Under the pieces are notes generated by a model that worked only from the letters and a program-made list of their open reading frames with translations, was not told the origin of the DNA and made no database searches. 64,000 bases of DNA, taken from contig NZ_BMCM01000001.1 in assembly GCF_014635185.1 (NCBI RefSeq), forward strand, positions 434,001 through 498,000. The letters run 5' to 3'. Positions 1-64,000 of the stretch are shown in pieces (within the stretch, counting starts at the first letter, position 1; every line of letters starts with the position of its first letter). A program made the translations under genes and the position numbers. The DNA comes from Microbacterium murale (lineage in GTDB: Bacteria; Actinomycetota; Actinomycetes; Actinomycetales; Microbacteriaceae).

Positions 1-1131
1 CTGCACGAGGTGCCCCCGACCGTCGAGGCCGTCGAGTTCGAGACTGTCGCCGCGCAGATCGCGGCTCCCGCGTGGCCGGTCGCCGGCAGCGCGGGCGTGG
101 GCATCGCAGGGCTCTCATCGGTCACGTCATCTGCGGACGCCGTATCGATCGCCAGCGTGACGAAGGTGGTCACAGCCCTGATGGTGCTGGATCGGATGCC
201 GCTTCAGCTCGGTGAGCAGGGACCCGAGTTCGCCTTCAGCTACAGCGACAGCGTCGAGTACTGGGATTACCGTCGCGCGGATCAGTCGGCACTGGATGTG
301 CCGGTCGGCGGAGTACTCACCGAATATCAGTTGCTGCAGGGCACCCTGCTCGGGTCTGCGAACAACTACGTCGACCGCCTGGCACGCGAGATCTGGGGCT
401 CGGATGCCAGCTTCGCGGATGCCGCGGCGAGGTGGCTCGCCGACCGCGGGCTCTCCGGCATCACGGTCGTGACACCGTCGGGCTTCGATGAGGGCAATGT
501 CGCCACTCCCGAGGCCCTGCTGCAGCTCGGCGAGCGTGCGATGCAGAACCCGGTGTTCGCGGAGATCGTCGGAACGGTCAGCGTGGACATCCCGGGTGCC
601 GGCGTCGTCACGAACACGAACGGGATGCTCGCAGACCCTGGTGTCGTCGGCATCAAGACAGGAACGCTCGTGGGGTGGAGCATGCTCACCGCGAAAGATG
701 TCACGATCGGCGACACGACCGTCCATCTTTACGCCGCAGTGCTGAATCAGGGCGACGACGCCGAGCGTCTCGCGGTGACCCGTTCCCTGTTCGCCGACGC
801 CGAGGCCGCACTCGAGGCGATGGCACCTGCGGTTCCGTCCGGGACTGTCGTCGGTACGGTCGACACCCTGTGGGGTGCGAGCGTCGATCTCGTCACGGAC
901 GAAGACGCGACTGTGCTGCTGTGGAATGGGGCGGCTGCCGGCGCCAGCGCGACGCTCGCTCTCGGCGACGAGGAGCAGCGTGACGCCGGCGATGAAGCGG
1001 GCACGCTCAGCGTGAGCGGCCCCCTGGATGCCGTGGATGTCGGCGTCTCTCTGTCGGATGAACTGTCGGGCCCGAGTCCGTGGTGGCGTCTGACGCATCC
1101 GTTCGAGCTTCTCGGTGTTGTGGCCGGCTGA
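1..1131 (+). CDS. D-alanyl-D-alanine carboxypeptidase (peptidase S11), 5' partial
   Basis: Penicillin-binding-protein-type hydrolase that trims the terminal D-Ala from peptidoglycan stem peptides outside the membrane. The three active-site motifs are present in order: SVTK (about residues 49-52 counting from the GTG at base 10), SAN (116-118) and KTG (216-218). After them comes a C-terminal region of about 150 residues that could be the beta-rich domain usual in the family. The frame is open from base 1 and no signal peptide is visible, so the true start and export signal lie upstream of the window; the GTG at base 10 is probably internal. The neighbouring exporter genes are convergent. Confidence 0.85.
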   Translation: MHEVPPTVEAVEFETVAAQIAAPAWPVAGSAGVGIAGLSSVTSSADAVSIASVTKVVTALMVLDRMPLQLGEQGPEFAFSYSDSVEYWDYRRADQSALDVPVGGVLTEYQLLQGTLLGSANNYVDRLAREIWGSDASFADAAARWLADRGLSGITVVTPSGFDEGNVATPEALLQLGERAMQNPVFAEIVGTVSVDIPGAGVVTNTNGMLADPGVVGIKTGTLVGWSMLTAKDVTIGDTTVHLYAAVLNQGDDAERLAVTRSLFADAEAALEAMAPAVPSGTVVGTVDTLWGASVDLVTDEDATVLLWNGAAAGASATLALGDEEQRDAGDEAGTLSVSGPLDAVDVGVSLSDELSGPSPWWRLTHPFELLGVVAG

Positions 1132-1173
1132 CGCGCAGCCGGCCACAACCTCCGAACTCAGAGACTTCCGACC

Positions 1174-3282
1174 TCAGAGACCCGTCGGCTCCTCGGCGTC
1201 GACGTCAGCCGCGCCCGCGGGAACAGCGTCCGGCTCGGCCTCTCCGGTGACGACCACGGGCGTCGTGCCGGTCATGGCCTCCTCGGCATCGATGTCGGTC
1301 GCGGCCTGCTCGAACTGCGACTGGTACAGCCGCCAGTACGCACCCTGCGCCGCGATGAGCTCGTCATGCGAACCCTTCTCGACGATGTCGCCGTGCTCCA
1401 TCACGAGGATGAGGTCGGCGTCGCGGATGGTCGACAGACGGTGCGCGATCACGAACGACGTGCGCCCCTGGCGCAGTGCCGCCATCGCGTGCTGCAGCAG
1501 CAGCTCGGTGCGAGTGTCGACGGCGCTCGTCGCCTCATCGAGGATGAGGATCGATGGCTTCGCCACGAATGCGCGCGCGATCGTGATGAGCTGACGCTCG
1601 CCGGCCGAGACATTCGCCGCATCCTCTTCGAGAACCGTCTCGTAGCCGTCGGGAAGCGCGTGGACGAAGCGGTCGACGTACGTCGCCTTCGCTGCATCCA
1701 GCACCTCTTCATCGGTCGCCGATGCCCGGCCGTACCTGATGTTCTCCAGGATGGAACCGGCGAACAGCCACGGGTCCTGCAGCACCATACCGGTGCGCGA
1801 GCGCAGCTCGGATCGGGTCACCTTGGAGATGTCCTGACCGTCGAGCAGGATCCGGCCGCCGCTGAGCTCGTAGAAGCGCATGATGAGGTTCACCAGCGTC
1901 GTCTTACCTGCGCCGGTGGGTCCCACGATCGCGACCGTCTGACCCGGCTCCACCCGGAACGAGAGGTCGTTGATCAGCGGGCGCTCCGGCGTGTACGAGA
2001 ACGAGACGTTCTCGAACTCGATGACGCCCTTGCCCTCGACGAGGGCCGGTGCATCAGCAGCATCGGGATCCTGCTCATCGGCGTCGAGGAGGTCGAAGAC
2101 CCGCTCGGCCGAGGCTGTGCCGGACTGCACCACAGCAGCCATGCCACCCAGCTCGCTCAGCGGCTGGGTGAACTGCTGCGAGTACTGGATGAACGCCTGC
2201 ACGTCGCCGAGGCGAAGCTGACCGCTCGCGACCATCAGGCCTCCGAGCACGGCGATGCCGACATAGGTCAGGCTGCCGACGAACGTCATGGCCGGCATGA
2301 TGATCCCCGACAGGAACTGCGCCTTGAAGCTCGCCTGGAACAGCTCTTCGTTCTCGACCTGGAACTTGTCGAGTGCATCCTTCTCACGTCCGTAGACCTT
2401 CACCAGCGCGTGACCGGAGAATGCCTCCTCCACCCGTGCGTTCAGGCGACCGACCTTGCGCCACTGCGAGCCGAAGGCCTTCTGCGACCTGGGACCGATG
2501 ACGCCGAAGATGACGCCCATGAGCGGCAACGCGACGAGGGCGACGAGCGCCAGCTGCCATGAGATGGAGAACATCATCACCAGCACGCCGACGACGGTGA
2601 GCACCGATGTCAGTGCACCCGAGAGGGACTGCTGCATTGCGGTGGTGATGTTGTCGATGTCGTTCGTGACACGCGAGATCAGTTCGCCGCGCTGCACCTT
2701 GTCGAAGTACGACAGCGGCAGACGGTTGATCTTCGCCTCGACGGATTCACGCAGACGCCACATCGTTCGCACCATGATGACGTTGATGACGTAGCCCTGG
2801 ATCCAGGTCAGCAATGCGGCGCCGACGTAGATGGCGAGCACAGAGACGATGATCCAACGCAGTCGCTCGAAGTCGATGCCCGCGCCGACCTGGAAGTCGG
2901 TGAATGCCGCGACCATGTTCGCGAAGTCATCTTGACCCTGCGACCGCAGGATCTCGATGACCTGCTCCTGCGATGTACCGGCAGGAACGCCGCTGTCGCC
3001 GAGCGTCTTCGAGATGAAGCCCTCGTAGATGATGTTGGTGGCCTCGCCGAGCACCTTCGGCGCAGCGACCGTCAGCACGACTCCGAGCGCTCCGAGGATC
3101 GAGACGAAGACGAACCAGAGGGCGGAGGGCTTCAGCAGACCGATCATCCGGCCGAAGCTCTTGCCGAAGTTGTCGGCCTTGCCAGGGGCGGGGGCGTCCC
3201 ACCCTCCGGCATCCAGGCGCGCCGCGTCGGCGAGCTCGGCTTCATACTGCTCTTCTGCAGTGAGCTGTTCCGGCGTGCTCAT
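1174..3282 (-). CDS. ABC exporter half-transporter, catalytic subunit (permease-ATPase fusion)
   Basis: Half-transporter of 702 residues: an N-terminal extension of about 45 residues, a six-helix exporter domain (about 50-390), then a nucleotide-binding domain. Walker A is GPTGAGKT (454-461) and Walker B ILILDEATS keeps the catalytic Glu, but the signature reads VSAGERQ instead of LSGGQ. The start ATG overlaps the stop of the upstream partner as ATGA, so the two are translationally coupled and almost certainly form a heterodimer. The pattern fits heterodimeric exporters such as TM287/288: this subunit supplies the working Walker B to the consensus site and a degenerate signature to the other site. 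The substrate cannot be told; lipids or drugs are typical. Confidence 0.9.
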   Translation of the reverse strand: MSTPEQLTAEEQYEAELADAARLDAGGWDAPAPGKADNFGKSFGRMIGLLKPSALWFVFVSILGALGVVLTVAAPKVLGEATNIIYEGFISKTLGDSGVPAGTSQEQVIEILRSQGQDDFANMVAAFTDFQVGAGIDFERLRWIIVSVLAIYVGAALLTWIQGYVINVIMVRTMWRLRESVEAKINRLPLSYFDKVQRGELISRVTNDIDNITTAMQQSLSGALTSVLTVVGVLVMMFSISWQLALVALVALPLMGVIFGVIGPRSQKAFGSQWRKVGRLNARVEEAFSGHALVKVYGREKDALDKFQVENEELFQASFKAQFLSGIIMPAMTFVGSLTYVGIAVLGGLMVASGQLRLGDVQAFIQYSQQFTQPLSELGGMAAVVQSGTASAERVFDLLDADEQDPDAADAPALVEGKGVIEFENVSFSYTPERPLINDLSFRVEPGQTVAIVGPTGAGKTTLVNLIMRFYELSGGRILLDGQDISKVTRSELRSRTGMVLQDPWLFAGSILENIRYGRASATDEEVLDAAKATYVDRFVHALPDGYETVLEEDAANVSAGERQLITIARAFVAKPSILILDEATSAVDTRTELLLQHAMAALRQGRTSFVIAHRLSTIRDADLILVMEHGDIVEKGSHDELIAAQGAYWRLYQSQFEQAATDIDAEEAMTGTTPVVVTGEAEPDAVPAGAADVDAEEPTGL

Positions 3283-5006
3283 GCGTCCACCCCCAGCTGC
3301 GATTCGACGATCTCCCGATAAGTCTCATTGGTGGCGACCAGTTCGTCATGAGTGCCGACACCGACCATTGCGCCGCCGTCGAGGACCACGATGCGATCAG
3401 CATCCATGATGCTCGACACGCGCTGCGCGACGACGATCTTCGTCACCTCAGGCAGTTCACGCCACAGGGCCTGCCTCAGTCTCGCGTCCGTCGTGAGGTC
3501 GAGTGCCGAGAACGAGTCGTCGAAGATGAGGATCTCCGGCTGGTGCACGATCGCTCTGGCGATCGCGAGTCGCTGGCGTTGCCCGCCGGAGACGTTGGTA
3601 CCGCCCTGAGCGATGCGCGACTCGAGGCCATCAGGCATCTCCTCGACGAAGTCGCGGCCCTGTGCGATCTCGAGCGCCTGCCAGAGCTCTTCGTCCGTGG
3701 CTTCCTCTCGGCCGTACCGCAGGTTCGACGCCACTGTTCCGGTGAACAGGAAGGGTCGCTGCGGAACCAGGCCGATGGTCTTCCACAGCGCGTCGACGTC
3801 GGCTTCACGCACATCGGTGCCATTGACACGCACGGCGCCGCCTGTGACGTCGAACAATCGTGGGATCAACGAGACGAGTGTGGTCTTGCCCGCACCGGTG
3901 GAGCCGACGATCGCGACCGTCTCTCCCTTGTTCGCGCCGAAGGAGATGCCGGACAGCACCGGAGCCTCGGCTCCCGGATACGTGAACTCGACGTCTTCGA
4001 GCATGACCGTGCCGGGCGCGCTGAAGTCGGCGACGCCGTTGTCCGGGCGGTGCATGCTCGACTCGGCATCGAGCACTTCGCCCACGCGCTCGGCCGAGAC
4101 GGCCGCACGAGGGATCATCATCGCCATGAAGCTCGACATGATCACGCCCATCATGATCTGTCCGATGTACTGCATGAACGCGAACAGGGTGCCGACCTCG
4201 ACGTTGCCCGCGTTGATCTCGATGCCGCCGAACCAGATCACGCCGACGACGGTGACGTTGAGGATCAGCATGAACACGGGGAAGAGCAGCACGAAGAGCG
4301 AGCCGATCTTGCGCCCGAGGATCATCAGCTCCGTGTTGGTGTCGCGGAAGCGCGCTTCTTCGATGGGTTCGCGGACGAACGCGCGCACCACACGGACACC
4401 GGTGAGCTGCTCGCGCATGACGCGGTTGATCGCGTCGAGCTGCTTCTGGTTGCGGCGGAACAGCGGAACCATGCGACCGATGATGAGTACAGCGACGATC
4501 AGCAGTGCCGGCACCGAGACAGCGATCAGCCAGCTCAGTCCGACATCCTGCTGGACGGCCATGATGATGCCGCCGATCGCCAGCAGCGGGGCGGTGACGA
4601 ACATCGTCGCGCCCATCATCGCCAGCATCTGCACCTGCTGCACATCGTTCGTGTTGCGGGTGATCAGCGAGCCGGCGCCGAACTGCGACACCTCGCGTTC
4701 GGAGAAGCCGCTCACGCGGGAGAAGACGTCGGCACGGATGTCGCGCCCGACGCTCATGGCCGCCTTGGCCGCGAAATAGGTGGCGACGATCGAGCAGATG
4801 ATCTGACCGAGCGACACGACGAGCATGAATCCGCCGGTGCGCCAGATGTAGCCGGTGTCGGCCTGGGCGACGCCGTTGTTGATGATGTCGGCGTTCAGGC
4901 GCGGCAGGTAGAGCGTGGCGAGCGCGCTGGCGAACTGGAAAACCAGGACGCCGACGAGGAGCCATCGGTATTTGGAGAGATAGCGGACGAGGAGTTTTCC
5001 GAGCAT
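3279..5006 (-). CDS. ABC exporter half-transporter, degenerate-site subunit
   Basis: Partner half-transporter of 575 residues with an exporter membrane domain (about 10-310) and a nucleotide-binding domain. Walker A is GSTGAGKTT (368-376) and the signature NVSGGQRQ is canonical, but Walker B reads ILIFDDS, with Asp in place of the catalytic Glu. It is therefore complementary to the downstream subunit, which has the good Glu and a poor signature. I chose the ATG at 5006 rather than the upstream in-frame start at 5072 because AAGGAC sits 6 nt ahead of it and translation from there starts directly at the first membrane helix. First gene of a two-gene operon. Confidence 0.9.
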   Translation of the reverse strand: MLGKLLVRYLSKYRWLLVGVLVFQFASALATLYLPRLNADIINNGVAQADTGYIWRTGGFMLVVSLGQIICSIVATYFAAKAAMSVGRDIRADVFSRVSGFSEREVSQFGAGSLITRNTNDVQQVQMLAMMGATMFVTAPLLAIGGIIMAVQQDVGLSWLIAVSVPALLIVAVLIIGRMVPLFRRNQKQLDAINRVMREQLTGVRVVRAFVREPIEEARFRDTNTELMILGRKIGSLFVLLFPVFMLILNVTVVGVIWFGGIEINAGNVEVGTLFAFMQYIGQIMMGVIMSSFMAMMIPRAAVSAERVGEVLDAESSMHRPDNGVADFSAPGTVMLEDVEFTYPGAEAPVLSGISFGANKGETVAIVGSTGAGKTTLVSLIPRLFDVTGGAVRVNGTDVREADVDALWKTIGLVPQRPFLFTGTVASNLRYGREEATDEELWQALEIAQGRDFVEEMPDGLESRIAQGGTNVSGGQRQRLAIARAIVHQPEILIFDDSFSALDLTTDARLRQALWRELPEVTKIVVAQRVSSIMDADRIVVLDGGAMVGVGTHDELVATNETYREIVESQLGVDA

Positions 5007-5167
5007 GAAAGTGTCCTTGTGGGGATAGGGGCAGCGAGTGCCACAGAACAGATTGTCACGAAGCTCGGACATTCGAAACGACGAAGGAGGATTATCCGCT
5101 CAGGGCGAACGATCCGCTGGTCATCGGCGGATTCTGCACCGCGTACAGCAATAGCCGAATGCGCTTC

Positions 5168-6229
5168 TCAGCCGAAGAGCGGCACCTCTGGCGAGTACGC
5201 GCGGGCTGCGGCGCCGGCATCCGGCTCCAACTCCGCGAGCGTCGCCGGCTGCCACTTCGGCGAGCGATCCTTGTCGACCAGCTGGGCACGGATCCCCTCG
5301 ACGAGATCGGGGTGGTGCGTCCCGAACCACAGCACGCGCCGGTACTCGCCGATAAGTGCATCCCGCAGGTCGCCCTCGCGTGCCTCGCGGACGGCGTCGA
5401 GCGTCACGGCGACTCCGGTCGGCGAGAGCTCCGCGAGCATCGTAGCTGTATCGGATGCCGCGGACTCGGTCCGCGCGGAGAGCCTATGAACGACCTCGCC
5501 GATCGTGTCCGCCGAGAACACCTCGTCGATCCAAGCGCGCTCGTCAGCGAGGGATGAGCGCTCCGGCGTCTCGTCGAAAAGCAGCACGAGCTCGGAGGGA
5601 CTGGTCGGGTCGGCACGCTTGCCGAGGGCCTCGCGCAGCTCGTCGAGGTGCGCGGAGGGCACGTAGTAGTCCGCGAAGCCGGCGTACACGGCATCCGCTC
5701 CGGTCATGGTGGTGCCGGTGAGTCCGAGGTACTCGCCGATGCGACCAGGGGCGCGGCCGAGCAGATAGGTGCCGCCGACGTCCGGGGTGAACCCGATCCT
5801 GGTCTCCGGCATCGCCAGGCGACTGCGCTCGGTCACGATGCGGATGGCGGCGTGGCCTGCGAGGCCGATGCCGCCGCCCATCGTGATGCCGTCGGCGAGC
5901 GCGACGACCGTCTTCGGGTACTGCGCGATCATCAGGTTCAGCGCGTACTCCTCGCGGAAGAAGTCGCCGACGCCGTCGTACTGCCCGCTGGTGATCTGGT
6001 CGTAGAGCCCGCGCACGTCGCCGCCGGCGCAGAGGCCGCGATCGCCGGCCCCGTCGATGAGGACGATGTCGATGTCGGTGTCGTCGCGCCAGCGGTCAAG
6101 GGCTGCGGTGAGCTGACGGATCATGTCGAGATCCAGCGCGTTGATCGCCTTCGGCCGGTTCAGGGTGAGCCGTCCCAGTGATCCCTCGGTGCGGACGAGA
6201 ACAGTGGGTGCCGCGGTGTTGTCAGTCAC
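5168..6229 (-). CDS. 3-hydroxyisobutyryl-CoA hydrolase (enoyl-CoA hydratase/isomerase family)
   Basis: Crotonase-fold protein of 353 residues, the usual length for 3-hydroxyisobutyryl-CoA hydrolases of valine catabolism and longer than simple enoyl-CoA hydratases (about 260). Visible landmarks are RLTLNRPKAINALD near the N-terminus, the oxyanion/CoA loop LCAGGDVRGLY (66-76) and AMPETRIGFTPDVGG in the central part, with the C-terminal extension typical of the hydrolase subgroup. The GTG at 6229 is preferred because TAACGT, a good -10 box, lies 7 nt ahead, implying a leaderless transcript; the GTG at 6238 is the alternative. It is divergent from the ABC ATPase gene. Other acyl-CoA substrates in the same subgroup remain possible. 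Confidence 0.85.
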   Translation of the reverse strand: MTDNTAAPTVLVRTEGSLGRLTLNRPKAINALDLDMIRQLTAALDRWRDDTDIDIVLIDGAGDRGLCAGGDVRGLYDQITSGQYDGVGDFFREEYALNLMIAQYPKTVVALADGITMGGGIGLAGHAAIRIVTERSRLAMPETRIGFTPDVGGTYLLGRAPGRIGEYLGLTGTTMTGADAVYAGFADYYVPSAHLDELREALGKRADPTSPSELVLLFDETPERSSLADERAWIDEVFSADTIGEVVHRLSARTESAASDTATMLAELSPTGVAVTLDAVREAREGDLRDALIGEYRRVLWFGTHHPDLVEGIRAQLVDKDRSPKWQPATLAELEPDAGAAARAYSPEVPLFG

Positions 6230-6337
6230 GAATGCCACGTTACCCGCCTGTTTCTTCACGCTTTGCACAGTGCCGACGCGAGATTCTGCGTGTTTTCCGA
6301 CAAGATAGAGAGAACGCCCATCGCAGAAAGGCCCCGG

Positions 6338-8056
6338 ATGCCAGACGGACAGCTGATCGAGTTCGATCACGTGACGAAGCGCTTCGGTGCTGTCGCCGCA
6401 GTGTCGGACTTCTCCGCGCGCGTCAACCCCGGTGTGGTGACGGGATTCCTCGGACCGAACGGCGCGGGCAAGACCACCACGCTCCGGATGCTGGTCGGCC
6501 TCGAACGCCCGACTATCGGTACGACCAAGATCGGCGGCAAGCGGTTCTCCGAATTGCGCGAACCCGCGCGCGTGATCGGTGCGATGCTCGAGAACCCCGG
6601 CTTCCGCGCCCGTCGCACTGTCGAGCGTCACCTGATCGCGACGGCCAAGGCGAACAGCATCCCGCTGTCGCGCGTCGGCGAGCTCATCTCGTTCGTCGGT
6701 CTCGGCGACGACGTCGAGACCCGCATCGCCGCCCTCTCGCTCGGCATGCGCCAGCGACTGAGCGCTGCCACCGCACTCATCGGCGACCCGGGTGTGCTCG
6801 TGCTCGATGAGCCGGCGAACGGTCTCGACCCCGAAGGCATCCGCTGGATGCGCACTCTCATCCGCCGTCTCGCCGACGAAGGACGCACCGTGCTCGTGTC
6901 GTCGCACGTGCTCTCCGAAGTCGAGCAGACCGCAGACGAGATCCTCGTCATCGCCCGCGGCGAGCTGAAGTTCGCCGGCACGATGGAAGACCTCGCCGAC
7001 CCCAGCAGCGGACCCGTCGTCGTCGACGCCGCGGATCGTCCTGCCCTGTCCGAAGCGCTGCGCGGCGCAGGGTTCGAGTTCGAGATCCTGCGCTCCGGCC
7101 TGACCGTGCGCGGCAGCGACGCCGCCAGGATCGGGGCTGTGACCGCCGGTGCCGGCGTGGCGCTGACCACGCTGCAGCAACGCGGTCCGACCCTCGAAGA
7201 CGTCTTCCTCGATCTCGTGAACGACCGGTACGTGCGCGTCGAGAAGCCCGCGACGAATGACCCCGCACTGTTCGAGATGCCGGTCGAAGACGAGCAGCTT
7301 CGGCTCGATTCTGCCGCTCAGCCCGTTTCGGCACCGGCGACGTCATCGCCTGCGCTCGACGACCAGGCGGCCGACGGCCCCGTCGATTCCGATTCCGAGG
7401 CCGAGGCCGCTGAACTCGACGCAACAGGTGATTCCACTCAGGTCGTTGAGCCGGCTGCGGGAGAGACGAGACGCTCCGAGCGAGCCGCACGAGTCGAAGC
7501 GTCCGCGAATTCCACCGACGACGACCGACCGCTCCCCGGCATCGCCGGACTCGCGGCCGTCGCCAGTCTGTTCAACACCAACACACCCTCATCCACTTCG
7601 GCTGCGGATGAAGCGGTTTCAGATGGCGCCGGCGCCGGCGAAGCCGAGAGCGATCCCGCCGCCGAGCTGTCGTCCACCGGCTCGAGCGATGAGGGAGATG
7701 CCGAGTCGGATGCTGAGTCATCGGATGCCGAGGGCATCGACCTCGACGCGACCCGCGTCATCGACGTCGTTCCCGGCGCCGAGCCGACCGCGTCCGCCGC
7801 GTCCTCCGACGTGCCGTTCGCGGGCGACGAGCCTGCTCCGTCATCGGTGTCGGCGGAGACGTCCGACGAGACCGACCCGACCGAAGAGTTCTTCGACGCG
7901 TTCACGGGCGATCCGTCATCCGACGATGACGATGCGCCCGACGCGTCATCCGGCGACGCGTCAGAAGGCGACGCGTCAGAAGGCGGAGACGCAGAGACCG
8001 AAGACTCAGGGGACGGCGACTCGAACTCCGACGAGTCCGCGCACGAACAGCACTGA
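6338..8056 (+). CDS. ABC transporter ATPase with long acidic C-terminal tail
   Basis: The first ~300 residues are an ordinary ABC-2-type ATPase (drug or antibiotic export, CcmA/YxlF-like): Walker A GPNGAGKTT (39-47), signature LSLGMRQR (133-140), Walker B VLVLDEP (153-159), then the usual C-terminal accessory part. The remaining ~270 residues are unusual: Asp/Glu/Ser/Ala-rich, predicted disordered, with short tandem repeats near the end (GDASEGDASEGGDAE, encoded by a repeated 15-bp unit). No permease gene lies beside it, so its membrane partner must be elsewhere. Start ATG at 6338 has AGAAAGG upstream; the longer in-frame start at 6263 lacks support. ATPase identity is secure, the tail's role unknown. 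Confidence 0.85.
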   Translation: MPDGQLIEFDHVTKRFGAVAAVSDFSARVNPGVVTGFLGPNGAGKTTTLRMLVGLERPTIGTTKIGGKRFSELREPARVIGAMLENPGFRARRTVERHLIATAKANSIPLSRVGELISFVGLGDDVETRIAALSLGMRQRLSAATALIGDPGVLVLDEPANGLDPEGIRWMRTLIRRLADEGRTVLVSSHVLSEVEQTADEILVIARGELKFAGTMEDLADPSSGPVVVDAADRPALSEALRGAGFEFEILRSGLTVRGSDAARIGAVTAGAGVALTTLQQRGPTLEDVFLDLVNDRYVRVEKPATNDPALFEMPVEDEQLRLDSAAQPVSAPATSSPALDDQAADGPVDSDSEAEAAELDATGDSTQVVEPAAGETRRSERAARVEASANSTDDDRPLPGIAGLAAVASLFNTNTPSSTSAADEAVSDGAGAGEAESDPAAELSSTGSSDEGDAESDAESSDAEGIDLDATRVIDVVPGAEPTASAASSDVPFAGDEPAPSSVSAETSDETDPTEEFFDAFTGDPSSDDDDAPDASSGDASEGDASEGGDAETEDSGDGDSNSDESAHEQH

Positions 8057-8082
8057 TCAGACGGTACTGACGTCAGTACTGA

Positions 8083-8532
8083 TCACACGGGGCGTGGCCG
8101 GATGACCGGACGCTGACGTCCCTTCACGACCGGTATCGGCGCCGTGCTCGCGATCTCGACGACATCGACGGGCTCTTCTGTGACGTCGAGGCGAAGCGCC
8201 TGCGTGAGGGAGAGTCCGTGCCTGGTCGTGAAGATCAGCCGCTGGAACTGCTCATCGCCTTCGAGGTCGATGACGACGCTCGGGCGACGGCGACGGATGA
8301 GCACGAAGTCCGTCGTCGCTGCGGCCTTCCAGGTTCCGGCCGCGAGGATGCTCGGGATGTGCGTGCCCGGTCCAGGCACGCCGCGCAGCCACGTCCACGC
8401 GTCATCGGTGAGCTGCACCTTCGTGATGGTGTCGCGCGCGACTCGCAGATTCTCGCGATGGAACGTCGCAGCGCGTTCAAGCGGGGAGAGCACAACCTCA
8501 AGCTGTGTCTGATCCAGCAGCAACGTCACCAT
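8083..8532 (-). CDS. conserved hypothetical protein, 149 aa
   Basis: I do not recognise this family. The protein is soluble, without membrane segments or signal peptide, and reads like a small beta-rich domain: alternating hydrophobic strands, a WTWLRGVPGPG loop near residues 47-57 and a basic RRRRP stretch around residue 80. The pattern of short strands followed by a helix is loosely reminiscent of bacterial PH-like domains, but that is a guess. The ATG is preceded by CAGACT 6 nt upstream, the same spacing as other leaderless genes here. It ends just past the ABC ATPase gene on the opposite strand, so the two are convergent. Confidence 0.6.
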   Translation of the reverse strand: MVTLLLDQTQLEVVLSPLERAATFHRENLRVARDTITKVQLTDDAWTWLRGVPGPGTHIPSILAAGTWKAAATTDFVLIRRRRPSVVIDLEGDEQFQRLIFTTRHGLSLTQALRLDVTEEPVDVVEIASTAPIPVVKGRQRPVIRPRPV

Positions 8533-8619
8533 GAACCCAGTCTGCCAGCGACGCCCTGCAAACTGTCTGCGACTTCCTCACAGGACGGCAACAATCCGGT
8601 TGTGTGATTCCGCCAGGAG

Positions 8620-9945
8620 TCACGAACGCGAGGCGGATGCCGCGGCAGCGGCCGCAGCCGGCAACGCCGCCTCGATGCGGGACAGGGCCGCATCGTCGTG
8701 CGCGGCGGTGAGGAACCACGCCTCGAACACGCTCGGCGGCAGGGCGATGCCCTGCTCGCGCATCGAGTGGAAGAAGGGGGCGTAGCGGAACGCCTCCTGC
8801 GCCTGCGCCTCGGCATAGGTGCGCGGGGCGTTCTCCGCGAACACCACACCGAACAGGTTTCCGGCCCGCGGCACGGCGTGCACGACACCAGCGTCGGTGA
8901 GGGCCGCATCCAGGGCATCCGCGACACGAGCGGCCGCAGCATCCACCCGCGCGTAGACGGCGGGCGTCGCGAGCCGCAGCGTCGCGAGCCCCGCCGCCAC
9001 CGACAGCGGGTTCCCCGAGAGTGTGCCCGCCTGGTAGACCGGCCCGGTGGGGGCGAGAAGATCCATGACATCGGCGCGACCGCCCAGCGCGGCGAGCGGC
9101 ATGCCTCCGCCGACGACCTTGCCGAACGTGATGATGTCGGGCAGGTACTCCTCACCGAGCGAGGCCTGCAGCGCCCAGTATCCGGCGTGGTGCACCCGGA
9201 AGCCCGTGAGCACCTCATCGAGGATCATCAGCGCACCGTGCGCGTGCACGGTGTCGGCGATGAAGCGGTTGAATCCAGCATCGGGTTCGACCACGCCCAT
9301 GTTCGCGGCTGCCGCCTCGACGATCACGGCGGCGATCCGGTCGCCGTGCTCGTCGAAGACGGCTTCGAGAGCGGCGCGGTCGTTGTATCCGATCACGAGC
9401 GTCTGCGCCGCGATGGGAGCGGGAACGCCGGCAGAGCCCGGCAGCGCCAGCGTCGCGATGCCGGAGCCCGCCTCGGCCAGCAGACCATCGGAGTGCCCGT
9501 GGTAGTGCCCGGCGAACTTCACCAGCAGATCGCGGCCGGTCGCACCGCGCGCGAGGCGGATCGCGGTCATGGTGGCCTCGGTGCCGGTGGAGACCAGGCG
9601 GACGCGTTCGATCGGAGCGAGGTCGCCCACCCGCACGCGTTCGGTGATGAGTCGGGCGAGTTCGACTTCGCCTTCCGTCGGCGCTCCGAAGGAGAGGCCG
9701 CGAGTCGCCGCTTCCTGCACCGCGGCGACGACGTCGGGATGCGCGTGTCCCAGTAGGGCGGGCCCCCACGAGGCCACCAAGTCGACATACTCTTCGCCGG
9801 CGGCATCCGTGACCATCGCACCCTTCGCGGATGCCAGGAATCGCGGTGTCCCGCCGACGGAGCCGTACGCCCGCACCGGAGAGTTCACTCCGCCGGGGGT
9901 GACAGCGCGCGCGGCGGCGAACAGGTCGTCGTTGCGATCATTCAT
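8620..9945 (-). CDS. hemL: glutamate-1-semialdehyde 2,1-aminomutase
   Basis: PLP enzyme converting glutamate-1-semialdehyde to 5-aminolevulinate, the second step of the C5 route to heme. The 441-residue length fits. Class III aminotransferase features are clear: [18 protein letters not shown] with the cofactor-binding Asp (243-260) and [12 protein letters not shown] with the Schiff-base lysine K276. The ATG at 9945 follows GAGGGGGATTCCC, a strong Shine-Dalgarno, and is 11 bp after the hemB stop; an upstream in-frame extension overlaps hemB and is rejected. It is the last gene of hemQ-hemC-hemD-hemB-hemL. Confidence 0.96.
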
Positions 9946-9956
9946 GGGAATCCCCC

Positions 9957-10934
9957 TCAGTCGCGAAGCCAGCCTGCGGCCTCGGTCGCCCAGTACGTGA
10001 GCACGGCGTCGGCACCGGCGCGACGGATCGACAGCAGCGATTCGAGCACAGCCGCACGACGATCGATCCAGCCGTTCGCGCTCGCGGCCTCGATCATCGC
10101 GTACTCGCCGGAGATCTGATATGCCCACACCGGAATATGCACGGCATCGCGAACCTCACGGAGCACGTCGAGGAAGCTCATGGCCGGCTTGACCATGACG
10201 ATGTCCGCGCCCTCGGCCTCGTCGATCAGCGCCTCGCGCAATCCCTCGCGACGGTTGCCTGGGTCGAGCTGATACGTGCGGCGGTCGCCCTGCAGCTGCG
10301 AGTCGACCGCCTCGCGGAACGGTCCGTAGAAGGCGCTCGCGTACTTGGCCGCATAACCGAGAAGGAGCGTGTCGGTGAAGCCCTCGGCGTCCAGTCCGCG
10401 ACGTATCGCCGCGACCTGGCCGTCCATCATCCCCGACAGCCCCAGCAGGTGCGACCCTGCCCGCGCCTGCGCGAGCGCCATGGCGACATAGCGTTCGAGC
10501 GTCGCGTCGTTGTCCACCGAGCCGTCATCGGCGAGAACGCCGCAGTGTCCGTGATCCGTGAACTCATCCAGGCACAGGTCGGTCTGCACGACGAGCGCAT
10601 CGCCGACCTCCTTGATCAGCGCGGTGGTCGCGACGTTGAGGATGCCGTGCGGATCATCCGCACCGGAGCCGATCGCGTCGCGTACTGCAGGGACGCCGAA
10701 CAGCATCACACCGCCGACGCCTGCCTCTGCCGCCTCGACAGCGGCGCGACGCAGCGAATCGAGCGAGTGCTGGGCGACGCCGGGCATCGACGTGATCTGC
10801 ACGGCCTCGGAGATGCCCTCTCGCACGAACATCGGCAGCACGAGCTGCCGCGGCTCCAACGAGGTCTCGCGCACCAGGTTCCGCACCGCCGACGACTGGC
10901 GGAGCCGGCGCGGGCGGATCTCGGGGAAACTCAC
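9957..10934 (-). CDS. hemB: delta-aminolevulinic acid dehydratase (porphobilinogen synthase)
   Basis: Condenses two 5-aminolevulinates into porphobilinogen. At 325 residues it is the normal length. The two active-site lysines are visible as K197 ([12 protein letters not shown]) and K249 ([13 protein letters not shown], the family signature). The metal-binding loop reads [14 protein letters not shown]: Cys, Asp and Cys stand where the zinc enzymes have three Cys and the magnesium enzymes have Ala, Asp, Asp, so the metal preference is not obvious. The start overlaps the hemD stop as ATGA, implying translational coupling. Confidence 0.96.
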
Positions 10935-11731
10935 GGCGCGAACTCGTCGGCCGCGTGCGGGAGGGTGAAGTGCGAGACCGCGTCGATGAGCGCATCGACG
11001 GTCTGCCTGTCGGCGACCACGGTGATCGGCAGACCCGCCTTTCGGGCGTCCTTCGCGGTGCGAGGGCCGATGGCTGCGAGCAGCGTGTCGTCCGGGATGT
11101 CGGGGAACTGCTCGCGCACCTGCTGCGCGACCGATCCGCTGGTGATGAGGATCGCATTGATCCGGCCGCTGTCGACATCACGGCGGATGCGGTCGGTCAC
11201 CGGCACGCCGACCGTGCGATAGGCGACGATGCTGGAGACCTCGTGACCCGCCGCGATGAGCGACCGGGTCAGCACGGGCTTCGCGATCTCGCTGCGCAGC
11301 GTCAGGATGCGACGGGGCGACGGCTCGAGGGCGAGCAGCTGCTGCGCCATGCCCTCGGCCGAGTTGTCCTCCTCTGGCACGAGCGCGACCTCGTAGCCGA
11401 CGGCCTGCAGTGCTGCCGCTGTCGTCTCGCCGACCGCGGCGATCTTCGTCGATTTGGGAACGACCGCACGGTGCGCGAACAGCACATCCACCGTCGTTGC
11501 GCTGGTGATCGTGAGCCAGTCGAACTCTCCGGCGGCGAGTTTCGTCAGTGCGTCGTCGAGCGCCGCCTGGTCGTTCGTGGGGCCGAAGTTGATCAGCGGC
11601 GCGACGACGGGAACGGCTCCCTGCGCGCGGAGGCTCGCGGCGACGCCGTCGCCCCAGGGGCCTCCTCGCGGAACGAGGACGCGCCAGCCGGTCAACGGCT
11701 TCTCATGATTCGTTTCGGGTGTGATGCTCAT
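10931..11731 (-). CDS. hemD: uroporphyrinogen-III synthase
   Basis: Closes and inverts ring D of hydroxymethylbilane to give uroporphyrinogen III. The 266-residue protein shows the family pattern: N-terminal WRVLVPRGGPWGD, WLTITSATTVDVLF in the middle and a C-terminal stretch ILITSGSVAQQVRE followed by AIGPRTAKDARKAGL. HemD is poorly conserved, so placement between hemC and hemB adds much to the call. The start is fused to the hemC stop in TGATG and the stop to the hemB start in ATGA, so hemC, hemD and hemB are one coupled unit. Confidence 0.92.
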   Translation of the reverse strand: MSITPETNHEKPLTGWRVLVPRGGPWGDGVAASLRAQGAVPVVAPLINFGPTNDQAALDDALTKLAAGEFDWLTITSATTVDVLFAHRAVVPKSTKIAAVGETTAAALQAVGYEVALVPEEDNSAEGMAQQLLALEPSPRRILTLRSEIAKPVLTRSLIAAGHEVSSIVAYRTVGVPVTDRIRRDVDSGRINAILITSGSVAQQVREQFPDIPDDTLLAAIGPRTAKDARKAGLPITVVADRQTVDALIDAVSHFTLPHAADEFAP

Positions 11732-12741
11732 CAGGATTGCTCTCGGGAGACGAGTCCGGCCGCCCCTTGATCGAGCAGCCGACGGGCGACAGAAAGCCCG
11801 ATCTCGCGCGCTGCGTGATTCGGGTCCGCACCATCGGCAGCATCCGCTCCATTGCCACTGCCGTTCAGACGAATATACCCCCGGCGCAGAGGTTCGGTGA
11901 CGTCGAGGCCGATCCGGCGGTCACCTTCCGGCGCGTAGACAACGGTTCGTACACGCACAGTGTCACCCGTGACAACCGCATGCGCCGCCATCGGCGCCTG
12001 GCATCCGGCATCCAATCCCTCAAGCACGCCGCGCTCCACGGTGATCGCGAGCCGAGTCGCCTCGTCGTCGAGCTCTGCGAGGGCGGCGAGGAGTTCTGCC
12101 GGCGCGTCCGCTGTCGTCTCGACGGCGAGCGAACCCTGCCCAGGCGCGGTCGGCCACTCGGCGAGGCCGAGTTCCTCGCGTGCGAGGGTCACTTCGGATC
12201 CGATCCGCGACAAGCCGGCGGCGGCGAGGATCACGGCATCCAGCTCACCGGATTCGACCCGTCCCATCCGCGAGCCGATGTTGCCGCGGATGTCGATGAC
12301 CTCCGCACGAGGCGCCCGACGACGCACCTGGGCGATGCGCCGCGGCGAACCGGTGCCGACCTTCGCGCCGGGGCGCAGCTCGTGAAGCGGCGTGCCGTTC
12401 TTCGTGAGCACGACGTCTCGAGCGTCTTCGCGCGCCGGCGTCGCGGCGATCACCAGCCCGTCCGGCTCAGCCGTCGGCAGGTCTTTGAGCGAGTGCACCA
12501 GGATGTCGCACTCACCGCTGAGCAGCGCTTCACGCAGACGCGTCGCGAAGATGCCCATGCCGCCGATCTCGGACAGCGATGCACGGTTGGTGTCACCTTC
12601 CGAGACGATGGGGACGAGCTCGACCTTGCGTCCGGAGATCTTCTCCAGCGCGGCGGCGACATGCCCGGACTGCGCCTGCGCGAGTGCGCTTCGGCGCGTG
12701 CCCAGAAGGATCGGGCGCTGACGGATCAGAGTACTCATCAC
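11731..12741 (-). CDS. hemC: hydroxymethylbilane synthase (porphobilinogen deaminase)
   Basis: Polymerises four porphobilinogens into hydroxymethylbilane. Visible family motifs: LGTRRSALAQAQS near the N-terminus, VHSLKDLPT with the catalytic Asp (about 87), GTGSPRR (129-135), IRGNIGSRMG, and the dipyrromethane-cofactor cysteine in LDAGCQAP (C247). The frame opens with GTG immediately followed by ATG (12738); either could be used, and the ATG looks more natural. It begins 3 bp after the hemQ stop, so it is co-transcribed with hemQ. Confidence 0.96.
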   Translation of the reverse strand: MMSTLIRQRPILLGTRRSALAQAQSGHVAAALEKISGRKVELVPIVSEGDTNRASLSEIGGMGIFATRLREALLSGECDILVHSLKDLPTAEPDGLVIAATPAREDARDVVLTKNGTPLHELRPGAKVGTGSPRRIAQVRRRAPRAEVIDIRGNIGSRMGRVESGELDAVILAAAGLSRIGSEVTLAREELGLAEWPTAPGQGSLAVETTADAPAELLAALAELDDEATRLAITVERGVLEGLDAGCQAPMAAHAVVTGDTVRVRTVVYAPEGDRRIGLDVTEPLRRGYIRLNGSGNGADAADGADPNHAAREIGLSVARRLLDQGAAGLVSREQS

Positions 12742-12744
12742 GGC

Positions 12745-13422
12745 CTACTGCAGAACGTCCGCGATCTCGTCGAAGCGGAGCCTGCGGCCCGTGAAGAACG
12801 GGACCTCCTCCTTCACGAATCGACGAGCCTCGGTGTAGCGCAGGTCGCGCATGAGATCGACGAGTTCGGTGACGTCGTCGGCCTCGAGGGGAAGGATCCA
12901 CTCGTAGTCGCCGAGGGCGAAGGCGGCGACGGTGTTGGCGATGACGCCCTTGAACGCCGCACCCTTGCGTCCGTGATCCGCGAGCATCCTGCGCCGGTCC
13001 TCTTCGGGAGCGAGGTACCACTCGGGTGTGCGCACGAACGGGTACAGGCACAGCCAGTCCTTGGGCTCGACGCCCCGGAGGAACCCGGGCACGTGCGCGC
13101 GGTTGAACTCGGCGTCGCGGTGCACACCCATGACGTTCCAGACGGGCAGCAGCGTGCGCAGCAGCTCGGTCCGGCGAAGGCGGCGCAGCGCCTTCTGAAG
13201 TTCTTCGGCCGTATCGCCGTGCAGCCACACGAGCAGATCGGCGTCGGCCTTGAGCCCCGAGACGTCGTAGAAGCCGCGGATGGTGACGCCGGAGTCCTCG
13301 ATGTGCCCGGAGATCGTCTCCAACTCGGTGGCGTCGGTCTCGGCAACCGGTGCATCGGGATTGCGTCGCCATACGGCCCAGAGGGTGAAGCCGGTCGGGT
13401 TCTCTTCGCTCGCGTCGGACAT
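12745..13422 (-). CDS. hemQ: coproheme decarboxylase (chlorite-dismutase family, HemQ/ChdC)
   Basis: Peroxide-dependent decarboxylation of coproheme to heme b, the last step of the coproporphyrin-dependent pathway of Gram-positive bacteria. The 225-residue protein has the family core, including WLCLYPFVRTPEWYLAP with the radical tyrosine position (about Y127) and ADHGR with the proximal heme histidine (about H150). It is not a true chlorite dismutase by context. The ATG at 13422 has CAGACT 6 nt ahead, so a promoter here could drive hemQ to hemL as a leaderless transcript. An in-frame upstream extension crosses the DUF3618 gene and is rejected. Confidence 0.93.
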   Translation of the reverse strand: MSDASEENPTGFTLWAVWRRNPDAPVAETDATELETISGHIEDSGVTIRGFYDVSGLKADADLLVWLHGDTAEELQKALRRLRRTELLRTLLPVWNVMGVHRDAEFNRAHVPGFLRGVEPKDWLCLYPFVRTPEWYLAPEEDRRRMLADHGRKGAAFKGVIANTVAAFALGDYEWILPLEADDVTELVDLMRDLRYTEARRFVKEEVPFFTGRRLRFDEIADVLQ

Positions 13423-13474
13423 GCGTCCAGTCTGCCCCTTTCTCGAGGAAGGAGCGAATGCTGACGGCGGGACG

Positions 13475-13750
13475 TCAGCGGGCGAGAGCGCGCGCGATCG
13501 CCCAGACGAGAGCACCGGCGAATGCGGCGACCCCGACGGCTGCGGCGACCGCGCCGACCGGGTTGCGATCCGCGAACACGCGCGCTTTCGCCACGCCTCG
13601 AACCGAGGCCTTCTCGATGCGACGGGGAAGGTTGCCCTTGACCTCGATCGCCGCGAGTGCGGCCTTGAGTTCGGCACGAGCGGATGCCACGGGGTCGGTG
13701 ATGCCGGCAGGAACGGCGGTACGGGGCAGGTTGAGTTCAGAGTTTGTCAT
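13475..13750 (-). CDS. DUF3618-type small membrane protein
   Basis: 91 residues: a soluble helical N-terminal half (DPVASARAELKAALAAIE, the start of the DUF3618 pattern), a basic segment, then one membrane helix (AVAAAVGVAAFAGALVWAIA) near the C-terminus. No enzymatic motif. The start at 13750 has AAGGA 8 nt ahead; an ATG at 13759 is possible but lacks spacing for a ribosome site. It overlaps the end of the holin-X-like gene and is the third gene of a YtxH/holin-X/DUF3618 cassette, a set that travels together in actinobacteria and is thought to act at the envelope or in stress. Function not established. Confidence 0.75.
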   Translation of the reverse strand: MTNSELNLPRTAVPAGITDPVASARAELKAALAAIEVKGNLPRRIEKASVRGVAKARVFADRNPVGAVAAAVGVAAFAGALVWAIARALAR

Positions 13751-14144
13751 CACCGGCATCCTTCACGATTCGAATATCGGTCGCGACGGCCTGGCCGGGG
13801 TTCTCCCGGCGCAGCACCTTGCGGAATTTGAGCAGCCCGAACACCGCGCAGATCAGGACGCAGAGAAGCAGCAACCCGAGCACGGCGAGCGCGGACAACC
13901 AGACCGGCCACCACGACGACAGCCCGGCCACCGCGAAGACGAGGATCATCGGGATCAGCCAGAACAGGAAGAACAGCGCGATCAGGAACCAGACGCTGCC
14001 GATGCCGGCGTCCTTCGCGGTGCGCGAGATCCAGACCTTCGCCGCCTCGATCTCGGCCTTGACGAGCTTGCTGACGAGTTCGGGGAGATCACCGAGCAGC
14101 GTCAGGAAGCTGTCGTCGGCGCGGTCACGGTATCCGCGGACCAT
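13737..14144 (-). CDS. putative actinobacterial holin-X family protein (phage holin superfamily III)
   Basis: 135 residues with an N-terminal amphipathic part (LLGDLPELVSKLVKAEIEAAKVW) and two strongly hydrophobic helices (about 50-70 and 80-105), followed by a short charged tail. This is the pattern of the Holin-X/DUF1469 family. Despite the name there is no phage context: no lysin, no structural genes, and it is wedged between small envelope genes inside a heme locus. It starts 1 bp after the YtxH-like stop. A housekeeping membrane role is more likely than lysis. Confidence 0.75.
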   Translation of the reverse strand: MVRGYRDRADDSFLTLLGDLPELVSKLVKAEIEAAKVWISRTAKDAGIGSVWFLIALFFLFWLIPMILVFAVAGLSSWWPVWLSALAVLGLLLLCVLICAVFGLLKFRKVLRRENPGQAVATDIRIVKDAGDDKL

Positions 14145-14145
14145 G

Positions 14146-14586
14146 TCAGTTCCCGTTCGTCGTCTTCTTCGCCGCGGAGCCCGTCGACGTGCTCGAGGAG
14201 CCGGCGCCCGTCTTGGCTGCGGGCTTCTTGGCAGCGGGCTTCTTCGCGGCCGCCTTCGCGTCTTCGATCACGTCTTCGGCCACATCGGCGACGTTCTCCG
14301 CCGCCTTCTTGGTGGTGGCGATCGCGGAGTCGAGCTTCTCGCCAGGAGTCGTCCCGTTACCGGCGGACTTGGCGACCTTGACGATCCCAGACCAGACGGC
14401 ACCCGGAATCGCTGCGGCCTTGTCGCCCGCGAACGCCGTGAGCTTGGTGACCTGCTCCTGAACCGGGTCCAGGTGCCAGACCTTGAGCCACTGCGTCTTG
14501 ATCTGCTCGTAGCGCTCGCGTCCGGCGCGCGTGCCGAGTACGTAACCGACGCCGAGTCCGACGACGAGTCCGATCTTCCCCTTCAT
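14146..14586 (-). CDS. YtxH-like protein with Lys/Ala-rich tail
   Basis: 146 residues. The N-terminus has a short glycine-rich hydrophobic segment IGLVVGLGVGYVLGTRAGRERYEQI, the YtxH/general-stress pattern, followed by a helical middle and a low-complexity tail with PAAKKPAAKK repeats ending in Ser/Thr/Gly. The tail resembles histone-like, nucleic-acid-binding tails, but that is only composition. GAGGAG lies upstream of the ATG. First gene of the three-gene cassette, transcribed in the same direction as the heme genes on both sides. Confidence 0.75.
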   Translation of the reverse strand: MKGKIGLVVGLGVGYVLGTRAGRERYEQIKTQWLKVWHLDPVQEQVTKLTAFAGDKAAAIPGAVWSGIVKVAKSAGNGTTPGEKLDSAIATTKKAAENVADVAEDVIEDAKAAAKKPAAKKPAAKTGAGSSSTSTGSAAKKTTNGN

Positions 14587-14660
14587 GGGGTCTCCTCACG
14601 TTGTTCCGGTCAGGCCGCAGGATTCTGCCCCTGTCGGCCAGGTACCCAGCGTAACCCCAT

Positions 14661-14676
14661 ATGCCGATTTCGGCAT
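14661..14676. repeat. 16-bp inverted repeat upstream of the YtxH cassette
   Basis: ATGCCGA-TT-TCGGCAT, a perfect dyad with 7-bp arms, sits between the hemY stop and the YtxH start, beside TATAGAT (minus strand), a possible -10 box. It could be an operator for the cassette or a weak terminator for hemE-hemY. Confidence 0.4.
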
Positions 14677-14709
14677 CTATACCTCAGGGGGTTGACAGCC
14701 AGAGTTCAC

Positions 14710-16203
14710 TTACGTCCAGAGCAGTGCCCTGCGCAGGCGATCAGCCTCGTTCTTCGCATCCGGGATGACCTGGGCCAGGCCCGTTCCGGCGAGCCACGCC
14801 CCGACGACGGCGAGGCCGTCGACCTCCTGAACGGCTGCCCGCACCGCCAGGCGACGCTCAGCCGCTCCGATGAGGGACGCCGGCTGCGCCTGCGTGAATC
14901 GAGCCCGATGCGAGTCGACGAGCATCGACTCCGCGAGCGGCACCCCGAGCATGTCGGCGGCCTCGCTCAGCGCGAGTCGAGCGGCCTCCTCGTCGTCGAG
15001 TCGCGCAGTGGCAGCAGGCTCTCCCTGTGCGCCGAACGACACCCGCACGATGTGACGGCCGGCTGCTGTCTCGCGCAGCCACGCCCACTTCGCGGTGGCG
15101 TGCGTGAGCGCCTTGGCCGCGTGGCTGCCCGGCACCGTGAGCACACCGGTGCCGCGCGGCGCGGCATCGAGCGCCGGGGCGTCGAGCAGCAGGCTCACGA
15201 TCTCGATCTCCGGGGCGGCGCCCGGAGCACCGAGCGCATCGACGTGGGCGTCGAGCAGTGCACGGGCACTGGGCTCGGCGGTGGCGACGATGACGGCATC
15301 CGCCGTGAGCGTCTCCGTGCTGTCGTCCACGTCTTCCGCGGCGTCCGCCCCGTCCTCGCCGGCGGTGTCGGCCTGGAACGTGACGGTCCACCGGTCGCCG
15401 TCCCGAACCAGGGTCTGCACATCGATGCCAGTGCGAACGACGCCACCGAGCTCGGTCAGGTCATTCGCGAGCGCGTCCACGAGAACGCTCATACCGCCGG
15501 CGAGCGCCTCCACGGCGGAACCGGGGGCCTTCTTCGCACGGTCGGCGCGGTCCGCGAGCAGCTGAGCGACGCCTCCCGAGAGCGAACCAGCCCTGGTCAT
15601 GGCCTCGTTGAGACCTGGCGCTGCGACTTCGGTGTCGACGCCGTCGGGATGCGCCGAATAGACGCCGGCGGTCACAGGGGTGACCAGTCGACGCAGCACC
15701 TTGTCGCCCATGCGCGACGACACGAGCTTGCCGAGGCTGTGCTCCTTGCCGATCGTCAGCGGCGGTCGCAGCCGGTCGACGTACGCGCGCCACGCTCCGC
15801 CCCAGCCGATGATCCGACGCACGTCGTCGGCGAACGGGTTCGAGGGGATGCCGAGGATGCCGCCCTTGGGGAGCGGGGCGGGGGCGACGCCGGGAACACC
15901 GACCAGCCACGCACCTGCCGGGTTCGGGGTGACCACGCGATCGGTGAGACCCAGATCGGCGAGCAGATCGCGCACGTGCCCGCCGCGCGTCGCGTAGCTC
16001 TCTGCCCCGGCATCCACCACGATCGAGTCGAGCTCGGCACGGCGGACGGCGCCGCCCAGGACCCCTGCCGCCTCGAGGAGCGTGACCTTCATGCCGACTT
16101 TGGCGCACTCACGGGCGGCGACGAGACCGCCGATGCCGCCGCCGACCACGATGACGTGGCGTTCGGCCGCTCTGGCCGCGAGTTCGACTGGATCGTCCGT
16201 CAT
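14710..16203 (-). CDS. hemY: coproporphyrinogen III oxidase (HemY/CgoX-type, FAD-dependent)
   Basis: FAD enzyme of 497 residues that oxidises coproporphyrinogen III to coproporphyrin III (called protoporphyrinogen oxidase in older annotation). The N-terminal dinucleotide-binding motif is VIVVGGGIGGLVAARECA, followed by LLEAAGVLGGAVR and the conserved DAGAESYATRGG; the C-terminus has the FAD-closing segment VVGAWLAGTGLAQVI. The presence of hemQ nearby argues for the coproporphyrin branch. The start overlaps the hemE stop as ATGA. Confidence 0.93.
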   Translation of the reverse strand: MTDDPVELAARAAERHVIVVGGGIGGLVAARECAKVGMKVTLLEAAGVLGGAVRRAELDSIVVDAGAESYATRGGHVRDLLADLGLTDRVVTPNPAGAWLVGVPGVAPAPLPKGGILGIPSNPFADDVRRIIGWGGAWRAYVDRLRPPLTIGKEHSLGKLVSSRMGDKVLRRLVTPVTAGVYSAHPDGVDTEVAAPGLNEAMTRAGSLSGGVAQLLADRADRAKKAPGSAVEALAGGMSVLVDALANDLTELGGVVRTGIDVQTLVRDGDRWTVTFQADTAGEDGADAAEDVDDSTETLTADAVIVATAEPSARALLDAHVDALGAPGAAPEIEIVSLLLDAPALDAAPRGTGVLTVPGSHAAKALTHATAKWAWLRETAAGRHIVRVSFGAQGEPAATARLDDEEAARLALSEAADMLGVPLAESMLVDSHRARFTQAQPASLIGAAERRLAVRAAVQEVDGLAVVGAWLAGTGLAQVIPDAKNEADRLRRALLWT

Positions 16204-17240
16204 GCCTGCGCCGACTCCGTTCGCGAGTGCACCAGTTCCACGATGCGGGTGAGCTGGTCAGGGTCTGTCTCCGGTGGCACGCCGTGGCCGAGGTTGAGGA
16301 TGTGCGCACGGGCAGCACGGCCGCGCTCGAGCACGTCGAGCACATGCGTCTCGAGAACCTCCCACGGCGCAGACAGCAGTGCCGGGTCGATGTTCCCCTG
16401 CACGGTGACGTCGGGGCCGAGGATGCGGGCGGCCTCATCGAGCGGCTGGCGCCAGTCGACGCCGACGGCGGATGCGATGCCGTCGAGTCTCATGTCATCG
16501 AGGAACGGGCCAGTACCGACTCCGAAGTGGATCACCGGGACGCCGAGGTCCGTCACCGCAGCCTTGGAGTGCGGGGCGATGAACGCGCGATAGTCGGCGG
16601 GGTTGAGTGAGCCTGCCCACGAGTCGAAGAGCTGCACAGTCGCCGCCCCTGCGTCGCGCTGCGCCTCGAGGAAGCGGCGGGAGATCCGCGAGAGCCAGCC
16701 GGCGAGACGATTCCAGGCTTCGGGGTCTGTGTGCATCATGGCGCGGGCGCGGAGGTGCTCTTTTGAAGGACCGCCCTCGACCAGATAAGCGGCGAGCGTG
16801 AACGGCGCACCGGCGAATCCGATCAGCGGGGTGTCGCCGAGCTCGGCGGTGACGATGCGCACGGCCTCGGCGATCGCCGTCGTGTCGAGGGTGTCCGGAT
16901 CGATCGCGGTGATCCGGTCGACATCAGCGCGCGTGCGCACCGGCTCTGCGAACACCGGACCGCGACCGGGCTCGATGACCACGTCGACGCCCGCCAGACG
17001 CAGGGGGATGACGATGTCGCTGAAGAAGACCGCCGCATCCACGCCGTGGCGACGCACCGGCTGCAGAGTGATCTCGGCCGCGAGGTCGGGGGTCAGGCAC
17101 GCGTCCAGCATCCGGGTGCCGACGCGGAGCTCACGATATTCGGGAAGGGAACGTCCGGCCTGACGCATGAACCAGACCGGGGTCTGCTCTGGTCGATCTC
17201 CGGCGAGTGCGCGCAGCAACGGGGCAGTGGATGAGGACAT
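16200..17240 (-). CDS. hemE: uroporphyrinogen decarboxylase
   Basis: Decarboxylates the four acetate side chains of uroporphyrinogen III. The 346-residue product carries both family signatures: PVWFMRQAGRSLPEYRE (21-37) with the substrate-binding Arg, and GFAGAPFTLAAYLVEG. The ATG at 17240 is chosen because TGGACGC directly precedes it and GAAGAT lies 6 nt ahead, matching leaderless spacing elsewhere here; upstream in-frame codons encode no family sequence. It is divergent from hemA and leads the hemE-hemY pair. Confidence 0.96.
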   Translation of the reverse strand: MSSSTAPLLRALAGDRPEQTPVWFMRQAGRSLPEYRELRVGTRMLDACLTPDLAAEITLQPVRRHGVDAAVFFSDIVIPLRLAGVDVVIEPGRGPVFAEPVRTRADVDRITAIDPDTLDTTAIAEAVRIVTAELGDTPLIGFAGAPFTLAAYLVEGGPSKEHLRARAMMHTDPEAWNRLAGWLSRISRRFLEAQRDAGAATVQLFDSWAGSLNPADYRAFIAPHSKAAVTDLGVPVIHFGVGTGPFLDDMRLDGIASAVGVDWRQPLDEAARILGPDVTVQGNIDPALLSAPWEVLETHVLDVLERGRAARAHILNLGHGVPPETDPDQLTRIVELVHSRTESAQA

Positions 17241-17323
17241 GCGTCCATCTTCCCATCCGGTCTCTGTGGGCGCCCGGTGGCCGCGTCCAGGAGGCACTCC
17301 GGAAGGCGGCGTAGGATGTCCTT

Positions 17324-18625
17324 GTGCTGCTGTGTGTGACGGCGAACCACAAGACCGCCTCTTTCGAAATGCTCGAACGACTGAGCCGCACCCCCGACGA
17401 CGTCGCGCCGAATCTTCTGCGCCTCGCTCCGTGCGTGCAGGGGGCAGTCGTCGTATCCACGTGCAACCGCTTCGAGGCGTACGTCGAGGTCGACGAACCG
17501 GTGACCGCAGCCGGCGCCGTCGGCGTCGAGGCCGTGCTCGAGGCGATCGAGCAGTCCGCCGGCATCCCCACCGAGGAGTTGGACGGCGCGTACGCCGTGC
17601 ACTCCGGCCGCAGGGTCGCCGAGCACCTGTTCGCTGTTGCGTCGGGTCTGGAATCCGTCGTCTCCGGCGAGGGCGAGATCGCCGGCCAGGTGCGGCGCGC
17701 GCTCACGACAGCCCGTAAGCACGGCACCACCTCCCCCGAACTCGAGCGGCTCTTCCAGCGAGCCAGCCAGGCGCAGCGCAAGGTCAAGAACGTCACCGCA
17801 CTGGGACGTGCCGGCCGGTCGCTGGTCCGCCTCGCGCTCGAACTGGCCGACAGTCGCATCGCCGACTGGTCCGCCGAGCGCGTGCTCCTCGTGGGCACGG
17901 GTTCGTACGCCGCCGTGACGCTCGCGACACTCCGTGAGCGCGGTGCGACGAACATCTCGGTGTACTCGCCGTCCGGCCGTGCAGAGCTCTTCGCCAAGAA
18001 GCACGACATCACGGCCGTTGCCGAAGCCGATTACGCGCGCATCGCGACGGCGTCGAGCCTGCTGATCACCTGCACCACCGCGACCGAGCCCGTGCTCGGC
18101 CGTGCTCAACTGCAGGGTCAGGCACGAGACTCGGCTGCCGGATGCCCCATGGGCCAGCAGACCTCGCAGCTCGTGATCGACCTGGGCATGCCGCGCAACG
18201 TCGACCCCGACATCGCGAGCCTCGAGGGCGTCGCGCTGCTCGACCTCGAGACGATCCGTCTGCACGCGCCCCTCGAGGAGCTGCAGGCGACGGATGCCGC
18301 GCGCACAGTGGTTCGCGAGGCCGCAGACACGTTCCACGTCGTCGGCGCGCAGCAGAGCGTGACGCCTTCGGTCGTCGCATTCCGCACGCACATCCTCTCG
18401 CTCATGGAAGCCGAGATCGAGCGCGCTCGCTCCCGCGGCGACGAAGGCGGCAAGGTCGAGCAGGCCATGCGCCACCTCGCCGGCGTGCTGACGCACACCC
18501 CGACGACGCGGGCGCACGAGCTCGCGGCTCAGGGCCGCGGCGACGAGTTCGCTGCCGCGCTCGAGACGCTGTACGGCATCACGGCCGAGGTCGCCACCGA
18601 GGCGCCAGCGGCCGAATCCGCCTGA
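17324..18625 (+). CDS. hemA: glutamyl-tRNA reductase
   Basis: First enzyme of the C5 heme route: reduces glutamyl-tRNA to glutamate-1-semialdehyde with NADPH. The catalytic cysteine is in VVSTCNRFE (C47); the allosteric-site region and GLESVVSGEGEIAGQVRRA follow, then the NADPH-binding VLLVGTGSYA (where many homologues have GAGEM) and a C-terminal dimerisation helix. 433 residues, normal length. The GTG is 6 nt after TAGGAT, so this is probably a leaderless transcript reading away from hemE; the 83-bp gap must hold both promoters. Confidence 0.94.
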   Translation: MLLCVTANHKTASFEMLERLSRTPDDVAPNLLRLAPCVQGAVVVSTCNRFEAYVEVDEPVTAAGAVGVEAVLEAIEQSAGIPTEELDGAYAVHSGRRVAEHLFAVASGLESVVSGEGEIAGQVRRALTTARKHGTTSPELERLFQRASQAQRKVKNVTALGRAGRSLVRLALELADSRIADWSAERVLLVGTGSYAAVTLATLRERGATNISVYSPSGRAELFAKKHDITAVAEADYARIATASSLLITCTTATEPVLGRAQLQGQARDSAAGCPMGQQTSQLVIDLGMPRNVDPDIASLEGVALLDLETIRLHAPLEELQATDAARTVVREAADTFHVVGAQQSVTPSVVAFRTHILSLMEAEIERARSRGDEGGKVEQAMRHLAGVLTHTPTTRAHELAAQGRGDEFAAALETLYGITAEVATEAPAAESA

Positions 18626-18666
18626 GCCGCCGTTCGCCCGCCCTTCACATTGCACTTCTGGTCACC

Positions 18667-18764
18667 TGGCCCTTCACATCACCGGGGACGCCGCCGCCGA
18701 CGCGCTGCTGACCGACAACCGGCTCGCTCTGCTGGTGGGGATGCTGCTGGACCAGCGTGTGCGC
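18667..18764 (+). pseudogene. truncated duplicate of the 5' end of the HhH-GPD gene
   Basis: 98 bp matching the first 98 bp of the intact HhH-GPD gene (19594-19691) at an exact 927-bp offset with only six mismatches. The reading frame is kept for 33 codons, but the start codon is CTG instead of ATG and a TAA follows at once (18765-18767). Homology stops abruptly at both ends. It lies directly after hemA and brackets, with the intact copy, a methyltransferase gene. A third CCCTTCACAT occurs at 18641. No promoter or ribosome site is evident, so it is most likely a relic. Confidence 0.85.
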
Positions 18765-18785
18765 TAACCATTAACTGCGCGAAGA

Positions 18786-18806
18786 CCCACACCGTGAGAG
18801 TGTGGG
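18786..18806 (+). other. hairpin in the leader of the methyltransferase gene
   Basis: CCCACAC-N7-GTGTGGG, a perfect 7-bp stem, ends 7 nt before GAGGAGG, the Shine-Dalgarno of the methyltransferase. It could be a remnant terminator, an mRNA-stabilising structure or an inverted-repeat end of the inserted block. Confidence 0.45.
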
Positions 18807-18822
18807 CCACGAGGAGGCGCGA

Positions 18823-19578
18823 ATGACACAGGATCTGTACTCGGACGCGAGGCTGTACGATCTGCTGTTTCCGGCGAGCAAGGCAGCCGTGGATTTCTAT
18901 CGCGCCGAAGCCGATGGCAGGGGCGGGCACGTGCTCGAACTCGGATGCGGAACAGGTCACAAGCTGATCCCGATCGCGGCCGATGGACACCCGAGCGTCG
19001 GCCTCGACCTGTCGCTGGACATGCTGACTGAGGCGCGGCAGAAGGCTGACGAGCGCGGCGTGTTTGTCGAGTGGCAGCAAGGCGACATGCGCGACTTCGA
19101 CCTGGACAACGAGTTCGACCTCATCTTCATCGCTGGCAACGCACTGCTGCACCTGCACGAGGCTGACGACATCGTGCAATGCTTCCGCGCGGTCAGGCGG
19201 CACCTCGCGCCCGGCGGACGGTTCGCATTCGACGTCTTCAATCCCAATGTGCGTCTCCTGGCTGACGCCGACGGGGTCCGGCGCCCGCGCACATCATTCA
19301 CCGATCCAGGCCGCGGCGATGTCCACGTCGATGTCGCCGACGCCTACGATGCTGCCGCGCAGGTGACACGCGGAACCTGGCACTTCTCGACGGACTCCGA
19401 GCCCGACTTCCAGACGGTGTCAATCGAGGTGCGAAGCATCTTCCCCCAGGAACTGCCGGTGCTCCTTGCGCACGCTGGACTCCGACTGGTCGAGCGCCTG
19501 GGCAATTGGGACGGCAGCCCCTTCGGGGCGGACTCCTCGACCCAGCTCTGCATCTGCGAATCCGCCGCCTGGTCGTAA
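18823..19578 (+). CDS. class I SAM-dependent methyltransferase
   Basis: 251 residues with the Rossmann methyltransferase motifs in order: motif I VLELGCGTGHKLIPIA (SAM binding), VGLDLSLDMLTEA (acidic end of strand 2), QGDMRDFDLDNEFDLIFI (motifs post-I/II) and HLAPGGRFAFDVFNP (motif III). The C-terminal half is beta-rich as in small-molecule methyltransferases. Substrate unknown. GAGGAGG gives the ATG at 18823. The gene sits alone between the two copies of the HhH-GPD 5' end, so it appears to have been acquired or moved as a unit. Confidence 0.85.
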   Translation: MTQDLYSDARLYDLLFPASKAAVDFYRAEADGRGGHVLELGCGTGHKLIPIAADGHPSVGLDLSLDMLTEARQKADERGVFVEWQQGDMRDFDLDNEFDLIFIAGNALLHLHEADDIVQCFRAVRRHLAPGGRFAFDVFNPNVRLLADADGVRRPRTSFTDPGRGDVHVDVADAYDAAAQVTRGTWHFSTDSEPDFQTVSIEVRSIFPQELPVLLAHAGLRLVERLGNWDGSPFGADSSTQLCICESAAWS

Positions 19579-19592
19579 GAGAGGATGGACTC

Positions 19593-20165
19593 ATGGCCCT
19601 TCACATCACCGGAGACACCGCCGCCGACGCGCTGCTGACCGACAACCCGCTCGCTCTGCTGGTGGGGATGCTGCTGGACCAGCAGGTGCCCATGGAGACC
19701 GCGTTCGCCGGCCCGCTCAAGATCGAGCAGCGCACAGGTGCGTCGGATGCCACGGCGATCGCCGGCATGGACCCCGAGGCCTTCCTCGAAGCATTCCGGC
19801 AGACGCCCGCCGTGCACCGATTCCCGGGCTCCATGGCGACCCGTGTGCAGACGCTCTGCCAGGAGCTCGTCGATTCCTGGGGCGGCGATGCTGCAGCACT
19901 CTGGACCCAGGACGACCCGGACGGCCCCGAGGTGCTGCGTCGGCTGAAGAAGCTGCCTGGATTCGGCGAGCAGAAGGCGAAGATCTTCCTCGCACTGCTC
20001 GGCAAGCAGTACGGATTCACGGGTGAGGGGTGGCGCGAGGCATCCGCCCCCTACGGTGATGACGGCTCGTACCGCAGCGTCGCCGACATCGTCTCGCCCG
20101 AGTCTCTGACGAAGGTGCGTGAGCACAAAAAGGCGATGAAAGCTGCGGCCAAAGCCTCGGCGTGA
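19593..20165 (+). CDS. HhH-GPD-type base-excision DNA repair family protein
   Basis: 190-residue member of the endonuclease III/AlkA-like helix-hairpin-helix group. The hairpin is LPGFGEQKAKIFLALL (121-136). Aligned on this hairpin, Gln127 stands at the catalytic Lys position of endonuclease III and Glu145 at the catalytic Asp position, and there is no iron-sulfur cluster motif. So it is either a monofunctional glycosylase with altered chemistry or a DNA-binding relative. The ATG at 19593 has GAGGAT 6 nt ahead. Its first 98 bp are duplicated 927 bp upstream. Confidence 0.7.
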   Translation: MALHITGDTAADALLTDNPLALLVGMLLDQQVPMETAFAGPLKIEQRTGASDATAIAGMDPEAFLEAFRQTPAVHRFPGSMATRVQTLCQELVDSWGGDAAALWTQDDPDGPEVLRRLKKLPGFGEQKAKIFLALLGKQYGFTGEGWREASAPYGDDGSYRSVADIVSPESLTKVREHKKAMKAAAKASA

Positions 20166-20234
20166 ACTTGTCAAGGCCCGTTCAGTCGAAGACCCGGTGA
20201 CGCAGACTGGTCGGCAACGAGCCAGGGAGCGCGC

Positions 20235-20702
20235 ATGTCGAGAAACGTCCGAAGGATGAACTGCCCGCCCGAAGCCGTCTTCCGCGTGCTGGCGGACGGC
20301 TGGCTCTACCCGGGCTGGGTGGTCGGAGCTTCGCGTATGCGCGATGTCGACGCCGCGTGGCCGCAAGCCGGATCGACACTGCATCACTCCGTCGGAGTCT
20401 GGCCCGCGCTCCTCGACGACACCACCAGCGCCGTGACCTGGGATCCGCCGCGCCGCATGGTGATGACCGCTCGGGGCTGGCCGATCGGAGAGGCGCGCGT
20501 GACGATCGACGTCAAGCCGTTCGGAGCCGGATGCCTGGTCCGCATCCAGGAAGAGGCGGTCAGCGGACCTGCGAAGGCACTCCCTTACGTGTTGACCGAC
20601 GCGCTGCTGCAATGGCGCAACGCCGAGACGCTGCACCGGCTGGCGTATCTCGCCGAAGGGTCCGCACCCATGAGCACGGCATCCGATTCGGAGATCACAT
20701 GA
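20235..20702 (+). CDS. SRPBCC (START-like) family protein
   Basis: 155 residues with the hydrophobic-pocket fold pattern: [30 protein letters not shown] at the N-terminus, a central [19 protein letters not shown] and a long C-terminal helix ([22 protein letters not shown]). Such proteins bind lipids or other hydrophobic ligands; none can be named. AGGGAG precedes the ATG. Its stop overlaps the start of the FAD oxidoreductase as ATGA, so the pair is coupled and may act on the same compound. Confidence 0.75.
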
Positions 20703-22180
20703 CACCCCGCTCCTTCGATGTCGACGCCACCGTCGTCGGCGCCGGGCCCAACGGTCTCGCCGCCGCGGTCACGCTCGCACGCGCAGGACTCTCTGTGCGG
20801 GTCTTCGAGCGCGCCGCCGCCGCAGGGGGCGGAGCGTCGACCGAGGAGCTCACTCTGCCCGGCTTCCGTCACGATGTGTGCTCCGCGGTGCATCCGCTCG
20901 CCTTCGAATCCCGCTTCTTCCGCGAGTTCGGACTGACGCGTCGCGTGCCGTTCGCCGTGCCGGAGATTTCGTTCGCGCATCCGCTCGACGGCGGCAGGGC
21001 GGGGATCGCCTATCGGGATCTGGAGCGTACGGCAGAGAACCTCGGCGCGGACGGCAGGGCGTACGCGAGCCTGATGCGCCCTTTGGTCGAGCGATCGACG
21101 AGGGTCGCCGACTTCACCGGCGACACCCTCCTGCGCGTCCCGCGGGACATTCCGACCGCCCTGGCCTTCGGCCTGGCAGCGCTGGAGCAGGGCAGCCCGC
21201 TGTGGAATGCGCGCTTCCGTGAGGACGCCGCGCCGGCCATGCTCACAGGGGTCGCGTCGCACTCGATCCTGCCGCTGCCCGGCCTGGCCAGCTCCGGCGC
21301 GGGCCTTGCCCTGACCTCGTACGCGCATGCGAAGGGGTGGCCGATTCCGATCGGCGGAAGCCAGAGCATCATCGACGCCATGGTCGCCGATCTTCTCGCG
21401 CATGGCGGCGAACTCGTGACCGATCACGAAGTCGGCTCTCTCGACGAGCTGCCGGCGTCTCGCGTGACGCTGCTCGACGTCACGCCGCGTGCGCTGAGCA
21501 GGATCGCCGGCGAACGGATGCCGCAGCGCTACCGCAAAGCGCTCGGTCGATTCCGCTACGGCAACGCCGTCGCGAAGGTGGACTTCGCCCTCTCCGCGCC
21601 CGTGCCGTGGTCCCATCCTGAGCTCGGTCGCGCCGGAACCCTCCATCTCGGCGGCACCAGGGCGGAGATCGCGGCAGCCGAGAATGCCGTCGCTCATGGC
21701 ACCCTCTCGGATTCCCCGTACGTCCTCGTCTCGCAGCCCTCGCTGTTCGACGAGACCAGGGCCCCCGCCGGACAGCACACCCTGTGGACCTACACGCACG
21801 TGCCGGCTGCCTCTCGTGCTGACAGGTCGGAGGCGGTCATCCGACAGATCGAACGGTTCGCACCGGGTTTCCGGGACACGATCCTGGGGATGTCGTCGCG
21901 CACGGCGATGGATGTGGAGCGGCACAATCCCAACTATCTTCGCGGCGATATCTCTTCGGGGACGCCGGATCTCGCGCAGCTGCTGCGTCGCCCTGTTGTC
22001 AGCCCGGATCCGTGGAAGACGCCGATGCACGGCGTCTACCTCTGCGGCGCGTCGACGACTCCGGGCCCAGGAGTGCACGGCTTGGCGGGCTGGCACGCGG
22101 CGCTGAGCGCGTTGCGGAACGACTTCGGGACGAGGATGCTGCCGAACCTCTCACCGGATCACGTTTCTGCTGGAGAATGA
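20699..22180 (+). CDS. NAD(P)/FAD-dependent oxidoreductase (phytoene-dehydrogenase-like)
   Basis: 493 residues. The N-terminal Rossmann motif [23 protein letters not shown] plus [16 protein letters not shown] is that of the CrtI/NAD(P)-binding-8 oxidoreductases (COG1233). The C-terminal FAD-closing segment is [24 protein letters not shown]. No carotenoid synthase or other pathway gene is adjacent, so a true carotenoid role is unproven; many actinobacteria carry this uncharacterised subgroup next to an SRPBCC protein. It is translationally coupled to that upstream SRPBCC gene. Confidence 0.85.
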
Positions 22181-22184
22181 ATCC

Positions 22185-22607
22185 ATGAAGCAGACCGGTT
22201 CGAACATCGCCACCCTGATCGCCACCGCGACTCCCGCGGCCAGACGACGGGATGCCGAGACTCTGACCGCCCTGATGCAGGAGGTCTCCGGTCGCGAACC
22301 CGCCGCCTGGGGAACGATCGTCGGCTTCGGTTCGTGCCATTACCGCTATCCGACGGGCAACGAGGGCGACATGCCCATCCTCGCGTTCGCACCGCGCAAG
22401 ACCGCCTCCACCATCTACCTGGACGACACCGGCCGATACCCCGAAGAGCTCGCGCAGCTCGGGCCGCACACCACCGGCAAGGGATGTCTGTACATCAAGG
22501 ATCTGGAGAAGGTCGATCTCGCCGTGCTCCGCGGCATCCTGGAGAGCACGCTCGCGTGGACTGAGGCCGGGGGCAACGACCAGGTGGAGATCACCGTCAC
22601 CGGCTGA
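22185..22607 (+). CDS. DUF1801 domain protein
   Basis: 140 residues. The pattern MQEVSGREPAAWGTIVGFGSCHYRYPTG, then a strand-rich part with AFAPRKTASTIYLD, and LGPHTTGKGCLYIKDLEKVDLAVLRGIL matches the DUF1801/YdhG-like fold found in small uncharacterised proteins. GGAGAATGA overlapping the upstream stop provides the ribosome site, 4 bp after the oxidoreductase, so it closes that operon. Function unknown. Confidence 0.8.
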   Translation: MKQTGSNIATLIATATPAARRRDAETLTALMQEVSGREPAAWGTIVGFGSCHYRYPTGNEGDMPILAFAPRKTASTIYLDDTGRYPEELAQLGPHTTGKGCLYIKDLEKVDLAVLRGILESTLAWTEAGGNDQVEITVTG

Positions 22608-22646
22608 CGCTGCGACAGCGCCCCTCTTCGCTCGCCGGCGTGCGCA

Positions 22647-23129
22647 TCAGCGCAGCACCTCGACCAGCGCCACCCACGAGACGACGATCGCCGAGACGAT
22701 CGCAAGGAGACATCCGGCGGCGGCGAGGTGCAGGCCGGACGGATGCCCCGCCCACACCATCACGCCGGCGACGACATACGCGGCGAGCGGGAGGAAGCCG
22801 ATCAGGTATTTGAGGGGTCGAGCGCGGTCGGCAGGGTCGGGATCTCGTGCGATCAGACGCGTGACGTTCACCTGGAAGGCTGCGGCGAGCAGCGTCACCA
22901 CGATGATCAGGCCGCCGTACCAGGCGAGATCGAGGTCGGGCACCAGGCCGAGCGCCGAGACGGCGAGCGCGAGGACGAGGGCCGCGATCCCCGCCAGCAG
23001 CCGCGCGGTGAGCGTGCGCGACTTGACGATCTCGGCGATGTTGACGCTCGCCGCGACGATCACGAGTCCGGCGAGGGCCGCGGTGGCACCCGCCATGGCG
23101 ACGTTGAACTCGCTCCACTGCGCGATCAT
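22647..23129 (-). CDS. four-helix membrane protein, unknown function
   Basis: 160 residues with four hydrophobic helices (about 10-30, 43-62, 69-88 and a C-terminal pair around 107-155) and a short charged loop DPDPADRARPLK between the halves. No recognisable catalytic motif. The ATG has TATGCT 6 nt ahead and no Shine-Dalgarno, a clear leaderless arrangement. It is convergent with the DUF1801 gene and lies downstream of the epoxide hydrolase terminator, so it is its own transcription unit. Confidence 0.75.
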   Translation of the reverse strand: MIAQWSEFNVAMAGATAALAGLVIVAASVNIAEIVKSRTLTARLLAGIAALVLALAVSALGLVPDLDLAWYGGLIIVVTLLAAAFQVNVTRLIARDPDPADRARPLKYLIGFLPLAAYVVAGVMVWAGHPSGLHLAAAGCLLAIVSAIVVSWVALVEVLR

Positions 23130-23175
23130 GCGGACAGCATAGACCCGGCATCCACGCCGCCGAGGACGCCGCGAT

Positions 23176-23198
23176 CGGGGCCCATTGCAAGGGCCCCG
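23176..23198 (-). terminator. hairpin terminator after the epoxide hydrolase gene
   Basis: CGGGGCCC-ATTGCAA-GGGCCCCG, a perfect 8-bp GC stem starting about 10 nt after the epoxide hydrolase stop on the minus strand. There is no T run, as is common in high-GC actinobacteria. Confidence 0.65.
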
Positions 23199-23207
23199 TC
23201 ACGGACG

Positions 23208-24350
23208 TCAGCGCAGGCTGGCGAAGAACGATCGGATATCACCCGCGACCAGCGCGGGACGCTCGAGCGCGGCGAAGTGCCCGCCCTCGTCGAAGCGGGT
23301 CCAATGCACGATGTTGTCGTTGTCGCGCTCCGCGAAGACGCGGATGGTCTGGAAATCGTCCTTGAATACGGCGACCCCGGTACGGGCGTGGCTGACCTGC
23401 GGCTCTGCCTGGACTCGTGCGTTCTCGAGGTAGCTTCGGCTCATGCCGCTGGCGGCGTTCGCGAACCAGTTCACGCTGACCTCGAGCAGGATCTGCGCGA
23501 GTGTCACGAGCGAGGTCCCGTTGCCGAAGCTGTTGAAGAGCTCGCTGTACGCCAGCAGTCCGAGCGGTGAATCGCTGAGGCCGACCGCGACGGTCTGCGG
23601 ACGCGACGCGTTCATGGTGTTGTATCCGCCGACAGATTGGAACCACTGCATGTGCTCGAGCCCGGCGTAGTCAGCGGGCTCGAGCTTCTCGAATTCGGCC
23701 GGGTCCCCGGACGGGAACGAGAACAGCTGCAGCACATGGAGGCCGAGGAAACCGTCCGGGTTCAGCAGACCCAGTTCGCGGGCGACCATCGCGCCGTTGT
23801 CCGAACCATGAATGCCGTAGCTGTCATAGCCGAGTTCGCGCATGAGCCGGTCGTAGGCAGCTGCTACGCGCGCGGTGGTCCATCCGGATGAGGTGAGCGG
23901 CTGCGAGAAGCCGTAGCCAGGAGCATCCGGTATCACGACGTCGAACGCGTCCTCGGCCCGCCCGCCGTGCGCCACCGGGTCGACGAGCTCGTCGATCATG
24001 TCGAGGTAGTCGACGGACGATCCGGGATAGGTGTGGGCGAGAAGCAGCGGCGTCGCGCCTTCATGCGCCGACCGGACGTGGATGAAGTGGATCGGCTGCT
24101 CGTCGATCTCGGCGATGAAATGCGCTCGTTCGTTGATCTTCGCCTCGGCATCGCGCCAGTCGAACGCACGCCAGGCGTCGACGGCCTCGCGAAGGTAGGA
24201 GTTCGGGGTGCCGGCATCCCAATCATCCGTCGGAGCGGGCTGCGGCAGACGGGTGCGGGCGAGTCGGTCCTTGAGGTCGGTGATCTCGGCCTCGGAGACC
24301 GAGACGGTGAAGGGGCGGATGCTGATCTGGATGTTGGTTTCGCTGTTCAT
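23208..24350 (-). CDS. epoxide hydrolase-like alpha/beta hydrolase
   Basis: 380 residues. The N-terminal ~110 residues are the epoxide-hydrolase N-terminal domain (FTVSVSEAEITDLKDRLARTRLP, then WRAFDWRDAEAKIN), followed by the alpha/beta core with oxyanion motif AHTYPGSS and nucleophile Asp184 in HGSDNGA; the catalytic His is in the C-terminal GGHFAALE. Asp rather than Ser as nucleophile fits an epoxide hydrolase. TATCGT 7 nt before the ATG implies a leaderless transcript. Divergent from a WYL regulator across 69 bp, which probably controls it. Confidence 0.87.
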   Translation of the reverse strand: MNSETNIQISIRPFTVSVSEAEITDLKDRLARTRLPQPAPTDDWDAGTPNSYLREAVDAWRAFDWRDAEAKINERAHFIAEIDEQPIHFIHVRSAHEGATPLLLAHTYPGSSVDYLDMIDELVDPVAHGGRAEDAFDVVIPDAPGYGFSQPLTSSGWTTARVAAAYDRLMRELGYDSYGIHGSDNGAMVARELGLLNPDGFLGLHVLQLFSFPSGDPAEFEKLEPADYAGLEHMQWFQSVGGYNTMNASRPQTVAVGLSDSPLGLLAYSELFNSFGNGTSLVTLAQILLEVSVNWFANAASGMSRSYLENARVQAEPQVSHARTGVAVFKDDFQTIRVFAERDNDNIVHWTRFDEGGHFAALERPALVAGDIRSFFASLR

Positions 24351-24385
24351 GTCATCGACGATAGAAGCGCAATAGGTAGGATCAG

Positions 24386-24398
24386 TTCCTAATAGGAA
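24386..24398. promoter_or_regulatory. 13-bp perfect palindrome, candidate WYL-regulator operator
   Basis: TTCCTA-A-TAGGAA is centred 42 bp upstream of the epoxide hydrolase start, over the expected -35 region of that leaderless promoter, and also upstream of the divergent regulator. A related AATAGG occurs at 24371. AT-rich relative to its surroundings. Likely operator for the adjacent regulator; inference from position only. Confidence 0.5.
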
Positions 24399-24419
24399 TC
24401 TCTTCCGAGGAGTGCTCAC

Positions 24420-25382
24420 ATGGCCGATCCGACCGCTCGCCTGCTTCGGCTGCTGGCGCTACTGCAGACGGGTTCGGCGCGCTCCGGACGAGAGCTGGCC
24501 GATCGGCTCGGCGTCTCCGGTCGGACGATCCGCAACGACATCGATCGGTTGCGTGAACTCGGATACCCGGTCGATGCGACGCGCGGCGCGATCGGTGGAT
24601 ATCGTCTCGGCGCGGGCGGGACGCTCCCGCCCCTGCTGCTCGATGACGACGAGGCCGTCGCCGTGACCGTCGGGCTGCGCGCCGCCGGTGGCGTCGCCGG
24701 CGTGGAAGAGGCGGGTGCGCGCGCGTTGGCCAAGCTCGAGCAGGTGCTGCCGTCACGGTTGCGTCCGATGGTCGATGCACTCCGCGCGAGCGTGGATCGC
24801 GCACCCGAGAACAACGACACCGACGCCCCCGACCCCGAGGTCGACGCCGCGGCACTGCAGGCCATCGCGAGCGCGATCCGCAACGAGGAATGGTTGCGCT
24901 TCGACTACTCGGACGCGCCAGTGCTCGTCGAACCGTACCGTCTGTTGACTTGGCACCGCCGTTGGTATCTCGTCGCACGCGACCCGCAGTCCGGCGATTG
25001 GGACACCTACCGCGTCGATTGGATGACCCTGCGTATGCCGACGCGCCGCCGGTTCGACCCCAGGCCACTGCAAGGCGGCGACTACACCGGGTTCGCAATG
25101 CGCACGATCGCGGTGAGCGGCTGGATCGTGCATGCGAGACTGCGGATCGACGCTCCGGCCGAGGCGGTGCTCGACCGGATCCACGCCGCGGTCGGCGTCG
25201 TCGAGCCGGTCGACGAGGACCACTGCATCCTCGTCACCGGCGCTGACAGCCTCGATACCGTCGCGGCGTACATCGGGATGCTGATGATGGACTTCACGGT
25301 CGAATCTCCCGCAGAGCTCATCCCCCGGCTGCGGCTGTTGTCCGAGCGCTACTCGCGGGCCGTCGCGGGCTCGTCCGCGTGA
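24420..25382 (+). CDS. WYL-domain transcriptional regulator (YafY/DeoR-like)
   Basis: 320 residues. N-terminal winged helix-turn-helix of the HTH_11 type (TARLLRLLALLQTGSARSGRELADRLGVSGRTIRNDIDRLRELGYPVD), then the WYL ligand-sensing domain (WLRFDYSDAPVLVEPYRLLTWHRRWYLVARD) and the C-terminal extension. WYL proteins sense small ligands or nucleic acids. GAGGAG precedes the ATG. Divergent orientation and the shared palindrome suggest it controls the epoxide hydrolase and itself. Confidence 0.88.
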   Translation: MADPTARLLRLLALLQTGSARSGRELADRLGVSGRTIRNDIDRLRELGYPVDATRGAIGGYRLGAGGTLPPLLLDDDEAVAVTVGLRAAGGVAGVEEAGARALAKLEQVLPSRLRPMVDALRASVDRAPENNDTDAPDPEVDAAALQAIASAIRNEEWLRFDYSDAPVLVEPYRLLTWHRRWYLVARDPQSGDWDTYRVDWMTLRMPTRRRFDPRPLQGGDYTGFAMRTIAVSGWIVHARLRIDAPAEAVLDRIHAAVGVVEPVDEDHCILVTGADSLDTVAAYIGMLMMDFTVESPAELIPRLRLLSERYSRAVAGSSA

Positions 25383-25391
25383 GCGCCGCCG

Positions 25392-26210
25392 TCAGCGACC
25401 GCCGTAACGTGCGACGATCTCCTCGGTGAGCGGCGGCCAGATGCGCTTGTGCTCGTCGCCGAAGGCGACGCCGGAGAGGAACGCTGCGCCGAGGTCACGG
25501 GAGCGGTCGATGAGCAGGAAGCTCCCCTGCCCGCCGAAGTGCCCAGCGGTCTCGGGCGGCAGGGTGTCACTCATCCAGTGCGGACTCTTCGTGCCTTTGA
25601 GCTCGAATCCCAGTCCCCACCGATTGTCGTCGAACGAGCCGTAACCGGGCACCACGCCGCGCAGCCCCGACCGTGAGACCGCAAGCGCAAGGTCGCGCAG
25701 CTCGACCGGGATCAGCGTCGGACGCAGCACCTCACGTGCGAACGTCAGCAGGTCTTCGATCGAGGCCAGGTAGCCTGCGGACGGCCGACCGGTCACGACG
25801 ATGTCCTTCATGCCCAACGGCACGGTGACTTCGCGGGCCATCCAGTCGGCGAACGGCATACCGACAGCATCGGCCACGTGCGCGCCGAGTGCGTCGAACC
25901 CGGCGTTCGAGTAGATGCGCCGCGTTCCGGGCGCCGCCTGCGTCTGGTCGCCCTCGAAGGGCAGTCCGCTGGTGTGGTCGAGCAGGTTCAACAGCGTCGA
26001 GCCCTCCGGCCCGGCCGGCTCGTCGAGGTCGACGAGCCCACGCTCGACGGCGATCAGTACACCCCAGGCCGAGATGGGCTTTGACACCGACGCCAGCGGG
26101 AGGACCGTGTGCGCGTCACCCTGCACGGCGAGCGTATGCTCAGGATCGGTCACCCCGACCAGGGCCGTGTGGGGGAAGCCGTCTGTCGCTGCGAAAGTCG
26201 TGGTCTCCAC
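25392..26210 (-). CDS. serine hydrolase, class C beta-lactamase family
   Basis: 272 residues with the class C/DD-peptidase motifs: SVSK (S41-K44), YSN (Y100) and the third box near GHFGGQG. No signal peptide, so it is probably cytoplasmic and acts as an esterase or peptidase rather than on cell wall or antibiotics. It is shorter than AmpC (about 360). The GTG start has GACGAT 6 nt ahead. It is downstream of glyS but separated by a strong terminator, and convergent with the WYL regulator. Confidence 0.82.
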   Translation of the reverse strand: METTTFAATDGFPHTALVGVTDPEHTLAVQGDAHTVLPLASVSKPISAWGVLIAVERGLVDLDEPAGPEGSTLLNLLDHTSGLPFEGDQTQAAPGTRRIYSNAGFDALGAHVADAVGMPFADWMAREVTVPLGMKDIVVTGRPSAGYLASIEDLLTFAREVLRPTLIPVELRDLALAVSRSGLRGVVPGYGSFDDNRWGLGFELKGTKSPHWMSDTLPPETAGHFGGQGSFLLIDRSRDLGAAFLSGVAFGDEHKRIWPPLTEEIVARYGGR

Positions 26211-26261
26211 CGCCCCATCGTCCCATGCCGCGGCATCCGCATGCCAAGCCGGGCAGCACGA

Positions 26262-26291
26262 AGCCCCGATTCAGACGTCTGAATCGGGGCT
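26262..26291. terminator. 30-bp perfect palindrome, terminator of glyS
   Basis: Perfect inverted repeat with 15-bp arms, left arm AGCCCCGATTCAGAC, no loop bases. It starts 15 bp after the glyS stop. Strong rho-independent-type hairpin; without a T tract, as usual here. Confidence 0.8.
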
Positions 26292-26305
26292 CCGGATGCC
26301 GTGGC

Positions 26306-27691
26306 TCAGGCGCCCTTGAGGCGCTCGGCCAGGTACTCGTGGAGCTTCTCGACGGGGATGCGCTCCTGCGCCATCGTGTCGCGGTCGCGCACGGTGACGG
26401 CGTGGTCGTCGAGCGAGTCGAAGTCGACCGTCACGCAGAACGGCGTACCGATCTCGTCCTGACGGCGGTAGCGGCGACCGATCGCACCGGCGTCATCGAA
26501 GTCGATGGCCCAGCGTCCGCGCAGCGAATCGGCGACCTCACGGGCGAGCGGCGAGAGCCTCTCGTTGCGCGACAGCGGAAGGACGGCGACCTTGACCGGC
26601 GCGAGTCGCGGGTCGAGCTTGAGCACCGTGCGGGTGTCGGTGCCGCCCTTGGCGTTCGGCACCTCCTCCTCGACGTACGAGTCGACGAGGAACGCCATCA
26701 TCGAGCGGGTGAGTCCGAACGAAGGCTCGATGACGTACGGCGTGTAGCGCTCGCCGGATGCCTGGTCGAAGTAGGACAGGCTCTGGCCGGAGGCCTCGGA
26801 GTGGCTGGAGAGGTCGTAGTCGGTGCGGTTGGCGACGCCCATCAGCTCGCCCCACTCCTTGCCGGGGAAGCCGAAGCGGTACTCGAAATCGATCGTGCCG
26901 GCCGAGTAGTGCGCCCGCTCGTCCTCCGGAACATCGAAGCGACGCATGTTCGCGGTGTCGATTCCGAGGTCCTCGAACCATGCCCAGCATGCCTCGACCC
27001 AGTGCTCGAACCACTCCTGCGCCTCGGCGGGAGGCACGAAGTACTCGATCTCCATCTGCTCGAACTCGCGGGTGCGGAAGATGAAGTTCCCGGGCGTGAT
27101 CTCGTTGCGGAACGCCTTGCCGACCTGGCCGATGCCGAACGGCGGCTTCTTGCGGCTGGCGGTGAGCACGTTCGCGAAGTTCACGAAGATGCCCTGCGCC
27201 GTCTCGGGGCGCAGATAGAACAGTCCGGACTCGTCGTCGACGACGCCGAGGTAGGTCTTGACGAGGCCCGAGAACGCCTTGGGCTCGGTGTACTGCCCCT
27301 TGTTGCCGCAGTTCGGGCACGGCACGTCGGCCAGGCCGTTCTCGGCCTTGCGTCCCTTGCGCGCCTCGAAGTCCTCGATGAGTGTGTCGGCGCGGAAGCG
27401 CTTGTGGCAGCTCAGGCACTCGACCAGCGGGTCGGTGAAGGTGGCGACGTGGCCGGAGGCCTCCCACACGCGCTTCGGCAGGATGATCGATGAGTCAAGG
27501 CCCACCATGTCGCCGCGTCCGCGGACGAAGGTCTGCCACCACTGGCGGCGGATGTTCTCCTTCAGTTCCGTGCCGAGGGGGCCGTAGTCCCACGCGGAAC
27601 GCGAACCGCCGTAGATCTCACCCGCTTGGAACACGAACCCGCGGTGGCGGGCGAGGCTGATGACCTTGTCAAGACGGGACTGTTCGGCCAC
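26306..27691 (-). CDS. glyS: glycyl-tRNA synthetase (single-subunit class II)
   Basis: Charges tRNA-Gly; 461 residues, the homodimeric type. Visible are [23 protein letters not shown] at the N-terminus, a four-Cys zinc ribbon (CLSCHKRF and CPNCGNKG), class II motif 2 ([23 protein letters not shown]) and motif 3 near [12 protein letters not shown], followed by the anticodon-binding domain. I chose GTG at 27691, which has GGAG 6 nt upstream. The ATG at 27754 is rejected because the TAGGAT -10 box overlaps it, so transcription would begin downstream of it. Confidence 0.96.
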
Positions 27692-27778
27692 GGTGGCTCC
27701 AATGGTCGGGAGAGATTCGGATGCTGCGCGCGGACATGCCGCGGCATCCTCCATCCTATCCGCGCCGACGCGACCGAT

Positions 27779-28444
27779 TCAGCCCTCGACTGCGGCAGCG
27801 GCGGCGGCCGCGCGCACCAGCCACGCCGGCGTCTTGCCCGGGCGTGCGAACGGCACGAGCCGCCCGGCTGCGCTCTCGGCCACGAGCTGCTCGGCGCGCG
27901 CGATGCGGGTGGCAGGGCGCTTGGCTGTTGAGATCCAGTGCCGCACGGCCTTGCGGTACCCCGCGGCTGCGGCATCGAGGAACGCCTGCGCTGCAGCGGA
28001 AGAGTCGAGCACGGCCTGCACCTCCGGCTCGAGTTCTGCGTCATCGTTCTCGTGCGAGTAGGTGCCGGTGCGGTCTGCGCTCCTGGCCTCGAACGCGGCC
28101 AGACCGGCGGATGCCATCTTCCCCTCGGCCACGAGCCGCTCGACGTGCGCCACGTTGACCTTCGACCAGGTGCTGCCCGCCTTTCGCGGAGTCCACCGCT
28201 GGCGACGCCGATCGTCGTCGATGGGCTGCGACACGGAGTCGATCCATCCGAAGCACAGAGCCTCTGGCACGGCATCCGCCCACATCAGACCCCGATCATG
28301 GACGTGCGCCTTGCGCACCTCCATCCACAGTTCCGCCTCGGAGGCGTGATACAGCTCGAGCCAGGCGCGGAACTCCGCCGCGTCGCGGAAGAACACCGCA
28401 GGCTTCTCCGCCGAGCCGCCCGCCTGCCCTGCCTCATCGTCCAT
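27779..28444 (-). CDS. YdeI/OmpD-associated family protein
   Basis: 221 residues. Sequence features of the YdeI family: FRDAAEFRAWLELYHASEAELWMEVRKAHV, CFGWIDSVSQPIDDDRRRQRWTPRKAGSTWSKVN in the middle and AAAAGYRKAVRHWISTAKRPATRIARAEQLV near the C-terminus, ending in an Ala-rich helix. The family is widespread, implicated in antimicrobial-peptide resistance in enterobacteria; biochemical function is not known. It lies upstream of glyS with its own start. Confidence 0.82.
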   Translation of the reverse strand: MDDEAGQAGGSAEKPAVFFRDAAEFRAWLELYHASEAELWMEVRKAHVHDRGLMWADAVPEALCFGWIDSVSQPIDDDRRRQRWTPRKAGSTWSKVNVAHVERLVAEGKMASAGLAAFEARSADRTGTYSHENDDAELEPEVQAVLDSSAAAQAFLDAAAAGYRKAVRHWISTAKRPATRIARAEQLVAESAAGRLVPFARPGKTPAWLVRAAAAAAAVEG

Positions 28445-28477
28445 GGAAACAGGATGCCACGAGCATCCGACATCGAC

Positions 28478-29104
28478 TCAACGGTTGGGGAAGGCCTCTC
28501 CCCCACCCGCGGCGAGCGACTCGGCGACGATCACGATGTGTTCGTTCATCATCTCCTCCGGCATCGCCGGCATGCTCTGCTCCCAGTACGGCAGGATCGC
28601 GCCGCGCCCCTGCATCATCCCCGCCGGGCGGGCGTACGCCCACAGATGAAGGTGCGCCGAGCCGTCGTTCCACCGCGAGAAATGGCAGCGCGCGACCGCG
28701 GGGATCATCTTGGTGGCCTCCGACAGTCGCTGCAGCACAGGGCCGAGACCTGCAAGAACCTCGATCGGGGCGTCTTCGAGCTTCACGTGGCGGCGCGGCG
28801 AGATCGAGCCGATGAACGGCAGCCCGACGCCGCCTTCGAAACCCGAGCTCACCTGCCACTCGTCGTCGTGCCAGATCGTGCGCTTCGACGGTTTGCAGTG
28901 CCCGCATTCCGAGGCGTCGACCTCGCCGCGCCGCGGCTGCTCCGGAACGAGCATCGGCTCGAGCGGCAGCAGCTCGAACGCGGCGATGCTGGGCACCGGA
29001 CCGCTGCCTGGCACGCCGCTCGTGTCGAGAGTCTCACCTATCGGCGCCCAGCGGTGCCACTCGGTGTCGGCCGGATGCTGTGCGAGATCGTCCTCGGATG
29101 TCAT
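28478..29104 (-). CDS. HIT-like (histidine triad) superfamily protein
   Basis: 208 residues. A CGHCKPSKRTIWHDDEWQV segment (two Cys, possible metal site) around residues 67-85 is followed by SPRRHVKLEDAPIEVLAGLGPVLQRLSEA and then SAHLHLWAYARP, a histidine-triad-like HxHxx motif. HIT proteins hydrolyse or transfer nucleoside monophosphates. The final His of the classical triad is replaced by Trp or Tyr, so activity is uncertain. Leading TGGACGC before the ATG is shared with three other minus-strand genes in the window. Confidence 0.68.
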   Translation of the reverse strand: MTSEDDLAQHPADTEWHRWAPIGETLDTSGVPGSGPVPSIAAFELLPLEPMLVPEQPRRGEVDASECGHCKPSKRTIWHDDEWQVSSGFEGGVGLPFIGSISPRRHVKLEDAPIEVLAGLGPVLQRLSEATKMIPAVARCHFSRWNDGSAHLHLWAYARPAGMMQGRGAILPYWEQSMPAMPEEMMNEHIVIVAESLAAGGGEAFPNR

Positions 29105-29126
29105 GCGTCCATGAAACCAGAGACTG

Positions 29127-29537
29127 TCAGGACGGCATGCGCGCGACGATGCCGATCTCCTCGGATGCGGAGGCCAGCCGCTCGTCGTAAGTCCATAGCT
29201 CGTCAGCCCCGACTGCCACCGCCGTCGCGAGGTGTATCGCGTCGAGGGACCGCAGTACAGGGGGCCCGATGATGCGGGCGCTCTCGAGGATCGGACCGGT
29301 CATCGGCGCGACGCCGATACCCTCCATGGCGAGGGCTGAGGCGACCGAGATCTGTCGTGGGTCGTGATCATCAAGTCGCACCCGCAACGCTCGAGACACC
29401 TCGACACGAGCAAGGGCAGAGGCGATGAGCAGATGTCCTCCTGCGACTGCCTGTGTAAGCGCGGTCGAAAGTGCGGCCTGGTGCTCCTCCTTCGAGACTC
29501 GCTTGATGAGCGCGCTCGAATCCACGTAGATGCTCAC
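29127..29537 (-). CDS. vapC: PIN-domain toxin, VapC family
   Basis: 136-residue PIN ribonuclease. The acidic active-site residues are all visible: D6 (IYVDSSALIK), E46 (ARVEVSRAL), D99 (RSLDAIHLATA) and D118 (TYDERL). VapC toxins cleave tRNA or rRNA when not bound by antitoxin. The start overlaps the end of the upstream antitoxin gene as ATGA. All catalytic residues are intact, so the toxin should be active. Confidence 0.9.
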   Translation of the reverse strand: MSIYVDSSALIKRVSKEEHQAALSTALTQAVAGGHLLIASALARVEVSRALRVRLDDHDPRQISVASALAMEGIGVAPMTGPILESARIIGPPVLRSLDAIHLATAVAVGADELWTYDERLASASEEIGIVARMPS

Positions 29538-29797
29538 AGGCGATCCTCACGCAGTTCCTCGAGGATCTGCGCCATCGTCTTCCCCGGAGGGGGAACGATC
29601 GTCGGCGTCACGGGCCGGTACGGTCGCTCAGGTGGAATCACCCAATCCGGGTACGGCGCTCCACGCTTGGCCTCGCCGATCCCGAGATGTTCATCCACAG
29701 CGCGTCGGAGGATCTCCTGCTGGCTGACGCCCGTGCGCTGCGACTCGACGCGCAACGCTGCTGCCGCGTCATCGCTCAACCGCAGATTCATCGCCAT
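29534..29797 (-). CDS. vapB: ribbon-helix-helix antitoxin of the VapB type
   Basis: 87 residues. The N-terminal part MNLRLSDDAAAALRVESQRTGVSQQEILRRAVDEHL is a CopG/RHH DNA-binding domain; the proline-rich C-terminal part (VTPTIVPPPGKTMAQILEELREDRL) would wrap the toxin. TACCGT lies 6 nt before the ATG with no Shine-Dalgarno, so the message is probably leaderless. A second in-frame ATG follows two codons on. It heads the vapBC operon and overlaps vapC by 4 bp. Confidence 0.85.
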   Translation of the reverse strand: MAMNLRLSDDAAAALRVESQRTGVSQQEILRRAVDEHLGIGEAKRGAPYPDWVIPPERPYRPVTPTIVPPPGKTMAQILEELREDRL

Positions 29798-29803
29798 GGG
29801 AGA

Positions 29804-29837
29804 ACGGTACCAAAACCGGAGACCGATGGTACCAAAA
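29804..29837 (-). promoter_or_regulatory. vapBC promoter with two direct repeats covering -10 and -35
   Basis: GGTACCAAAA occurs twice (29806-29815 and 29828-29837), exactly 22 bp apart, i.e. two helical turns. The proximal copy overlaps the TACCGT -10 box (29804-29809); the distal one falls at the expected -35. Each copy contains the palindrome GGTACC. Best read as the autorepression site of the RHH antitoxin. Confidence 0.65.
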
Positions 29838-29845
29838 TCTGAAAC

Positions 29846-30535
29846 TCACTCGGTGAAAAGGTATCCCTGCTGCACATCGAAACCGGCGACGCGCAGGCCC
29901 CGCCCGAGCAATTCCTCCATCTCGCCGCGCAGCCGCAGCCGCCACTCGTGCGCCGCGTCGGGGTCGGACGCGCGCATTCCCTCGACATCGGAAGGGATCT
30001 CCAGCGTCGCGACGACCGACTCCGCCGCTGGGTGCTTCGCGATGTCGGCGAGCGCCCACTCGACGTCGAGCCGGTCGCTCTCGTCACCGGCGTCCCCGCC
30101 TCCGAAGATGCCGTACTGGTTCACCGCGTATGCGGTCACCCTTGCGCCCAGCACGGTGAGGAAGAAGTGCGCGTTGCGTGCGACGAGCGGATCGAAGGTC
30201 CACGTGATCCGACCGACCTCCCGCGAGAACGCCCACTGACGCTGGTGCTCTTTGAGCTCGCGCCCCCACCCGCGGCCGCGGTATTCGGGAATCAGCGCGG
30301 TGATGTGCGAGTGCATCGTGCGCTGGCCGGGAACGCCGAAGAAGGCGACGGATGCTCCGACCATGCGCTCGGTCCCGTCCTCGCCGTCGAACAGCCCGAC
30401 GACGTAGTTGCCGGATTGCTGCAGCGCACGCAGTGTGCCGGCATCGATGACGCGCTCGGGTCCGCGGATGGAATCCAGCAGGCTCTGCGCGTCGATGATG
30501 AGTTCAACGGTGTCCAGGTCACGTATGGTTCGCAC
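29846..30535 (-). CDS. GNAT-family N-acetyltransferase (COG3375-like)
   Basis: 229 residues. The acetyl-CoA-binding motif A is visible as HSHITALIPEYRGRGWGRELKEHQRQWA, followed by ITWTFDPLVARNAHFFLTVLGARV, the signature stretch of the predicted GNAT subgroup COG3375; the usual R/Q-x-x-G-x-G/A loop is RGRGWG. The GTG at 30535 is supported by CAGACT 6 nt upstream; upstream in-frame sequence is not GNAT-like. Substrate unknown. The vapBC operon begins 48 bp after its stop. Confidence 0.8.
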   Translation of the reverse strand: MRTIRDLDTVELIIDAQSLLDSIRGPERVIDAGTLRALQQSGNYVVGLFDGEDGTERMVGASVAFFGVPGQRTMHSHITALIPEYRGRGWGRELKEHQRQWAFSREVGRITWTFDPLVARNAHFFLTVLGARVTAYAVNQYGIFGGGDAGDESDRLDVEWALADIAKHPAAESVVATLEIPSDVEGMRASDPDAAHEWRLRLRGEMEELLGRGLRVAGFDVQQGYLFTE

Positions 30536-30606
30536 GTCCCCAGTCTGCCCCTGATCGGCCCAGATGCGGAAAGCGCGGGCAGAATCACGGCTCGCGACGT
30601 CGATGA

Positions 30607-32436
30607 TCAGGAACCGACGAACTCCTCGGTCAGGCCGAACTCGGGCCTCTCTCGCACATCGACGGTGGCACCCAGACCGTCGGTGTCGAGGACGATGATC
30701 TCGTTCGCTCCCGATCTCCAGAGCGGGGCCGGGGCATAGAGCGTCTGCTGCGGGCCGACCTTCCAGTAACGGCCGAGCAGGAACCCGTTGAGCCACACCA
30801 TTGCTTTGTTCCCACCGGGGAAGGCGAGCCAGGCGTCCGCCGGAGTTTCGACGTCGATGGCCGCACGCGCGACGCCGGCGACGCGTCCGTCGTCGGCCGC
30901 ACTCTTCGCCGTCACGTCGGCGGAGGCGACCGCATCCGCCGCTTCCCACGCACCCGCGGAAGGCACCCCGTCCCGAGGGAGTGCACGGTGCGTCCACCCG
31001 TGCACGAAGCGCCGACCGTTGATGCGCACGCCGCGCATGATGCCCTTGCCCTCACCAGTACGCGGACCGTAGTTGATGCGTCCGAGGCTCTCGACGATGA
31101 GCGTCAGCAGCGCTCGTCGCGCGCCGCCCGGCAGCGACAGCGACAGTCGTCCGTCGCGCTCCAGCGTGCCGACCCGCTCGTCATCGATGAAGACGGTCGC
31201 CCGATCGTGCAGGGTGTCGATGTCGATCGTCGCATCCGCAGGCACATCGACCTGCGCCTGGTAGACGACGATGCCGTCCTCCACGCCGAGTTGCTCGAAT
31301 GTCTGCGGCATCGGTGTGCTCGCGCCGGTCATCGGCAGCGTCTCCGCGAAGTCGCGCAACGACGTCACCGGCTGCAGCGGCACCGACTGCGCGGCCTGTA
31401 CCGGTGCGGGTTCGGGGCGCTGCGGCAGTTCTATTGCGTGGAAGGGAGCGAATGCCGTGCGGAGTGCCTCGAACTTCGCGTTCAGCGATCCGTCTTCGCC
31501 GATCGGAGCATCCGAGTCGTAACTGGTGATCGTCGGCTGCAGTGCACCGTCGTGATTGGCGCCGTTCCACAGCCCGAAGTTCGTGCCACCGTGCGCCATG
31601 TAGATGCTGACGGATCCACCTGCGGCGAGGAGCTCGTCGACCGTGCCGATCATGCTCTCAGCAGAGCGCACGTGATGCGGCTCACCCCAGTGGTCGAACC
31701 ATCCGCCCCACAACTCGCTGCACACGAGTGCGTCTTCGGGGCGACGCAGCTCCTGCGCCGTGGCGACGCCTGTACCGAAGGTGAACGTCGGCAGCGCGCC
31801 GGCCACCGAGCCGTGCGTCAGCATGTCGGGCGTGATGCCGTCGGCCGTCGTGAGCAGCTCGACGATGCCTCGCGAACGCAGAGCGTCGCGCTGGTGCTCG
31901 AGGTACGTGTGATCGCTGCCGAACGAGCCGTACTCGTTCTCGATCTGCACGGCGACGACGGGCCCACCGAAGGCAGCCTGAAGCGGCACGATGCGCGGGA
32001 TCAACTCGTCATACCAGCGGTCGACCGCGGCAAGATACTCAGGATCGCTCGTGCGGAGGGCGCTCACCCGTCCGGTCAGCCAGAACGGCAGACCACCGTT
32101 CGACCACTCAGCGCAGATGTACGGGCTCGGGCGCAGATAGACATCGAGCCCCACGTCGCCGGCCAGCCGGATGAACGATTCCAGGTCGCGCCAGCCGTCG
32201 AACTGCGGCTCGCCCTCGGTGCGTTCGTGGAAGTTCCAGGCCACGTACGTGTCGACGGTGTTCGCGCCCATCGCGGCGAGGCGACGAAGACGATCCTCCC
32301 AGTAGTCCGGATGCACGCGGAAGTAGTGCAGCGCTCCCGCGAGGATCCGGTACGGCTGTCCGCTCCGGAAGAGTCGCCCGTCCCGCCGTGTGATCGCGGG
32401 AGAGACATCTTGAGAGAACGAGGATGCGTGGTTCAA
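30607..32436 (-). CDS. beta-galactosidase, glycoside hydrolase family 35
   Basis: 609 residues. The GH35 core is clear: YRILAGALHYFRVHPDYWEDRLRRLAAMGANTVDTYVAWNFHE, the acid/base Glu in VAVQIENEYGSFG (about E168) and the nucleophile in CSELWGGWFDHWG (about E241), followed by two beta-sandwich parts and a jelly-roll end. No signal peptide, so probably intracellular. The start is a TTG at 32436: AGGAG lies 5 nt before it and no ATG or GTG fits. Divergent from an MFS transporter; there is no sugar transporter beside it. Confidence 0.9.
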   Translation of the reverse strand: MNHASSFSQDVSPAITRRDGRLFRSGQPYRILAGALHYFRVHPDYWEDRLRRLAAMGANTVDTYVAWNFHERTEGEPQFDGWRDLESFIRLAGDVGLDVYLRPSPYICAEWSNGGLPFWLTGRVSALRTSDPEYLAAVDRWYDELIPRIVPLQAAFGGPVVAVQIENEYGSFGSDHTYLEHQRDALRSRGIVELLTTADGITPDMLTHGSVAGALPTFTFGTGVATAQELRRPEDALVCSELWGGWFDHWGEPHHVRSAESMIGTVDELLAAGGSVSIYMAHGGTNFGLWNGANHDGALQPTITSYDSDAPIGEDGSLNAKFEALRTAFAPFHAIELPQRPEPAPVQAAQSVPLQPVTSLRDFAETLPMTGASTPMPQTFEQLGVEDGIVVYQAQVDVPADATIDIDTLHDRATVFIDDERVGTLERDGRLSLSLPGGARRALLTLIVESLGRINYGPRTGEGKGIMRGVRINGRRFVHGWTHRALPRDGVPSAGAWEAADAVASADVTAKSAADDGRVAGVARAAIDVETPADAWLAFPGGNKAMVWLNGFLLGRYWKVGPQQTLYAPAPLWRSGANEIIVLDTDGLGATVDVRERPEFGLTEEFVGS

Positions 32437-32577
32437 GAGGACTCCTGCGTGACTCTCGCTCCGACCCTTTCGGAGTGCGGCGGATGCGCGTCGTGCGCGA
32501 CCGCGCATGACTCTACCTGATGGCAGCCATGTCGCCCATCCGCGCCCACCCGGGCTGAGCACCGATAGCCTTGCACG

Positions 32578-34020
32578 GTGGGAGACAGAGATGACAGAGC
32601 TAGAAAACGCCTCTCCCGCACCCCGAATCGTGGCCTAACGGTCGCGGTCCTCGCCTTCGCCGGCCTCTGCGCCTCGTTCATGTTCACCCTGGTGGTGCCT
32701 CTGCAGGCCGAGCTGCCCACGCTTCTGAACGCCTCTCGCGAAGACACCACCTGGGTCGTCACGATCACGCTGCTCGTCGCCGCCATCGCGACACCGATCT
32801 CCGGCCGTCTCGGCGACATGTACGGCAAGCGCCGCGTCATCGTGGTGCTGTTGGCGGCGCTCATCGTCGGCTCGGTGATCGCAGCGCTCTCCGGATCGAT
32901 CGTCGGCGTGATCATCGGCCGCGCCCTGCAGGGCGGGGTCACCGGTGTCATCCCCCTGGGCATCGCGGTCATGCGCGACATCCTCCCGGCGAACCGACTC
33001 GGCACCGCCGTCGCCCTGATGAGCGCGACCATGGGCGTCGGCGGTGCGCTCGGGATGCCGCTGGCCGCGTATCTGGCGATCAACGCCGACTGGCATTCGC
33101 TGTTCTGGCTCGCCGCAGGTCTCGGCGTGATCGGTCTCGTCCTGGTCTTCCTGTTCGTGCCGGAGGACGTGCTGCTCTCCCCCGGCCGCCTCGACGTACT
33201 CGGCGCGATCGGACTGGCAATCGGCCTCACCGGGCTGCTGCTGTACGTCTCACGAGGCGCCGAGTGGGGCTGGACGTCGCCCGTCGGACTCTCACTCCTG
33301 ATCGGCGGCATCCTGGTACTGCTGGTCTGGGGCTGGTATCAGCTGCGCACCAGCGAACCGCTGCTCGACCTGCGCGTCGCAGCACGGCCTGCCGTGCTGT
33401 TCACGAACATCGCGGCGATCGGCATGGGGTTCGCCCTGTTCTCCTCGAACGTCACGTTCCCGCAGATGCTCGAGCTGCCGGTGGAGAGCGGCTCCGGTTT
33501 CGGGCTCGACATGTTGACCGCGGCATTCATCATCATGCCCGCGGGCCTCGTCATGATGGTGATCTCGCCGTTGTCGGGCTGGCTCGAACGCACGGTCGGA
33601 CCCCGGCCCCTGTTCACCGTCGGCGCCGCAGCGATCGTGCTGGCGTACGTCTACGTGTTGATCTGGTCATCCGAGTGGTGGCACATCCTGATCTCGAACG
33701 CGATCATCGGCGTCGGCATCGGCTTCACGTTCGCCGCCATGCCGATGATCATCATGCGCTCGGTGCCCGCGAACGAGACCGGCGCCTCCAACGGGCTCAA
33801 CGCACTGTTCCGCTCCGTCGGCACGTCCAGTGCCTCCGCAGTCATGGGCGGTGTGCTCGCGGCGATGAGCGTCGAGATCGACGGAGTGGCTGTCCCCACC
33901 CGCGAGGCGTTCGACGTCTGCTTCTGGCTGGCGATCGTCGCCGGAATTGTCGCGCTGGTGCTGTCGCTGTTCATCCCGAAGACACGCTCCGTCGAACGGC
34001 ATCCGTCACTGCCCAGCTGA
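32578..34020 (+). CDS. MFS transporter, DHA2-type (14-helix) drug exporter
   Basis: 480 residues with about 14 hydrophobic segments. Motif A is visible as GRLGDMYGKRRVI after the second helix and motif C-like GVGGALGMPLAAYLA in helix 5, both typical of H+-coupled drug exporters. Substrate unknown. The GTG start is 6 nt after TAGCCT with no ribosome site: probable leaderless transcript. Divergent from the GH35 gene. Confidence 0.88.
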   Translation: MGDRDDRARKRLSRTPNRGLTVAVLAFAGLCASFMFTLVVPLQAELPTLLNASREDTTWVVTITLLVAAIATPISGRLGDMYGKRRVIVVLLAALIVGSVIAALSGSIVGVIIGRALQGGVTGVIPLGIAVMRDILPANRLGTAVALMSATMGVGGALGMPLAAYLAINADWHSLFWLAAGLGVIGLVLVFLFVPEDVLLSPGRLDVLGAIGLAIGLTGLLLYVSRGAEWGWTSPVGLSLLIGGILVLLVWGWYQLRTSEPLLDLRVAARPAVLFTNIAAIGMGFALFSSNVTFPQMLELPVESGSGFGLDMLTAAFIIMPAGLVMMVISPLSGWLERTVGPRPLFTVGAAAIVLAYVYVLIWSSEWWHILISNAIIGVGIGFTFAAMPMIIMRSVPANETGASNGLNALFRSVGTSSASAVMGGVLAAMSVEIDGVAVPTREAFDVCFWLAIVAGIVALVLSLFIPKTRSVERHPSLPS

Positions 34021-34056
34021 CGCGCTCGGTCTCGAACGGGCCCGCGACAGAATGCG

Positions 34057-34446
34057 TCAGAGCGTGAAGCCGTCCGGATCGCCGGGCCGCGGCGACCGCA
34101 GCCTTGCGGGGACTGGCCACGGCAGCACGAACTGATCCGTCGCCGTGCGATTCATATCGCCGTAGTCGTCGATCTTCACCACGATGCGGCCCGGGGCGCC
34201 GTCGCGATCCGGGGTGACCTCGACCATGCGCACTCGAAGCGGGCGTTCGGCCTCACCGTCGAGCATCCACGGCTCGGCGAGCCATGACAGGCCGTGCTCT
34301 TCCAGCGCAGCCTCGGCGTCGAGCCATTCGATGGGCTCGGAAATCGAGCGACCCAGCACATCGACGGCGACCCAGTCGTCACCCGCGGGGTGGATCCAGC
34401 CGAGCAGCTCGCCGTCGTCGCGGCGATGCGGGGTCCAGTCATCCAT
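34057..34446 (-). CDS. hypothetical protein, 129 aa
   Basis: I do not recognise this family. A small soluble acidic protein rich in Trp (WTPH, GWIHPAGDDWVAVDVLG, EWLDAEAALEEHGLSWLAEPWML), with strand-like segments and a C-terminal MNRTATDQFVLPWPVPARLRSPRPGDPDGF. No catalytic motif. The ATG has TACCCT 6 nt ahead, so it has its own leaderless promoter. Convergent with the MFS gene and separated from the next upstream gene by the 48-bp palindrome. Confidence 0.65.
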   Translation of the reverse strand: MDDWTPHRRDDGELLGWIHPAGDDWVAVDVLGRSISEPIEWLDAEAALEEHGLSWLAEPWMLDGEAERPLRVRMVEVTPDRDGAPGRIVVKIDDYGDMNRTATDQFVLPWPVPARLRSPRPGDPDGFTL

Positions 34447-34481
34447 CCGACGAGGGTACCTCGGTACAGATGTCAGCAGGA

Positions 34482-34529
34482 ATCACGGATGTCGGTCGAG
34501 AACCGCGGTTTTCGACCGACATCCGTGAT
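34482..34529. repeat. 48-bp near-perfect palindrome (24-bp arms)
   Basis: Inverted repeat centred on CCGCGG at 34503-34508 with 24-bp arms; the only unpaired position is G34500/T34511, which is a G-U pair in RNA. Left arm begins ATCACGGATGTCGGTCG. Far longer than the other terminators here, with no loop. It lies about 50 bp downstream of the oxidoreductase stop. Possible bidirectional terminator or a REP-like repeated element. Confidence 0.85.
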
Positions 34530-34579
34530 CTGGACTGACAAGTGGCCGGGCCCAAGGTTCGACCCGATCAGGTTCGGAG

Positions 34580-35203
34580 TCAGGCGCGGACGGCGTAGCC
34601 GCCGGTCCAGCTGATCTGCTCGCGGACGGCGAGCACCATCTGCAGGAAGCCGAGGGCTTCGAGCTCACGCGCACGCTTCAGCGCACCGGCATCCGCCACC
34701 TTCAAGCCACCGGCGGTGACCACGTCGGCGAGCAGCTTCTTGGCCGCGTCATCGTCGCCGGCGAGCTGCACCACGGTGGGGGCGCCGCCCAGCTCACCCG
34801 AGGCGAGGGTCGCGGCGAAGTTCGTGTTGAAGGCCTTCACGACGCGAGCGCCGGGGACGGATGCCGCGAGTTCCGCTGCAGCCGATGAGTCGGCGGGAAC
34901 GACGAGTCCGTCGAACGTCGCGAAGTCGACGGGGTTGGTGATGTCGACGACGACCTTGCCCGTGAGGTGGTCGCCGTAGGTGCCGGCGATCTCGGCGAGC
35001 GCCGGGTAGGGCACGGCGAGGACGACGATCTCGCCCTTGATCGCGTCGCCGACGACGCCGGCCGTCGCACCGATGGATGCGGCAGCGGTTCCGGCCTTCT
35101 CGAGGTCGCGCGCCAGGATCTGCACAGTGGAGCCGCCCTTCGCGGCGATGCCGGCGATGGCCTGGCCCATGTTCCCGGTTCCGATGACGGTGATCGCGGT
35201 CAT
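34580..35203 (-). CDS. NADP-binding oxidoreductase related to F420-dependent NADP reductase
   Basis: 207 residues. The N-terminal motif TVIGTGNMGQAIAGIAAKGG is a Rossmann NADP site, followed by VVLAVPYPALAEI, VVDITNPVDF and RVVKAFNTNFAATL, the pattern of COG2085 (F420H2:NADP reductase-like). Membership in that family does not prove F420 use; many actinobacterial members have unknown cofactors. GAAAGG lies upstream of the chosen ATG; an in-frame start 15 codons earlier is rejected. Divergent from a MarR gene that probably represses it. Confidence 0.83.
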   Translation of the reverse strand: MTAITVIGTGNMGQAIAGIAAKGGSTVQILARDLEKAGTAAASIGATAGVVGDAIKGEIVVLAVPYPALAEIAGTYGDHLTGKVVVDITNPVDFATFDGLVVPADSSAAAELAASVPGARVVKAFNTNFAATLASGELGGAPTVVQLAGDDDAAKKLLADVVTAGGLKVADAGALKRARELEALGFLQMVLAVREQISWTGGYAVRA

Positions 35204-35234
35204 TGTGTTGCCTTTCGTCAGAGCCGGTGCACTT

Positions 35235-35260
35235 TGTTGCTTCGGCAATTAATATTCACA
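35235..35260. promoter_or_regulatory. AT-rich divergent regulatory region with small dyad
   Basis: Between the oxidoreductase and MarR genes lies TTGC-TTCG-GCAA (35236-35247) next to AATTAATATT, markedly AT-rich for this genome. A MarR-type dyad operator is plausible here. Positional inference. Confidence 0.4.
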
Positions 35261-35300
35261 ACCAACTTGCCCCGACAACTATTCCCGACAGAATGGGACC

Positions 35301-35774
35301 ATGGCCGCACCCCTTCCCCGCATGACGCAGGAGCAATCCCGCGCCTGGCTCGCACTGATCAGCACAGCCGAGCTCCTTCCCGCCGCGCTCGACGCGCAGC
35401 TGCAGCGCGACGCCGACCTCACCCACTACGAGTTCATCCTGCTCAGCACCCTTCAACGCGGGGGTGCCATGCGCCTGAGCGATCTGGCCGCGGCGACGAA
35501 TGCGACGCTCCCCCGCTGCTCGAAGGTCGTCAGCAGGCTCCAGCAGCGCGGACTGCTCGAGCGGGCGGAGAGCACGACGGATCGTCGCAGCGTGCTGCTG
35601 AAACTCAGCAGGCAGGGCCGCCGCCGATTGGTGCTCGCCACACCCGACCACTTCGCCACCGCGCACCGGCTGGTGCTCGATCGCCTCACACCCGCGCAGC
35701 TCGATGCCCTCGCCGACGCGCTCGAACCCGTCGTGCAGGCCCTCGATCCGCAGCAGAGATTCGGGCCCTTCTGA
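35301..35774 (+). CDS. MarR-family transcriptional regulator
   Basis: 157 residues. Winged-helix core: LTHYEFILLSTLQRGGAMRLSDLAAATNATLPRCSKVVSRLQQRGLLERAESTTDRRSVLLKLSRQGRRRL, where the wing ends in the conserved DRRS motif; flanking helices form the dimer interface. MarR proteins usually respond to phenolic or oxidising compounds and repress a neighbouring gene, here the divergent NADP oxidoreductase. CAGAAT sits 6 nt before the ATG and no Shine-Dalgarno is present. Confidence 0.9.
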   Translation: MAAPLPRMTQEQSRAWLALISTAELLPAALDAQLQRDADLTHYEFILLSTLQRGGAMRLSDLAAATNATLPRCSKVVSRLQQRGLLERAESTTDRRSVLLKLSRQGRRRLVLATPDHFATAHRLVLDRLTPAQLDALADALEPVVQALDPQQRFGPF

Positions 35775-35849
35775 GCGGCTCCGCTCCTGCACCGTCACCC
35801 ACGGTCACGCGAATCGGCGCCGCCGCAGCATCCGGCTAGATTCGAAGAC

Positions 35850-37046
35850 ATGAGCACGATCGCCACCACCACCGCCGGAAGCCTGCCACGCACCGAAGCC
35901 CTGATCGCCGCGAATGCAGCGCGCGCCATCGCCGACGACGGCTTCACCCTCGAGTCCACACCCGCGTTCGAGCAGCTCGTGTCCGACGCCGTGGCGGATG
36001 TCGTCGCGAAGCAGCGCGCGGTGGGCATCACCCAGGTCGGCGACGGCGAGTTCGGCAAGGCGATGTCGAACCCGCGTGACTACGGAGCGTGGTGGGGATA
36101 CTCCTTCCAGCGCGTGAGCGGCCTGTCGCTCACCGACAACAACCTGTTCACGCAGCCGACTGCGGTGTCGACACCAGGGCGCATCGAGCTCACGAGCTTC
36201 GTCGATCGCCGTGATCGTCACCTCTTCCCCGATGTCTACGCCGACCCGCACTCCGGCGCCTTCGAGGGGAAGCCGGCGACCGAGTTCCCGACGACGACGG
36301 GGCCCGTCCGTTACATCGGGCAGGATGCCGTCGCCGCCGACATCCGGCATCTGAAGTCGACTCTCGCCGACGGTGAGCAGGGGTTCCTCACCTCGATCGC
36401 CCCTGGCTCGGCCGCCCGCGTGTGGAACGAGCACTATGCGAGTCACGACGAGCATCTCTGGGCGTGGGCCGAAGCGCTGCGTGAGGAGTACAAGGCCATC
36501 ACGGATGCCGGGCTCATCGTGCAGCTGGATGATCCTTCGCTGGCCGAGAACTGGGACCAGATCAACCCAGAGCCCAGCGTCGAGGACTACCTCGCCTTCA
36601 CCGCCAAGAGCATCGAGGCGCTGAACTTCGCGACCGAGGGTCTGCCCAAGGAGCTGCTGCGGCTGCACCTGTGCTGGGGCTCATGGCATGGACCGCACGC
36701 CACCGACCTCGAACTGGCGCGTCTGCTGCCCGCGGTGCTCAAGGCGAACGTCGGATCGATCTCATTCGAGGCCGCCAACGTCCGTCACGAGCACGAGTTC
36801 GGAGTGTGGGCGGATACTGCGGTTCCCGACGACCTCGTCCTCGTCCCCGGCGTCGTCAGCCACGCCACGAACGTCGTCGAGCACCCCGACCTCGTCGCGC
36901 AGCGCATCGAGCGCTTCGCGAACATCGTCGGCCCCGAGCGCGTGATCGCCTCGACCGACTGCGGCCTCGGGGGTCGCGTGCACCCCGACATCGCATGGGC
37001 GAAGCTCGAGGCGCTGGGCGAGGGCGCACGCCGCGCGAGCGCCTGA
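35850..37046 (+). CDS. cobalamin-independent methionine synthase-like protein (MetE C-terminal family)
   Basis: 398 residues, corresponding to the catalytic barrel of MetE without its N-terminal half (COG0620). Candidate zinc ligands are visible: His and Cys in LRLHLCWGSWHG, Glu in SISFEAANVRHEHEF and Cys in STDCGLGGRVHP. Stand-alone members act as thiol methyl- or alkyl-transferases; the substrate here is unknown and it may not make methionine. TAGATT 7 nt before the ATG indicates a leaderless message, which also leaves no room for a SAM riboswitch. Confidence 0.85.
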   Translation: MSTIATTTAGSLPRTEALIAANAARAIADDGFTLESTPAFEQLVSDAVADVVAKQRAVGITQVGDGEFGKAMSNPRDYGAWWGYSFQRVSGLSLTDNNLFTQPTAVSTPGRIELTSFVDRRDRHLFPDVYADPHSGAFEGKPATEFPTTTGPVRYIGQDAVAADIRHLKSTLADGEQGFLTSIAPGSAARVWNEHYASHDEHLWAWAEALREEYKAITDAGLIVQLDDPSLAENWDQINPEPSVEDYLAFTAKSIEALNFATEGLPKELLRLHLCWGSWHGPHATDLELARLLPAVLKANVGSISFEAANVRHEHEFGVWADTAVPDDLVLVPGVVSHATNVVEHPDLVAQRIERFANIVGPERVIASTDCGLGGRVHPDIAWAKLEALGEGARRASA

Positions 37047-37081
37047 CCCGCGCCCAGGCGATATGCGCCCGCGCGGCGCTC

Positions 37082-37999
37082 TCAGTGCGTGTACTCCATG
37101 AGCTCGAGCCCGAGCACGCGGAATGCGTCATGCGCGCGCAGCCGGTGGGTGATCGAGAGGTCATCGAAGCAGACGATCATCGCGTACGCGATCCCTGCTC
37201 TCGGCCCGGCGAGCACGCCCGCTTCCGCGCGCACGCCGCGCTCACGGCCCGTCTTGTTGATGAACAGCAGACCGTGCGCGTCATGGTCGTGCGCGAACGG
37301 GTCAAGACCTGTGGATGCCGCGACCAGACTCAGATCGTGATTGAGGCTAAGCCACTCCGAAACCTGCGCGCTGACAGGGACATCCACGGCGGCGGAGTTC
37401 ACGAGTGCGGAAAACAGTCCCGCAAGCTCGCGTGTCGTTCCAACCGCGAGATGCGGGGCGTCATCCGGTCCTCGCTCGTCCCGGAAGCGGTCGAGCAGCG
37501 CAGTGTTCGTGAGACCGAGCGAGTCGACGCGCTCATTCACGCGATCGTCTCCCACGCGGGCCAGAAGCGCATTCACCGCCATCGGATCGCCCGCTGTCGC
37601 CGCGAGCACCGCGAGGTCGACGAGGGGCAGGGCCGGAGCCCGAAGATTGCGCCAGACGCCCGCCGACGTCACCAGGTCGGTCGCGGAGCGATCGACGATC
37701 TCGAGCGGATCCAGTGCACCCGACTCGAACCCCGCGGCGACCTCAATCAGCAGCGGCACCACACCGAGACCGGCGATCGGCATCGTGACATGGTCATCGC
37801 CTGCGAGAACCTCTGCGCCGTTGTCGAGGTCGGTGACGTGCACCGACACCTGGGCACCGGCATCCGCCAGCTCCTCGAGCGCTCGTAAGGTGGCGACGAA
37901 AGACCGTCGCCCCACCGCCGCACGGCGTGGGAGACGTCGGTGGCTGCGTTGTGATCTGCGCAGCGTCGCAGGCGGCGAAGGCTCGGGGGGAGTGCCCAC
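37082..37999 (-). CDS. beta-lactamase-fold protein lacking the catalytic Ser and Lys
   Basis: 305 residues with a class A beta-lactamase/PBP-like layout. The helix that should carry S-x-x-K reads MPIAGLGVVPLLIEVA: aligned on the flanking PIA and VPLL, Ser is Gly77 and Lys is Val80. Later landmarks remain: an Asn-containing box around DPMAVNALLARVG, TTRELAGLFSALV and an intact KTG in FINKTGRERG. It should therefore be enzymatically dead, perhaps a ligand-binding or regulatory protein. No signal peptide is obvious. GTG start at 37999 with AAGGA upstream, itself inside a palindrome. Confidence 0.75.
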   Translation of the reverse strand: MGTPPEPSPPATLRRSQRSHRRLPRRAAVGRRSFVATLRALEELADAGAQVSVHVTDLDNGAEVLAGDDHVTMPIAGLGVVPLLIEVAAGFESGALDPLEIVDRSATDLVTSAGVWRNLRAPALPLVDLAVLAATAGDPMAVNALLARVGDDRVNERVDSLGLTNTALLDRFRDERGPDDAPHLAVGTTRELAGLFSALVNSAAVDVPVSAQVSEWLSLNHDLSLVAASTGLDPFAHDHDAHGLLFINKTGRERGVRAEAGVLAGPRAGIAYAMIVCFDDLSITHRLRAHDAFRVLGLELMEYTH

Positions 38000-38060
38000 G
38001 CATGTTCCTTCCCGGGAAGGTGCTTTCTTGGGGCCGCCAGGGGCTCGCACCCCGGCAGCA
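38000..38060 (-). promoter_or_regulatory. structured 5' leader of the beta-lactamase-fold gene
   Basis: A promoter is visible (TACGAT at 38067-38072, GTGACA-like -35 at 38092-38097), giving a leader of about 60 nt. It can form GGGG-TGCGAG-CCCC inside GCC/GGC, closed either by GTGCT/AGCAC or by GCCAG/CTGGC; the last two compete. The perfect palindrome CCTTCCCGGGAAGG (38007-38020) buries the Shine-Dalgarno. The layout resembles a small translational riboswitch or attenuator; class not recognised. Confidence 0.5.
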
Positions 38061-38113
38061 CTGGCTATCGTAACCCCACCCGCTCCGCAGTTGTCACGGC
38101 CTGGGGGCAAAGA

Positions 38114-40096
38114 TCACCAGATCGTCACACGCTGTTCGCGGGGAAGGTGCAGCGCGTCCGCCTCAGCGACGTCGAAGGCATCGTAGAACGCATCGATGTT
38201 GCGCACGATCTGGTTGCAGCGGAACTCGTTCGGCGAGTGCGGGTCGATCGTCAGCAGGCGCACCGTCTCGGCGTCGCGGCTCTTCTGCTGCCACACCTGC
38301 GCCCACGACAGCAGCAGCCGCTGCACGCCGGTGAGACCGTCGATGACGGGCGACTCGGCCGCGTCGCCGCTCGAATCGACACCGAGCGACAGCTCGTACG
38401 CCTTCAGCGCGATGCCGAGGCCGCCGAGATCGCCGATGTTCTCGCCGATCGTCAGCGCGCCGTTGACGTGGTTCTCGGCAGCGAGCCCAACCGGCACGAG
38501 CGCGTCGTACTGGGCGATCAGGGCCTTCGTGCGCTCCTCAAAGGCTGAGCGGTCGGCATCCGTCCACCAGTCGTCGAGCTTGCCCGAGCCGTCGTAGCGG
38601 CTGCCCTGGTCGTCGAACCCGTGACCGATCTCGTGCCCGATCACGGCGCCGATGCCACCGTAGTTCGCTGCGGCATCGCGGGAGGCGTCGAAGAACGGGT
38701 ACTGCAGGATCGCGGCCGGGAACACGATCTCGTTCATCGAGGGGTTGTAGTAGGCGTTGACCATCTGCGGCGGCATGTGCCACTCATTGCGGTCGATGGG
38801 CTTTCCCACCTTGTCGATGTTGCGGTCGTGCTCGAAGATGTTCGCGCGGCGGACGTTGCCGAAGATGTCGGCGGCGTCGATCTCGAGGGTGGAGTAGTCG
38901 CGCCACTCCTCGGGGTGGCCGATCTTCGGCGTGAACGCATCGAGCTTGGCGAGGGCCCGCTCGCGGGTCTCCGGGCTCATCCACTCGAGCGTCGTGATGC
39001 TCTGCCGGTACGCCTCGATCAGGTTCGCGACGAGCTCGTCCATCGCGGCCTTCGCGGTCGGCGGGTAGTGGCGATCGACGTAGACCTTGCCGATGGCCTC
39101 ACCCAGTGCCCCCTCGGTCACGGAGACGCCGCGCTTCCAGCGCTCGCGGATCGTGGGGACTCCGGAGATCTCAGTGCCGTAGAACGAGAAGTTCTCCTGC
39201 ACGATGTCGTCGGTGAGGTAGGGAGCGGCCGCGTGCACGACATGCGCGCGCAGCCATGACTTCCACTCGTCCAGACGGTCCTCGGCGAGCAGACCGCCGA
39301 GGCCCTCGAGTGCGCTCGGCTGCGAGACGACGGCTTCGGCGAATGCATCCGGGTTCGTCGGCACGACCGCGTCTCGCCACGGCGCGAGGTCGACGCCGAT
39401 CAGGCTCTGGAGTTCATCCCAGGTCTTGAGGTTGTACGTGGCGACGGCGTCGCGGCTCGCGACGTTGTCCCAGTGGTGCGAGGCGATCTGCTTCTCGAGC
39501 TCGAATGAGCGCTCGGCATCGGCCGCGGCATCCGCGATGCCGGCGAGTGCGAGCAGACGCTCGAGGTGGGCGCGGTACGCCGCGCGGGTGCCTTCGAAGT
39601 TCTCGAGGCGGTAGTAGCTCTCGTCGGGCAGCGAGAGGCCTGACTGCACGAGGATCGGCACGTAGCGCTCAGGGTTGCCAGGGTCACCGTCGACGTAGAG
39701 GCCGATCAGGTGCGCACGGCCGTCGCGCTCGTAGGCCCCGACGGTGGCGAGGAGCGAGGGGATGCTGTCGATCCGATCGATCTCGGCGAGGGTCTCTGCG
39801 AGCGGGGTGACACCGGCGGCGGCGATGCTCGCGGTGTCCATGAAGCTCGAGAACATGTCGCCGATCTTGCGCGCAAGAGTGTCCGCCTCGGCGTTCTGCG
39901 ATTCCTCGATGATCGCGCGGACGTCTTTCTCGGCCTGCTCGGCGAGCAGGTGGAACGAACCCCACCTGGCCTTGTCGCCTGGAATCTCCGTGCGCTCGAG
40001 CCACGAGCCGTTCACGTAACGGTAGAGATCGTCCTGCGGGCGGATCTCGGAGCTGAATTCTTCGGTGGCGAGGCCTGTGGGGAGAGCATCAGTCAT
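38114..40096 (-). CDS. M13-family zinc metallopeptidase (neprilysin-like)
   Basis: 660 residues, normal for bacterial PepO-like M13 enzymes. The zinc site is AVIGHEIGHGFDDQG (two His of HExxH) with the third ligand in GENIGDLGG; the substrate-binding NAYYNPSMNEIVFPA precedes it and the C-terminus ends in a typical CxxW-like VTIW. No signal peptide or transmembrane anchor is seen, so it is probably cytoplasmic and degrades peptides. TAGGGT lies 7 nt before the ATG. Upstream in-frame extension has no family sequence. Confidence 0.93.
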   Translation of the reverse strand: MTDALPTGLATEEFSSEIRPQDDLYRYVNGSWLERTEIPGDKARWGSFHLLAEQAEKDVRAIIEESQNAEADTLARKIGDMFSSFMDTASIAAAGVTPLAETLAEIDRIDSIPSLLATVGAYERDGRAHLIGLYVDGDPGNPERYVPILVQSGLSLPDESYYRLENFEGTRAAYRAHLERLLALAGIADAAADAERSFELEKQIASHHWDNVASRDAVATYNLKTWDELQSLIGVDLAPWRDAVVPTNPDAFAEAVVSQPSALEGLGGLLAEDRLDEWKSWLRAHVVHAAAPYLTDDIVQENFSFYGTEISGVPTIRERWKRGVSVTEGALGEAIGKVYVDRHYPPTAKAAMDELVANLIEAYRQSITTLEWMSPETRERALAKLDAFTPKIGHPEEWRDYSTLEIDAADIFGNVRRANIFEHDRNIDKVGKPIDRNEWHMPPQMVNAYYNPSMNEIVFPAAILQYPFFDASRDAAANYGGIGAVIGHEIGHGFDDQGSRYDGSGKLDDWWTDADRSAFEERTKALIAQYDALVPVGLAAENHVNGALTIGENIGDLGGLGIALKAYELSLGVDSSGDAAESPVIDGLTGVQRLLLSWAQVWQQKSRDAETVRLLTIDPHSPNEFRCNQIVRNIDAFYDAFDVAEADALHLPREQRVTIW

Positions 40097-40209
40097 GATG
40101 TCCACCCTAAACGCGCTCTCGGACACGTGAGTCGTTCGGATTGGATCGTCTGCGGTGGGATCGCGCGAGGCAATGGTGCGAAGAACACTTTCCGGGTTTC
40201 GCCGGCGTT

Positions 40210-40758
40210 CTAACCCCGGTATTCCTTCTTCCGTCGACGGAACCGGTGCCGAGGCGGTTCTGGCGCCGCGACGTGTGCAGGTCGTGCGGCACGGCGCTCG
40301 CGCCAGGCCTCGATCTCGGCATCCACATCTCGGGTCTTGGTGACCACCGGCGGACCGCCCTGCAGTTGGCGGCGGGCGGAGATGACCCGCTTGTTGAAGT
40401 CCTCCAGCACTTCGCGCACATCGCTCTCGCGAGCGAGCTGATCGAGGCTGGCGTCGAGCTCGCGATCTTCCGTGCGCAGCAACAGCGCGGGCGGGCCGAG
40501 GCCGGACAGGTTCTCGGTCTCGATCTTGCGGCGGATCCACCAGTCGGGGTCGTGGTGCGTGCCGAGACCCTCGATGGGCTTGCCAGCGCCGGGCAGATCG
40601 TCGAACTCGCCACGACGGATCGCCAGCTGGATCGCCGTCTCGACGAACTCGTGCTGGTTCTCGGCGGTGAGTTGCATCGGGGGCGCTTCGCCCTCGGCAT
40701 CCTGCTCATCGTCGTGCCGCGCCCGGTATCGGGCCGCAGCGTCTCGAGGATCAGTCAT
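40210..40758 (-). CDS. DUF1992 (DnaJ-C28-like) domain protein
   Basis: 182 residues. The DUF1992 core is recognisable: AIQLAIRRGEFDDLPGAGKPIEGLGTHHDPDWWIRRKIETENLSGLGPPALLLRTE, followed by a helical REVLEDFNKRVISARRQL and a basic C-terminal tail RHRFRRRKK. The domain occurs in DNAJC28-like proteins but no J domain is present; function unknown. GGAGGTGG precedes the ATG. Divergent from the MATE transporter gene. Confidence 0.85.
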   Translation of the reverse strand: MTDPRDAAARYRARHDDEQDAEGEAPPMQLTAENQHEFVETAIQLAIRRGEFDDLPGAGKPIEGLGTHHDPDWWIRRKIETENLSGLGPPALLLRTEDRELDASLDQLARESDVREVLEDFNKRVISARRQLQGGPPVVTKTRDVDAEIEAWRERRAARPAHVAAPEPPRHRFRRRKKEYRG

Positions 40759-40836
40759 CGTCCACCTCCGGATGCCGGTTCCTCCAGCCTACGACGACGG
40801 GGCGCCCGTGTCGCCGAGACCCCATAGGCTCGAACG

Positions 40837-42159
40837 GTGACCGCGCGCCAGACCCTCAATCGAGAGATCCTGCGCCTCGCCGTCCCCGCTTTCGGCGCGC
40901 TGGTCGCGGAGCCGGCGTTCCTCATGGTGGATGCTGCGCTCGTCGGCCACCTCGGCGTCACGCCGCTCGCCGGCCTCGGCATCGCGAGTGCGGTGCTGCA
41001 GACGATCGTCGGGCTCATGATCTTCCTCGCCTATTCGACGACGCCGGCGGTCGCTCGGCGATTCGGCGCCGGCGACAAGCAGGATGCAGTGAGCGTCGGG
41101 ATCGACGGCATGTGGCTGGCGCTGGGCCTCGGTGCAGTGCTCGCAGTCGCGGGCGCGCTCTCCTCACCGTGGCTGGTCTCGCTGTTCGGCGCATCCGATG
41201 AGGTGGCCGAGCAGGCAGACACCTACTTGGCCATCTCGATGTGGGGCCTGCCAGCCATGCTCATCGTTTTCGCCGCCACCGGCCTGCTGCGCGGAATGCA
41301 GGACACCATGACCCCGCTGTGGATAGCGGGGGCCGGATTCGGCGCGAATGCACTGCTGAACTGGCTGTTCATCTACGGCTTCGGCTGGGGTATCGCCGGC
41401 TCAGCAGCCGGCACGATCGTCGCGCAATGGAGCATGGTCGCCGCCTACGTGGTCATCATCGGCCGCCTTGCCCGTCGGCACTCGGCATCGGTCCGTCCTC
41501 AGCGCGACGGCGTCCGCGGCTCTGCGCGGTCAGGCGGCTGGCTGTTCCTGCGCACCGTGAGCCTGCGCGTCGCCCTGCTCGTCACGGTCGGCATCGCCAC
41601 GGGCATCGGCACCACCGAGCTCGCCGGATGGCAGGTGGTCTTCACGATCTTCTCGGCCGCGGCCTTCGCGCTCGATGCACTCGCGATCGCCGCGCAGGCG
41701 TTGATCGGCAAGGGCCTCGGCGCCGGTGATATCCCCGGTGTTCGACGGGTGCTCGCCCGTACGGTCGCCTGGGGCGCGTGGTTCGGAGTGATCGTCGGCG
41801 GTCTGATCGCCGCGCTGTCTGGCGTGATCGGGCTCGCCTTCACCGGCGACCCCGCCGTCGCGGCCCTCATCCAGCCCGCCCTCATCGTGCTCGCCGTGGC
41901 GCAGCCGATCGCAGGGATCGTGTTCGTGCTCGACGGTGTGCTGATGGGATCAGGTGACGTGCGATACCTGGCGATCGCCGGCGGACTCAACCTCGTGCCG
42001 TTCCTGCCCGCGCTGTGGATCATCACGCTCGTCGGCGTCGACGGCACGGCCGGGGTGACCTGGTTGGCGGTGACCTTCTTCGGCGTGTACATGCTCGCCC
42101 GCTTCGCGACACTCGGCTGGCGGGTCAAGACCGGTGGATGGCTGAGCGCGTCGGTGTGA
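40837..42159 (+). CDS. MATE-family efflux transporter (DinF-like)
   Basis: 440 residues with about 12 membrane helices in two pseudo-symmetric halves. Family landmarks: LAVPAFGALVAEPAFLMVDAALVGHLG near the N-terminus, GLLRGMQDTMTPLWIAGAG at helix 5 and FVLDGVLMGSGDVRYLAIAGGLNLV in the second half. Exports drugs or metabolites by H+ or Na+ antiport; substrate unknown. GTG start 6 nt after TAGGCT, a clear leaderless arrangement. Confidence 0.92.
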   Translation: MTARQTLNREILRLAVPAFGALVAEPAFLMVDAALVGHLGVTPLAGLGIASAVLQTIVGLMIFLAYSTTPAVARRFGAGDKQDAVSVGIDGMWLALGLGAVLAVAGALSSPWLVSLFGASDEVAEQADTYLAISMWGLPAMLIVFAATGLLRGMQDTMTPLWIAGAGFGANALLNWLFIYGFGWGIAGSAAGTIVAQWSMVAAYVVIIGRLARRHSASVRPQRDGVRGSARSGGWLFLRTVSLRVALLVTVGIATGIGTTELAGWQVVFTIFSAAAFALDALAIAAQALIGKGLGAGDIPGVRRVLARTVAWGAWFGVIVGGLIAALSGVIGLAFTGDPAVAALIQPALIVLAVAQPIAGIVFVLDGVLMGSGDVRYLAIAGGLNLVPFLPALWIITLVGVDGTAGVTWLAVTFFGVYMLARFATLGWRVKTGGWLSASV

Positions 42160-42189
42160 CACACACACCCGGTGCGTCAAGATGTCGGT

Positions 42190-43083
42190 ATGCCCATGGC
42201 CTGGCCCGGCGACAGCGCGACAGTCGTGCGCTGGATACGATCCACTCTCGAACGCGCCCGCGACTCGGGCGAGATCGGCCTGAGAGGGCTTGACGACATC
42301 GAAGTAACGGCCGCACTGTCCGGATACGATCTCGAGCACCTCACCATGGATGCCACCGGCTCGAAGCTCACGCTCGGCTGGAACGCGCCGCCGATACCAA
42401 CCGACCCCGTCACGAACGCTCCCGTCGCCGAAGACACCCGCGAGCCGGAGATCATCTCCCGCGAGCACGGCCTCGTGAAGAGCTTCCGCTTCTCCGCCCG
42501 GCCGATGCGTATCGAGCGCAGCCCGCTCAACATCGAAGTGCAGGCGTTCGACATGCCGATCGTCTGGCTGACCGCCGCCGAGCCCGCCAAACCAGGTGTC
42601 CCCGAGAGCGCCCACACGATCGCCCCCGATGATGATCTCGGCGACATGCGCGGCACCTTCCACACCTCCATCGCCACGAAGAACCTGGTTCCGCTGATCA
42701 CCTCCGTCGCACGGCCGATGCTGCGCGAAGGCGGCATCCACCTCGGCCGGTTGCGCGTCGAGGTCGTGCAGGACGGCGGCGACGGCATCCGCATTACGGC
42801 ATACGCCGGTGTGCGCTGGAGACTGCTCATGGCGTCGGCGCGAGGCGAGGCGCGGATCGCAGTGACGAAGGATGCTGTCATCACGGTCCGCGACCTCACG
42901 CTCGGCAGTCGCAACCTGTTCGTGAAAGCCGCTCTGTTGTTCGCCCGAAAGCACGTGCGCGCGATCGTCGGCCGGTCGATCGACCTCAACGAGTCGCTCG
43001 CCGCCGACGGCACAAACCTGCGTCTTCACGATGTGCGCGTCGCCACCGGCGAACAGCTCAGCGTCGAGGGGCGATTCGGCTGA
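42190..43083 (+). CDS. DUF2993 (LmeA-like) lipid-binding protein
   Basis: 297 residues. The pattern of long amphipathic strands (IEVQAFDMPIVWLTA, MRGTFHTSIATKNLVPLITSVARPMLREGGIHL, LRVEVVQDGGDGIRITAYAGVRW, DAVITVRDLTLGSRN) fits DUF2993, the family of mycobacterial LmeA, which binds phospholipids and acts in lipomannan maturation. No signal peptide is visible, unlike secreted LmeA. ATG at 42190 is chosen because CAAGAT is 6 nt ahead. Its 3' end overlaps the convergent membrane-protein gene by 26 bp. Confidence 0.7.
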   Translation: MPMAWPGDSATVVRWIRSTLERARDSGEIGLRGLDDIEVTAALSGYDLEHLTMDATGSKLTLGWNAPPIPTDPVTNAPVAEDTREPEIISREHGLVKSFRFSARPMRIERSPLNIEVQAFDMPIVWLTAAEPAKPGVPESAHTIAPDDDLGDMRGTFHTSIATKNLVPLITSVARPMLREGGIHLGRLRVEVVQDGGDGIRITAYAGVRWRLLMASARGEARIAVTKDAVITVRDLTLGSRNLFVKAALLFARKHVRAIVGRSIDLNESLAADGTNLRLHDVRVATGEQLSVEGRFG

Positions 43084-44200
43084 GCGGCCCAGGCTCCCGC
43101 GGGACGACAGGAGCAGCGTCCTCGCGGCGAGCCATGGCGTAGCCCCACGTCGCGAGCGCGAGCAGTGGGCCCCACAGCCAGAACGGGAACGCGAACACGA
43201 ACTCGAGGACCTGTCCGATGCTTCCATCGCTCAGTGTGCCCTCCATCACCGACAGCATCATGTCGACGCCGCCGACGGTGAACAGCGCCGCGACGATGGA
43301 TGCCGGCACCACGGCGAGGGCGACCGGCACCGGGCGCCCGCCCAGACCTGCCATCCATCGCGGGAACCGCCGGCCCCACGGCAGAATCAGCCCGAGTGTC
43401 AGCAGCCCGCCCGTCAGCATCGCGGCGCCGAGGCTCAGCCCGGTGAACAGCGTCCCTGGGGCCGCGGCGAGATCGGCGCTGCTCGGCGCGAGCAAAGGCC
43501 AGGGCGTCAGCCAGGATGCCCGAGCGATCGTGTACGGCAGTGCGCAGCATGCGGCCGCGACGGTGATCGCGGTCCGGTGACGCAGCACCCAGGTGGCGAG
43601 GCGGCCGCGGTGTGCGCTTCGCCCGATCACCAGGCCGGCGATGAGGCCGACGGACGCGACCAGATACGCGCCGGCGTACAGCACACCCGGAAGCTGCTCG
43701 ACGAATGCCGGGCCGAACCGGCTTGCGACGTCCGCGGCGTTCAGGCCGACGATCGCCCAGGTCGCGATGGCGGCGACCGCAGCGATCGCGACGACACCCC
43801 ACCACGGATGCCGCCGCACGAGCAGCACGGTCATCACGACGACGCCGAGGATCACGACCACCGCGAAGGAGTACCCGGCGATGGGGATCAGCCCGCCAGG
43901 GGTCAGCAGAATCATGGCGACGGACACGACGACGGTCGCAGCGCGGAGGAGCGCAGTTGTACGACCGGCGCGACCTGCGGCGTACCCGAGCAGTCCGACG
44001 GCGATGCCCGCGAGACCGACAGCGAGGCTGAGCGCCGCGTCGACCGCATCCGGCAGCACGCGCCCGGCTAGCCCCGGAGCGACCTCCTCCATCCAGCCGA
44101 GCGATCCGGGGGCGATGAGGCGGATGCCGCCGACGAAGGCCAGCACGGCAGAGCAGAGCACGACGACGAACGTCAAGAGGGAGCGGATACGTGAGTTCAT
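43058..44200 (-). CDS. polytopic membrane protein, probable target of the adjacent two-component system
   Basis: 380 residues with roughly ten hydrophobic segments and short charged loops; family not recognised. The ATG at 44200 is 6 nt after TACCGT with no Shine-Dalgarno, so transcription starts at or next to the start codon. A palindrome identical in its arms to one upstream of the histidine kinase gene lies centred 65 bp upstream, a class I activator position. It directly follows the response regulator in the same orientation. Together this suggests it is the effector that the kinase/regulator pair switches on. Confidence 0.75.
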   Translation of the reverse strand: MNSRIRSLLTFVVVLCSAVLAFVGGIRLIAPGSLGWMEEVAPGLAGRVLPDAVDAALSLAVGLAGIAVGLLGYAAGRAGRTTALLRAATVVVSVAMILLTPGGLIPIAGYSFAVVVILGVVVMTVLLVRRHPWWGVVAIAAVAAIATWAIVGLNAADVASRFGPAFVEQLPGVLYAGAYLVASVGLIAGLVIGRSAHRGRLATWVLRHRTAITVAAACCALPYTIARASWLTPWPLLAPSSADLAAAPGTLFTGLSLGAAMLTGGLLTLGLILPWGRRFPRWMAGLGGRPVPVALAVVPASIVAALFTVGGVDMMLSVMEGTLSDGSIGQVLEFVFAFPFWLWGPLLALATWGYAMARREDAAPVVPREPGPLSRIAPRR

Positions 44201-44257
44201 GACTTCACGGTACGAACGCGGCGCCGTCACTGGCATCGCCTGCTGCGGTGGTCTTGC

Positions 44258-44273
44258 TCACCCGTGCGGGTGA
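44258..44273 (-). promoter_or_regulatory. TCACCC-N4-GGGTGA palindrome upstream of the membrane protein gene
   Basis: 16-bp dyad with spacer GTGC, extended by one base pair on each side (CTCACCC/GGGTGAG). Centred about -65 relative to the membrane-protein start. The same arms recur at 46182-46197 upstream of the kinase gene. Candidate binding site of the LuxR-type response regulator; termination after that gene is the alternative. Confidence 0.65.
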
Positions 44274-44287
44274 GTTCGGTTCGGCTC

Positions 44288-44944
44288 TCAGCCGCGCGGG
44301 CGCAGCACGCCGTGCTCGTACGCCCAGATGACCACGTGGATGCGGTCGGGCAGACCGAGCTTCGAGAGCACCGCCTTCACGTGCGTCTTCACCGTGTTCT
44401 CCGAGAGGAACAACCTGCGGGCGATGTCATCGTTGGCGACTCCGGTCGCCAGCAGTCGCGCGATCTCCTGCTCTCGTGGGCTGAGGACGGCCAATGCGTC
44501 TGTCGCATCCGTCGCCGGCGCACCCTCCCGTACGAACCCGAGGAGCGCCCGAGTCGCACTCGACGACATCACTGCCTCACCTGCGGCGACCGCGACGACG
44601 GCGTCTGCGAGCGCCTCGGGCGTCGCATCCTTCGTGAGGAAGCCGCTGGCTCCCTCACGCACCGCGGCGTACACGTACTCGTCGAGATCGAACGTGGTGA
44701 GCACCAGAACGCGAAGGCGTGGGCGCAGCCGCAGCACCTCCCTGGTCGCCGCGATGCCGTCTGTTCCCGGCATCCGGATGTCCATCAGTACGACGTCGAC
44801 GGGGTGCGCACGGAGGTACTCGATCGCGGCGTCACCCGAGTCGACGGATGCCGTGACCTCCAGCCGCTGGTCGCGCGCGAGTAGCGCGGCGATGGCTTCG
44901 CGGAACAGCGCCTGGTCATCGGCGATCAGCACTCGAACGCTCAT
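44288..44944 (-). CDS. two-component response regulator, NarL/LuxR type
   Basis: 218 residues. Receiver domain with D9/D10 and phospho-acceptor D55 (VDVVLMDIRMPG), Thr in VLVLTTFD and Lys in GFLTKD; then a LuxR-type helix-turn-helix (LSPREQEIARLLATGVANDDIARRLFLSENTVKTHVKAVLSKLGLPDR). Transcriptional regulator activated by the kinase encoded upstream; the start overlaps the kinase stop as ATGA. Sequence-specific palindromes near its operon and the next gene suggest its DNA target. Confidence 0.95.
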   Translation of the reverse strand: MSVRVLIADDQALFREAIAALLARDQRLEVTASVDSGDAAIEYLRAHPVDVVLMDIRMPGTDGIAATREVLRLRPRLRVLVLTTFDLDEYVYAAVREGASGFLTKDATPEALADAVVAVAAGEAVMSSSATRALLGFVREGAPATDATDALAVLSPREQEIARLLATGVANDDIARRLFLSENTVKTHVKAVLSKLGLPDRIHVVIWAYEHGVLRPRG

Positions 44945-46146
44945 TCGACTCCTCCATCCGCGGCATCCGCATACGGCAATTCGATATGCACTCGCCATCC
45001 CCCCGAAGGCTCGAGGCCTGCGCTGAGGCTGCCCCGTGCGAGGCGGACACGCTCGGCCATTCCGATGAGGCCGAGGCCGCTCCCGGGGCTCGCCGGGCCG
45101 GGGCCACCGCCGCCGTCATCGTCGATCGTCGCGATGACGTGATCCGCCGCCCATTCGAGCCGCACGACGATCCGCCGTGGCGCCGCAGTATGCCTGACCG
45201 CATTGGTGAGCGCCTCGCGCACAGCATGGTGCACGGCGATCAGCGCATCCGATCCGAGCCTGTGCGGTGTGCCTGTCTCCTCGAACTGCACATCGGTCTC
45301 GGAGCTGCGCACGGACTCGACCAGGGCGCCGATCGCGTCGATGCCGGGCGTTGGCTCTCTCGGCGCATCGGCATCCGCGGCGATCGCACCTCGCATCGCG
45401 CGCAGTGCCTCCCGCCCGGTGTCGGAGACGATGTGCAGCGCGCGAGTACCGGCATCCGGATCGTCGCGGATGAGGGCGCGTGCGACATCCGCCTGCGCGA
45501 TCATCACGGTCATGGAGTGCGCGACGACGTCGTGCAGGTCGCGGTTGATCCGCATCCGCTCGGCCACGATCGCCTCGCGGACGCGAGTGCGTTGGCGCTC
45601 CTCGGCGTACTGACCGCGCTGTCGCTGCAACAGACCGATCGCCCACGCGGCGGCGATCATCGCGGCGAGCCCGACGAAGAGCCCGATCCGGATGCCGTCA
45701 GGCATGGCCGACGCCGGCGTCCAGGCGATCACGGCCGCACCGAGCACTCCGATGCCGAGGGCTGCGAGACCGAGGCGAAGCGTGCGGAGGGCGGCGACCT
45801 CGCCGACGCAGAGAAGGTAGGCGAAGGATGACGGGAACAGCGCGGCCGGTGCTCCGGCGACGCCCTCGCCTCCCGGCAGCAGCGCGAGCGCGAACATCGC
45901 GAGGCTGGCGGCGGCGAACGCGATGACGGGGAATCGCACCGAGACCAGGGAGGCGGCATGCACGAGCGTGAAGAGTGCCGTGATCACGGCGGCGGCTGCG
46001 GGATCGGGCACTGCCTGCGCTTGAACGATCGCGATCAGGCTGGCCGGCAGCAGCAGCACCGTCATGGCGATCGCGAGAATCACATCGGGGCGGTTGAGTA
46101 CACGCCAGCCGTCAGAAGTGGAGATCTTCCTCACGGCGCCGGACAC
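44941..46146 (-). CDS. sensor histidine kinase, NarL-partner (HisKA_3) type
   Basis: 401 residues. The N-terminal ~175 residues hold five or six membrane helices with little extracellular sequence, so it probably senses something in or at the membrane. The dimerisation/phosphotransfer helix has H205 in INRDLHDVVAHSMTVM; the HATPase domain shows N-box HHAVREALTNAVRHT and G boxes DDDGGGGPG and GSGLGLIGMAERV. GTG start. First gene of the kinase-regulator operon, with the TCACCC-N4-GGGTGA palindrome centred about 43 bp upstream. Confidence 0.94.
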   Translation of the reverse strand: MSGAVRKISTSDGWRVLNRPDVILAIAMTVLLLPASLIAIVQAQAVPDPAAAAVITALFTLVHAASLVSVRFPVIAFAAASLAMFALALLPGGEGVAGAPAALFPSSFAYLLCVGEVAALRTLRLGLAALGIGVLGAAVIAWTPASAMPDGIRIGLFVGLAAMIAAAWAIGLLQRQRGQYAEERQRTRVREAIVAERMRINRDLHDVVAHSMTVMIAQADVARALIRDDPDAGTRALHIVSDTGREALRAMRGAIAADADAPREPTPGIDAIGALVESVRSSETDVQFEETGTPHRLGSDALIAVHHAVREALTNAVRHTAAPRRIVVRLEWAADHVIATIDDDGGGGPGPASPGSGLGLIGMAERVRLARGSLSAGLEPSGGWRVHIELPYADAADGGVE

Positions 46147-46181
46147 GGCCCCATGCTCTCACGGGCGAGTTCGGCGGCGGA

Positions 46182-46197
46182 TCACCCGCGAGGGTGA
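46182..46197 (-). promoter_or_regulatory. TCACCC-N4-GGGTGA palindrome upstream of the kinase gene
   Basis: Same arms as the site at 44258-44273, spacer GCGA. It sits between the TrmH-like stop and the kinase GTG, centred near -43 if transcription starts at the GTG: the classic position for an activator touching the -35 region. Candidate autoregulatory site. Confidence 0.65.
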
Positions 46198-46200
46198 ACC

Positions 46201-46818
46201 TCAGCTCGCGTACCGGCGGCACCACTCGTACATGATCACCGCGCCGGCAGCACTCGCATTGATCGAACGCGTCGAGCCGTACTGGGTGATCTCGATGTGT
46301 CCGGATGCCGCGGCGATCGCCTCTTCGGTCAGCCCAGGTCCCTCCTGACCGAACAGCAGCACGCAGCGCTCCGGAAGGTCTGCCTTGTCGACGGGCACGG
46401 CCCCCTCCACGTTGTCGACCGCGATGATGGGGATGCCCTCGGCTGCCGCCCAGGTTACGAACGAGGCGACGTCCTCGTGGTGGACGACGTGCTGATAGCG
46501 GTCGGTGACCATCGCGCCGCGCTTGTTCCAGCGGCGGCGGCCGATGATGTGCACGGTGTCGGCGAGGAAGGCATTCGCGCTGCGCACGATCGAGCCGATG
46601 TTCATGTCGTGCTGCCAGTTCTCGATCGCGACGTGGAACGGATGCCGGTGCGTATCGAGGTCGGCGACGATCGCCTCCATGCGCCAGTACCGGTAGCGAT
46701 CGATGACGTTGCGGGTGTCACCGTTCTCCAGCAGTTCGGGGTCGTACTGCTCCCCCACCGGCCACTCGCCTTCCCAGGGTCCGAGTCCGTGGGTGGTGCG
46801 CTCAGGGGTGTCGGTCAC
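46201..46818 (-). CDS. TrmH/SpoU-family RNA 2'-O-methyltransferase
   Basis: 205 residues of the SPOUT superfamily. The three SpoU motifs are visible: HDMNIGSIVRSANAF (motif 1 with Asn and Arg), CVLLFGQEGPGLT (motif 2) and IEITQYGSTRSINASAAGAVIMYE (motif 3, knot). Methylates ribose in tRNA or rRNA using SAM; the target cannot be deduced. GTG start, 6 nt after TACGCT, leaderless. Divergent from the MntR-like gene. Confidence 0.9.
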   Translation of the reverse strand: MTDTPERTTHGLGPWEGEWPVGEQYDPELLENGDTRNVIDRYRYWRMEAIVADLDTHRHPFHVAIENWQHDMNIGSIVRSANAFLADTVHIIGRRRWNKRGAMVTDRYQHVVHHEDVASFVTWAAAEGIPIIAVDNVEGAVPVDKADLPERCVLLFGQEGPGLTEEAIAAASGHIEITQYGSTRSINASAAGAVIMYEWCRRYAS

Positions 46819-46854
46819 TCAGCCAGCGTAGTCGGGCCAGCGTAGGCTGGAGCC

Positions 46855-47487
46855 GTGGCATCTCCAGCGGCAGACGACTATCTGAAGACCGTCTATGCGC
46901 ATACCGAATGGCAGGATGCCCCGATCACTCCCTCGCAGCTCGCCGCGAAACTGGGCATCGCCCCTTCCTCGGTGACGGAGATGGTGAAGAAGCTCGCTGC
47001 CTCCGGGCTGGTCTTGCATGTGCCGTACGGCGCCGTGCGCCTGACGGATGCCGGCGAGCGGCGAGCCCTGTCGATGGTGCGCCGCCACCGCCTGATCGAG
47101 ACCTGGTTGGTGAGCGAATTCGGCTACGGCTGGCACGAGGTGCACGACGAGGCCGAGGTTCTCGAGCACACGATCAGCGACCGCCTGCTCGAGGGCATCG
47201 ACGAGCGGCTCGGTCGCCCCCGTTTCGACCCGCACGGCGATGCGATCCCGAACGCCGCGGGCCACGTCGCGCGCGAGCCGTTCGTGCTGCTGGCACAGGC
47301 ACCGGTCGGGCACGAGGGCCGCGTGCTGCGTGTCTCCGACACCGACCCGGATCTGCTGTGCGCCCTGGAAGAGCTGGGGCTGTCGGTGTCTTCCGTCGTT
47401 CGAGTGACCGAGGGTGGCGTCGAGATCGACGGCGCCACCGCGCAGCTGCCGGACGGCGCCGTCGACGTCGTGTGGCTCAGCGCGTAG
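46855..47487 (+). CDS. DtxR/MntR-family metal-dependent repressor
   Basis: 210 residues: N-terminal winged helix (DYLKTVYAHTEWQDAPITPSQLAAKLGIAPSSVTEMVKKLAASGLV), metal-binding dimerisation domain and a C-terminal SH3-like/FeoA domain. Predicted ligands are D8, H78, E101, E104 and H105; Glu rather than Cys at 101 resembles manganese-responsive MntR more than iron-responsive DtxR. However MntR's Glu11 is Lys11 here, so one of the two metal positions may be altered. GTG start, 6 nt after TAGGCT. Targets are not adjacent. Confidence 0.9.
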   Translation: MASPAADDYLKTVYAHTEWQDAPITPSQLAAKLGIAPSSVTEMVKKLAASGLVLHVPYGAVRLTDAGERRALSMVRRHRLIETWLVSEFGYGWHEVHDEAEVLEHTISDRLLEGIDERLGRPRFDPHGDAIPNAAGHVAREPFVLLAQAPVGHEGRVLRVSDTDPDLLCALEELGLSVSSVVRVTEGGVEIDGATAQLPDGAVDVVWLSA

Positions 47488-47527
47488 CATCCGCCGGCCA
47501 ACGCCCACGCGCACACGTCACAGCATG

Positions 47528-47563
47528 ACGGCGGGGCCGAGGACGTATCCTCGGCCCCGCCGT
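47528..47563. terminator. bidirectional terminator between convergent genes
   Basis: Perfect 16-bp stem (left arm ACGGCGGGGCCGAGGA) with loop CGTA, located between the MntR-like stop and the MHS transporter stop. Serves both convergent genes. Confidence 0.85.
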
Positions 47564-47585
47564 GTGCCGTCCGTCTCTGCGCGGA

Positions 47586-48920
47586 TCAGACCTTCAGGTC
47601 GTGAAGACGAGAGCCGTCGGTGCTGAAACTCGCGGTGGCGGTCGCGATCGCGCCGACGATGCAGATCACTCCGGCGTAGATCACGACCGGCCAGATCCCG
47701 CCGCCTGCTGCCGCCATCAGTGCGGTGCAGATGAGCGGAGCGAGGCCGCCGCCGAGGGTGTTCGAGAGCTGGTAGCCGATGTTCACACCGGTGGTACGTG
47801 CCTCGGGGTCGAACATCTCGACCAGCATGGTCTGCAGCGTCGCCTGCATCGCGACACCGGGGATCACGAAGCCGATGATCATGCCGAGCCAGATCATCCA
47901 CAGGTTGCCCGTGGAGTAGAGCAGGAACGTCGGCCATACGAGCGCGGCGAAGGCGATGCATCCGGTGATGTAGACCTTGCGGCGTCCGATCCGGTCGGAG
48001 AGCGCCCCGTACGCGGGGGCGACGAAGATCTGCAGTGCCCCGACGATCATGGTGCCGGCGAAGCCCTGCCACGCCGGGATGCTCTCCTGGTTGACCATGT
48101 AGGAGATTCCGAAGGTCAGCACGATGTAGCCGGCGATGCTCTGCGGCAGGCCGATGAGGATGCCGAGGATGGCGTTCTTCGGGTGACGGAACACCTCGAT
48201 GAGGGGCTGGTTCTTGACGCCTGCCGCGATCTGGATCGCCTTGGTGTCCTTGAAGTCGTCGGATTCCTCGAGCTTGGTGCGCAGCAGGATGGCGATGATC
48301 GCGAGCACCATGCCGAGCAGGAACGGGATGCGCCAGCCCCACTCGAAGAACCACGACTCCGGGCCGAGTCCGAGCCCTGCCATGAGGCCGGCGGAGGCCA
48401 CGTTCGCGATGCCCGCGCCGCTGATGAGGAAGGCGCCGTACATTCCGCGCTTGCCCTTGGGTGCGTGTTCGACGACCATGGTCGCCGCTCCGCCCATCTC
48501 GCCGCCGACGAAGAAGCCCTGACACATGCGGAAGAACACGAGCAGGATCGGGGCGAGAAGCCCGATCGCGGCCGTCGGCGGGATGAGGCCGATGCCCGCT
48601 GTGGCGATGCCCATGCCGACCACGGTGATCATCAGCGTCATCTTGCGGCCCACTCGGTCGCCGATGATGCCGAAGACGATGCCGCCGACGGGGCGGAGGA
48701 AGAATCCGACCGCGAAGGTTGCGAACGACTGCATCTGAGCGATGATCGGGTCGCCACCGGCGAAGAACACGACCGGGAACACCGCTGCCGACGCGAGGCC
48801 GTAGAGGTAGTAGTCGTAGTACTCCATGAGAGTTCCGATCGCACCACCAGCGATCGTGCGCTTCTGCTTCTTGCTCAGCTTCGCGCTCAGCGTCGGCGTG
48901 GCTGTCGTTGCCGCGGCCAT
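47586..48920 (-). CDS. MFS metabolite:H+ symporter (MHS family)
   Basis: 444 residues, 12 helices. MHS landmarks: GTLMEYYDYYLYGLASAAVF in helix 1, RPVGGIVFGIIGDRVGRKMTLMITV (motif A) and GFFVGGEMGGAATMVVEHAPKGKRG after helix 4. Family members import organic acids, amino-acid derivatives or betaines, so uptake of N-acyl or D-amino acids would fit the neighbouring catabolic genes. GGAGG precedes the ATG. Direct repeats in its promoter region suggest control by the neighbouring regulator. Confidence 0.88.
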   Translation of the reverse strand: MAAATTATPTLSAKLSKKQKRTIAGGAIGTLMEYYDYYLYGLASAAVFPVVFFAGGDPIIAQMQSFATFAVGFFLRPVGGIVFGIIGDRVGRKMTLMITVVGMGIATAGIGLIPPTAAIGLLAPILLVFFRMCQGFFVGGEMGGAATMVVEHAPKGKRGMYGAFLISGAGIANVASAGLMAGLGLGPESWFFEWGWRIPFLLGMVLAIIAILLRTKLEESDDFKDTKAIQIAAGVKNQPLIEVFRHPKNAILGILIGLPQSIAGYIVLTFGISYMVNQESIPAWQGFAGTMIVGALQIFVAPAYGALSDRIGRRKVYITGCIAFAALVWPTFLLYSTGNLWMIWLGMIIGFVIPGVAMQATLQTMLVEMFDPEARTTGVNIGYQLSNTLGGGLAPLICTALMAAAGGGIWPVVIYAGVICIVGAIATATASFSTDGSRLHDLKV

Positions 48921-49008
48921 AGATACCTCCGGGTTGTCCAGATGAGAGTGCCTGAGACCGATCAGCTTCGGGCAGCGTCGATCGGGCTACAGACAACATA
49001 ACCGCATC

Positions 49009-49040
49009 TGAACACTTCGTCTATGAGGTGAACGTTTCGT
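49009..49040 (-). promoter_or_regulatory. 20-bp-spaced direct repeats upstream of the MHS transporter
   Basis: TGAACACTTCGT (49009-49020) and TGAACGTTTCGT (49029-49040) match at 10 of 12 positions, 20 bp apart, on one DNA face. They lie between the YheO-type regulator and the transporter it precedes, in an AT-richer patch. Candidate operator. Confidence 0.5.
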
Positions 49041-49063
49041 TAATGTAAATCCGTGCGGAGGGG

Positions 49064-49762
49064 TCAGTCCCGTTCGGTGCGCACCTGGTCGAGATAGGCG
49101 TAGGCGGTGACCTTCGAAATGCCGAGCCGCTTCGCCACGGTCTCGACGCCGCGCTTGACGTGGAAGGCGCCGAGCTCATCCAGCATCCGCAGCGCCGCCA
49201 TCCGATCGGCCTTGTCCATGAGCGCGACAGGCCGCCCCACGGCGGCGATCGCATCAGCGATCATCGTGTCGAGCAGAGTCGCGATGTCACGCGCGTGGAA
49301 CTCACGCTCGCGATTCGGCGCCACAGACGTCGGCAGCACGGCTGCCAGGACATTCTGGATCGTCTGCAGCGGCGTCAGATCGATGTTGATGCACAGCGCC
49401 GCGATGATGTGCCCGTCAGCATCGCGGTAGTACACCGACGAGCAGTGCAGCTCTCGGCCGTCCGCCGTCCGACCCGGATAGCCGAACTCGTCGTGCTCCG
49501 CCGCCTCGTTCTTCATCACCTCGAGGCCGAGGTTCGTGGAAGGACCACCGATCTCACGACCGGTGACATGACCGTTGACGATCGCGTAGATCGAATGGTT
49601 CATGTCGCGCTGACTGAGGTCGTGCAGCACCACTTCGCAGTGCTCGCCGACCGCACCGGCGATGGCGTGCATCACGGGACCGAGTACGGCATGAGCGTCT
49701 TCGATGCTCGCGAAGCGCCCCTTGTTCACCGTCAGACCGAACTGCTCTTCCACGGCGCGCAC
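49064..49762 (-). CDS. YheO/DauR-type transcriptional regulator (PAS-like + HTH)
   Basis: About 232 residues. N-terminal YheO domain (VLGPVMHAIAGAVGEHCEVVLHDLS, then IGGPSTNLGLEVM and SSVYYRDADGHIIAALCINIDLT) followed by a C-terminal HTH (LDELGAFHVKRGVETVAKRLGISKVTAYAYLDQV). This architecture is that of DauR-like regulators, known from D-amino-acid catabolism in Pseudomonas. The exact start is uncertain: GTG at 49762 or 49753; the longest in-frame start overlaps a terminator hairpin and is rejected. It sits between the MHS transporter and ridA. Confidence 0.82.
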   Translation of the reverse strand: MRAVEEQFGLTVNKGRFASIEDAHAVLGPVMHAIAGAVGEHCEVVLHDLSQRDMNHSIYAIVNGHVTGREIGGPSTNLGLEVMKNEAAEHDEFGYPGRTADGRELHCSSVYYRDADGHIIAALCINIDLTPLQTIQNVLAAVLPTSVAPNREREFHARDIATLLDTMIADAIAAVGRPVALMDKADRMAALRMLDELGAFHVKRGVETVAKRLGISKVTAYAYLDQVRTERD

Positions 49763-49827
49763 GTCCCATCGACATCGGGCATCATCAGATGCCTGCGAGT
49801 CTACGCGGGCTTCCCCACGGTGCGAGG

Positions 49828-49875
49828 CGTGAGTCGTCCGCACGCCGAGTACCACCGGCGCACGGACGACTCACG
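49828..49875 (-). terminator. hairpin terminator after ridA
   Basis: Inverted repeat with 13-bp arms (left CGTGAGTCGTCCG) and a further inner CGCCG/CGGCG pairing, beginning 6 bp past the RidA stop on the minus strand. Ends the catabolic operon. Confidence 0.75.
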
Positions 49876-49881
49876 AAGCGG

Positions 49882-50262
49882 TCACGCGGCGGGCAGCGCG
49901 GCGACGACGTCGATCTCGACGAGGATGTTCGCGAGCTGCGAGCCGACAGTCGTGCGCACCGGGTACGGCTGCGTGAACGACTCGGAGTAGGCCGCGTTGA
50001 ACTCGGCGAAGTCGGCGAGATCCTGCAGGTGGACGGTCGTCTTCACGCAGTCGTCGAGCGTCAGTCCGTGCTCGGCCAGCACTGCGCTGATGTTCTTCAG
50101 CACCTGGCGGGTCTGCGCGGCCGCGCCCTCCGGAACCTCACCGGTTGCGGGATCCTGCGGACCGAAGCCCGCGGTGTAGAGGAAGCCATTGGCCACGATT
50201 CCCTGGCTGTAGGCACCGGCGGGCTGCGGTGCGTTGGTGATCTGGATGCCCTGCTTGGCCAT
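49882..50262 (-). CDS. RidA-family enamine/imine deaminase
   Basis: 126-residue RidA/YjgF protein. The conserved substrate-binding Arg is in PYPVRTTVGSQL (R103) and GAYSQGIVANGFLYTAGFGPQDP is the family signature. RidA hydrolyses reactive 2-aminoacrylate or imines released by PLP dehydratases, which fits its place in the same operon as a D-serine-dehydratase-like enzyme. GAAAGGAAGAG precedes the ATG. Last gene of the operon. Confidence 0.92.
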   Translation of the reverse strand: MAKQGIQITNAPQPAGAYSQGIVANGFLYTAGFGPQDPATGEVPEGAAAQTRQVLKNISAVLAEHGLTLDDCVKTTVHLQDLADFAEFNAAYSESFTQPYPVRTTVGSQLANILVEIDVVAALPAA

Positions 50263-50306
50263 CTTCTCTTCCTTTCTGTTGGTGATCCGGTGGATCGATC
50301 GGCCGA

Positions 50307-51038
50307 TCAGCGCAGCGCGTGTGCGATCTGTTCGGCCGCCTGTCGGAGGAGCGGAACGTGCCCCTCCAAGTGCGTGAGGTCATGGATCATCCGCAGTGCG
50401 GTGATCGAGACGGCGCCGACGACGCCTGCAGGGGTCGTGATGGGAACGGCGACGCAGTTCACGATCTCCTCGAACTCGCCCTGGTCGACAGCCCAGCCGC
50501 GGGCCGCCGTCTTCTCGAGTTCCGCGTCGAGCTCGGCCCTGGTGGTCAGCGTCTGCGCGGTGTGACGTGTCCAGTCGGCACCGGCGAGCACGTCATCCCG
50601 GCGCTTCTGCGGTAGCTCCGCGAGGATCGCCTTGCCCACCGCGCTGCGGTTCGGGTGCACCGGCGATCCGATGCGCGAGTACAGTCGCACCCGGCGCGGA
50701 TCCTCGACCTTGTCGACGTAGAAGATCTCATCTCCGACGAGTCCTGCGACGTGCACGGTGTTGCCGACGACGCGATGCAACTGCCGCACCGGCACGTGCG
50801 CCGCCTCCTTCAACGCGACATCCTCAAGGGCGGCCGCGCCCAGGACTGCGAGACGGAAAGCGACCGCGTAGGTGCCGTCGTCCCGCCGGCGCACGAAGCC
50901 GACCTTCTGCAGCGTCTGCAGCTCGCGGAACATCGTCGAACGATGGATGCCGAATTCCACGGCGAGTGGAGAGACGGCCTTGGGTTCGTCGGCGAGCGAA
51001 TCGAGGATCGCGGCGGCACGTTCGACGCTCTGCGACAT
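50307..51038 (-). CDS. IclR-family transcriptional regulator
   Basis: 243 residues: winged helix-turn-helix (SVERAAAILDSLADEPKAVSPLAVEFGIHRSTMFRELQTLQKVGFV) and the IclR effector-binding domain (VHVAGLVGDEIFYVDKVE, SRIGSPVHPNRSAVGKAILAELP, WAVDQGEFEEIVNCVAVPI). It follows directly on the deacylase stop and is co-transcribed with the catabolic genes, so it is probably their own regulator. A dyad upstream of the first gene (53996-54011) is a candidate operator. Confidence 0.9.
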   Translation of the reverse strand: MSQSVERAAAILDSLADEPKAVSPLAVEFGIHRSTMFRELQTLQKVGFVRRRDDGTYAVAFRLAVLGAAALEDVALKEAAHVPVRQLHRVVGNTVHVAGLVGDEIFYVDKVEDPRRVRLYSRIGSPVHPNRSAVGKAILAELPQKRRDDVLAGADWTRHTAQTLTTRAELDAELEKTAARGWAVDQGEFEEIVNCVAVPITTPAGVVGAVSITALRMIHDLTHLEGHVPLLRQAAEQIAHALR

Positions 51039-52667
51039 CTAGACCACGTCCTCTCGGTCCAGGGCATCTCGGCGCAGGCCGCGTCCTGGCAGCGCGGCCG
51101 TCAGCTCGCCACCGGCGAGAACGGGGACGCCGGCGACGAGGACGTCGTCGATGCCGATGGCCTCGCGCAACGGCTCCGCATACGTCGCCCGATCCGCCAC
51201 GATGCGCGGGTCCACGACGACGAGATCGGCCACCGCACCCGGCTCGACGACGCCGCGCCGACCCAGACCGAAGCGGTCTGCCGTCGTGCGCGAGAGGTGC
51301 CTGGCGGCATCCCCCCAGCTCCAGGTGCCGAGTTCGCGCACATACTCGCGCAGGTAGCAGCTGAACGTGCCACGGGCACGCGGATGCGGGTGCGCGCCGA
51401 TGAAGATGCCGTCGGAGCCCGCGACGTGCGATGGGTGGGCGAAGATCTTTGCGAGCTCCGATGCCGGCCGCTCATGTGCCACCGCCATCACGACGTTGGC
51501 CCGCAGTCGGGTCGCCGCCAATACGTCGAGTGCGAACGAAATCGGATCGGTGTTCGCCTTCTCGGCGGCGATGGCGATCTTGAGCCCGTGCGTCCAGTCG
51601 TACTCGGCGGCGGGCACATGCGCGAGCGTGAGCATGTGTGGCCAGTCCGGTCCGAGGCTCGGATTGCCGTCGATCCTGGGGAACCAATCGCGACGCAGAC
51701 GCTCGCGCTCATCAGAATCGGCGAGGGCGACGAGCACGTCATCTACGGGCTGTGCGGTGAGGTCGGGTGGGAGCAGCGGCATGCTCATGAGTGAGCAGCC
51801 CCGGATGTACGGATAGGCGTCGAACGTCGCCTGCAGTCCCCGCGCGGCGAGCGCGTCCATCTGTCCGATGACGATGTCGGCGTCGGCGTGGAAGTGCGAG
51901 ACGTGCACGGCGAGCGGCGCTCCGGAAGCCGTGCCCGCGCGCTCGGCGATCGCCGCGATCTCGTCGATGCCTGCGGCGGCGTTGCGCTCGTAGCCGCCGC
52001 GCATGTGGCTGACGTAGACCCCGCCCGCACGGGCGACGTGCGCGCAGAGTGCGGCGATCTCATCGGCGTCCTGGAACAGGCCTGGCACATAGTCGAGACC
52101 GGTCGAGAGCCCGACGGCGCCGTCGGCCATGCCCTGTGCGACAAGTTCTGCCATCGCGGCGAGCTGCGCGGCATCCGCCGGCTCCTGTGATCGACCGCAC
52201 ACCTCCCAGCGCACGGTCCCGGCGGGGATGAGTACGGCGGCGTTGAGCCGGGATGATCCGTCGATCGCGGCGAGGTAGTCCGCGATGCCGCCGCCGGTGT
52301 AGCCGGCGAACGGACCGTTGATGGCGCCGAAGTACTCGGTCGCGTAGGCGCCGTCGCCTGGCGCGTACGAGACGCCGTCCTGGCCGGCGATGATCGTCGT
52401 GACGCCCTGTCGCAGCAGGGCGCGTTGCACGCCGGCGTCGTCTGCACGACCGGTGAGCAGACCATCCGCGTGCGAGTGCGCGTCGATGAATCCGGGCATG
52501 ATCAGCCGGTCGGTGCAGTCGATGACGTGATCGTCGGGTTCGGCGGCGACTTCGCCCACCACGGCGATGCGTCCGTCCAGCACGAGCACGTCGGCGCGCG
52601 TCGTGTCGTGCTCACCCACGACGGAGCCGCCGCGAAGGACGATCCGAGGGATCGGTCCGTCCGTCAT
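51039..52667 (-). CDS. N-acyl-D-amino-acid deacylase (D-aminoacylase) family amidohydrolase
   Basis: 542 residues. Metal-dependent amidohydrolase: HxH in IDAHSHADG, His residues in VHVSHFHAD, and Asp in VAGSDGIF. Where classic D-aminoacylase has the zinc Cys in GNCG, this protein has IIAGQDGVSYAPG, so Asp replaces Cys. Expected to release free D-amino acids from N-acyl forms, feeding the D-serine-dehydratase-like enzyme encoded just upstream. The start is fused to that gene's stop (TGATG); an in-frame extension further upstream is rejected. Confidence 0.87.
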   Translation of the reverse strand: MTDGPIPRIVLRGGSVVGEHDTTRADVLVLDGRIAVVGEVAAEPDDHVIDCTDRLIMPGFIDAHSHADGLLTGRADDAGVQRALLRQGVTTIIAGQDGVSYAPGDGAYATEYFGAINGPFAGYTGGGIADYLAAIDGSSRLNAAVLIPAGTVRWEVCGRSQEPADAAQLAAMAELVAQGMADGAVGLSTGLDYVPGLFQDADEIAALCAHVARAGGVYVSHMRGGYERNAAAGIDEIAAIAERAGTASGAPLAVHVSHFHADADIVIGQMDALAARGLQATFDAYPYIRGCSLMSMPLLPPDLTAQPVDDVLVALADSDERERLRRDWFPRIDGNPSLGPDWPHMLTLAHVPAAEYDWTHGLKIAIAAEKANTDPISFALDVLAATRLRANVVMAVAHERPASELAKIFAHPSHVAGSDGIFIGAHPHPRARGTFSCYLREYVRELGTWSWGDAARHLSRTTADRFGLGRRGVVEPGAVADLVVVDPRIVADRATYAEPLREAIGIDDVLVAGVPVLAGGELTAALPGRGLRRDALDREDVV

Positions 52668-53959
52668 CAGAAGAAGGTGTGGATCAGGTCGACGACGACG
52701 TCGGAGTCGACCGATTCGACGACGGGCAGCACCGTCCACTTGTCGAAGGCGGTGCACGGGTGCGACAACCCCAACCGCACCAGATCTCCGATGGCGAGCT
52801 CGCCGCCGTCTTCGAGACGCACGTAGCTGTGCTGGTCGTTCATGGCGGAGACGGATGCTCCGGGCAGGAGCTGCCACGCGGCGCCGAGCTCCGCGGTCGT
52901 CCCGCGCGGGATCGGCAGACCCTCGTCGAACGGGAAGTCGCGCTTGCCGCCGTCGATCAGGGCGAGGCCGGGCTCGGGGTGCGAGACGACACGGCCGACG
53001 CCGAACATGCCGGGGATGAATCGCGGCTCATCGTCGCTCGCGCGCGCCTCGTCGAACGGCGAGATGCCGCGATAGAAGCCGTCGTCGTGAACGATGTAGG
53101 CGCCGGAGCGCAGCGTGAACAGCGTGCGGCCTCCGCCAGTCCGCTCGGCGTCATCCGCGCCGGCCCCGGCGTCCGCGAACACCTTCGCGACGAGATCGAA
53201 GTACGCGCTGCCACCCGCGGTGACGTACACGTCGCCGTCGTCGTAGAGGTGGCCGATGCGCTCGTGCAGTTCGACCTGGCGGCGCAGGTAGGTCTCGACC
53301 GCGTCGATCGCGCGGATGCTGCGGTCGTGCGCGAGGCTTCCCTCGTAGCCGGCGACGCCGGCGAGACGCAGAACGTCGGATGCCGCGATGCGCTCGGCGA
53401 TCTCGATCGCTTCGTCGATCGTGCGGGCACCCGTGCGTCCGCCTTCGCCTCCGAGTTCGACCAGCACATCGACTTGTCGCGGCGCGGCCGCCTCACGGAG
53501 TGGGGCCTCCATGGCCTCCACCGTGGCGATGGAGTCGGCCCAGCAGACGAAGCGGAAGTCGACGTCGGCGAGCTCACCGGCGAGGTAGCGCAGGGAATGC
53601 GCATCGACAGCGGCGTTGGCCAGCATGATCGAGGAGACGCCGAAGGAGCGGGCAGTACGCACCTGCCCCATGGTGGCGAGCGTGATGCCGAGCGAACCGG
53701 CATCCAGCTGTCGCTGCCAGAGCGCGGGAGCCATCGTGGTCTTGCCGTGCGGCATGAGTTCAAGGCCGCGCTGCGCGCACCAGGCCGCCATGACCTCGAC
53801 GTTGTGGCGCATCGCCGCATCGTCGAGAACCACCAGCGGCGTCCAGAACTCCGACAGCCGCGGCCCGGAGCCGAGGAACTCCGCCGTCGTCATCCCGACC
53901 GCTCTCTCGGGTAGGCCCTTGTGCCGAGCCGTCAGCCGGATCTCCGCGAGTTCGTTCAT
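52667..53959 (-). CDS. D-serine dehydratase / D-threonine aldolase-like PLP enzyme (alanine-racemase fold)
   Basis: 430 residues, fold type III. The PLP lysine is K73 in LMPHGKTTMAP; the C-terminal metal pair is His and Cys in LSHPCTAFDKW. H-x-C is what eukaryotic-type D-serine dehydratase uses, whereas D-threonine aldolase has H-x-D, so dehydratase or related deaminase activity on D-amino acids is more likely. AAGGAC precedes the ATG. First gene of the operon with deacylase, IclR and RidA, and divergent from the KDPG-aldolase-like gene. Confidence 0.85.
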   Translation of the reverse strand: MNELAEIRLTARHKGLPERAVGMTTAEFLGSGPRLSEFWTPLVVLDDAAMRHNVEVMAAWCAQRGLELMPHGKTTMAPALWQRQLDAGSLGITLATMGQVRTARSFGVSSIMLANAAVDAHSLRYLAGELADVDFRFVCWADSIATVEAMEAPLREAAAPRQVDVLVELGGEGGRTGARTIDEAIEIAERIAASDVLRLAGVAGYEGSLAHDRSIRAIDAVETYLRRQVELHERIGHLYDDGDVYVTAGGSAYFDLVAKVFADAGAGADDAERTGGGRTLFTLRSGAYIVHDDGFYRGISPFDEARASDDEPRFIPGMFGVGRVVSHPEPGLALIDGGKRDFPFDEGLPIPRGTTAELGAAWQLLPGASVSAMNDQHSYVRLEDGGELAIGDLVRLGLSHPCTAFDKWTVLPVVESVDSDVVVDLIHTFF

Positions 53960-53995
53960 CTGTCGTCCTTCCATCACATCAGGGTGTGCGTATGT

Positions 53996-54011
53996 TGCAA
54001 CGTGAATTGCA
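53996..54011. promoter_or_regulatory. candidate IclR operator in the divergent region
   Basis: TGCAA-CGTGAA-TTGCA, an inverted repeat with 5-bp arms, overlapping the palindrome GTTGCAAC (53994-54001). It lies between the D-serine-dehydratase-like gene and the aldolase gene, where one site could control both. Short arms keep confidence low. Confidence 0.4.
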
Positions 54012-54109
54012 GTTGACGCTCACTCTGGTCACACTCGAAGTGTAGTCGCGCTCGTGCCGTGACTCGTCCGTGCTCTCCAGAGCAGCGCTCCTCGAAAGGC
54101 GACACCCTC

Positions 54110-54715
54110 GTGCTCGACAACTCCTCCCTCGCAGCCCTCTTCGGCGACGTCCCCCTGATGGCGATCCTGCGAGGGATGGGCGCGGAGCGCACGCTCGCTG
54201 TCGCCACCGCCGCGTGGGACCTCGGGATCACGAGCGTCGAGGTACCGGTGCAGACACCTGACGATGTCGAGGCGCTGCGCGTGCTGGCCGACGCCGCCAA
54301 GGAGCGCGGGCTGACGGTGGGCGCGGGCACTGTGGTCTCCGTCGAGCACGTGCGCCAGGCCGCGGACGCCGGCGCATCCTTCACCGTCAGCCCCGGGTTC
54401 GACCTTGAAGTGGTGCAGGCGTCGCACGATGCCGGAATGCCGGCATTGCCCGGTGTGGCCACCGCCACCGACGTGCAGCTGGCGATGAAGTCCGGGCTCA
54501 CGTGGCTCAAGGCGTTCCCCGCGTCGCTCCTCGGCCCCGGTTGGTTCAAGGCCATGTCCGGCCCGTTCACTCAGGTGAACTTCGTCGCGACCGGGGGCAT
54601 GGATTCGACGAACGCCGCCCAGTACCTCGACGCGGGCGTACGCGTGGTCGCGGTCGGCTCCGCGCTCGAGGATTCCGCGCAGCTCCCCGCGCTTGCGAGC
54701 CTGCTCCGCGCGTAG
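54110..54715 (+). CDS. KDPG/KHG aldolase-like protein
   Basis: 201 residues, class I aldolase of the 2-keto-3-deoxy-6-phosphogluconate / 4-hydroxy-2-oxoglutarate family. The catalytic Glu is in TSVEVPVQTP (E44) and the Schiff-base Lys in LTWLKAFPASLLG (K134), with GAGTVVSVE and SPGFDLEVV between. No gluconate genes are nearby; next to D-amino-acid genes a hydroxy-keto-acid substrate is possible. GTG start with AAAGG about 10 nt upstream; in-frame starts further upstream lack support. Confidence 0.82.
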   Translation: MLDNSSLAALFGDVPLMAILRGMGAERTLAVATAAWDLGITSVEVPVQTPDDVEALRVLADAAKERGLTVGAGTVVSVEHVRQAADAGASFTVSPGFDLEVVQASHDAGMPALPGVATATDVQLAMKSGLTWLKAFPASLLGPGWFKAMSGPFTQVNFVATGGMDSTNAAQYLDAGVRVVAVGSALEDSAQLPALASLLRA

Positions 54716-54740
54716 CATCCGGGGCCTCTAGGCTGAGCAC

Positions 54741-55532
54741 ATGGCTGAACGCTCTGAGATCGAATGCTGGCTCACCGACATGGACGGCGTGCTCGTCCAT
54801 GAGAACGAGGCCATCCCCGGCGCATCCGAGCTGCTCGCCGGGTGGGAGGCCGCCGGCATCCCGTACCTGGTGCTGACGAACAACTCGATCTTCACCGCGC
54901 GCGACCTCTCGGCACGGTTGCGCTCCAGCGGCCTGAACGTGCCGGAGGACCGGATCTGGACCTCCGCTCTGGCCACCGCGGCATTCCTGCAGCAGCAGGT
55001 GCCTGGCGGCTCGGCGTTCGTCATCGGCGAGGCCGGCATCCTCACCGCCCTGCACGACGCCGGGTTCGTCATGACCGAGACCAATCCCGACTTCGTCGTC
55101 GTCGGCGAGACCCGCACCTACTCGTTCGAGGCGATCACGAAGGCCATCCGCCTGATCAACCGCGGCGCGCGCTTCATCATCACCAACCCTGATGCCACCG
55201 GTCCGAGCGTCGAAGGTCCCCTGCCCGCGACCGGTGCTGTCGCCGCGCTCATCACCAAGGCCACGGGGCGCGAGCCGTACGTGGTCGGCAAGCCCAACCC
55301 GATGATGTTCCGCTCGGCGCTGAACAAGATCGGCGCGCACTCGAAGCGCACCGGCATGATCGGCGATCGGATGGACACCGACGTCGTCGCCGGCATCGAG
55401 GCCGGTCTGCACACCGTGCTCGTGCTCACCGGCATCAGCGACCAGGTCGAAATCGAGAAGTACCCGTTCCGCCCCGACGAGATCGTGAACTCGGTCGCCG
55501 ATCTGCTGCCGTCGGGTTCATCGGAAGGCTGA
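54741..55532 (+). CDS. HAD-IIA family phosphatase (NagD-like)
   Basis: 263 residues. All four HAD motifs are present: ECWLTDMDGVLVH (nucleophile and acid/base Asp), YLVLTNNS (motif II), VVGKPNPMMF (motif III Lys) and TGMIGDRMDTDVVAGIEAG (motif IV). The C2-type cap between motifs II and III places it with NagD, which dephosphorylates nucleotides or sugar phosphates. Its ATG is 6 nt after TAGGCT, leaderless. A 55-residue membrane protein gene follows 4 bp later. Confidence 0.92.
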   Translation: MAERSEIECWLTDMDGVLVHENEAIPGASELLAGWEAAGIPYLVLTNNSIFTARDLSARLRSSGLNVPEDRIWTSALATAAFLQQQVPGGSAFVIGEAGILTALHDAGFVMTETNPDFVVVGETRTYSFEAITKAIRLINRGARFIITNPDATGPSVEGPLPATGAVAALITKATGREPYVVGKPNPMMFRSALNKIGAHSKRTGMIGDRMDTDVVAGIEAGLHTVLVLTGISDQVEIEKYPFRPDEIVNSVADLLPSGSSEG

Positions 55533-55536
55533 CACC

Positions 55537-55704
55537 ATGGATCAGCGCGACCTGCTCTTCCTCGTGATGATCCTGATCGGGGTCAGCACCCTGACCGTCA
55601 TCATCGTGCAGTGGGTCCGCTCACGCCGACGTGGCCGCGGCGACGACGATGGCCGCTCAGGCAACTGGTGGGAAGGCCCCTGGGACGACGACCGCAAGCA
55701 CTGA
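55537..55704 (+). CDS. small single-pass membrane protein, 55 aa
   Basis: One hydrophobic helix (LLFLVMILIGVSTLTVIIVQWV, shown here in part as residues 6-27) is followed by a basic stretch RSRRRGRG and an acidic/aromatic tail NWWEGPWDDDRKH. The N-terminus is short and out, the tail probably cytoplasmic. GGAAGG, inside the end of the HAD gene, is a good ribosome site 8 nt before the ATG, so it is the second gene of that operon. Function unknown. Confidence 0.7.
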   Translation: MDQRDLLFLVMILIGVSTLTVIIVQWVRSRRRGRGDDDGRSGNWWEGPWDDDRKH

Positions 55705-55716
55705 TGAGCGCCGCGG

Positions 55717-56874
55717 TCAATTCAGGGTCAGGCTGCGGACGGATGCCACCGGCTCCGGCATCCGCAGAGGGCCGGCACCAGGGGTGATCGCGCCGAGGAT
55801 GCGCGGCTCGCGCGCTCCTGTTCCGCCGGGGATGACGGCCGGGACGCCGTGCATGGTGCACCAGCCGATCAGCGCGAACAGGATCGCCTCCTTGTTGTCT
55901 GCCGATGCACCGAGCTCGTCGGCGAGCACGACCTCGGTGTCCGACAGCGCAGCTCTGAGGCCCTCCATGATCAGTGGATTGTGGCATCCGCCGCCCGACA
56001 CGGCGAGGAATCCGATGCCCGCGGCGCGCACGTCGTTCGCGACGGTCTGCACCGTCAGCTCGGTGAGAGTGCGCACGAGGTCGGTCACGCGCACGTCACG
56101 TCCCAGCGCGGACGCGTGCGCGCGTACGTAGTCGAGGTGGAAGTGCTCCTTGCCGGTGCTCTTGGGCGCGGACAGGGCGTAGTACGGATCGGCGAGCAGC
56201 GACGCGAGCAATGCGTCGTCGACGTCGCCGGAGCGGGCGATGCGCGCGTCTTCGTCGTAGCCGAGCGGGTCGAGGCCGTACTTCGCGATCACGGCGTCGA
56301 CGAGCGCGTTTGCCGGGCCGACGTCGTAGGCCGCGATCGCATCATCGGAGACGATCGTGATGTTCGCGATGCCGCCGAGGTTCAGTGCGGCCGACGTCCC
56401 GGCGCGCCCCCGCAGCAGCAGTTCGTCGAGGAATGACACGAGTGGCGCACCGTGCCCGCCGGCAGTAATGTCACGGATACGCACATCGGAGACGACCGGG
56501 GCGCCGACGCGCTCAGCGATCCACGCCGGCTGACCGATCTGGAGTGTGCCGCGGGCATGGCCGTCGTCGACCCAGTGGTAGACGGTCTGCCCGTGGGTGC
56601 ACACCGCATCGACGCCGCCGACGGATGCTGCGGCATCCGCCGCCACGTCGGCGAAGGCCTGCCCGATCAGGGTGTCGAGCTCGGCCACCTCGGCGAGCGT
56701 CGTCTGCGCCGGAGGCAGCGCCGCCACGAGCCGCGCGCGCAGCGCGGGCTCGTACGGGACGCTGTCCTCGTGCAGCACCGTGCCGCGCACAGCACCATCC
56801 GCCTCGCTGAAGTCGACGACCGTCACGTCGATCCCGTCGTGAGAGGTTCCGGAGAGCAAGCCGAGTACACGCAT
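55717..56874 (-). CDS. anmK: anhydro-N-acetylmuramic acid kinase
   Basis: Phosphorylates 1,6-anhydro-MurNAc recovered from cell-wall turnover. 385 residues. Family motifs: VLGLLSGTSHDGIDVTVVDF at the N-terminus (ATP site; many homologues have SGTSMDG), CTHGQTVYHW, LNLGGIANIT and VSGGGCHNP near the C-terminus. TAGGCT 6 nt before the ATG indicates a leaderless transcript. Convergent with the HAD operon; the ROK kinase gene lies upstream beyond a strong hairpin. Confidence 0.93.
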   Translation of the reverse strand: MRVLGLLSGTSHDGIDVTVVDFSEADGAVRGTVLHEDSVPYEPALRARLVAALPPAQTTLAEVAELDTLIGQAFADVAADAAASVGGVDAVCTHGQTVYHWVDDGHARGTLQIGQPAWIAERVGAPVVSDVRIRDITAGGHGAPLVSFLDELLLRGRAGTSAALNLGGIANITIVSDDAIAAYDVGPANALVDAVIAKYGLDPLGYDEDARIARSGDVDDALLASLLADPYYALSAPKSTGKEHFHLDYVRAHASALGRDVRVTDLVRTLTELTVQTVANDVRAAGIGFLAVSGGGCHNPLIMEGLRAALSDTEVVLADELGASADNKEAILFALIGWCTMHGVPAVIPGGTGAREPRILGAITPGAGPLRMPEPVASVRSLTLN

Positions 56875-56930
56875 CCCTCGAGCCTACGTCGCGTGCACTG
56901 CCTGCTGATCCCCGGGAGCCTGTTCCACCC

Positions 56931-56997
56931 GTCGGAGGCTGTTGCACATGTCGGAGGTATCCGCCGGATTCCTCCGACGTACGCCACAAGCTCCGAC
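56931..56997. repeat. nested inverted repeats built from GTCGGAG / CTCCGAC
   Basis: Two GTCGGAGG copies (56931, 56950) face two CTCCGAC copies (56972, 56991), spaced about 20 bp. The inner pair forms a 29-nt hairpin (56950-56978) that is perfect except for one T/T; the outer pair can close around it. Located between the ROK and anmK genes: terminator of the pyrE-ROK operon, or a multi-site operator near the anmK promoter. Confidence 0.7.
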
Positions 56998-57023
56998 GTG
57001 CGTCACACCGTCGGCCACATCTC

Positions 57024-57926
57024 CTACCTGAGCACGAGTGCGGCGGCACCGATCAGCGGCCCTTCGTCTCCCAGCCCGGAGCGCACCACGCGCGCGCGTC
57101 GGGAGTAGTCGTGTGCGGCACTGGTGGTCAGTGCCTGCTGCACGAGGTCGATGTAATCGCCCGACACCCTCGAGAACCCGCCGCCGATCGCGATCATGTC
57201 GAGGTCGACGAGCGTCGCGGCATCCGCCAGCGCCTCGCCCACGGCTTTCGCGGATCGTTCGATCGCGGCACGCGCGATCTGATCGCCGGATGCCGCGTCG
57301 CGGGCGAGATCCTCCCCCGTCGCCCCCGTCCATCCTTGAGTCTGTGCCCACGCAGCGCTGGCCGGCCCGGAGGCGATCTCTTCGAGCGTCAGTCCGCCCT
57401 CGCGTCGCACCTGGCCGAGGTGACCGGCGTTGCCAGAGGCGCCACGGATGTACTGCCCGCCGACGACGAAGCCGCCGCCGACGCCCGTCGACACGACGAT
57501 CGACAGCGACGAGCGCGCCTCGCGAGTCGCGCCGAGCCAGGCTTCGGCGAGCGCGAGCGCACCCCCGTCGTGCCCGAACACGGTGTTCACGTCTCGACCG
57601 AGAACAGCGGATGCTGCGCCGCGCACCGCCCCGGCAAGACCGTAGCCGCGAGCCTCGGGCATGTTGACGGGGAGGATGGACCCGGTCGAGAGGTCGATCG
57701 GGCCTGCGCTGCCGACGCCGGCACCCACGAGCTCGGCGCCTTCCGGCAGCCGTGCAAGTGCATGCGAGACGACGGCCTCGACCGCGGCATCCAACGATGC
57801 CGGCGTCGCGGTGCGACCGGTCGCCTGCCGACTGCGGCTGCCTGCGACCAGCACGCCGTCATCGCCGACGAGCGCGGCTTCCAGCTTCGTGCCGCCCACA
57901 TCGACGGCGAGTGCGTATCGAGTCAT
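57024..57926 (-). CDS. ROK-family sugar kinase without the zinc motif
   Basis: 300 residues. The ATP-binding start ALAVDVGGTKLEAALVGDDG and the catalytic Asp in VFGHDGGALALAEAW (D120) identify a ROK kinase, such as glucokinase or N-acetylmannosamine/glucosamine kinase. The usual zinc site is missing: the His ligand position in the GExGH motif reads GNAGHLGQV and no CxCGxxGCxE follows, only RREGGLTLEEIASG. It follows pyrE by 10 bp in the same orientation and lies upstream of anmK, so an amino-sugar substrate is plausible but unproven. Confidence 0.85.
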   Translation of the reverse strand: MTRYALAVDVGGTKLEAALVGDDGVLVAGSRSRQATGRTATPASLDAAVEAVVSHALARLPEGAELVGAGVGSAGPIDLSTGSILPVNMPEARGYGLAGAVRGAASAVLGRDVNTVFGHDGGALALAEAWLGATREARSSLSIVVSTGVGGGFVVGGQYIRGASGNAGHLGQVRREGGLTLEEIASGPASAAWAQTQGWTGATGEDLARDAASGDQIARAAIERSAKAVGEALADAATLVDLDMIAIGGGFSRVSGDYIDLVQQALTTSAAHDYSRRARVVRSGLGDEGPLIGAAALVLR

Positions 57927-57936
57927 GCGCCGAGGA

Positions 57937-58497
57937 TCACTGCGGGTCGAGCCCGAGATCGTCGAGATCGAAGGCGGCCAGCCACTGCAGCCCCTCCGCC
58001 TCGATCGCGGCCTGCGCGCCGGTCTTGCGGTCGACGATCACGGCGACGGCGACGACTTCTGCGCCCTCGCGCCGCAGCACCTCGACCGCCTTGAGCGCGG
58101 ACTGCCCCGTGGTGGAGGTGTCTTCCAGTACGACGACGCGCTTGCCGGCGACGTCTGCGCCTTCGATCTGACGACCGCGGCCGTGGTCCTTGGGCTCCTT
58201 GCGGACGACGAACGCATCCACCGGACGGTCAGTGGCGACAGATGCGTGCAGCACGGAGTTCGCGATCGGGTCGGCGCCGAGGGTCAGGCCGCCGACAGCA
58301 GCGGCGTCGAGGCCGCCGATCAGGTCGAGCATGATGCGGCCGATCGCGGGGGCCGCCCTGTGGTCGAGCGTGAGCCGGCGCATATCGACGTAGTACGTCG
58401 CCTGCTTGCCGCTGGAAAGGGTGAAGTCTCCGTGGAACACCGCCTCGTCCTTGATGAGAGCGAGGAGGGACTGTCGGTCTGCGTCGAGTGCGGTCAC
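57937..58497 (-). CDS. pyrE: orotate phosphoribosyltransferase
   Basis: Makes OMP from orotate and PRPP in pyrimidine synthesis. 186 residues. The PRPP-binding motif is VVVLEDTSTTGQSA, and the catalytic loop DAFVVRKEPKDHGRGRQIEG carries the conserved Lys and His. N-terminal FHGDFTLSSGKQATYYVDMR is the family signature. GTG start, 7 nt after TAAGCT. First gene of pyrE-ROK; other pyr genes are not nearby. Confidence 0.95.
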   Translation of the reverse strand: MTALDADRQSLLALIKDEAVFHGDFTLSSGKQATYYVDMRRLTLDHRAAPAIGRIMLDLIGGLDAAAVGGLTLGADPIANSVLHASVATDRPVDAFVVRKEPKDHGRGRQIEGADVAGKRVVVLEDTSTTGQSALKAVEVLRREGAEVVAVAVIVDRKTGAQAAIEAEGLQWLAAFDLDDLGLDPQ

Positions 58498-58583
58498 GGC
58501 ATCCAGCTTAGAGCCGCTGGCATCCCCCCTGTGGTGCGCCTATCGTGGGCTCTGACATCGCCCGAATCAGTGCAGGAGGTCCC

Positions 58584-59120
58584 ATGCTCTCGTACGACCC
58601 ATACGCCGAACTCGCCACGCTGCGCGATTTCGCGCCTCTCGAGTTGACCAGCCCCGACTTCGAACCGGGCGGACCGTTGCCGTTGTCCGCGTGGTCGGCC
58701 AATCGAGGCGGCGAGGATCGCACGCCGGCATTGCAGTGGTCGGGCGCGCCGTCGGGTACCCGAAGCATCGCGATCTCATGCTTCGATCCGGATGCTCCGA
58801 CCGGATCAGGATTCTGGCACTGGGCCGCCTACAACCTGCCCGCATCCGCCCGTTCGCTCGCCAGCGGCCTCGGCGATCTCGCCGCACTTCCGCACGGGGC
58901 GACGGTCCTGCCGAACGAGTCGCGCTCCGAGCGATTCATCGGCGCCGCCCCGCCGGAGGGCACCGGGGTGCACCGTTACTTCTTCGTCGTGGATGCGCTG
59001 GATGTCGACGCCCTCGACATCCCGGCGGGATCCACCCCGGCGGTGCTGGGCTTCAACCGGCATTTCCATTCGCTCGCCCGCGGTGTGCTGATCGGCACCG
59101 CCGACCCTGCAGAGCGCTGA
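58584..59120 (+). CDS. YbhB/YbcL-type phosphatidylethanolamine-binding protein homologue
   Basis: 178 residues. PEBP landmarks: ALQWSGAPSGTRSIAISCFDPDAPTGSGFWHWAAYNLP (the DPDxP ligand loop) and GVHRYFFVVDALDVD (the GxHRY motif). Bacterial members are cytoplasmic and of unknown role. GGAGG precedes the ATG at 58584; a start 13 codons upstream is possible but has no ribosome site. Divergent from pyrE. Confidence 0.9.
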   Translation: MLSYDPYAELATLRDFAPLELTSPDFEPGGPLPLSAWSANRGGEDRTPALQWSGAPSGTRSIAISCFDPDAPTGSGFWHWAAYNLPASARSLASGLGDLAALPHGATVLPNESRSERFIGAAPPEGTGVHRYFFVVDALDVDALDIPAGSTPAVLGFNRHFHSLARGVLIGTADPAER

Positions 59121-59141
59121 GGCCTCAGCCGAAGCCCCGCA

Positions 59142-59963
59142 TCAGCGCCATACGGCGGTGTCGGGGTCGATGCCGTGCATTCGCGCCGATTCATCGATGA
59201 TCTGCCGGAACCAGCTGGCGAGTCCGTGACGGATGCCGTCGTAGTGTGCGGCGAACCCCGGGTCGGCCTCGAACATCTGCCCCAGGCACACCTGCATCTC
59301 GCGCGTGAGGGTGAAGAAGTTCGAGAACAGTTCACGGTGCCGTTCGACGAGTGCCTCGGCGTCAGCGCTGCCCGGAGCGACACCCGCCGACATGGCATCG
59401 CCGAGATCGCGCTGGAGCACCGACATCGCATCCGACAGAACGCGCCACTGCTCCGGCGTGCGATGCGCCGATCGCTCGGCGAACTGCGCCCATTGATCCG
59501 TGCCGCCCCATAGGTTCCGCGCGTTCTGCGGACCGCGCGGATCCCAGTCTTCACCGAAGATGTTCTTCTGATCTTCGTCGCTGAGCAGGATGCCGCGCTC
59601 GTGTGCATCGGTCATCCGCTCCAGGCGCCGATCGAGGCGTCGCAGGTCGTCGATCTGCTCCGCCAGCTGCGCACGCTGGCGTCGGAGCGTGGTGCCGGCA
59701 TCGGTCTCCGCGTCATCGAGAACCTCGCGCACTGCAGCCAACCCGAGCCCCGCCTCGCGATACGCGACGATCCGCTGCAGACGCTCCAGGTCCTCTACGG
59801 TGTACTGGCGGTACCCGGCTGCCGTCCGCACGGAGGGTGACGCCAGAGCGACCTCGTCCCAGTGATGCAGGGTTCGCACGCTCACACCGACGAGCTCGGC
59901 GGCCGCGCCTACGGTCAATCCGTCCCGCCCGAGGGCGGCGTCGCGTTCAACCATGAACACCAT
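59142..59963 (-). CDS. MerR-family regulator with TipAS-like domain
   Basis: 273 residues. N-terminal MerR helix-turn-helix (LTVGAAAELVGVSVRTLHHWDEVALASPSVRTAAGYRQYTVEDLERLQRI), a coiled coil (AQLAEQIDDLRRLDRRLERM), then a helical C-terminal domain like the TipAS antibiotic-binding domain (LSDEDQKNIFGEDWD to WFRQIIDES). Such proteins bind thiopeptides or other toxins and activate transcription. ATG at 59963 has GGAGG 7 nt upstream and overlaps the VOC gene by 17 bp, so they are co-transcribed. Confidence 0.9.
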   Translation of the reverse strand: MVFMVERDAALGRDGLTVGAAAELVGVSVRTLHHWDEVALASPSVRTAAGYRQYTVEDLERLQRIVAYREAGLGLAAVREVLDDAETDAGTTLRRQRAQLAEQIDDLRRLDRRLERMTDAHERGILLSDEDQKNIFGEDWDPRGPQNARNLWGGTDQWAQFAERSAHRTPEQWRVLSDAMSVLQRDLGDAMSAGVAPGSADAEALVERHRELFSNFFTLTREMQVCLGQMFEADPGFAAHYDGIRHGLASWFRQIIDESARMHGIDPDTAVWR

Positions 59964-60489
59964 TGTCGCCCTCCTTCCCGCCCTCAGGCGCAGGGATGCC
60001 GGTGGCGATGAGATCTCGCGCCTCCTGGCTGTCGGGGTCGAACTCGCGAGGGGCCGTGCAGATGACGCGCACTCCTTCGGGTGTGGTGACCTCGACATCG
60101 CGGGTGATCCAGGCCGTGTCGCGTGGCCCGCTCACGCTCCCCGGAGACAAGTCAGCACACGCGTCGGCGATCTCGGTGATCTGACTGAGGACGCACGAGA
60201 AGCTGACGGTCATCGCAGGCGTCTCCATGTCCGCGGTGTCAGGACCCGGCACCAGCAGCACGTCCTGATAGGCCCAGCGGCGCAGGTGCACGACCTGGCC
60301 GGGGTTGCTGAACAGTTCTATGAAGCCGAGCCCCCTGACCCAGAAATCGGTCGAGGCCACGAGGTTCGACGTCGGAATCGTCACGAAAGCGGGCATCGCA
60401 TAGATCCCGCGGAACACCTCCGGAGCCACGGCCTGCATGCCGCGCTCCGAGGTCTGGCCCATCTCGAAAGCATCGAAGTAATCGCTCAT
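59947..60489 (-). CDS. VOC (glyoxalase/bleomycin-resistance) family protein
   Basis: 180 residues. The core FVTIPTSNLVASTDFWVRGLGFIELFSNPGQVVHLRRWAYQDVLLVPG and ITRDVEVTTPEGVRVICTAP is the vicinal-oxygen-chelate fold with its two strand-helix units. Possible metal ligands are His and Glu, but only one module is clear. Neighbouring TipAS-type regulator suggests a role in resistance to a natural product, as with bleomycin-binding proteins; no direct evidence. First gene of the two-gene unit. Confidence 0.8.
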   Translation of the reverse strand: MSDYFDAFEMGQTSERGMQAVAPEVFRGIYAMPAFVTIPTSNLVASTDFWVRGLGFIELFSNPGQVVHLRRWAYQDVLLVPGPDTADMETPAMTVSFSCVLSQITEIADACADLSPGSVSGPRDTAWITRDVEVTTPEGVRVICTAPREFDPDSQEARDLIATGIPAPEGGKEGDNGVHG

Positions 60490-60589
60490 GTACGACAGCT
60501 TCCGGCCTCACGCGACGTGAGGGTCAAGTCGCAGAGGAGAGGGCCATCCCGAGCAGGGCGATGTCTGGCGTCGCCCTTAGGCTGGATGC

Positions 60590-61435
60590 ATGCGCCTGGC
60601 CACCTGGAACGTCAACTCCATCCGCACCCGCGTGCGCCGCACCGTCGAGTTCGCCGTGCGTGAAGACATCGACGTGCTCGCGATGCAGGAGATCAAGTGC
60701 AAGCCTGAGCAGTTCCCCTATGCGCAGTTCGAAGAGGCGGGATATCAGGTCGAGGTTCATGGCCTCAACCAGTGGAACGGCGTCGCGATCGCGAGCCGCC
60801 TGCCCATGACGGATGTGTCGACGGCCTTCGACGGGATGCCGGGCTTCGCGAAGGGCCATGAGGGGCCGGATGCTCCGCTCGAGGCGCGTGCGCTGGGCGT
60901 GACGGTCGAGGGCGTGCAGATCTGGAGCCTGTACGTGCCGAACGGCCGCTCATTGGACGACCCGCACTACGCGTACAAGCTGCACTGGCTCGACGAGCTT
61001 CGCCAGCACGCGGCATCCGCTCTGCAGAAGAACCCGAATCTGCCGCTGGCTCTCGTCGGGGACTTCAACATCATCCCGTTCGATTCCGACAACGGCGATC
61101 CAGACATCGTCGAGGGCGTGTCGACCCACGTCTCACCGCAAGAGCGCGCAGCGTTCTTCGCCTTCCAGGATGCCGGGCTCACAGACGTCGTGCGCCCGCT
61201 GCTGCCCGAGGGCTACACCTACTGGGACTACCAGCGACTGAAGTTCCCCCGCAACGAGGGCATCCGCATCGACTTCGTGCTGGGCTCCCCCGCACTGGCT
61301 GGAGCAGTCACCGGAGCATCCATCCACCGCAACGAGCGCAAGGGCGAACAGCCCAGTGATCACGTGCCGGTGGTCGTCGACCTCGACTTCGGCGGTGCCG
61401 ACGATGACGACGACATGCCGATGATCTTCGCCTAG
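60590..61435 (+). CDS. xthA: exodeoxyribonuclease III / AP endonuclease
   Basis: 281 residues. Endonuclease-exonuclease-phosphatase fold: RLATWNVNSIRTR (catalytic Asn), LAMQEIKC (metal Glu), LALVGDFNIIPFDSD (Asp/Asn), and the C-terminal IRIDFVLGS and SDHVPVVVDL (catalytic Asp-His). Repairs abasic sites and removes 3' blocks. C-terminus ends with an acidic run before MPMIFA. The ATG is 6 nt after TAGGCT, leaderless. Confidence 0.95.
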   Translation: MRLATWNVNSIRTRVRRTVEFAVREDIDVLAMQEIKCKPEQFPYAQFEEAGYQVEVHGLNQWNGVAIASRLPMTDVSTAFDGMPGFAKGHEGPDAPLEARALGVTVEGVQIWSLYVPNGRSLDDPHYAYKLHWLDELRQHAASALQKNPNLPLALVGDFNIIPFDSDNGDPDIVEGVSTHVSPQERAAFFAFQDAGLTDVVRPLLPEGYTYWDYQRLKFPRNEGIRIDFVLGSPALAGAVTGASIHRNERKGEQPSDHVPVVVDLDFGGADDDDDMPMIFA

Positions 61436-61490
61436 AGCCACGGCTGGCGAGAGCGCCGCTGAACAGTCCGGCGTCAGTATCCCCGCGGCG

Positions 61491-62075
61491 TCACAGATCG
61501 ATAGGGCCGGGTGAGGGAACTTCCGTCGGCAATCCGCCGTCGAGGATTCGCTCGACCATGCCGATCGCACGATCGGTGAGGCCGTCGGCCGGATAGTAGT
61601 CCTCGTAGTGCTCCTCGGCTTCCTCCAGCGTGGTGATGCTGCAAAGGGCTAGGAGCTGACGAATGTCGTTCACGTCGCGTCCGGGTCGGTTGGCGCGGAG
61701 CTTCATGGCAAGAAGCGCCTCCTTCGAGGCGACCTGGATGACGACGCCCTCGCGGTCGTAGATCGTCTCCCACTCGACGACCCGACGGCCGAACGTGGGC
61801 ACCGAACCCGCATGCTCCACCGCGAAGTTGAACCAGCCGGGGCTCCACCCTCGCCGATCCCCCACACGCGAGGCCGCGGCGAGGACAGCGTCATCACTTC
61901 CCGGCTGGATATGAAGGGAATCGAGGTCTCCGGTCGTACGCCGGTCGAAGTACCTGATGACGAGCGCGGCACCACCGACCAGGCGTATGCCCGCGACTTC
62001 TCCAGCTGCATGAAGCTCCCCCACAAGGTCGCGGAGACCGGAGATGATGTCGTCGCGATCGAGGGCATCGGTCAT
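61491..62075 (-). CDS. AbiEii/AbiGii-type nucleotidyltransferase toxin
   Basis: 194 residues. Minimal nucleotidyltransferase: GIRLVGGAALVIRYFDRRTTGDLDSLHI gives the helix-turn and the paired acidic residues D50 and D52; VIQVASKEALLAMKLRANRPGRDVNDIRQLL is the conserved C-terminal helix region of AbiEii/DUF1814 proteins with the KL-xx-R-DxxD pattern. These toxins transfer nucleotides to tRNA or other targets. The start is fused (TGATG) to the stop of an XRE antitoxin gene, the hallmark of a toxin-antitoxin or abortive-infection pair. Confidence 0.82.
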   Translation of the reverse strand: MTDALDRDDIISGLRDLVGELHAAGEVAGIRLVGGAALVIRYFDRRTTGDLDSLHIQPGSDDAVLAAASRVGDRRGWSPGWFNFAVEHAGSVPTFGRRVVEWETIYDREGVVIQVASKEALLAMKLRANRPGRDVNDIRQLLALCSITTLEEAEEHYEDYYPADGLTDRAIGMVERILDGGLPTEVPSPGPIDL

Positions 62076-62650
62076 CAGACGCTCGCCAGAGTATCCCGCC
62101 AGACAAGCACGCCACGCTTGAGGAACTCAGCAGGCACATCGTCGGGTGCTGGGATCGGGTCGGCAGGGTCGACGTCCAGAGAACGAGGCACCCTGAGCCG
62201 TCGGTTTGTGCCGTCAACCCACGCCGGAGCGGGGAGCCCCTCTTCGCTGAGGCGCAGTTCGACAAGAGCGGCAAGGGCAGCATCCCAGGCACGGTCACCA
62301 GTGGGTTCCGGCTCGGCGAGGCCGAGCACGCCGCGCACAAGGCCACGTTCGAAGGCGAGGTTGTCACCCAGCTGGATGAGTTCGCGAAGAGCACTGTATT
62401 TGTCGCCCGTACGAAGGTGTCCACGGATCGCCGCCGCGATGGTCGCTGCATCGTCCCGCCGCGTCGGTGCCGAGTACAGGCGGTGGCCGGCGCTGCCGAG
62501 GAAACGTTCGATGGTGCTGAACTCGGCCTCGCGGCCGCCTTCAAACCGCGAGACTCGCCCCTGGTCCACGTTGGCTCGTTGGGCAAGGTCGCCCTGAGTG
62601 AGGCCACGGCTCTTCCGTGCAGCGCGCACGAGCGCTGATGCGTTACCCAT
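62075..62650 (-). CDS. XRE-family antitoxin (HTH plus C-terminal domain)
   Basis: 191 residues. The N-terminal HTH is VRAARKSRGLTQGDLAQRANVDQGRVSRFEGGR, and the C-terminal ~120 residues form a separate helical domain (GRLRTGDK-like, then FERGLVRGVLGLAEPEPTGDRAWDAALAALVELRL) that may contact the toxin. GGAGGTGG precedes the ATG at 62650; an in-frame start 11 codons upstream is rejected because the -10 box lies there. Predicted to repress its own operon through the dyad just upstream. Confidence 0.82.
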   Translation of the reverse strand: MGNASALVRAARKSRGLTQGDLAQRANVDQGRVSRFEGGREAEFSTIERFLGSAGHRLYSAPTRRDDAATIAAAIRGHLRTGDKYSALRELIQLGDNLAFERGLVRGVLGLAEPEPTGDRAWDAALAALVELRLSEEGLPAPAWVDGTNRRLRVPRSLDVDPADPIPAPDDVPAEFLKRGVLVWRDTLASV

Positions 62651-62667
62651 GTCGCCACCTCCAATAA

Positions 62668-62689
62668 ATGTTCTCAGAGACATATTCTA
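62668..62689 (-). promoter_or_regulatory. promoter and candidate operator of the XRE/AbiEii operon
   Basis: TAGAAT (62684-62689, minus strand) is a good -10 box. Immediately downstream is an imperfect 16-bp dyad, ATGT-N8-ACAT (62668-62683), before the Shine-Dalgarno. A repressor bound there would block transcription, fitting antitoxin autoregulation. The stretch is unusually AT-rich. Confidence 0.55.
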
Positions 62690-62734
62690 CTCCGAGTTTG
62701 GTGGAAGAGCATCGCTTCGAGTGCCTGCGAAACG

Positions 62735-63358
62735 TCAATCCCCCATGGTGCCGGTGCGCACCGGGCCGGGCGCGGGCGCATAGCGCAGGTTCATAACCCC
62801 GTTGTCTCCGACCTCGGCGCCGAGCAGCGTCAGGTTCGCGGCGGAGGCGCCGTCGGGGAACACCTTCTTGCCCTGGCCGAGCACGACCGGGTAGACCCAG
62901 AGCTGCAACACATCGAACAGCTGCTCGGCGAGCAGCGTCTGCACGAGGTCGACGCTGCCGATCACGTGCACATCCTCGTGCTGCGAGCGCAACTGCGCGA
63001 TCTCGGCCGGGAGATCAGCGCCGACGCGCGAGCTGCCCTGCCATCCGAGCTCGATGTCGGCGTCACGCGAGGCGACGTACTTCGGCACCCGATCGAACAG
63101 CTGCCCGATCGGACCCTCCGGCCCGGTCGTGTGATGCGGCCAGTACGCGGCGAAGATGTCGTACGTGCGACGGCCCAGCAGCAGTGCGTCGAGAGTCAGC
63201 ATTCCCTCCATGACGCTGCGGCCCACGGCCTCACTCTCCAACGGCGCCTGCCAGCCCCCGAAGGGGAAGCCGTCGGAGGTGTCCTCCTCCGGACCCCCTG
63301 GTGCCTGCGCGACGCCGTCGAGAGTGGTGAACAGATCGATGATGATGCGGCCGGTCAT
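62735..63358 (-). CDS. dihydrofolate reductase-like (RibD C-terminal) family protein
   Basis: 207 residues. RibD_C/DHFR-like fold: RIIIDLFTTLDGVAQAPGG, DALLLGRRTYDIFAAYWP, KYVASRD and DVLQLWVYPVVLGQGKKVFPDG are the recurrent motifs of the YyaP/YwjB-type family, which reduce unknown substrates with NADPH and are not true DHFR. The start overlaps the HxlR regulator stop as ATGA, so the pair is an operon and the regulator probably controls it. Confidence 0.88.
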   Translation of the reverse strand: MTGRIIIDLFTTLDGVAQAPGGPEEDTSDGFPFGGWQAPLESEAVGRSVMEGMLTLDALLLGRRTYDIFAAYWPHHTTGPEGPIGQLFDRVPKYVASRDADIELGWQGSSRVGADLPAEIAQLRSQHEDVHVIGSVDLVQTLLAEQLFDVLQLWVYPVVLGQGKKVFPDGASAANLTLLGAEVGDNGVMNLRYAPAPGPVRTGTMGD

Positions 63359-64000
63359 GATGCGGCTCCTTGCAATTCGAATGAAGCGATGTGGAAGGTG
63401 GAGGCGAAGGAGTCCAGGAAAGACTCCTCCCCTCGGACGACCGCGACGATGTCCTGCGCGATCGCCTCGACGGGCGTGATCTCGCCGCCGATGAGGCGGC
63501 GGATGCCGGGGCCGGCGACGAGCACAGCATCCGGTTCACCGTCCGGCATCCGCCCGCCGACGGGTGGCGCAGGAGGCGCGATCTGCGCGACCGTCAACTC
63601 CCCGCTACGCACCTGCGCGCGCAGCGCGACGTCGCCGACGTGCAGCTCGTAGTCGGCATCCGCCGCCCCTTCGGGCTGGAACGCCGTGCGCAGTGCCATC
63701 GTGAGCGAGTCGGGAGTGACGGCATCGCCGGGCGATGGGTCGCACATGGCCTGGAAGCCCCAGCGCCCGATCGCGAGCATGATCGGCTCCAGCGCACGCC
63801 CGTACGGAGTGAGCTCATAGACCAGCCCGCAGTTCTTCAGCGGCACTCTGCGCACGACTCCGCCCTCCTGCAGATCCTTCAGCCGAGTGGAGAGGATGTT
63901 CGTCGGAATGCGCGGCAGGCCCTGCTTGAGATCGGTGTATCGCCTCGGCCCCACGAGCAGGTCGCGGACGATGAGCATCGCCCATCGTTCCCCGATCAGT
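63355..64000 (-). CDS. HxlR-family transcriptional regulator, 5' partial
   Basis: The visible part opens with LIGERWAMLIVRDLLVGPRRYTDL, continuing past the window edge, and PTNILSTRLKDLQEGGVVRRVPLKN, the winged-helix core of HxlR regulators. A C-terminal region of about 110 residues follows, including AMALRT-like and YELHVGDVALRAQVRSGELTV segments, an SCP2-like addition seen in larger actinobacterial members. The ATG at 63978 is internal; the true start is outside the window. Translationally coupled to the DHFR-like gene. Confidence 0.87.
   Translation of the reverse strand, partial: LIGERWAMLIVRDLLVGPRRYTDLKQGLPRIPTNILSTRLKDLQEGGVVRRVPLKNCGLVYELTPYGRALEPIMLAIGRWGFQAMCDPSPGDAVTPDSLTMALRTAFQPEGAADADYELHVGDVALRAQVRSGELTVAQIAPPAPPVGGRMPDGEPDAVLVAGPGIRRLIGGEITPVEAIAQDIVAVVRGEESFLDSFASTFHIASFELQGAAS

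Follow-up and report, generated by a model that had tools for sequence, protein, structure and literature searches.

LiaFSR/VraTSR systems, which respond to envelope stress in the Firmicutes, combine a membrane-embedded kinase, a NarL-type regulator and a membrane protein as third member, and are autoregulated. The two-component system analysed here is encoded in a 64 kb stretch of DNA, the whole of which is called the window below. It resembles LiaFSR/VraTSR in its general plan, comprising a histidine kinase, a NarL-type response regulator and a polytopic membrane protein encoded after the regulator gene (abbreviated MP), and the closest solved regulator chain (5hev) is named VraR. Gene order and operator differ, however, and the MP possesses neither a detectable LiaF domain nor any other shared Pfam domain. 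Since nothing marks the MP as a LiaF protein, we do not file the system under LiaFSR/VraTSR.

A second point of comparison is BldM of Streptomyces. This NarL/FixJ-type protein has been footprinted on its Group I operators, which are 16-bp palindromes of the form TCACcCgnncGgGTGA, and is described as an orphan global developmental regulator, thought to be independent of phosphorylation control (PMC4125116). The present locus shares with BldM both the 16-bp motif, here TCACCC-N4-GGGTGA, and the type of regulator. Compared with this operator, the palindrome at 44258-44273 fits at all stated positions, while that at 46182-46197 fits at the 12 half-site positions and at one of the two inner g/c positions. 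The regulator itself is not an orphan, as its gene overlaps a kinase gene by 4 bases. It further differs from BldM in that sites with the promoter layout described below occur at its own operon, at the MP gene and at one gene for a small membrane protein.

MacRS of Streptomyces coelicolor has multiple direct targets, membrane-protein genes among them (PMC9739842). To that extent it is a comparable actinobacterial two-component system with membrane-protein targets, but its targets are multiple. We found no description of the present module or of the MP family in the accessible parts of the open-licence literature on BldM, LiaF/VraT, and Microbacterium and actinobacterial two-component systems. 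Our analysis supplies a predicted operator, a promoter layout and a small predicted regulon for this two-component system and MP family.

Gene organisation of the locus

Four genes follow each other on the minus strand in the order SpoU methylase (46201-46818), histidine kinase (44941-46146), NarL/LuxR-type response regulator (44288-44944) and MP (43058-44200). The kinase has HisKA_3 and HATPase_c domains, hydrophobic segments across residues 16-175 and no obvious external domain, in which it presumably resembles intramembrane-sensing kinases. The regulator consists of a receiver and a GerE helix-turn-helix domain. All relevant families (PF00072, PF00196, PF07730, PF02518) scored above the Pfam cut-off, as expected for a NarL/FixJ (LuxR-type) system. 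Residues D9, D10, D55, T83 and K105 of the regulator and H205 of the kinase, the latter within NRDLHD, are what we take to be the canonical phosphorylation residues. VraR (5hev), NarL and DevR are the closest regulators of solved structure, and the nearest relatives by regulator sequence are from Microbacterium. The kinase gene also adjoins the regulator gene in the remaining tandem and divergent loci considered below.

Conserved palindromes and promoter layout

The palindrome TCACCC-N4-GGGTGA, which has no strand of its own, occurs in two exact copies, both correctly located in the initial annotation, and its statement that the 64 kb window holds no further exact copy was borne out. The copy at 46182-46197 is the predicted operator of the kinase-regulator operon, its centre (46189.5) lying 43.5 nt from the GTG at 46146. 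The copy at 44258-44273 is the strong upstream predicted operator of the MP gene, with its centre (44265.5) 65.5 nt from the ATG at 44200.

The genome scan proposed in the initial annotation retrieved 4 exact copies from the host genome (3.9 Mb) and none of the same pattern read backwards; when one mismatch was allowed, the counts were 35 and 1. Across the genus, host included, there are 72 exact copies in 59 genomes, against 3 for the backwards control. We inspected 40 distinct sites out of the 68 exact ones outside the host genome (41 loci, as one site was represented twice), and 34 of the 41 loci were flagged as lying inside a long open frame, a flag that overcalls, as two true promoters also received it. 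The bare palindrome is not rare. What exceeds chance is that it recurs, with constant spacing, ahead of the orthologous kinase and MP genes.

For the comparison of orthologous loci, the best 80 of 390 loci from a scan with the MP alignment were kept, which together with 4 earlier loci and the window gave 85 examined loci. Among these, 36 in which the genes follow each other as kinase-regulator-MP and regulator identity is 58% or more form a tandem class. Conservation of the palindromes upstream of orthologous gene pairs, on which the initial annotation had made its proposal depend, is evident in this class. Before the MP gene the best copy is exact in 18 loci, has one mismatch in 13 and two in 5; before the kinase gene, in the 33 loci with enough sequence, 0, 1, 2 or 3 mismatches were found in 12, 17, 3 and 1. 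At most one mismatch is thus seen at 31/36 MP and 29/33 kinase promoters, the weaker cases (5/36 and 4/33) carrying 2 or 3. In a non-redundant set of 28 loci (<90% regulator identity) the corresponding figures are 24/28 and 22/25. Random windows of the same length reach this level of agreement in a fraction of just 0.0011-0.0012, and the backwards pattern has 4 or more mismatches at every tandem locus.

The distance to the downstream gene is also conserved. Measured from the palindrome centre, there is an in-frame start codon of the kinase gene at 42.5-44.5 nt in 33/33 loci and an in-frame ATG of the MP gene at 63.5-67.5 nt in 36/36. The positions near -43 and -65, which had been proposed as those of an activator, are therefore kept throughout. 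That both genes look leaderless, as also proposed, gains support from a -10-like hexamer conserved 6-7 nt upstream of the start codon; at the MP gene it frequently reads TAGCGT or TACCGT, and at the kinase gene it is GAGCAT-like. The putative leaderless promoters of the window have, on the minus strand, TACCGT (44207-44212) 6 nt before the MP ATG and GAGCAT (46153-46158) 6 nt before the kinase GTG. A promoter scan returned no sigma-70 consensus promoter, which carries little weight as merely 0.1 would be expected by chance.

One feature absent from the initial annotation is a weaker second palindrome in the MP promoter, CCACCG-N4-AGGCGA (44236-44251, minus strand, 4 mismatches), located 22 bp downstream of the strong site. 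It is centred near -43 of the MP gene, which is the position of the single site in the kinase promoter. A second site with up to 4 mismatches is present at an offset of 21-23 in 26/28 non-redundant MP promoters but in 0/28 at offsets 24-41, and shuffled controls gave a mean of 0.51 and a maximum of 3.

Divergent and unlinked loci

In 10 loci of the Agromyces type, the kinase and MP genes are divergent and a single palindrome lies between them, exact in 8, with one mismatch in L066 and with two in L061. Where this palindrome has no more than one mismatch (9 loci), it is flanked on either side by a hexamer of the form xAxxxT that ends 36-37 nt away from the centre, just as in the kinase promoters of the tandem class. 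The start codons of the divergent loci are off the fixed distances (75-120 nt for the MP), and it is the -10-like hexamers alone that keep their place.

In more distant actinobacteria the palindrome reads TCCCCC-N4-GGGGGA. Among 31 loci where the regulator is less than 50% identical or where none is nearby, the degenerate form TCMCCC-N4-GGGKGA was found upstream of the MP gene as an exact copy in 26, and all 31 have a copy if one mismatch is allowed, for random expectations of 0.0006 (exact) and 0.0045 (one mismatch allowed).

We searched 6 genomes that have no regulator at the MP locus, 5 of these loci having full flanks, and in 3 of the 5 full-flank genomes the palindrome precedes an unlinked kinase gene. 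Krasilnikoviella and Isoptericola each have an exact TCCCCC palindrome centred 43.5 nt before the ATG of the unlinked kinase, and the best regulator match lies about 2 kb beyond the kinase, with other sequence between (L272, L273). This separation of kinase and regulator indicates that the module can be dispersed. In Microlunatus, a one-mismatch copy is found 42.5 nt before the ATG of the unlinked kinase. Pseudactinotalea carries a complete kinase-regulator-MP set elsewhere in its genome (L274). In two genomes (G669, G671) there was no matching kinase promoter near the best regulator match, and the remaining exact sites examined did not adjoin a kinase gene either.

Further candidate targets

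A strict test of the promoter layout was applied to the 35 near-matches (at most one mismatch) in the host genome, and 4 passed: the kinase, the MP, L003 and L150. The last was set aside because a gene-like frame on the opposite strand encloses it. L003 (L003:1501-2043; G000:C1:753488-754030), another target candidate not contained in the initial annotation, is a palindrome preceding the gene for a 156-aa membrane protein with a sub-threshold match to DUF6463. An exact site near -64 and one with 3 mismatches near -42 repeat the two-site layout of the MP promoter. Homologues of the protein occur in 3/98 genomes, host included. The Occultella homologue (L138) is 43% identical and its gene is preceded by two sites spaced by 22 bp, which differ from the degenerate form at 1 and 2 positions, the ATG being 64.5 nt from the first centre; the same assembly also encodes an MP (L101). 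A third, weak homologue (L139) has no such sites. Judged from these sequences, the promoter of the DUF6463-like small membrane protein probably belongs to the circuit in the host genome. The gene stands beside one for an XRE-type regulator and beside putative clpP-like genes.

Elsewhere in the genus, 4/40 distinct exact sites passed the same test, three of them at orthologous operons (L110, L136/L242, L237) and the fourth at L232. In this last case (L232:433-1511, genome G106), the palindrome is exact and its centre lies 63.5 nt upstream of the GTG that starts an Ion_trans channel gene. A GACCGT hexamer precedes this start and a second site is absent; G106 also carries the kinase-regulator-MP operon. 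Another exact TCACCC-N4-GGGTGA (L119:810-2938, genome G326) accompanies a different NarL-type two-component system whose regulator is 48% identical; it lies between the regulator gene and an Acyl_transf_3 membrane protein gene, with its centre about 89 nt before the ATG.

Proposed circuit and alternative explanations

The reading we favour, and which is very probably correct as far as sequence comparison can tell, is that the NarL-type two-component system is autoregulated and activates both its own operon and the 10-helix MP via the two palindromes. The operators would belong to the response regulator encoded between them. Upon stimulation of the membrane-embedded kinase, a phosphorylated regulator dimer would bind TCACCC-N4-GGGTGA. 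At the kinase promoter, one dimer at -43.5 may replace a -35 element, and at the MP promoter the strong site at -65.5 and the weak site near -43 could hold two dimers, two helical turns apart. Activation of both leaderless promoters would then result in positive autoregulation and in induction of the MP, which may act as a dedicated output or as a feedback partner. The initial annotation had likewise connected regulator, palindromes and MP; conservation and fixed geometry uphold this connection, whereas for the identity of the binder, its phosphorylation, the activation and the role of the MP as effector we still rely on inference.

More tentatively, the data may reflect an as yet undescribed, actinobacteria-wide three-part sensory module, in which an intramembrane-type kinase acts together with a NarL-type regulator that has a dedicated operator, and in which 10-helix MPs of a novel family would serve as main transcriptional output as well as sensor or feedback subunit. 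Such a circuit would be nearly closed, small or channel-like membrane proteins being occasional extra targets. This wider reading is possible, with the balance somewhat against it.

The same regulator might bind the palindromes but mainly repress, or switch between repression and activation, in which case its release from the sites would induce the operon and the MP. Repression of the own operon occurs with some response regulators, and the sign of regulation is not provable from geometry alone. The sites are nevertheless situated upstream of the -10 region, at about -43 and -65, and not over it, so that we consider predominant repression unlikely.

It is also quite unlikely that the palindrome is read by some other, global regulator, such as an orphan NarL-type protein resembling BldM, which would control both the system and the MP from outside. 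The equality of the motif with the BldM Group I consensus TCACcCgnncGgGTGA would be accounted for in this way, the host genome does have other NarL-type regulators (30 matches to the present one, partly not full-length), and the copies after the regulator of another two-component system (L119) and before the ion-channel gene in G106 would fit a broader regulon. Against a global regulator stand the few sites with the promoter layout, which in the host amount to 4/35 (two at the operon, L003, and L150 inside its gene-like frame) and in the rest of the genus to 4/40 (the three at orthologous operons, and L232). The motif also varies with the clade of the adjacent regulator. We thus prefer control by the adjacent regulator.

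That the palindromes are RNA hairpins or terminators is extremely unlikely. They do lie 3 and 14 bases past the ends of the upstream genes, and their 6-7-bp stems fold as RNA, but the fold z-scores are just -1.6 and -0.45, no T-run follows and no terminator-like site was detected within 43900-46500. The initial annotation had named frequent occurrence at gene 3' ends as evidence against its proposal; the palindromes do not behave in this manner, as they are found between two 5' ends in the Agromyces-type loci and keep a fixed distance to the downstream start codon, while the spacing to the end of the regulator match ranges from 5 to 227 nt. Chance repetition of a GC-rich palindrome, for which the exact copies inside coding sequence across the genus might speak (72 in 59 genomes, most of the 41 loci being flagged), is refuted by its recurrence at fixed distance before orthologous genes and has a practically negligible probability.

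Regulator helix and operator type

The recognition helix of the regulator was compared with the operator in 72 loci with a full regulator, of which 47 have a TCACCC-type palindrome, 20 a TCCCCC-type palindrome and 5 are mixed. Position 183 is N in 44/47 TCACCC-type loci and E in 20/20 of the TCCCCC type; in the mixed loci it is E in 4/5 and N in 1/5. The exceptions among the TCACCC-type loci are L079 and L100 (both E) and L067 (S, with the regulator about 3 kb off). The palindrome of L079 (L079:5215-5230, Ornithinicoccus) is a perfect TCACCC copy despite the E183 helix. The pairing of N183/E183 with TCACCC/TCCCCC provides a concrete, though phylogenetically confounded, hypothesis for DNA recognition by NarL-type regulators; it is merely suggestive, because the regulator tree consists mostly of one deep split, with 3 changes between operator types when the mixed loci are left out.

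The membrane protein family

The MP (380 aa) has about 10 membrane helices by our own count from hydropathy and the structural model. The model is almost all helical, with a mean pLDDT of 92 and a pTM of 0.88, and no solved structure matched it in a way that could be relied on. The MP has no Pfam or NCBIfam family, and among 68 aligned relatives no Pfam family was common to more than one member. The family is not confined to the Microbacteriaceae, as its profile matches 55/296 genomes drawn from the class.

Of the 69 MP loci flanked by 4.5 kb or more of sequence, 64 have a NarL-type regulator gene, which in 63 lies within 2.6 kb. The role of the MP becomes directly testable through this association. 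A crude clustering of the neighbouring genes revealed no other family that is as widespread beside the MP. In the window, the MP gene is convergent with a plus-strand gene (42172-43083) for a 303-aa protein without Pfam match, which is itself preceded by a MATE transporter gene (40837-42159), and homologues of both the transporter and the 303-aa protein also adjoin the MP gene in L017.
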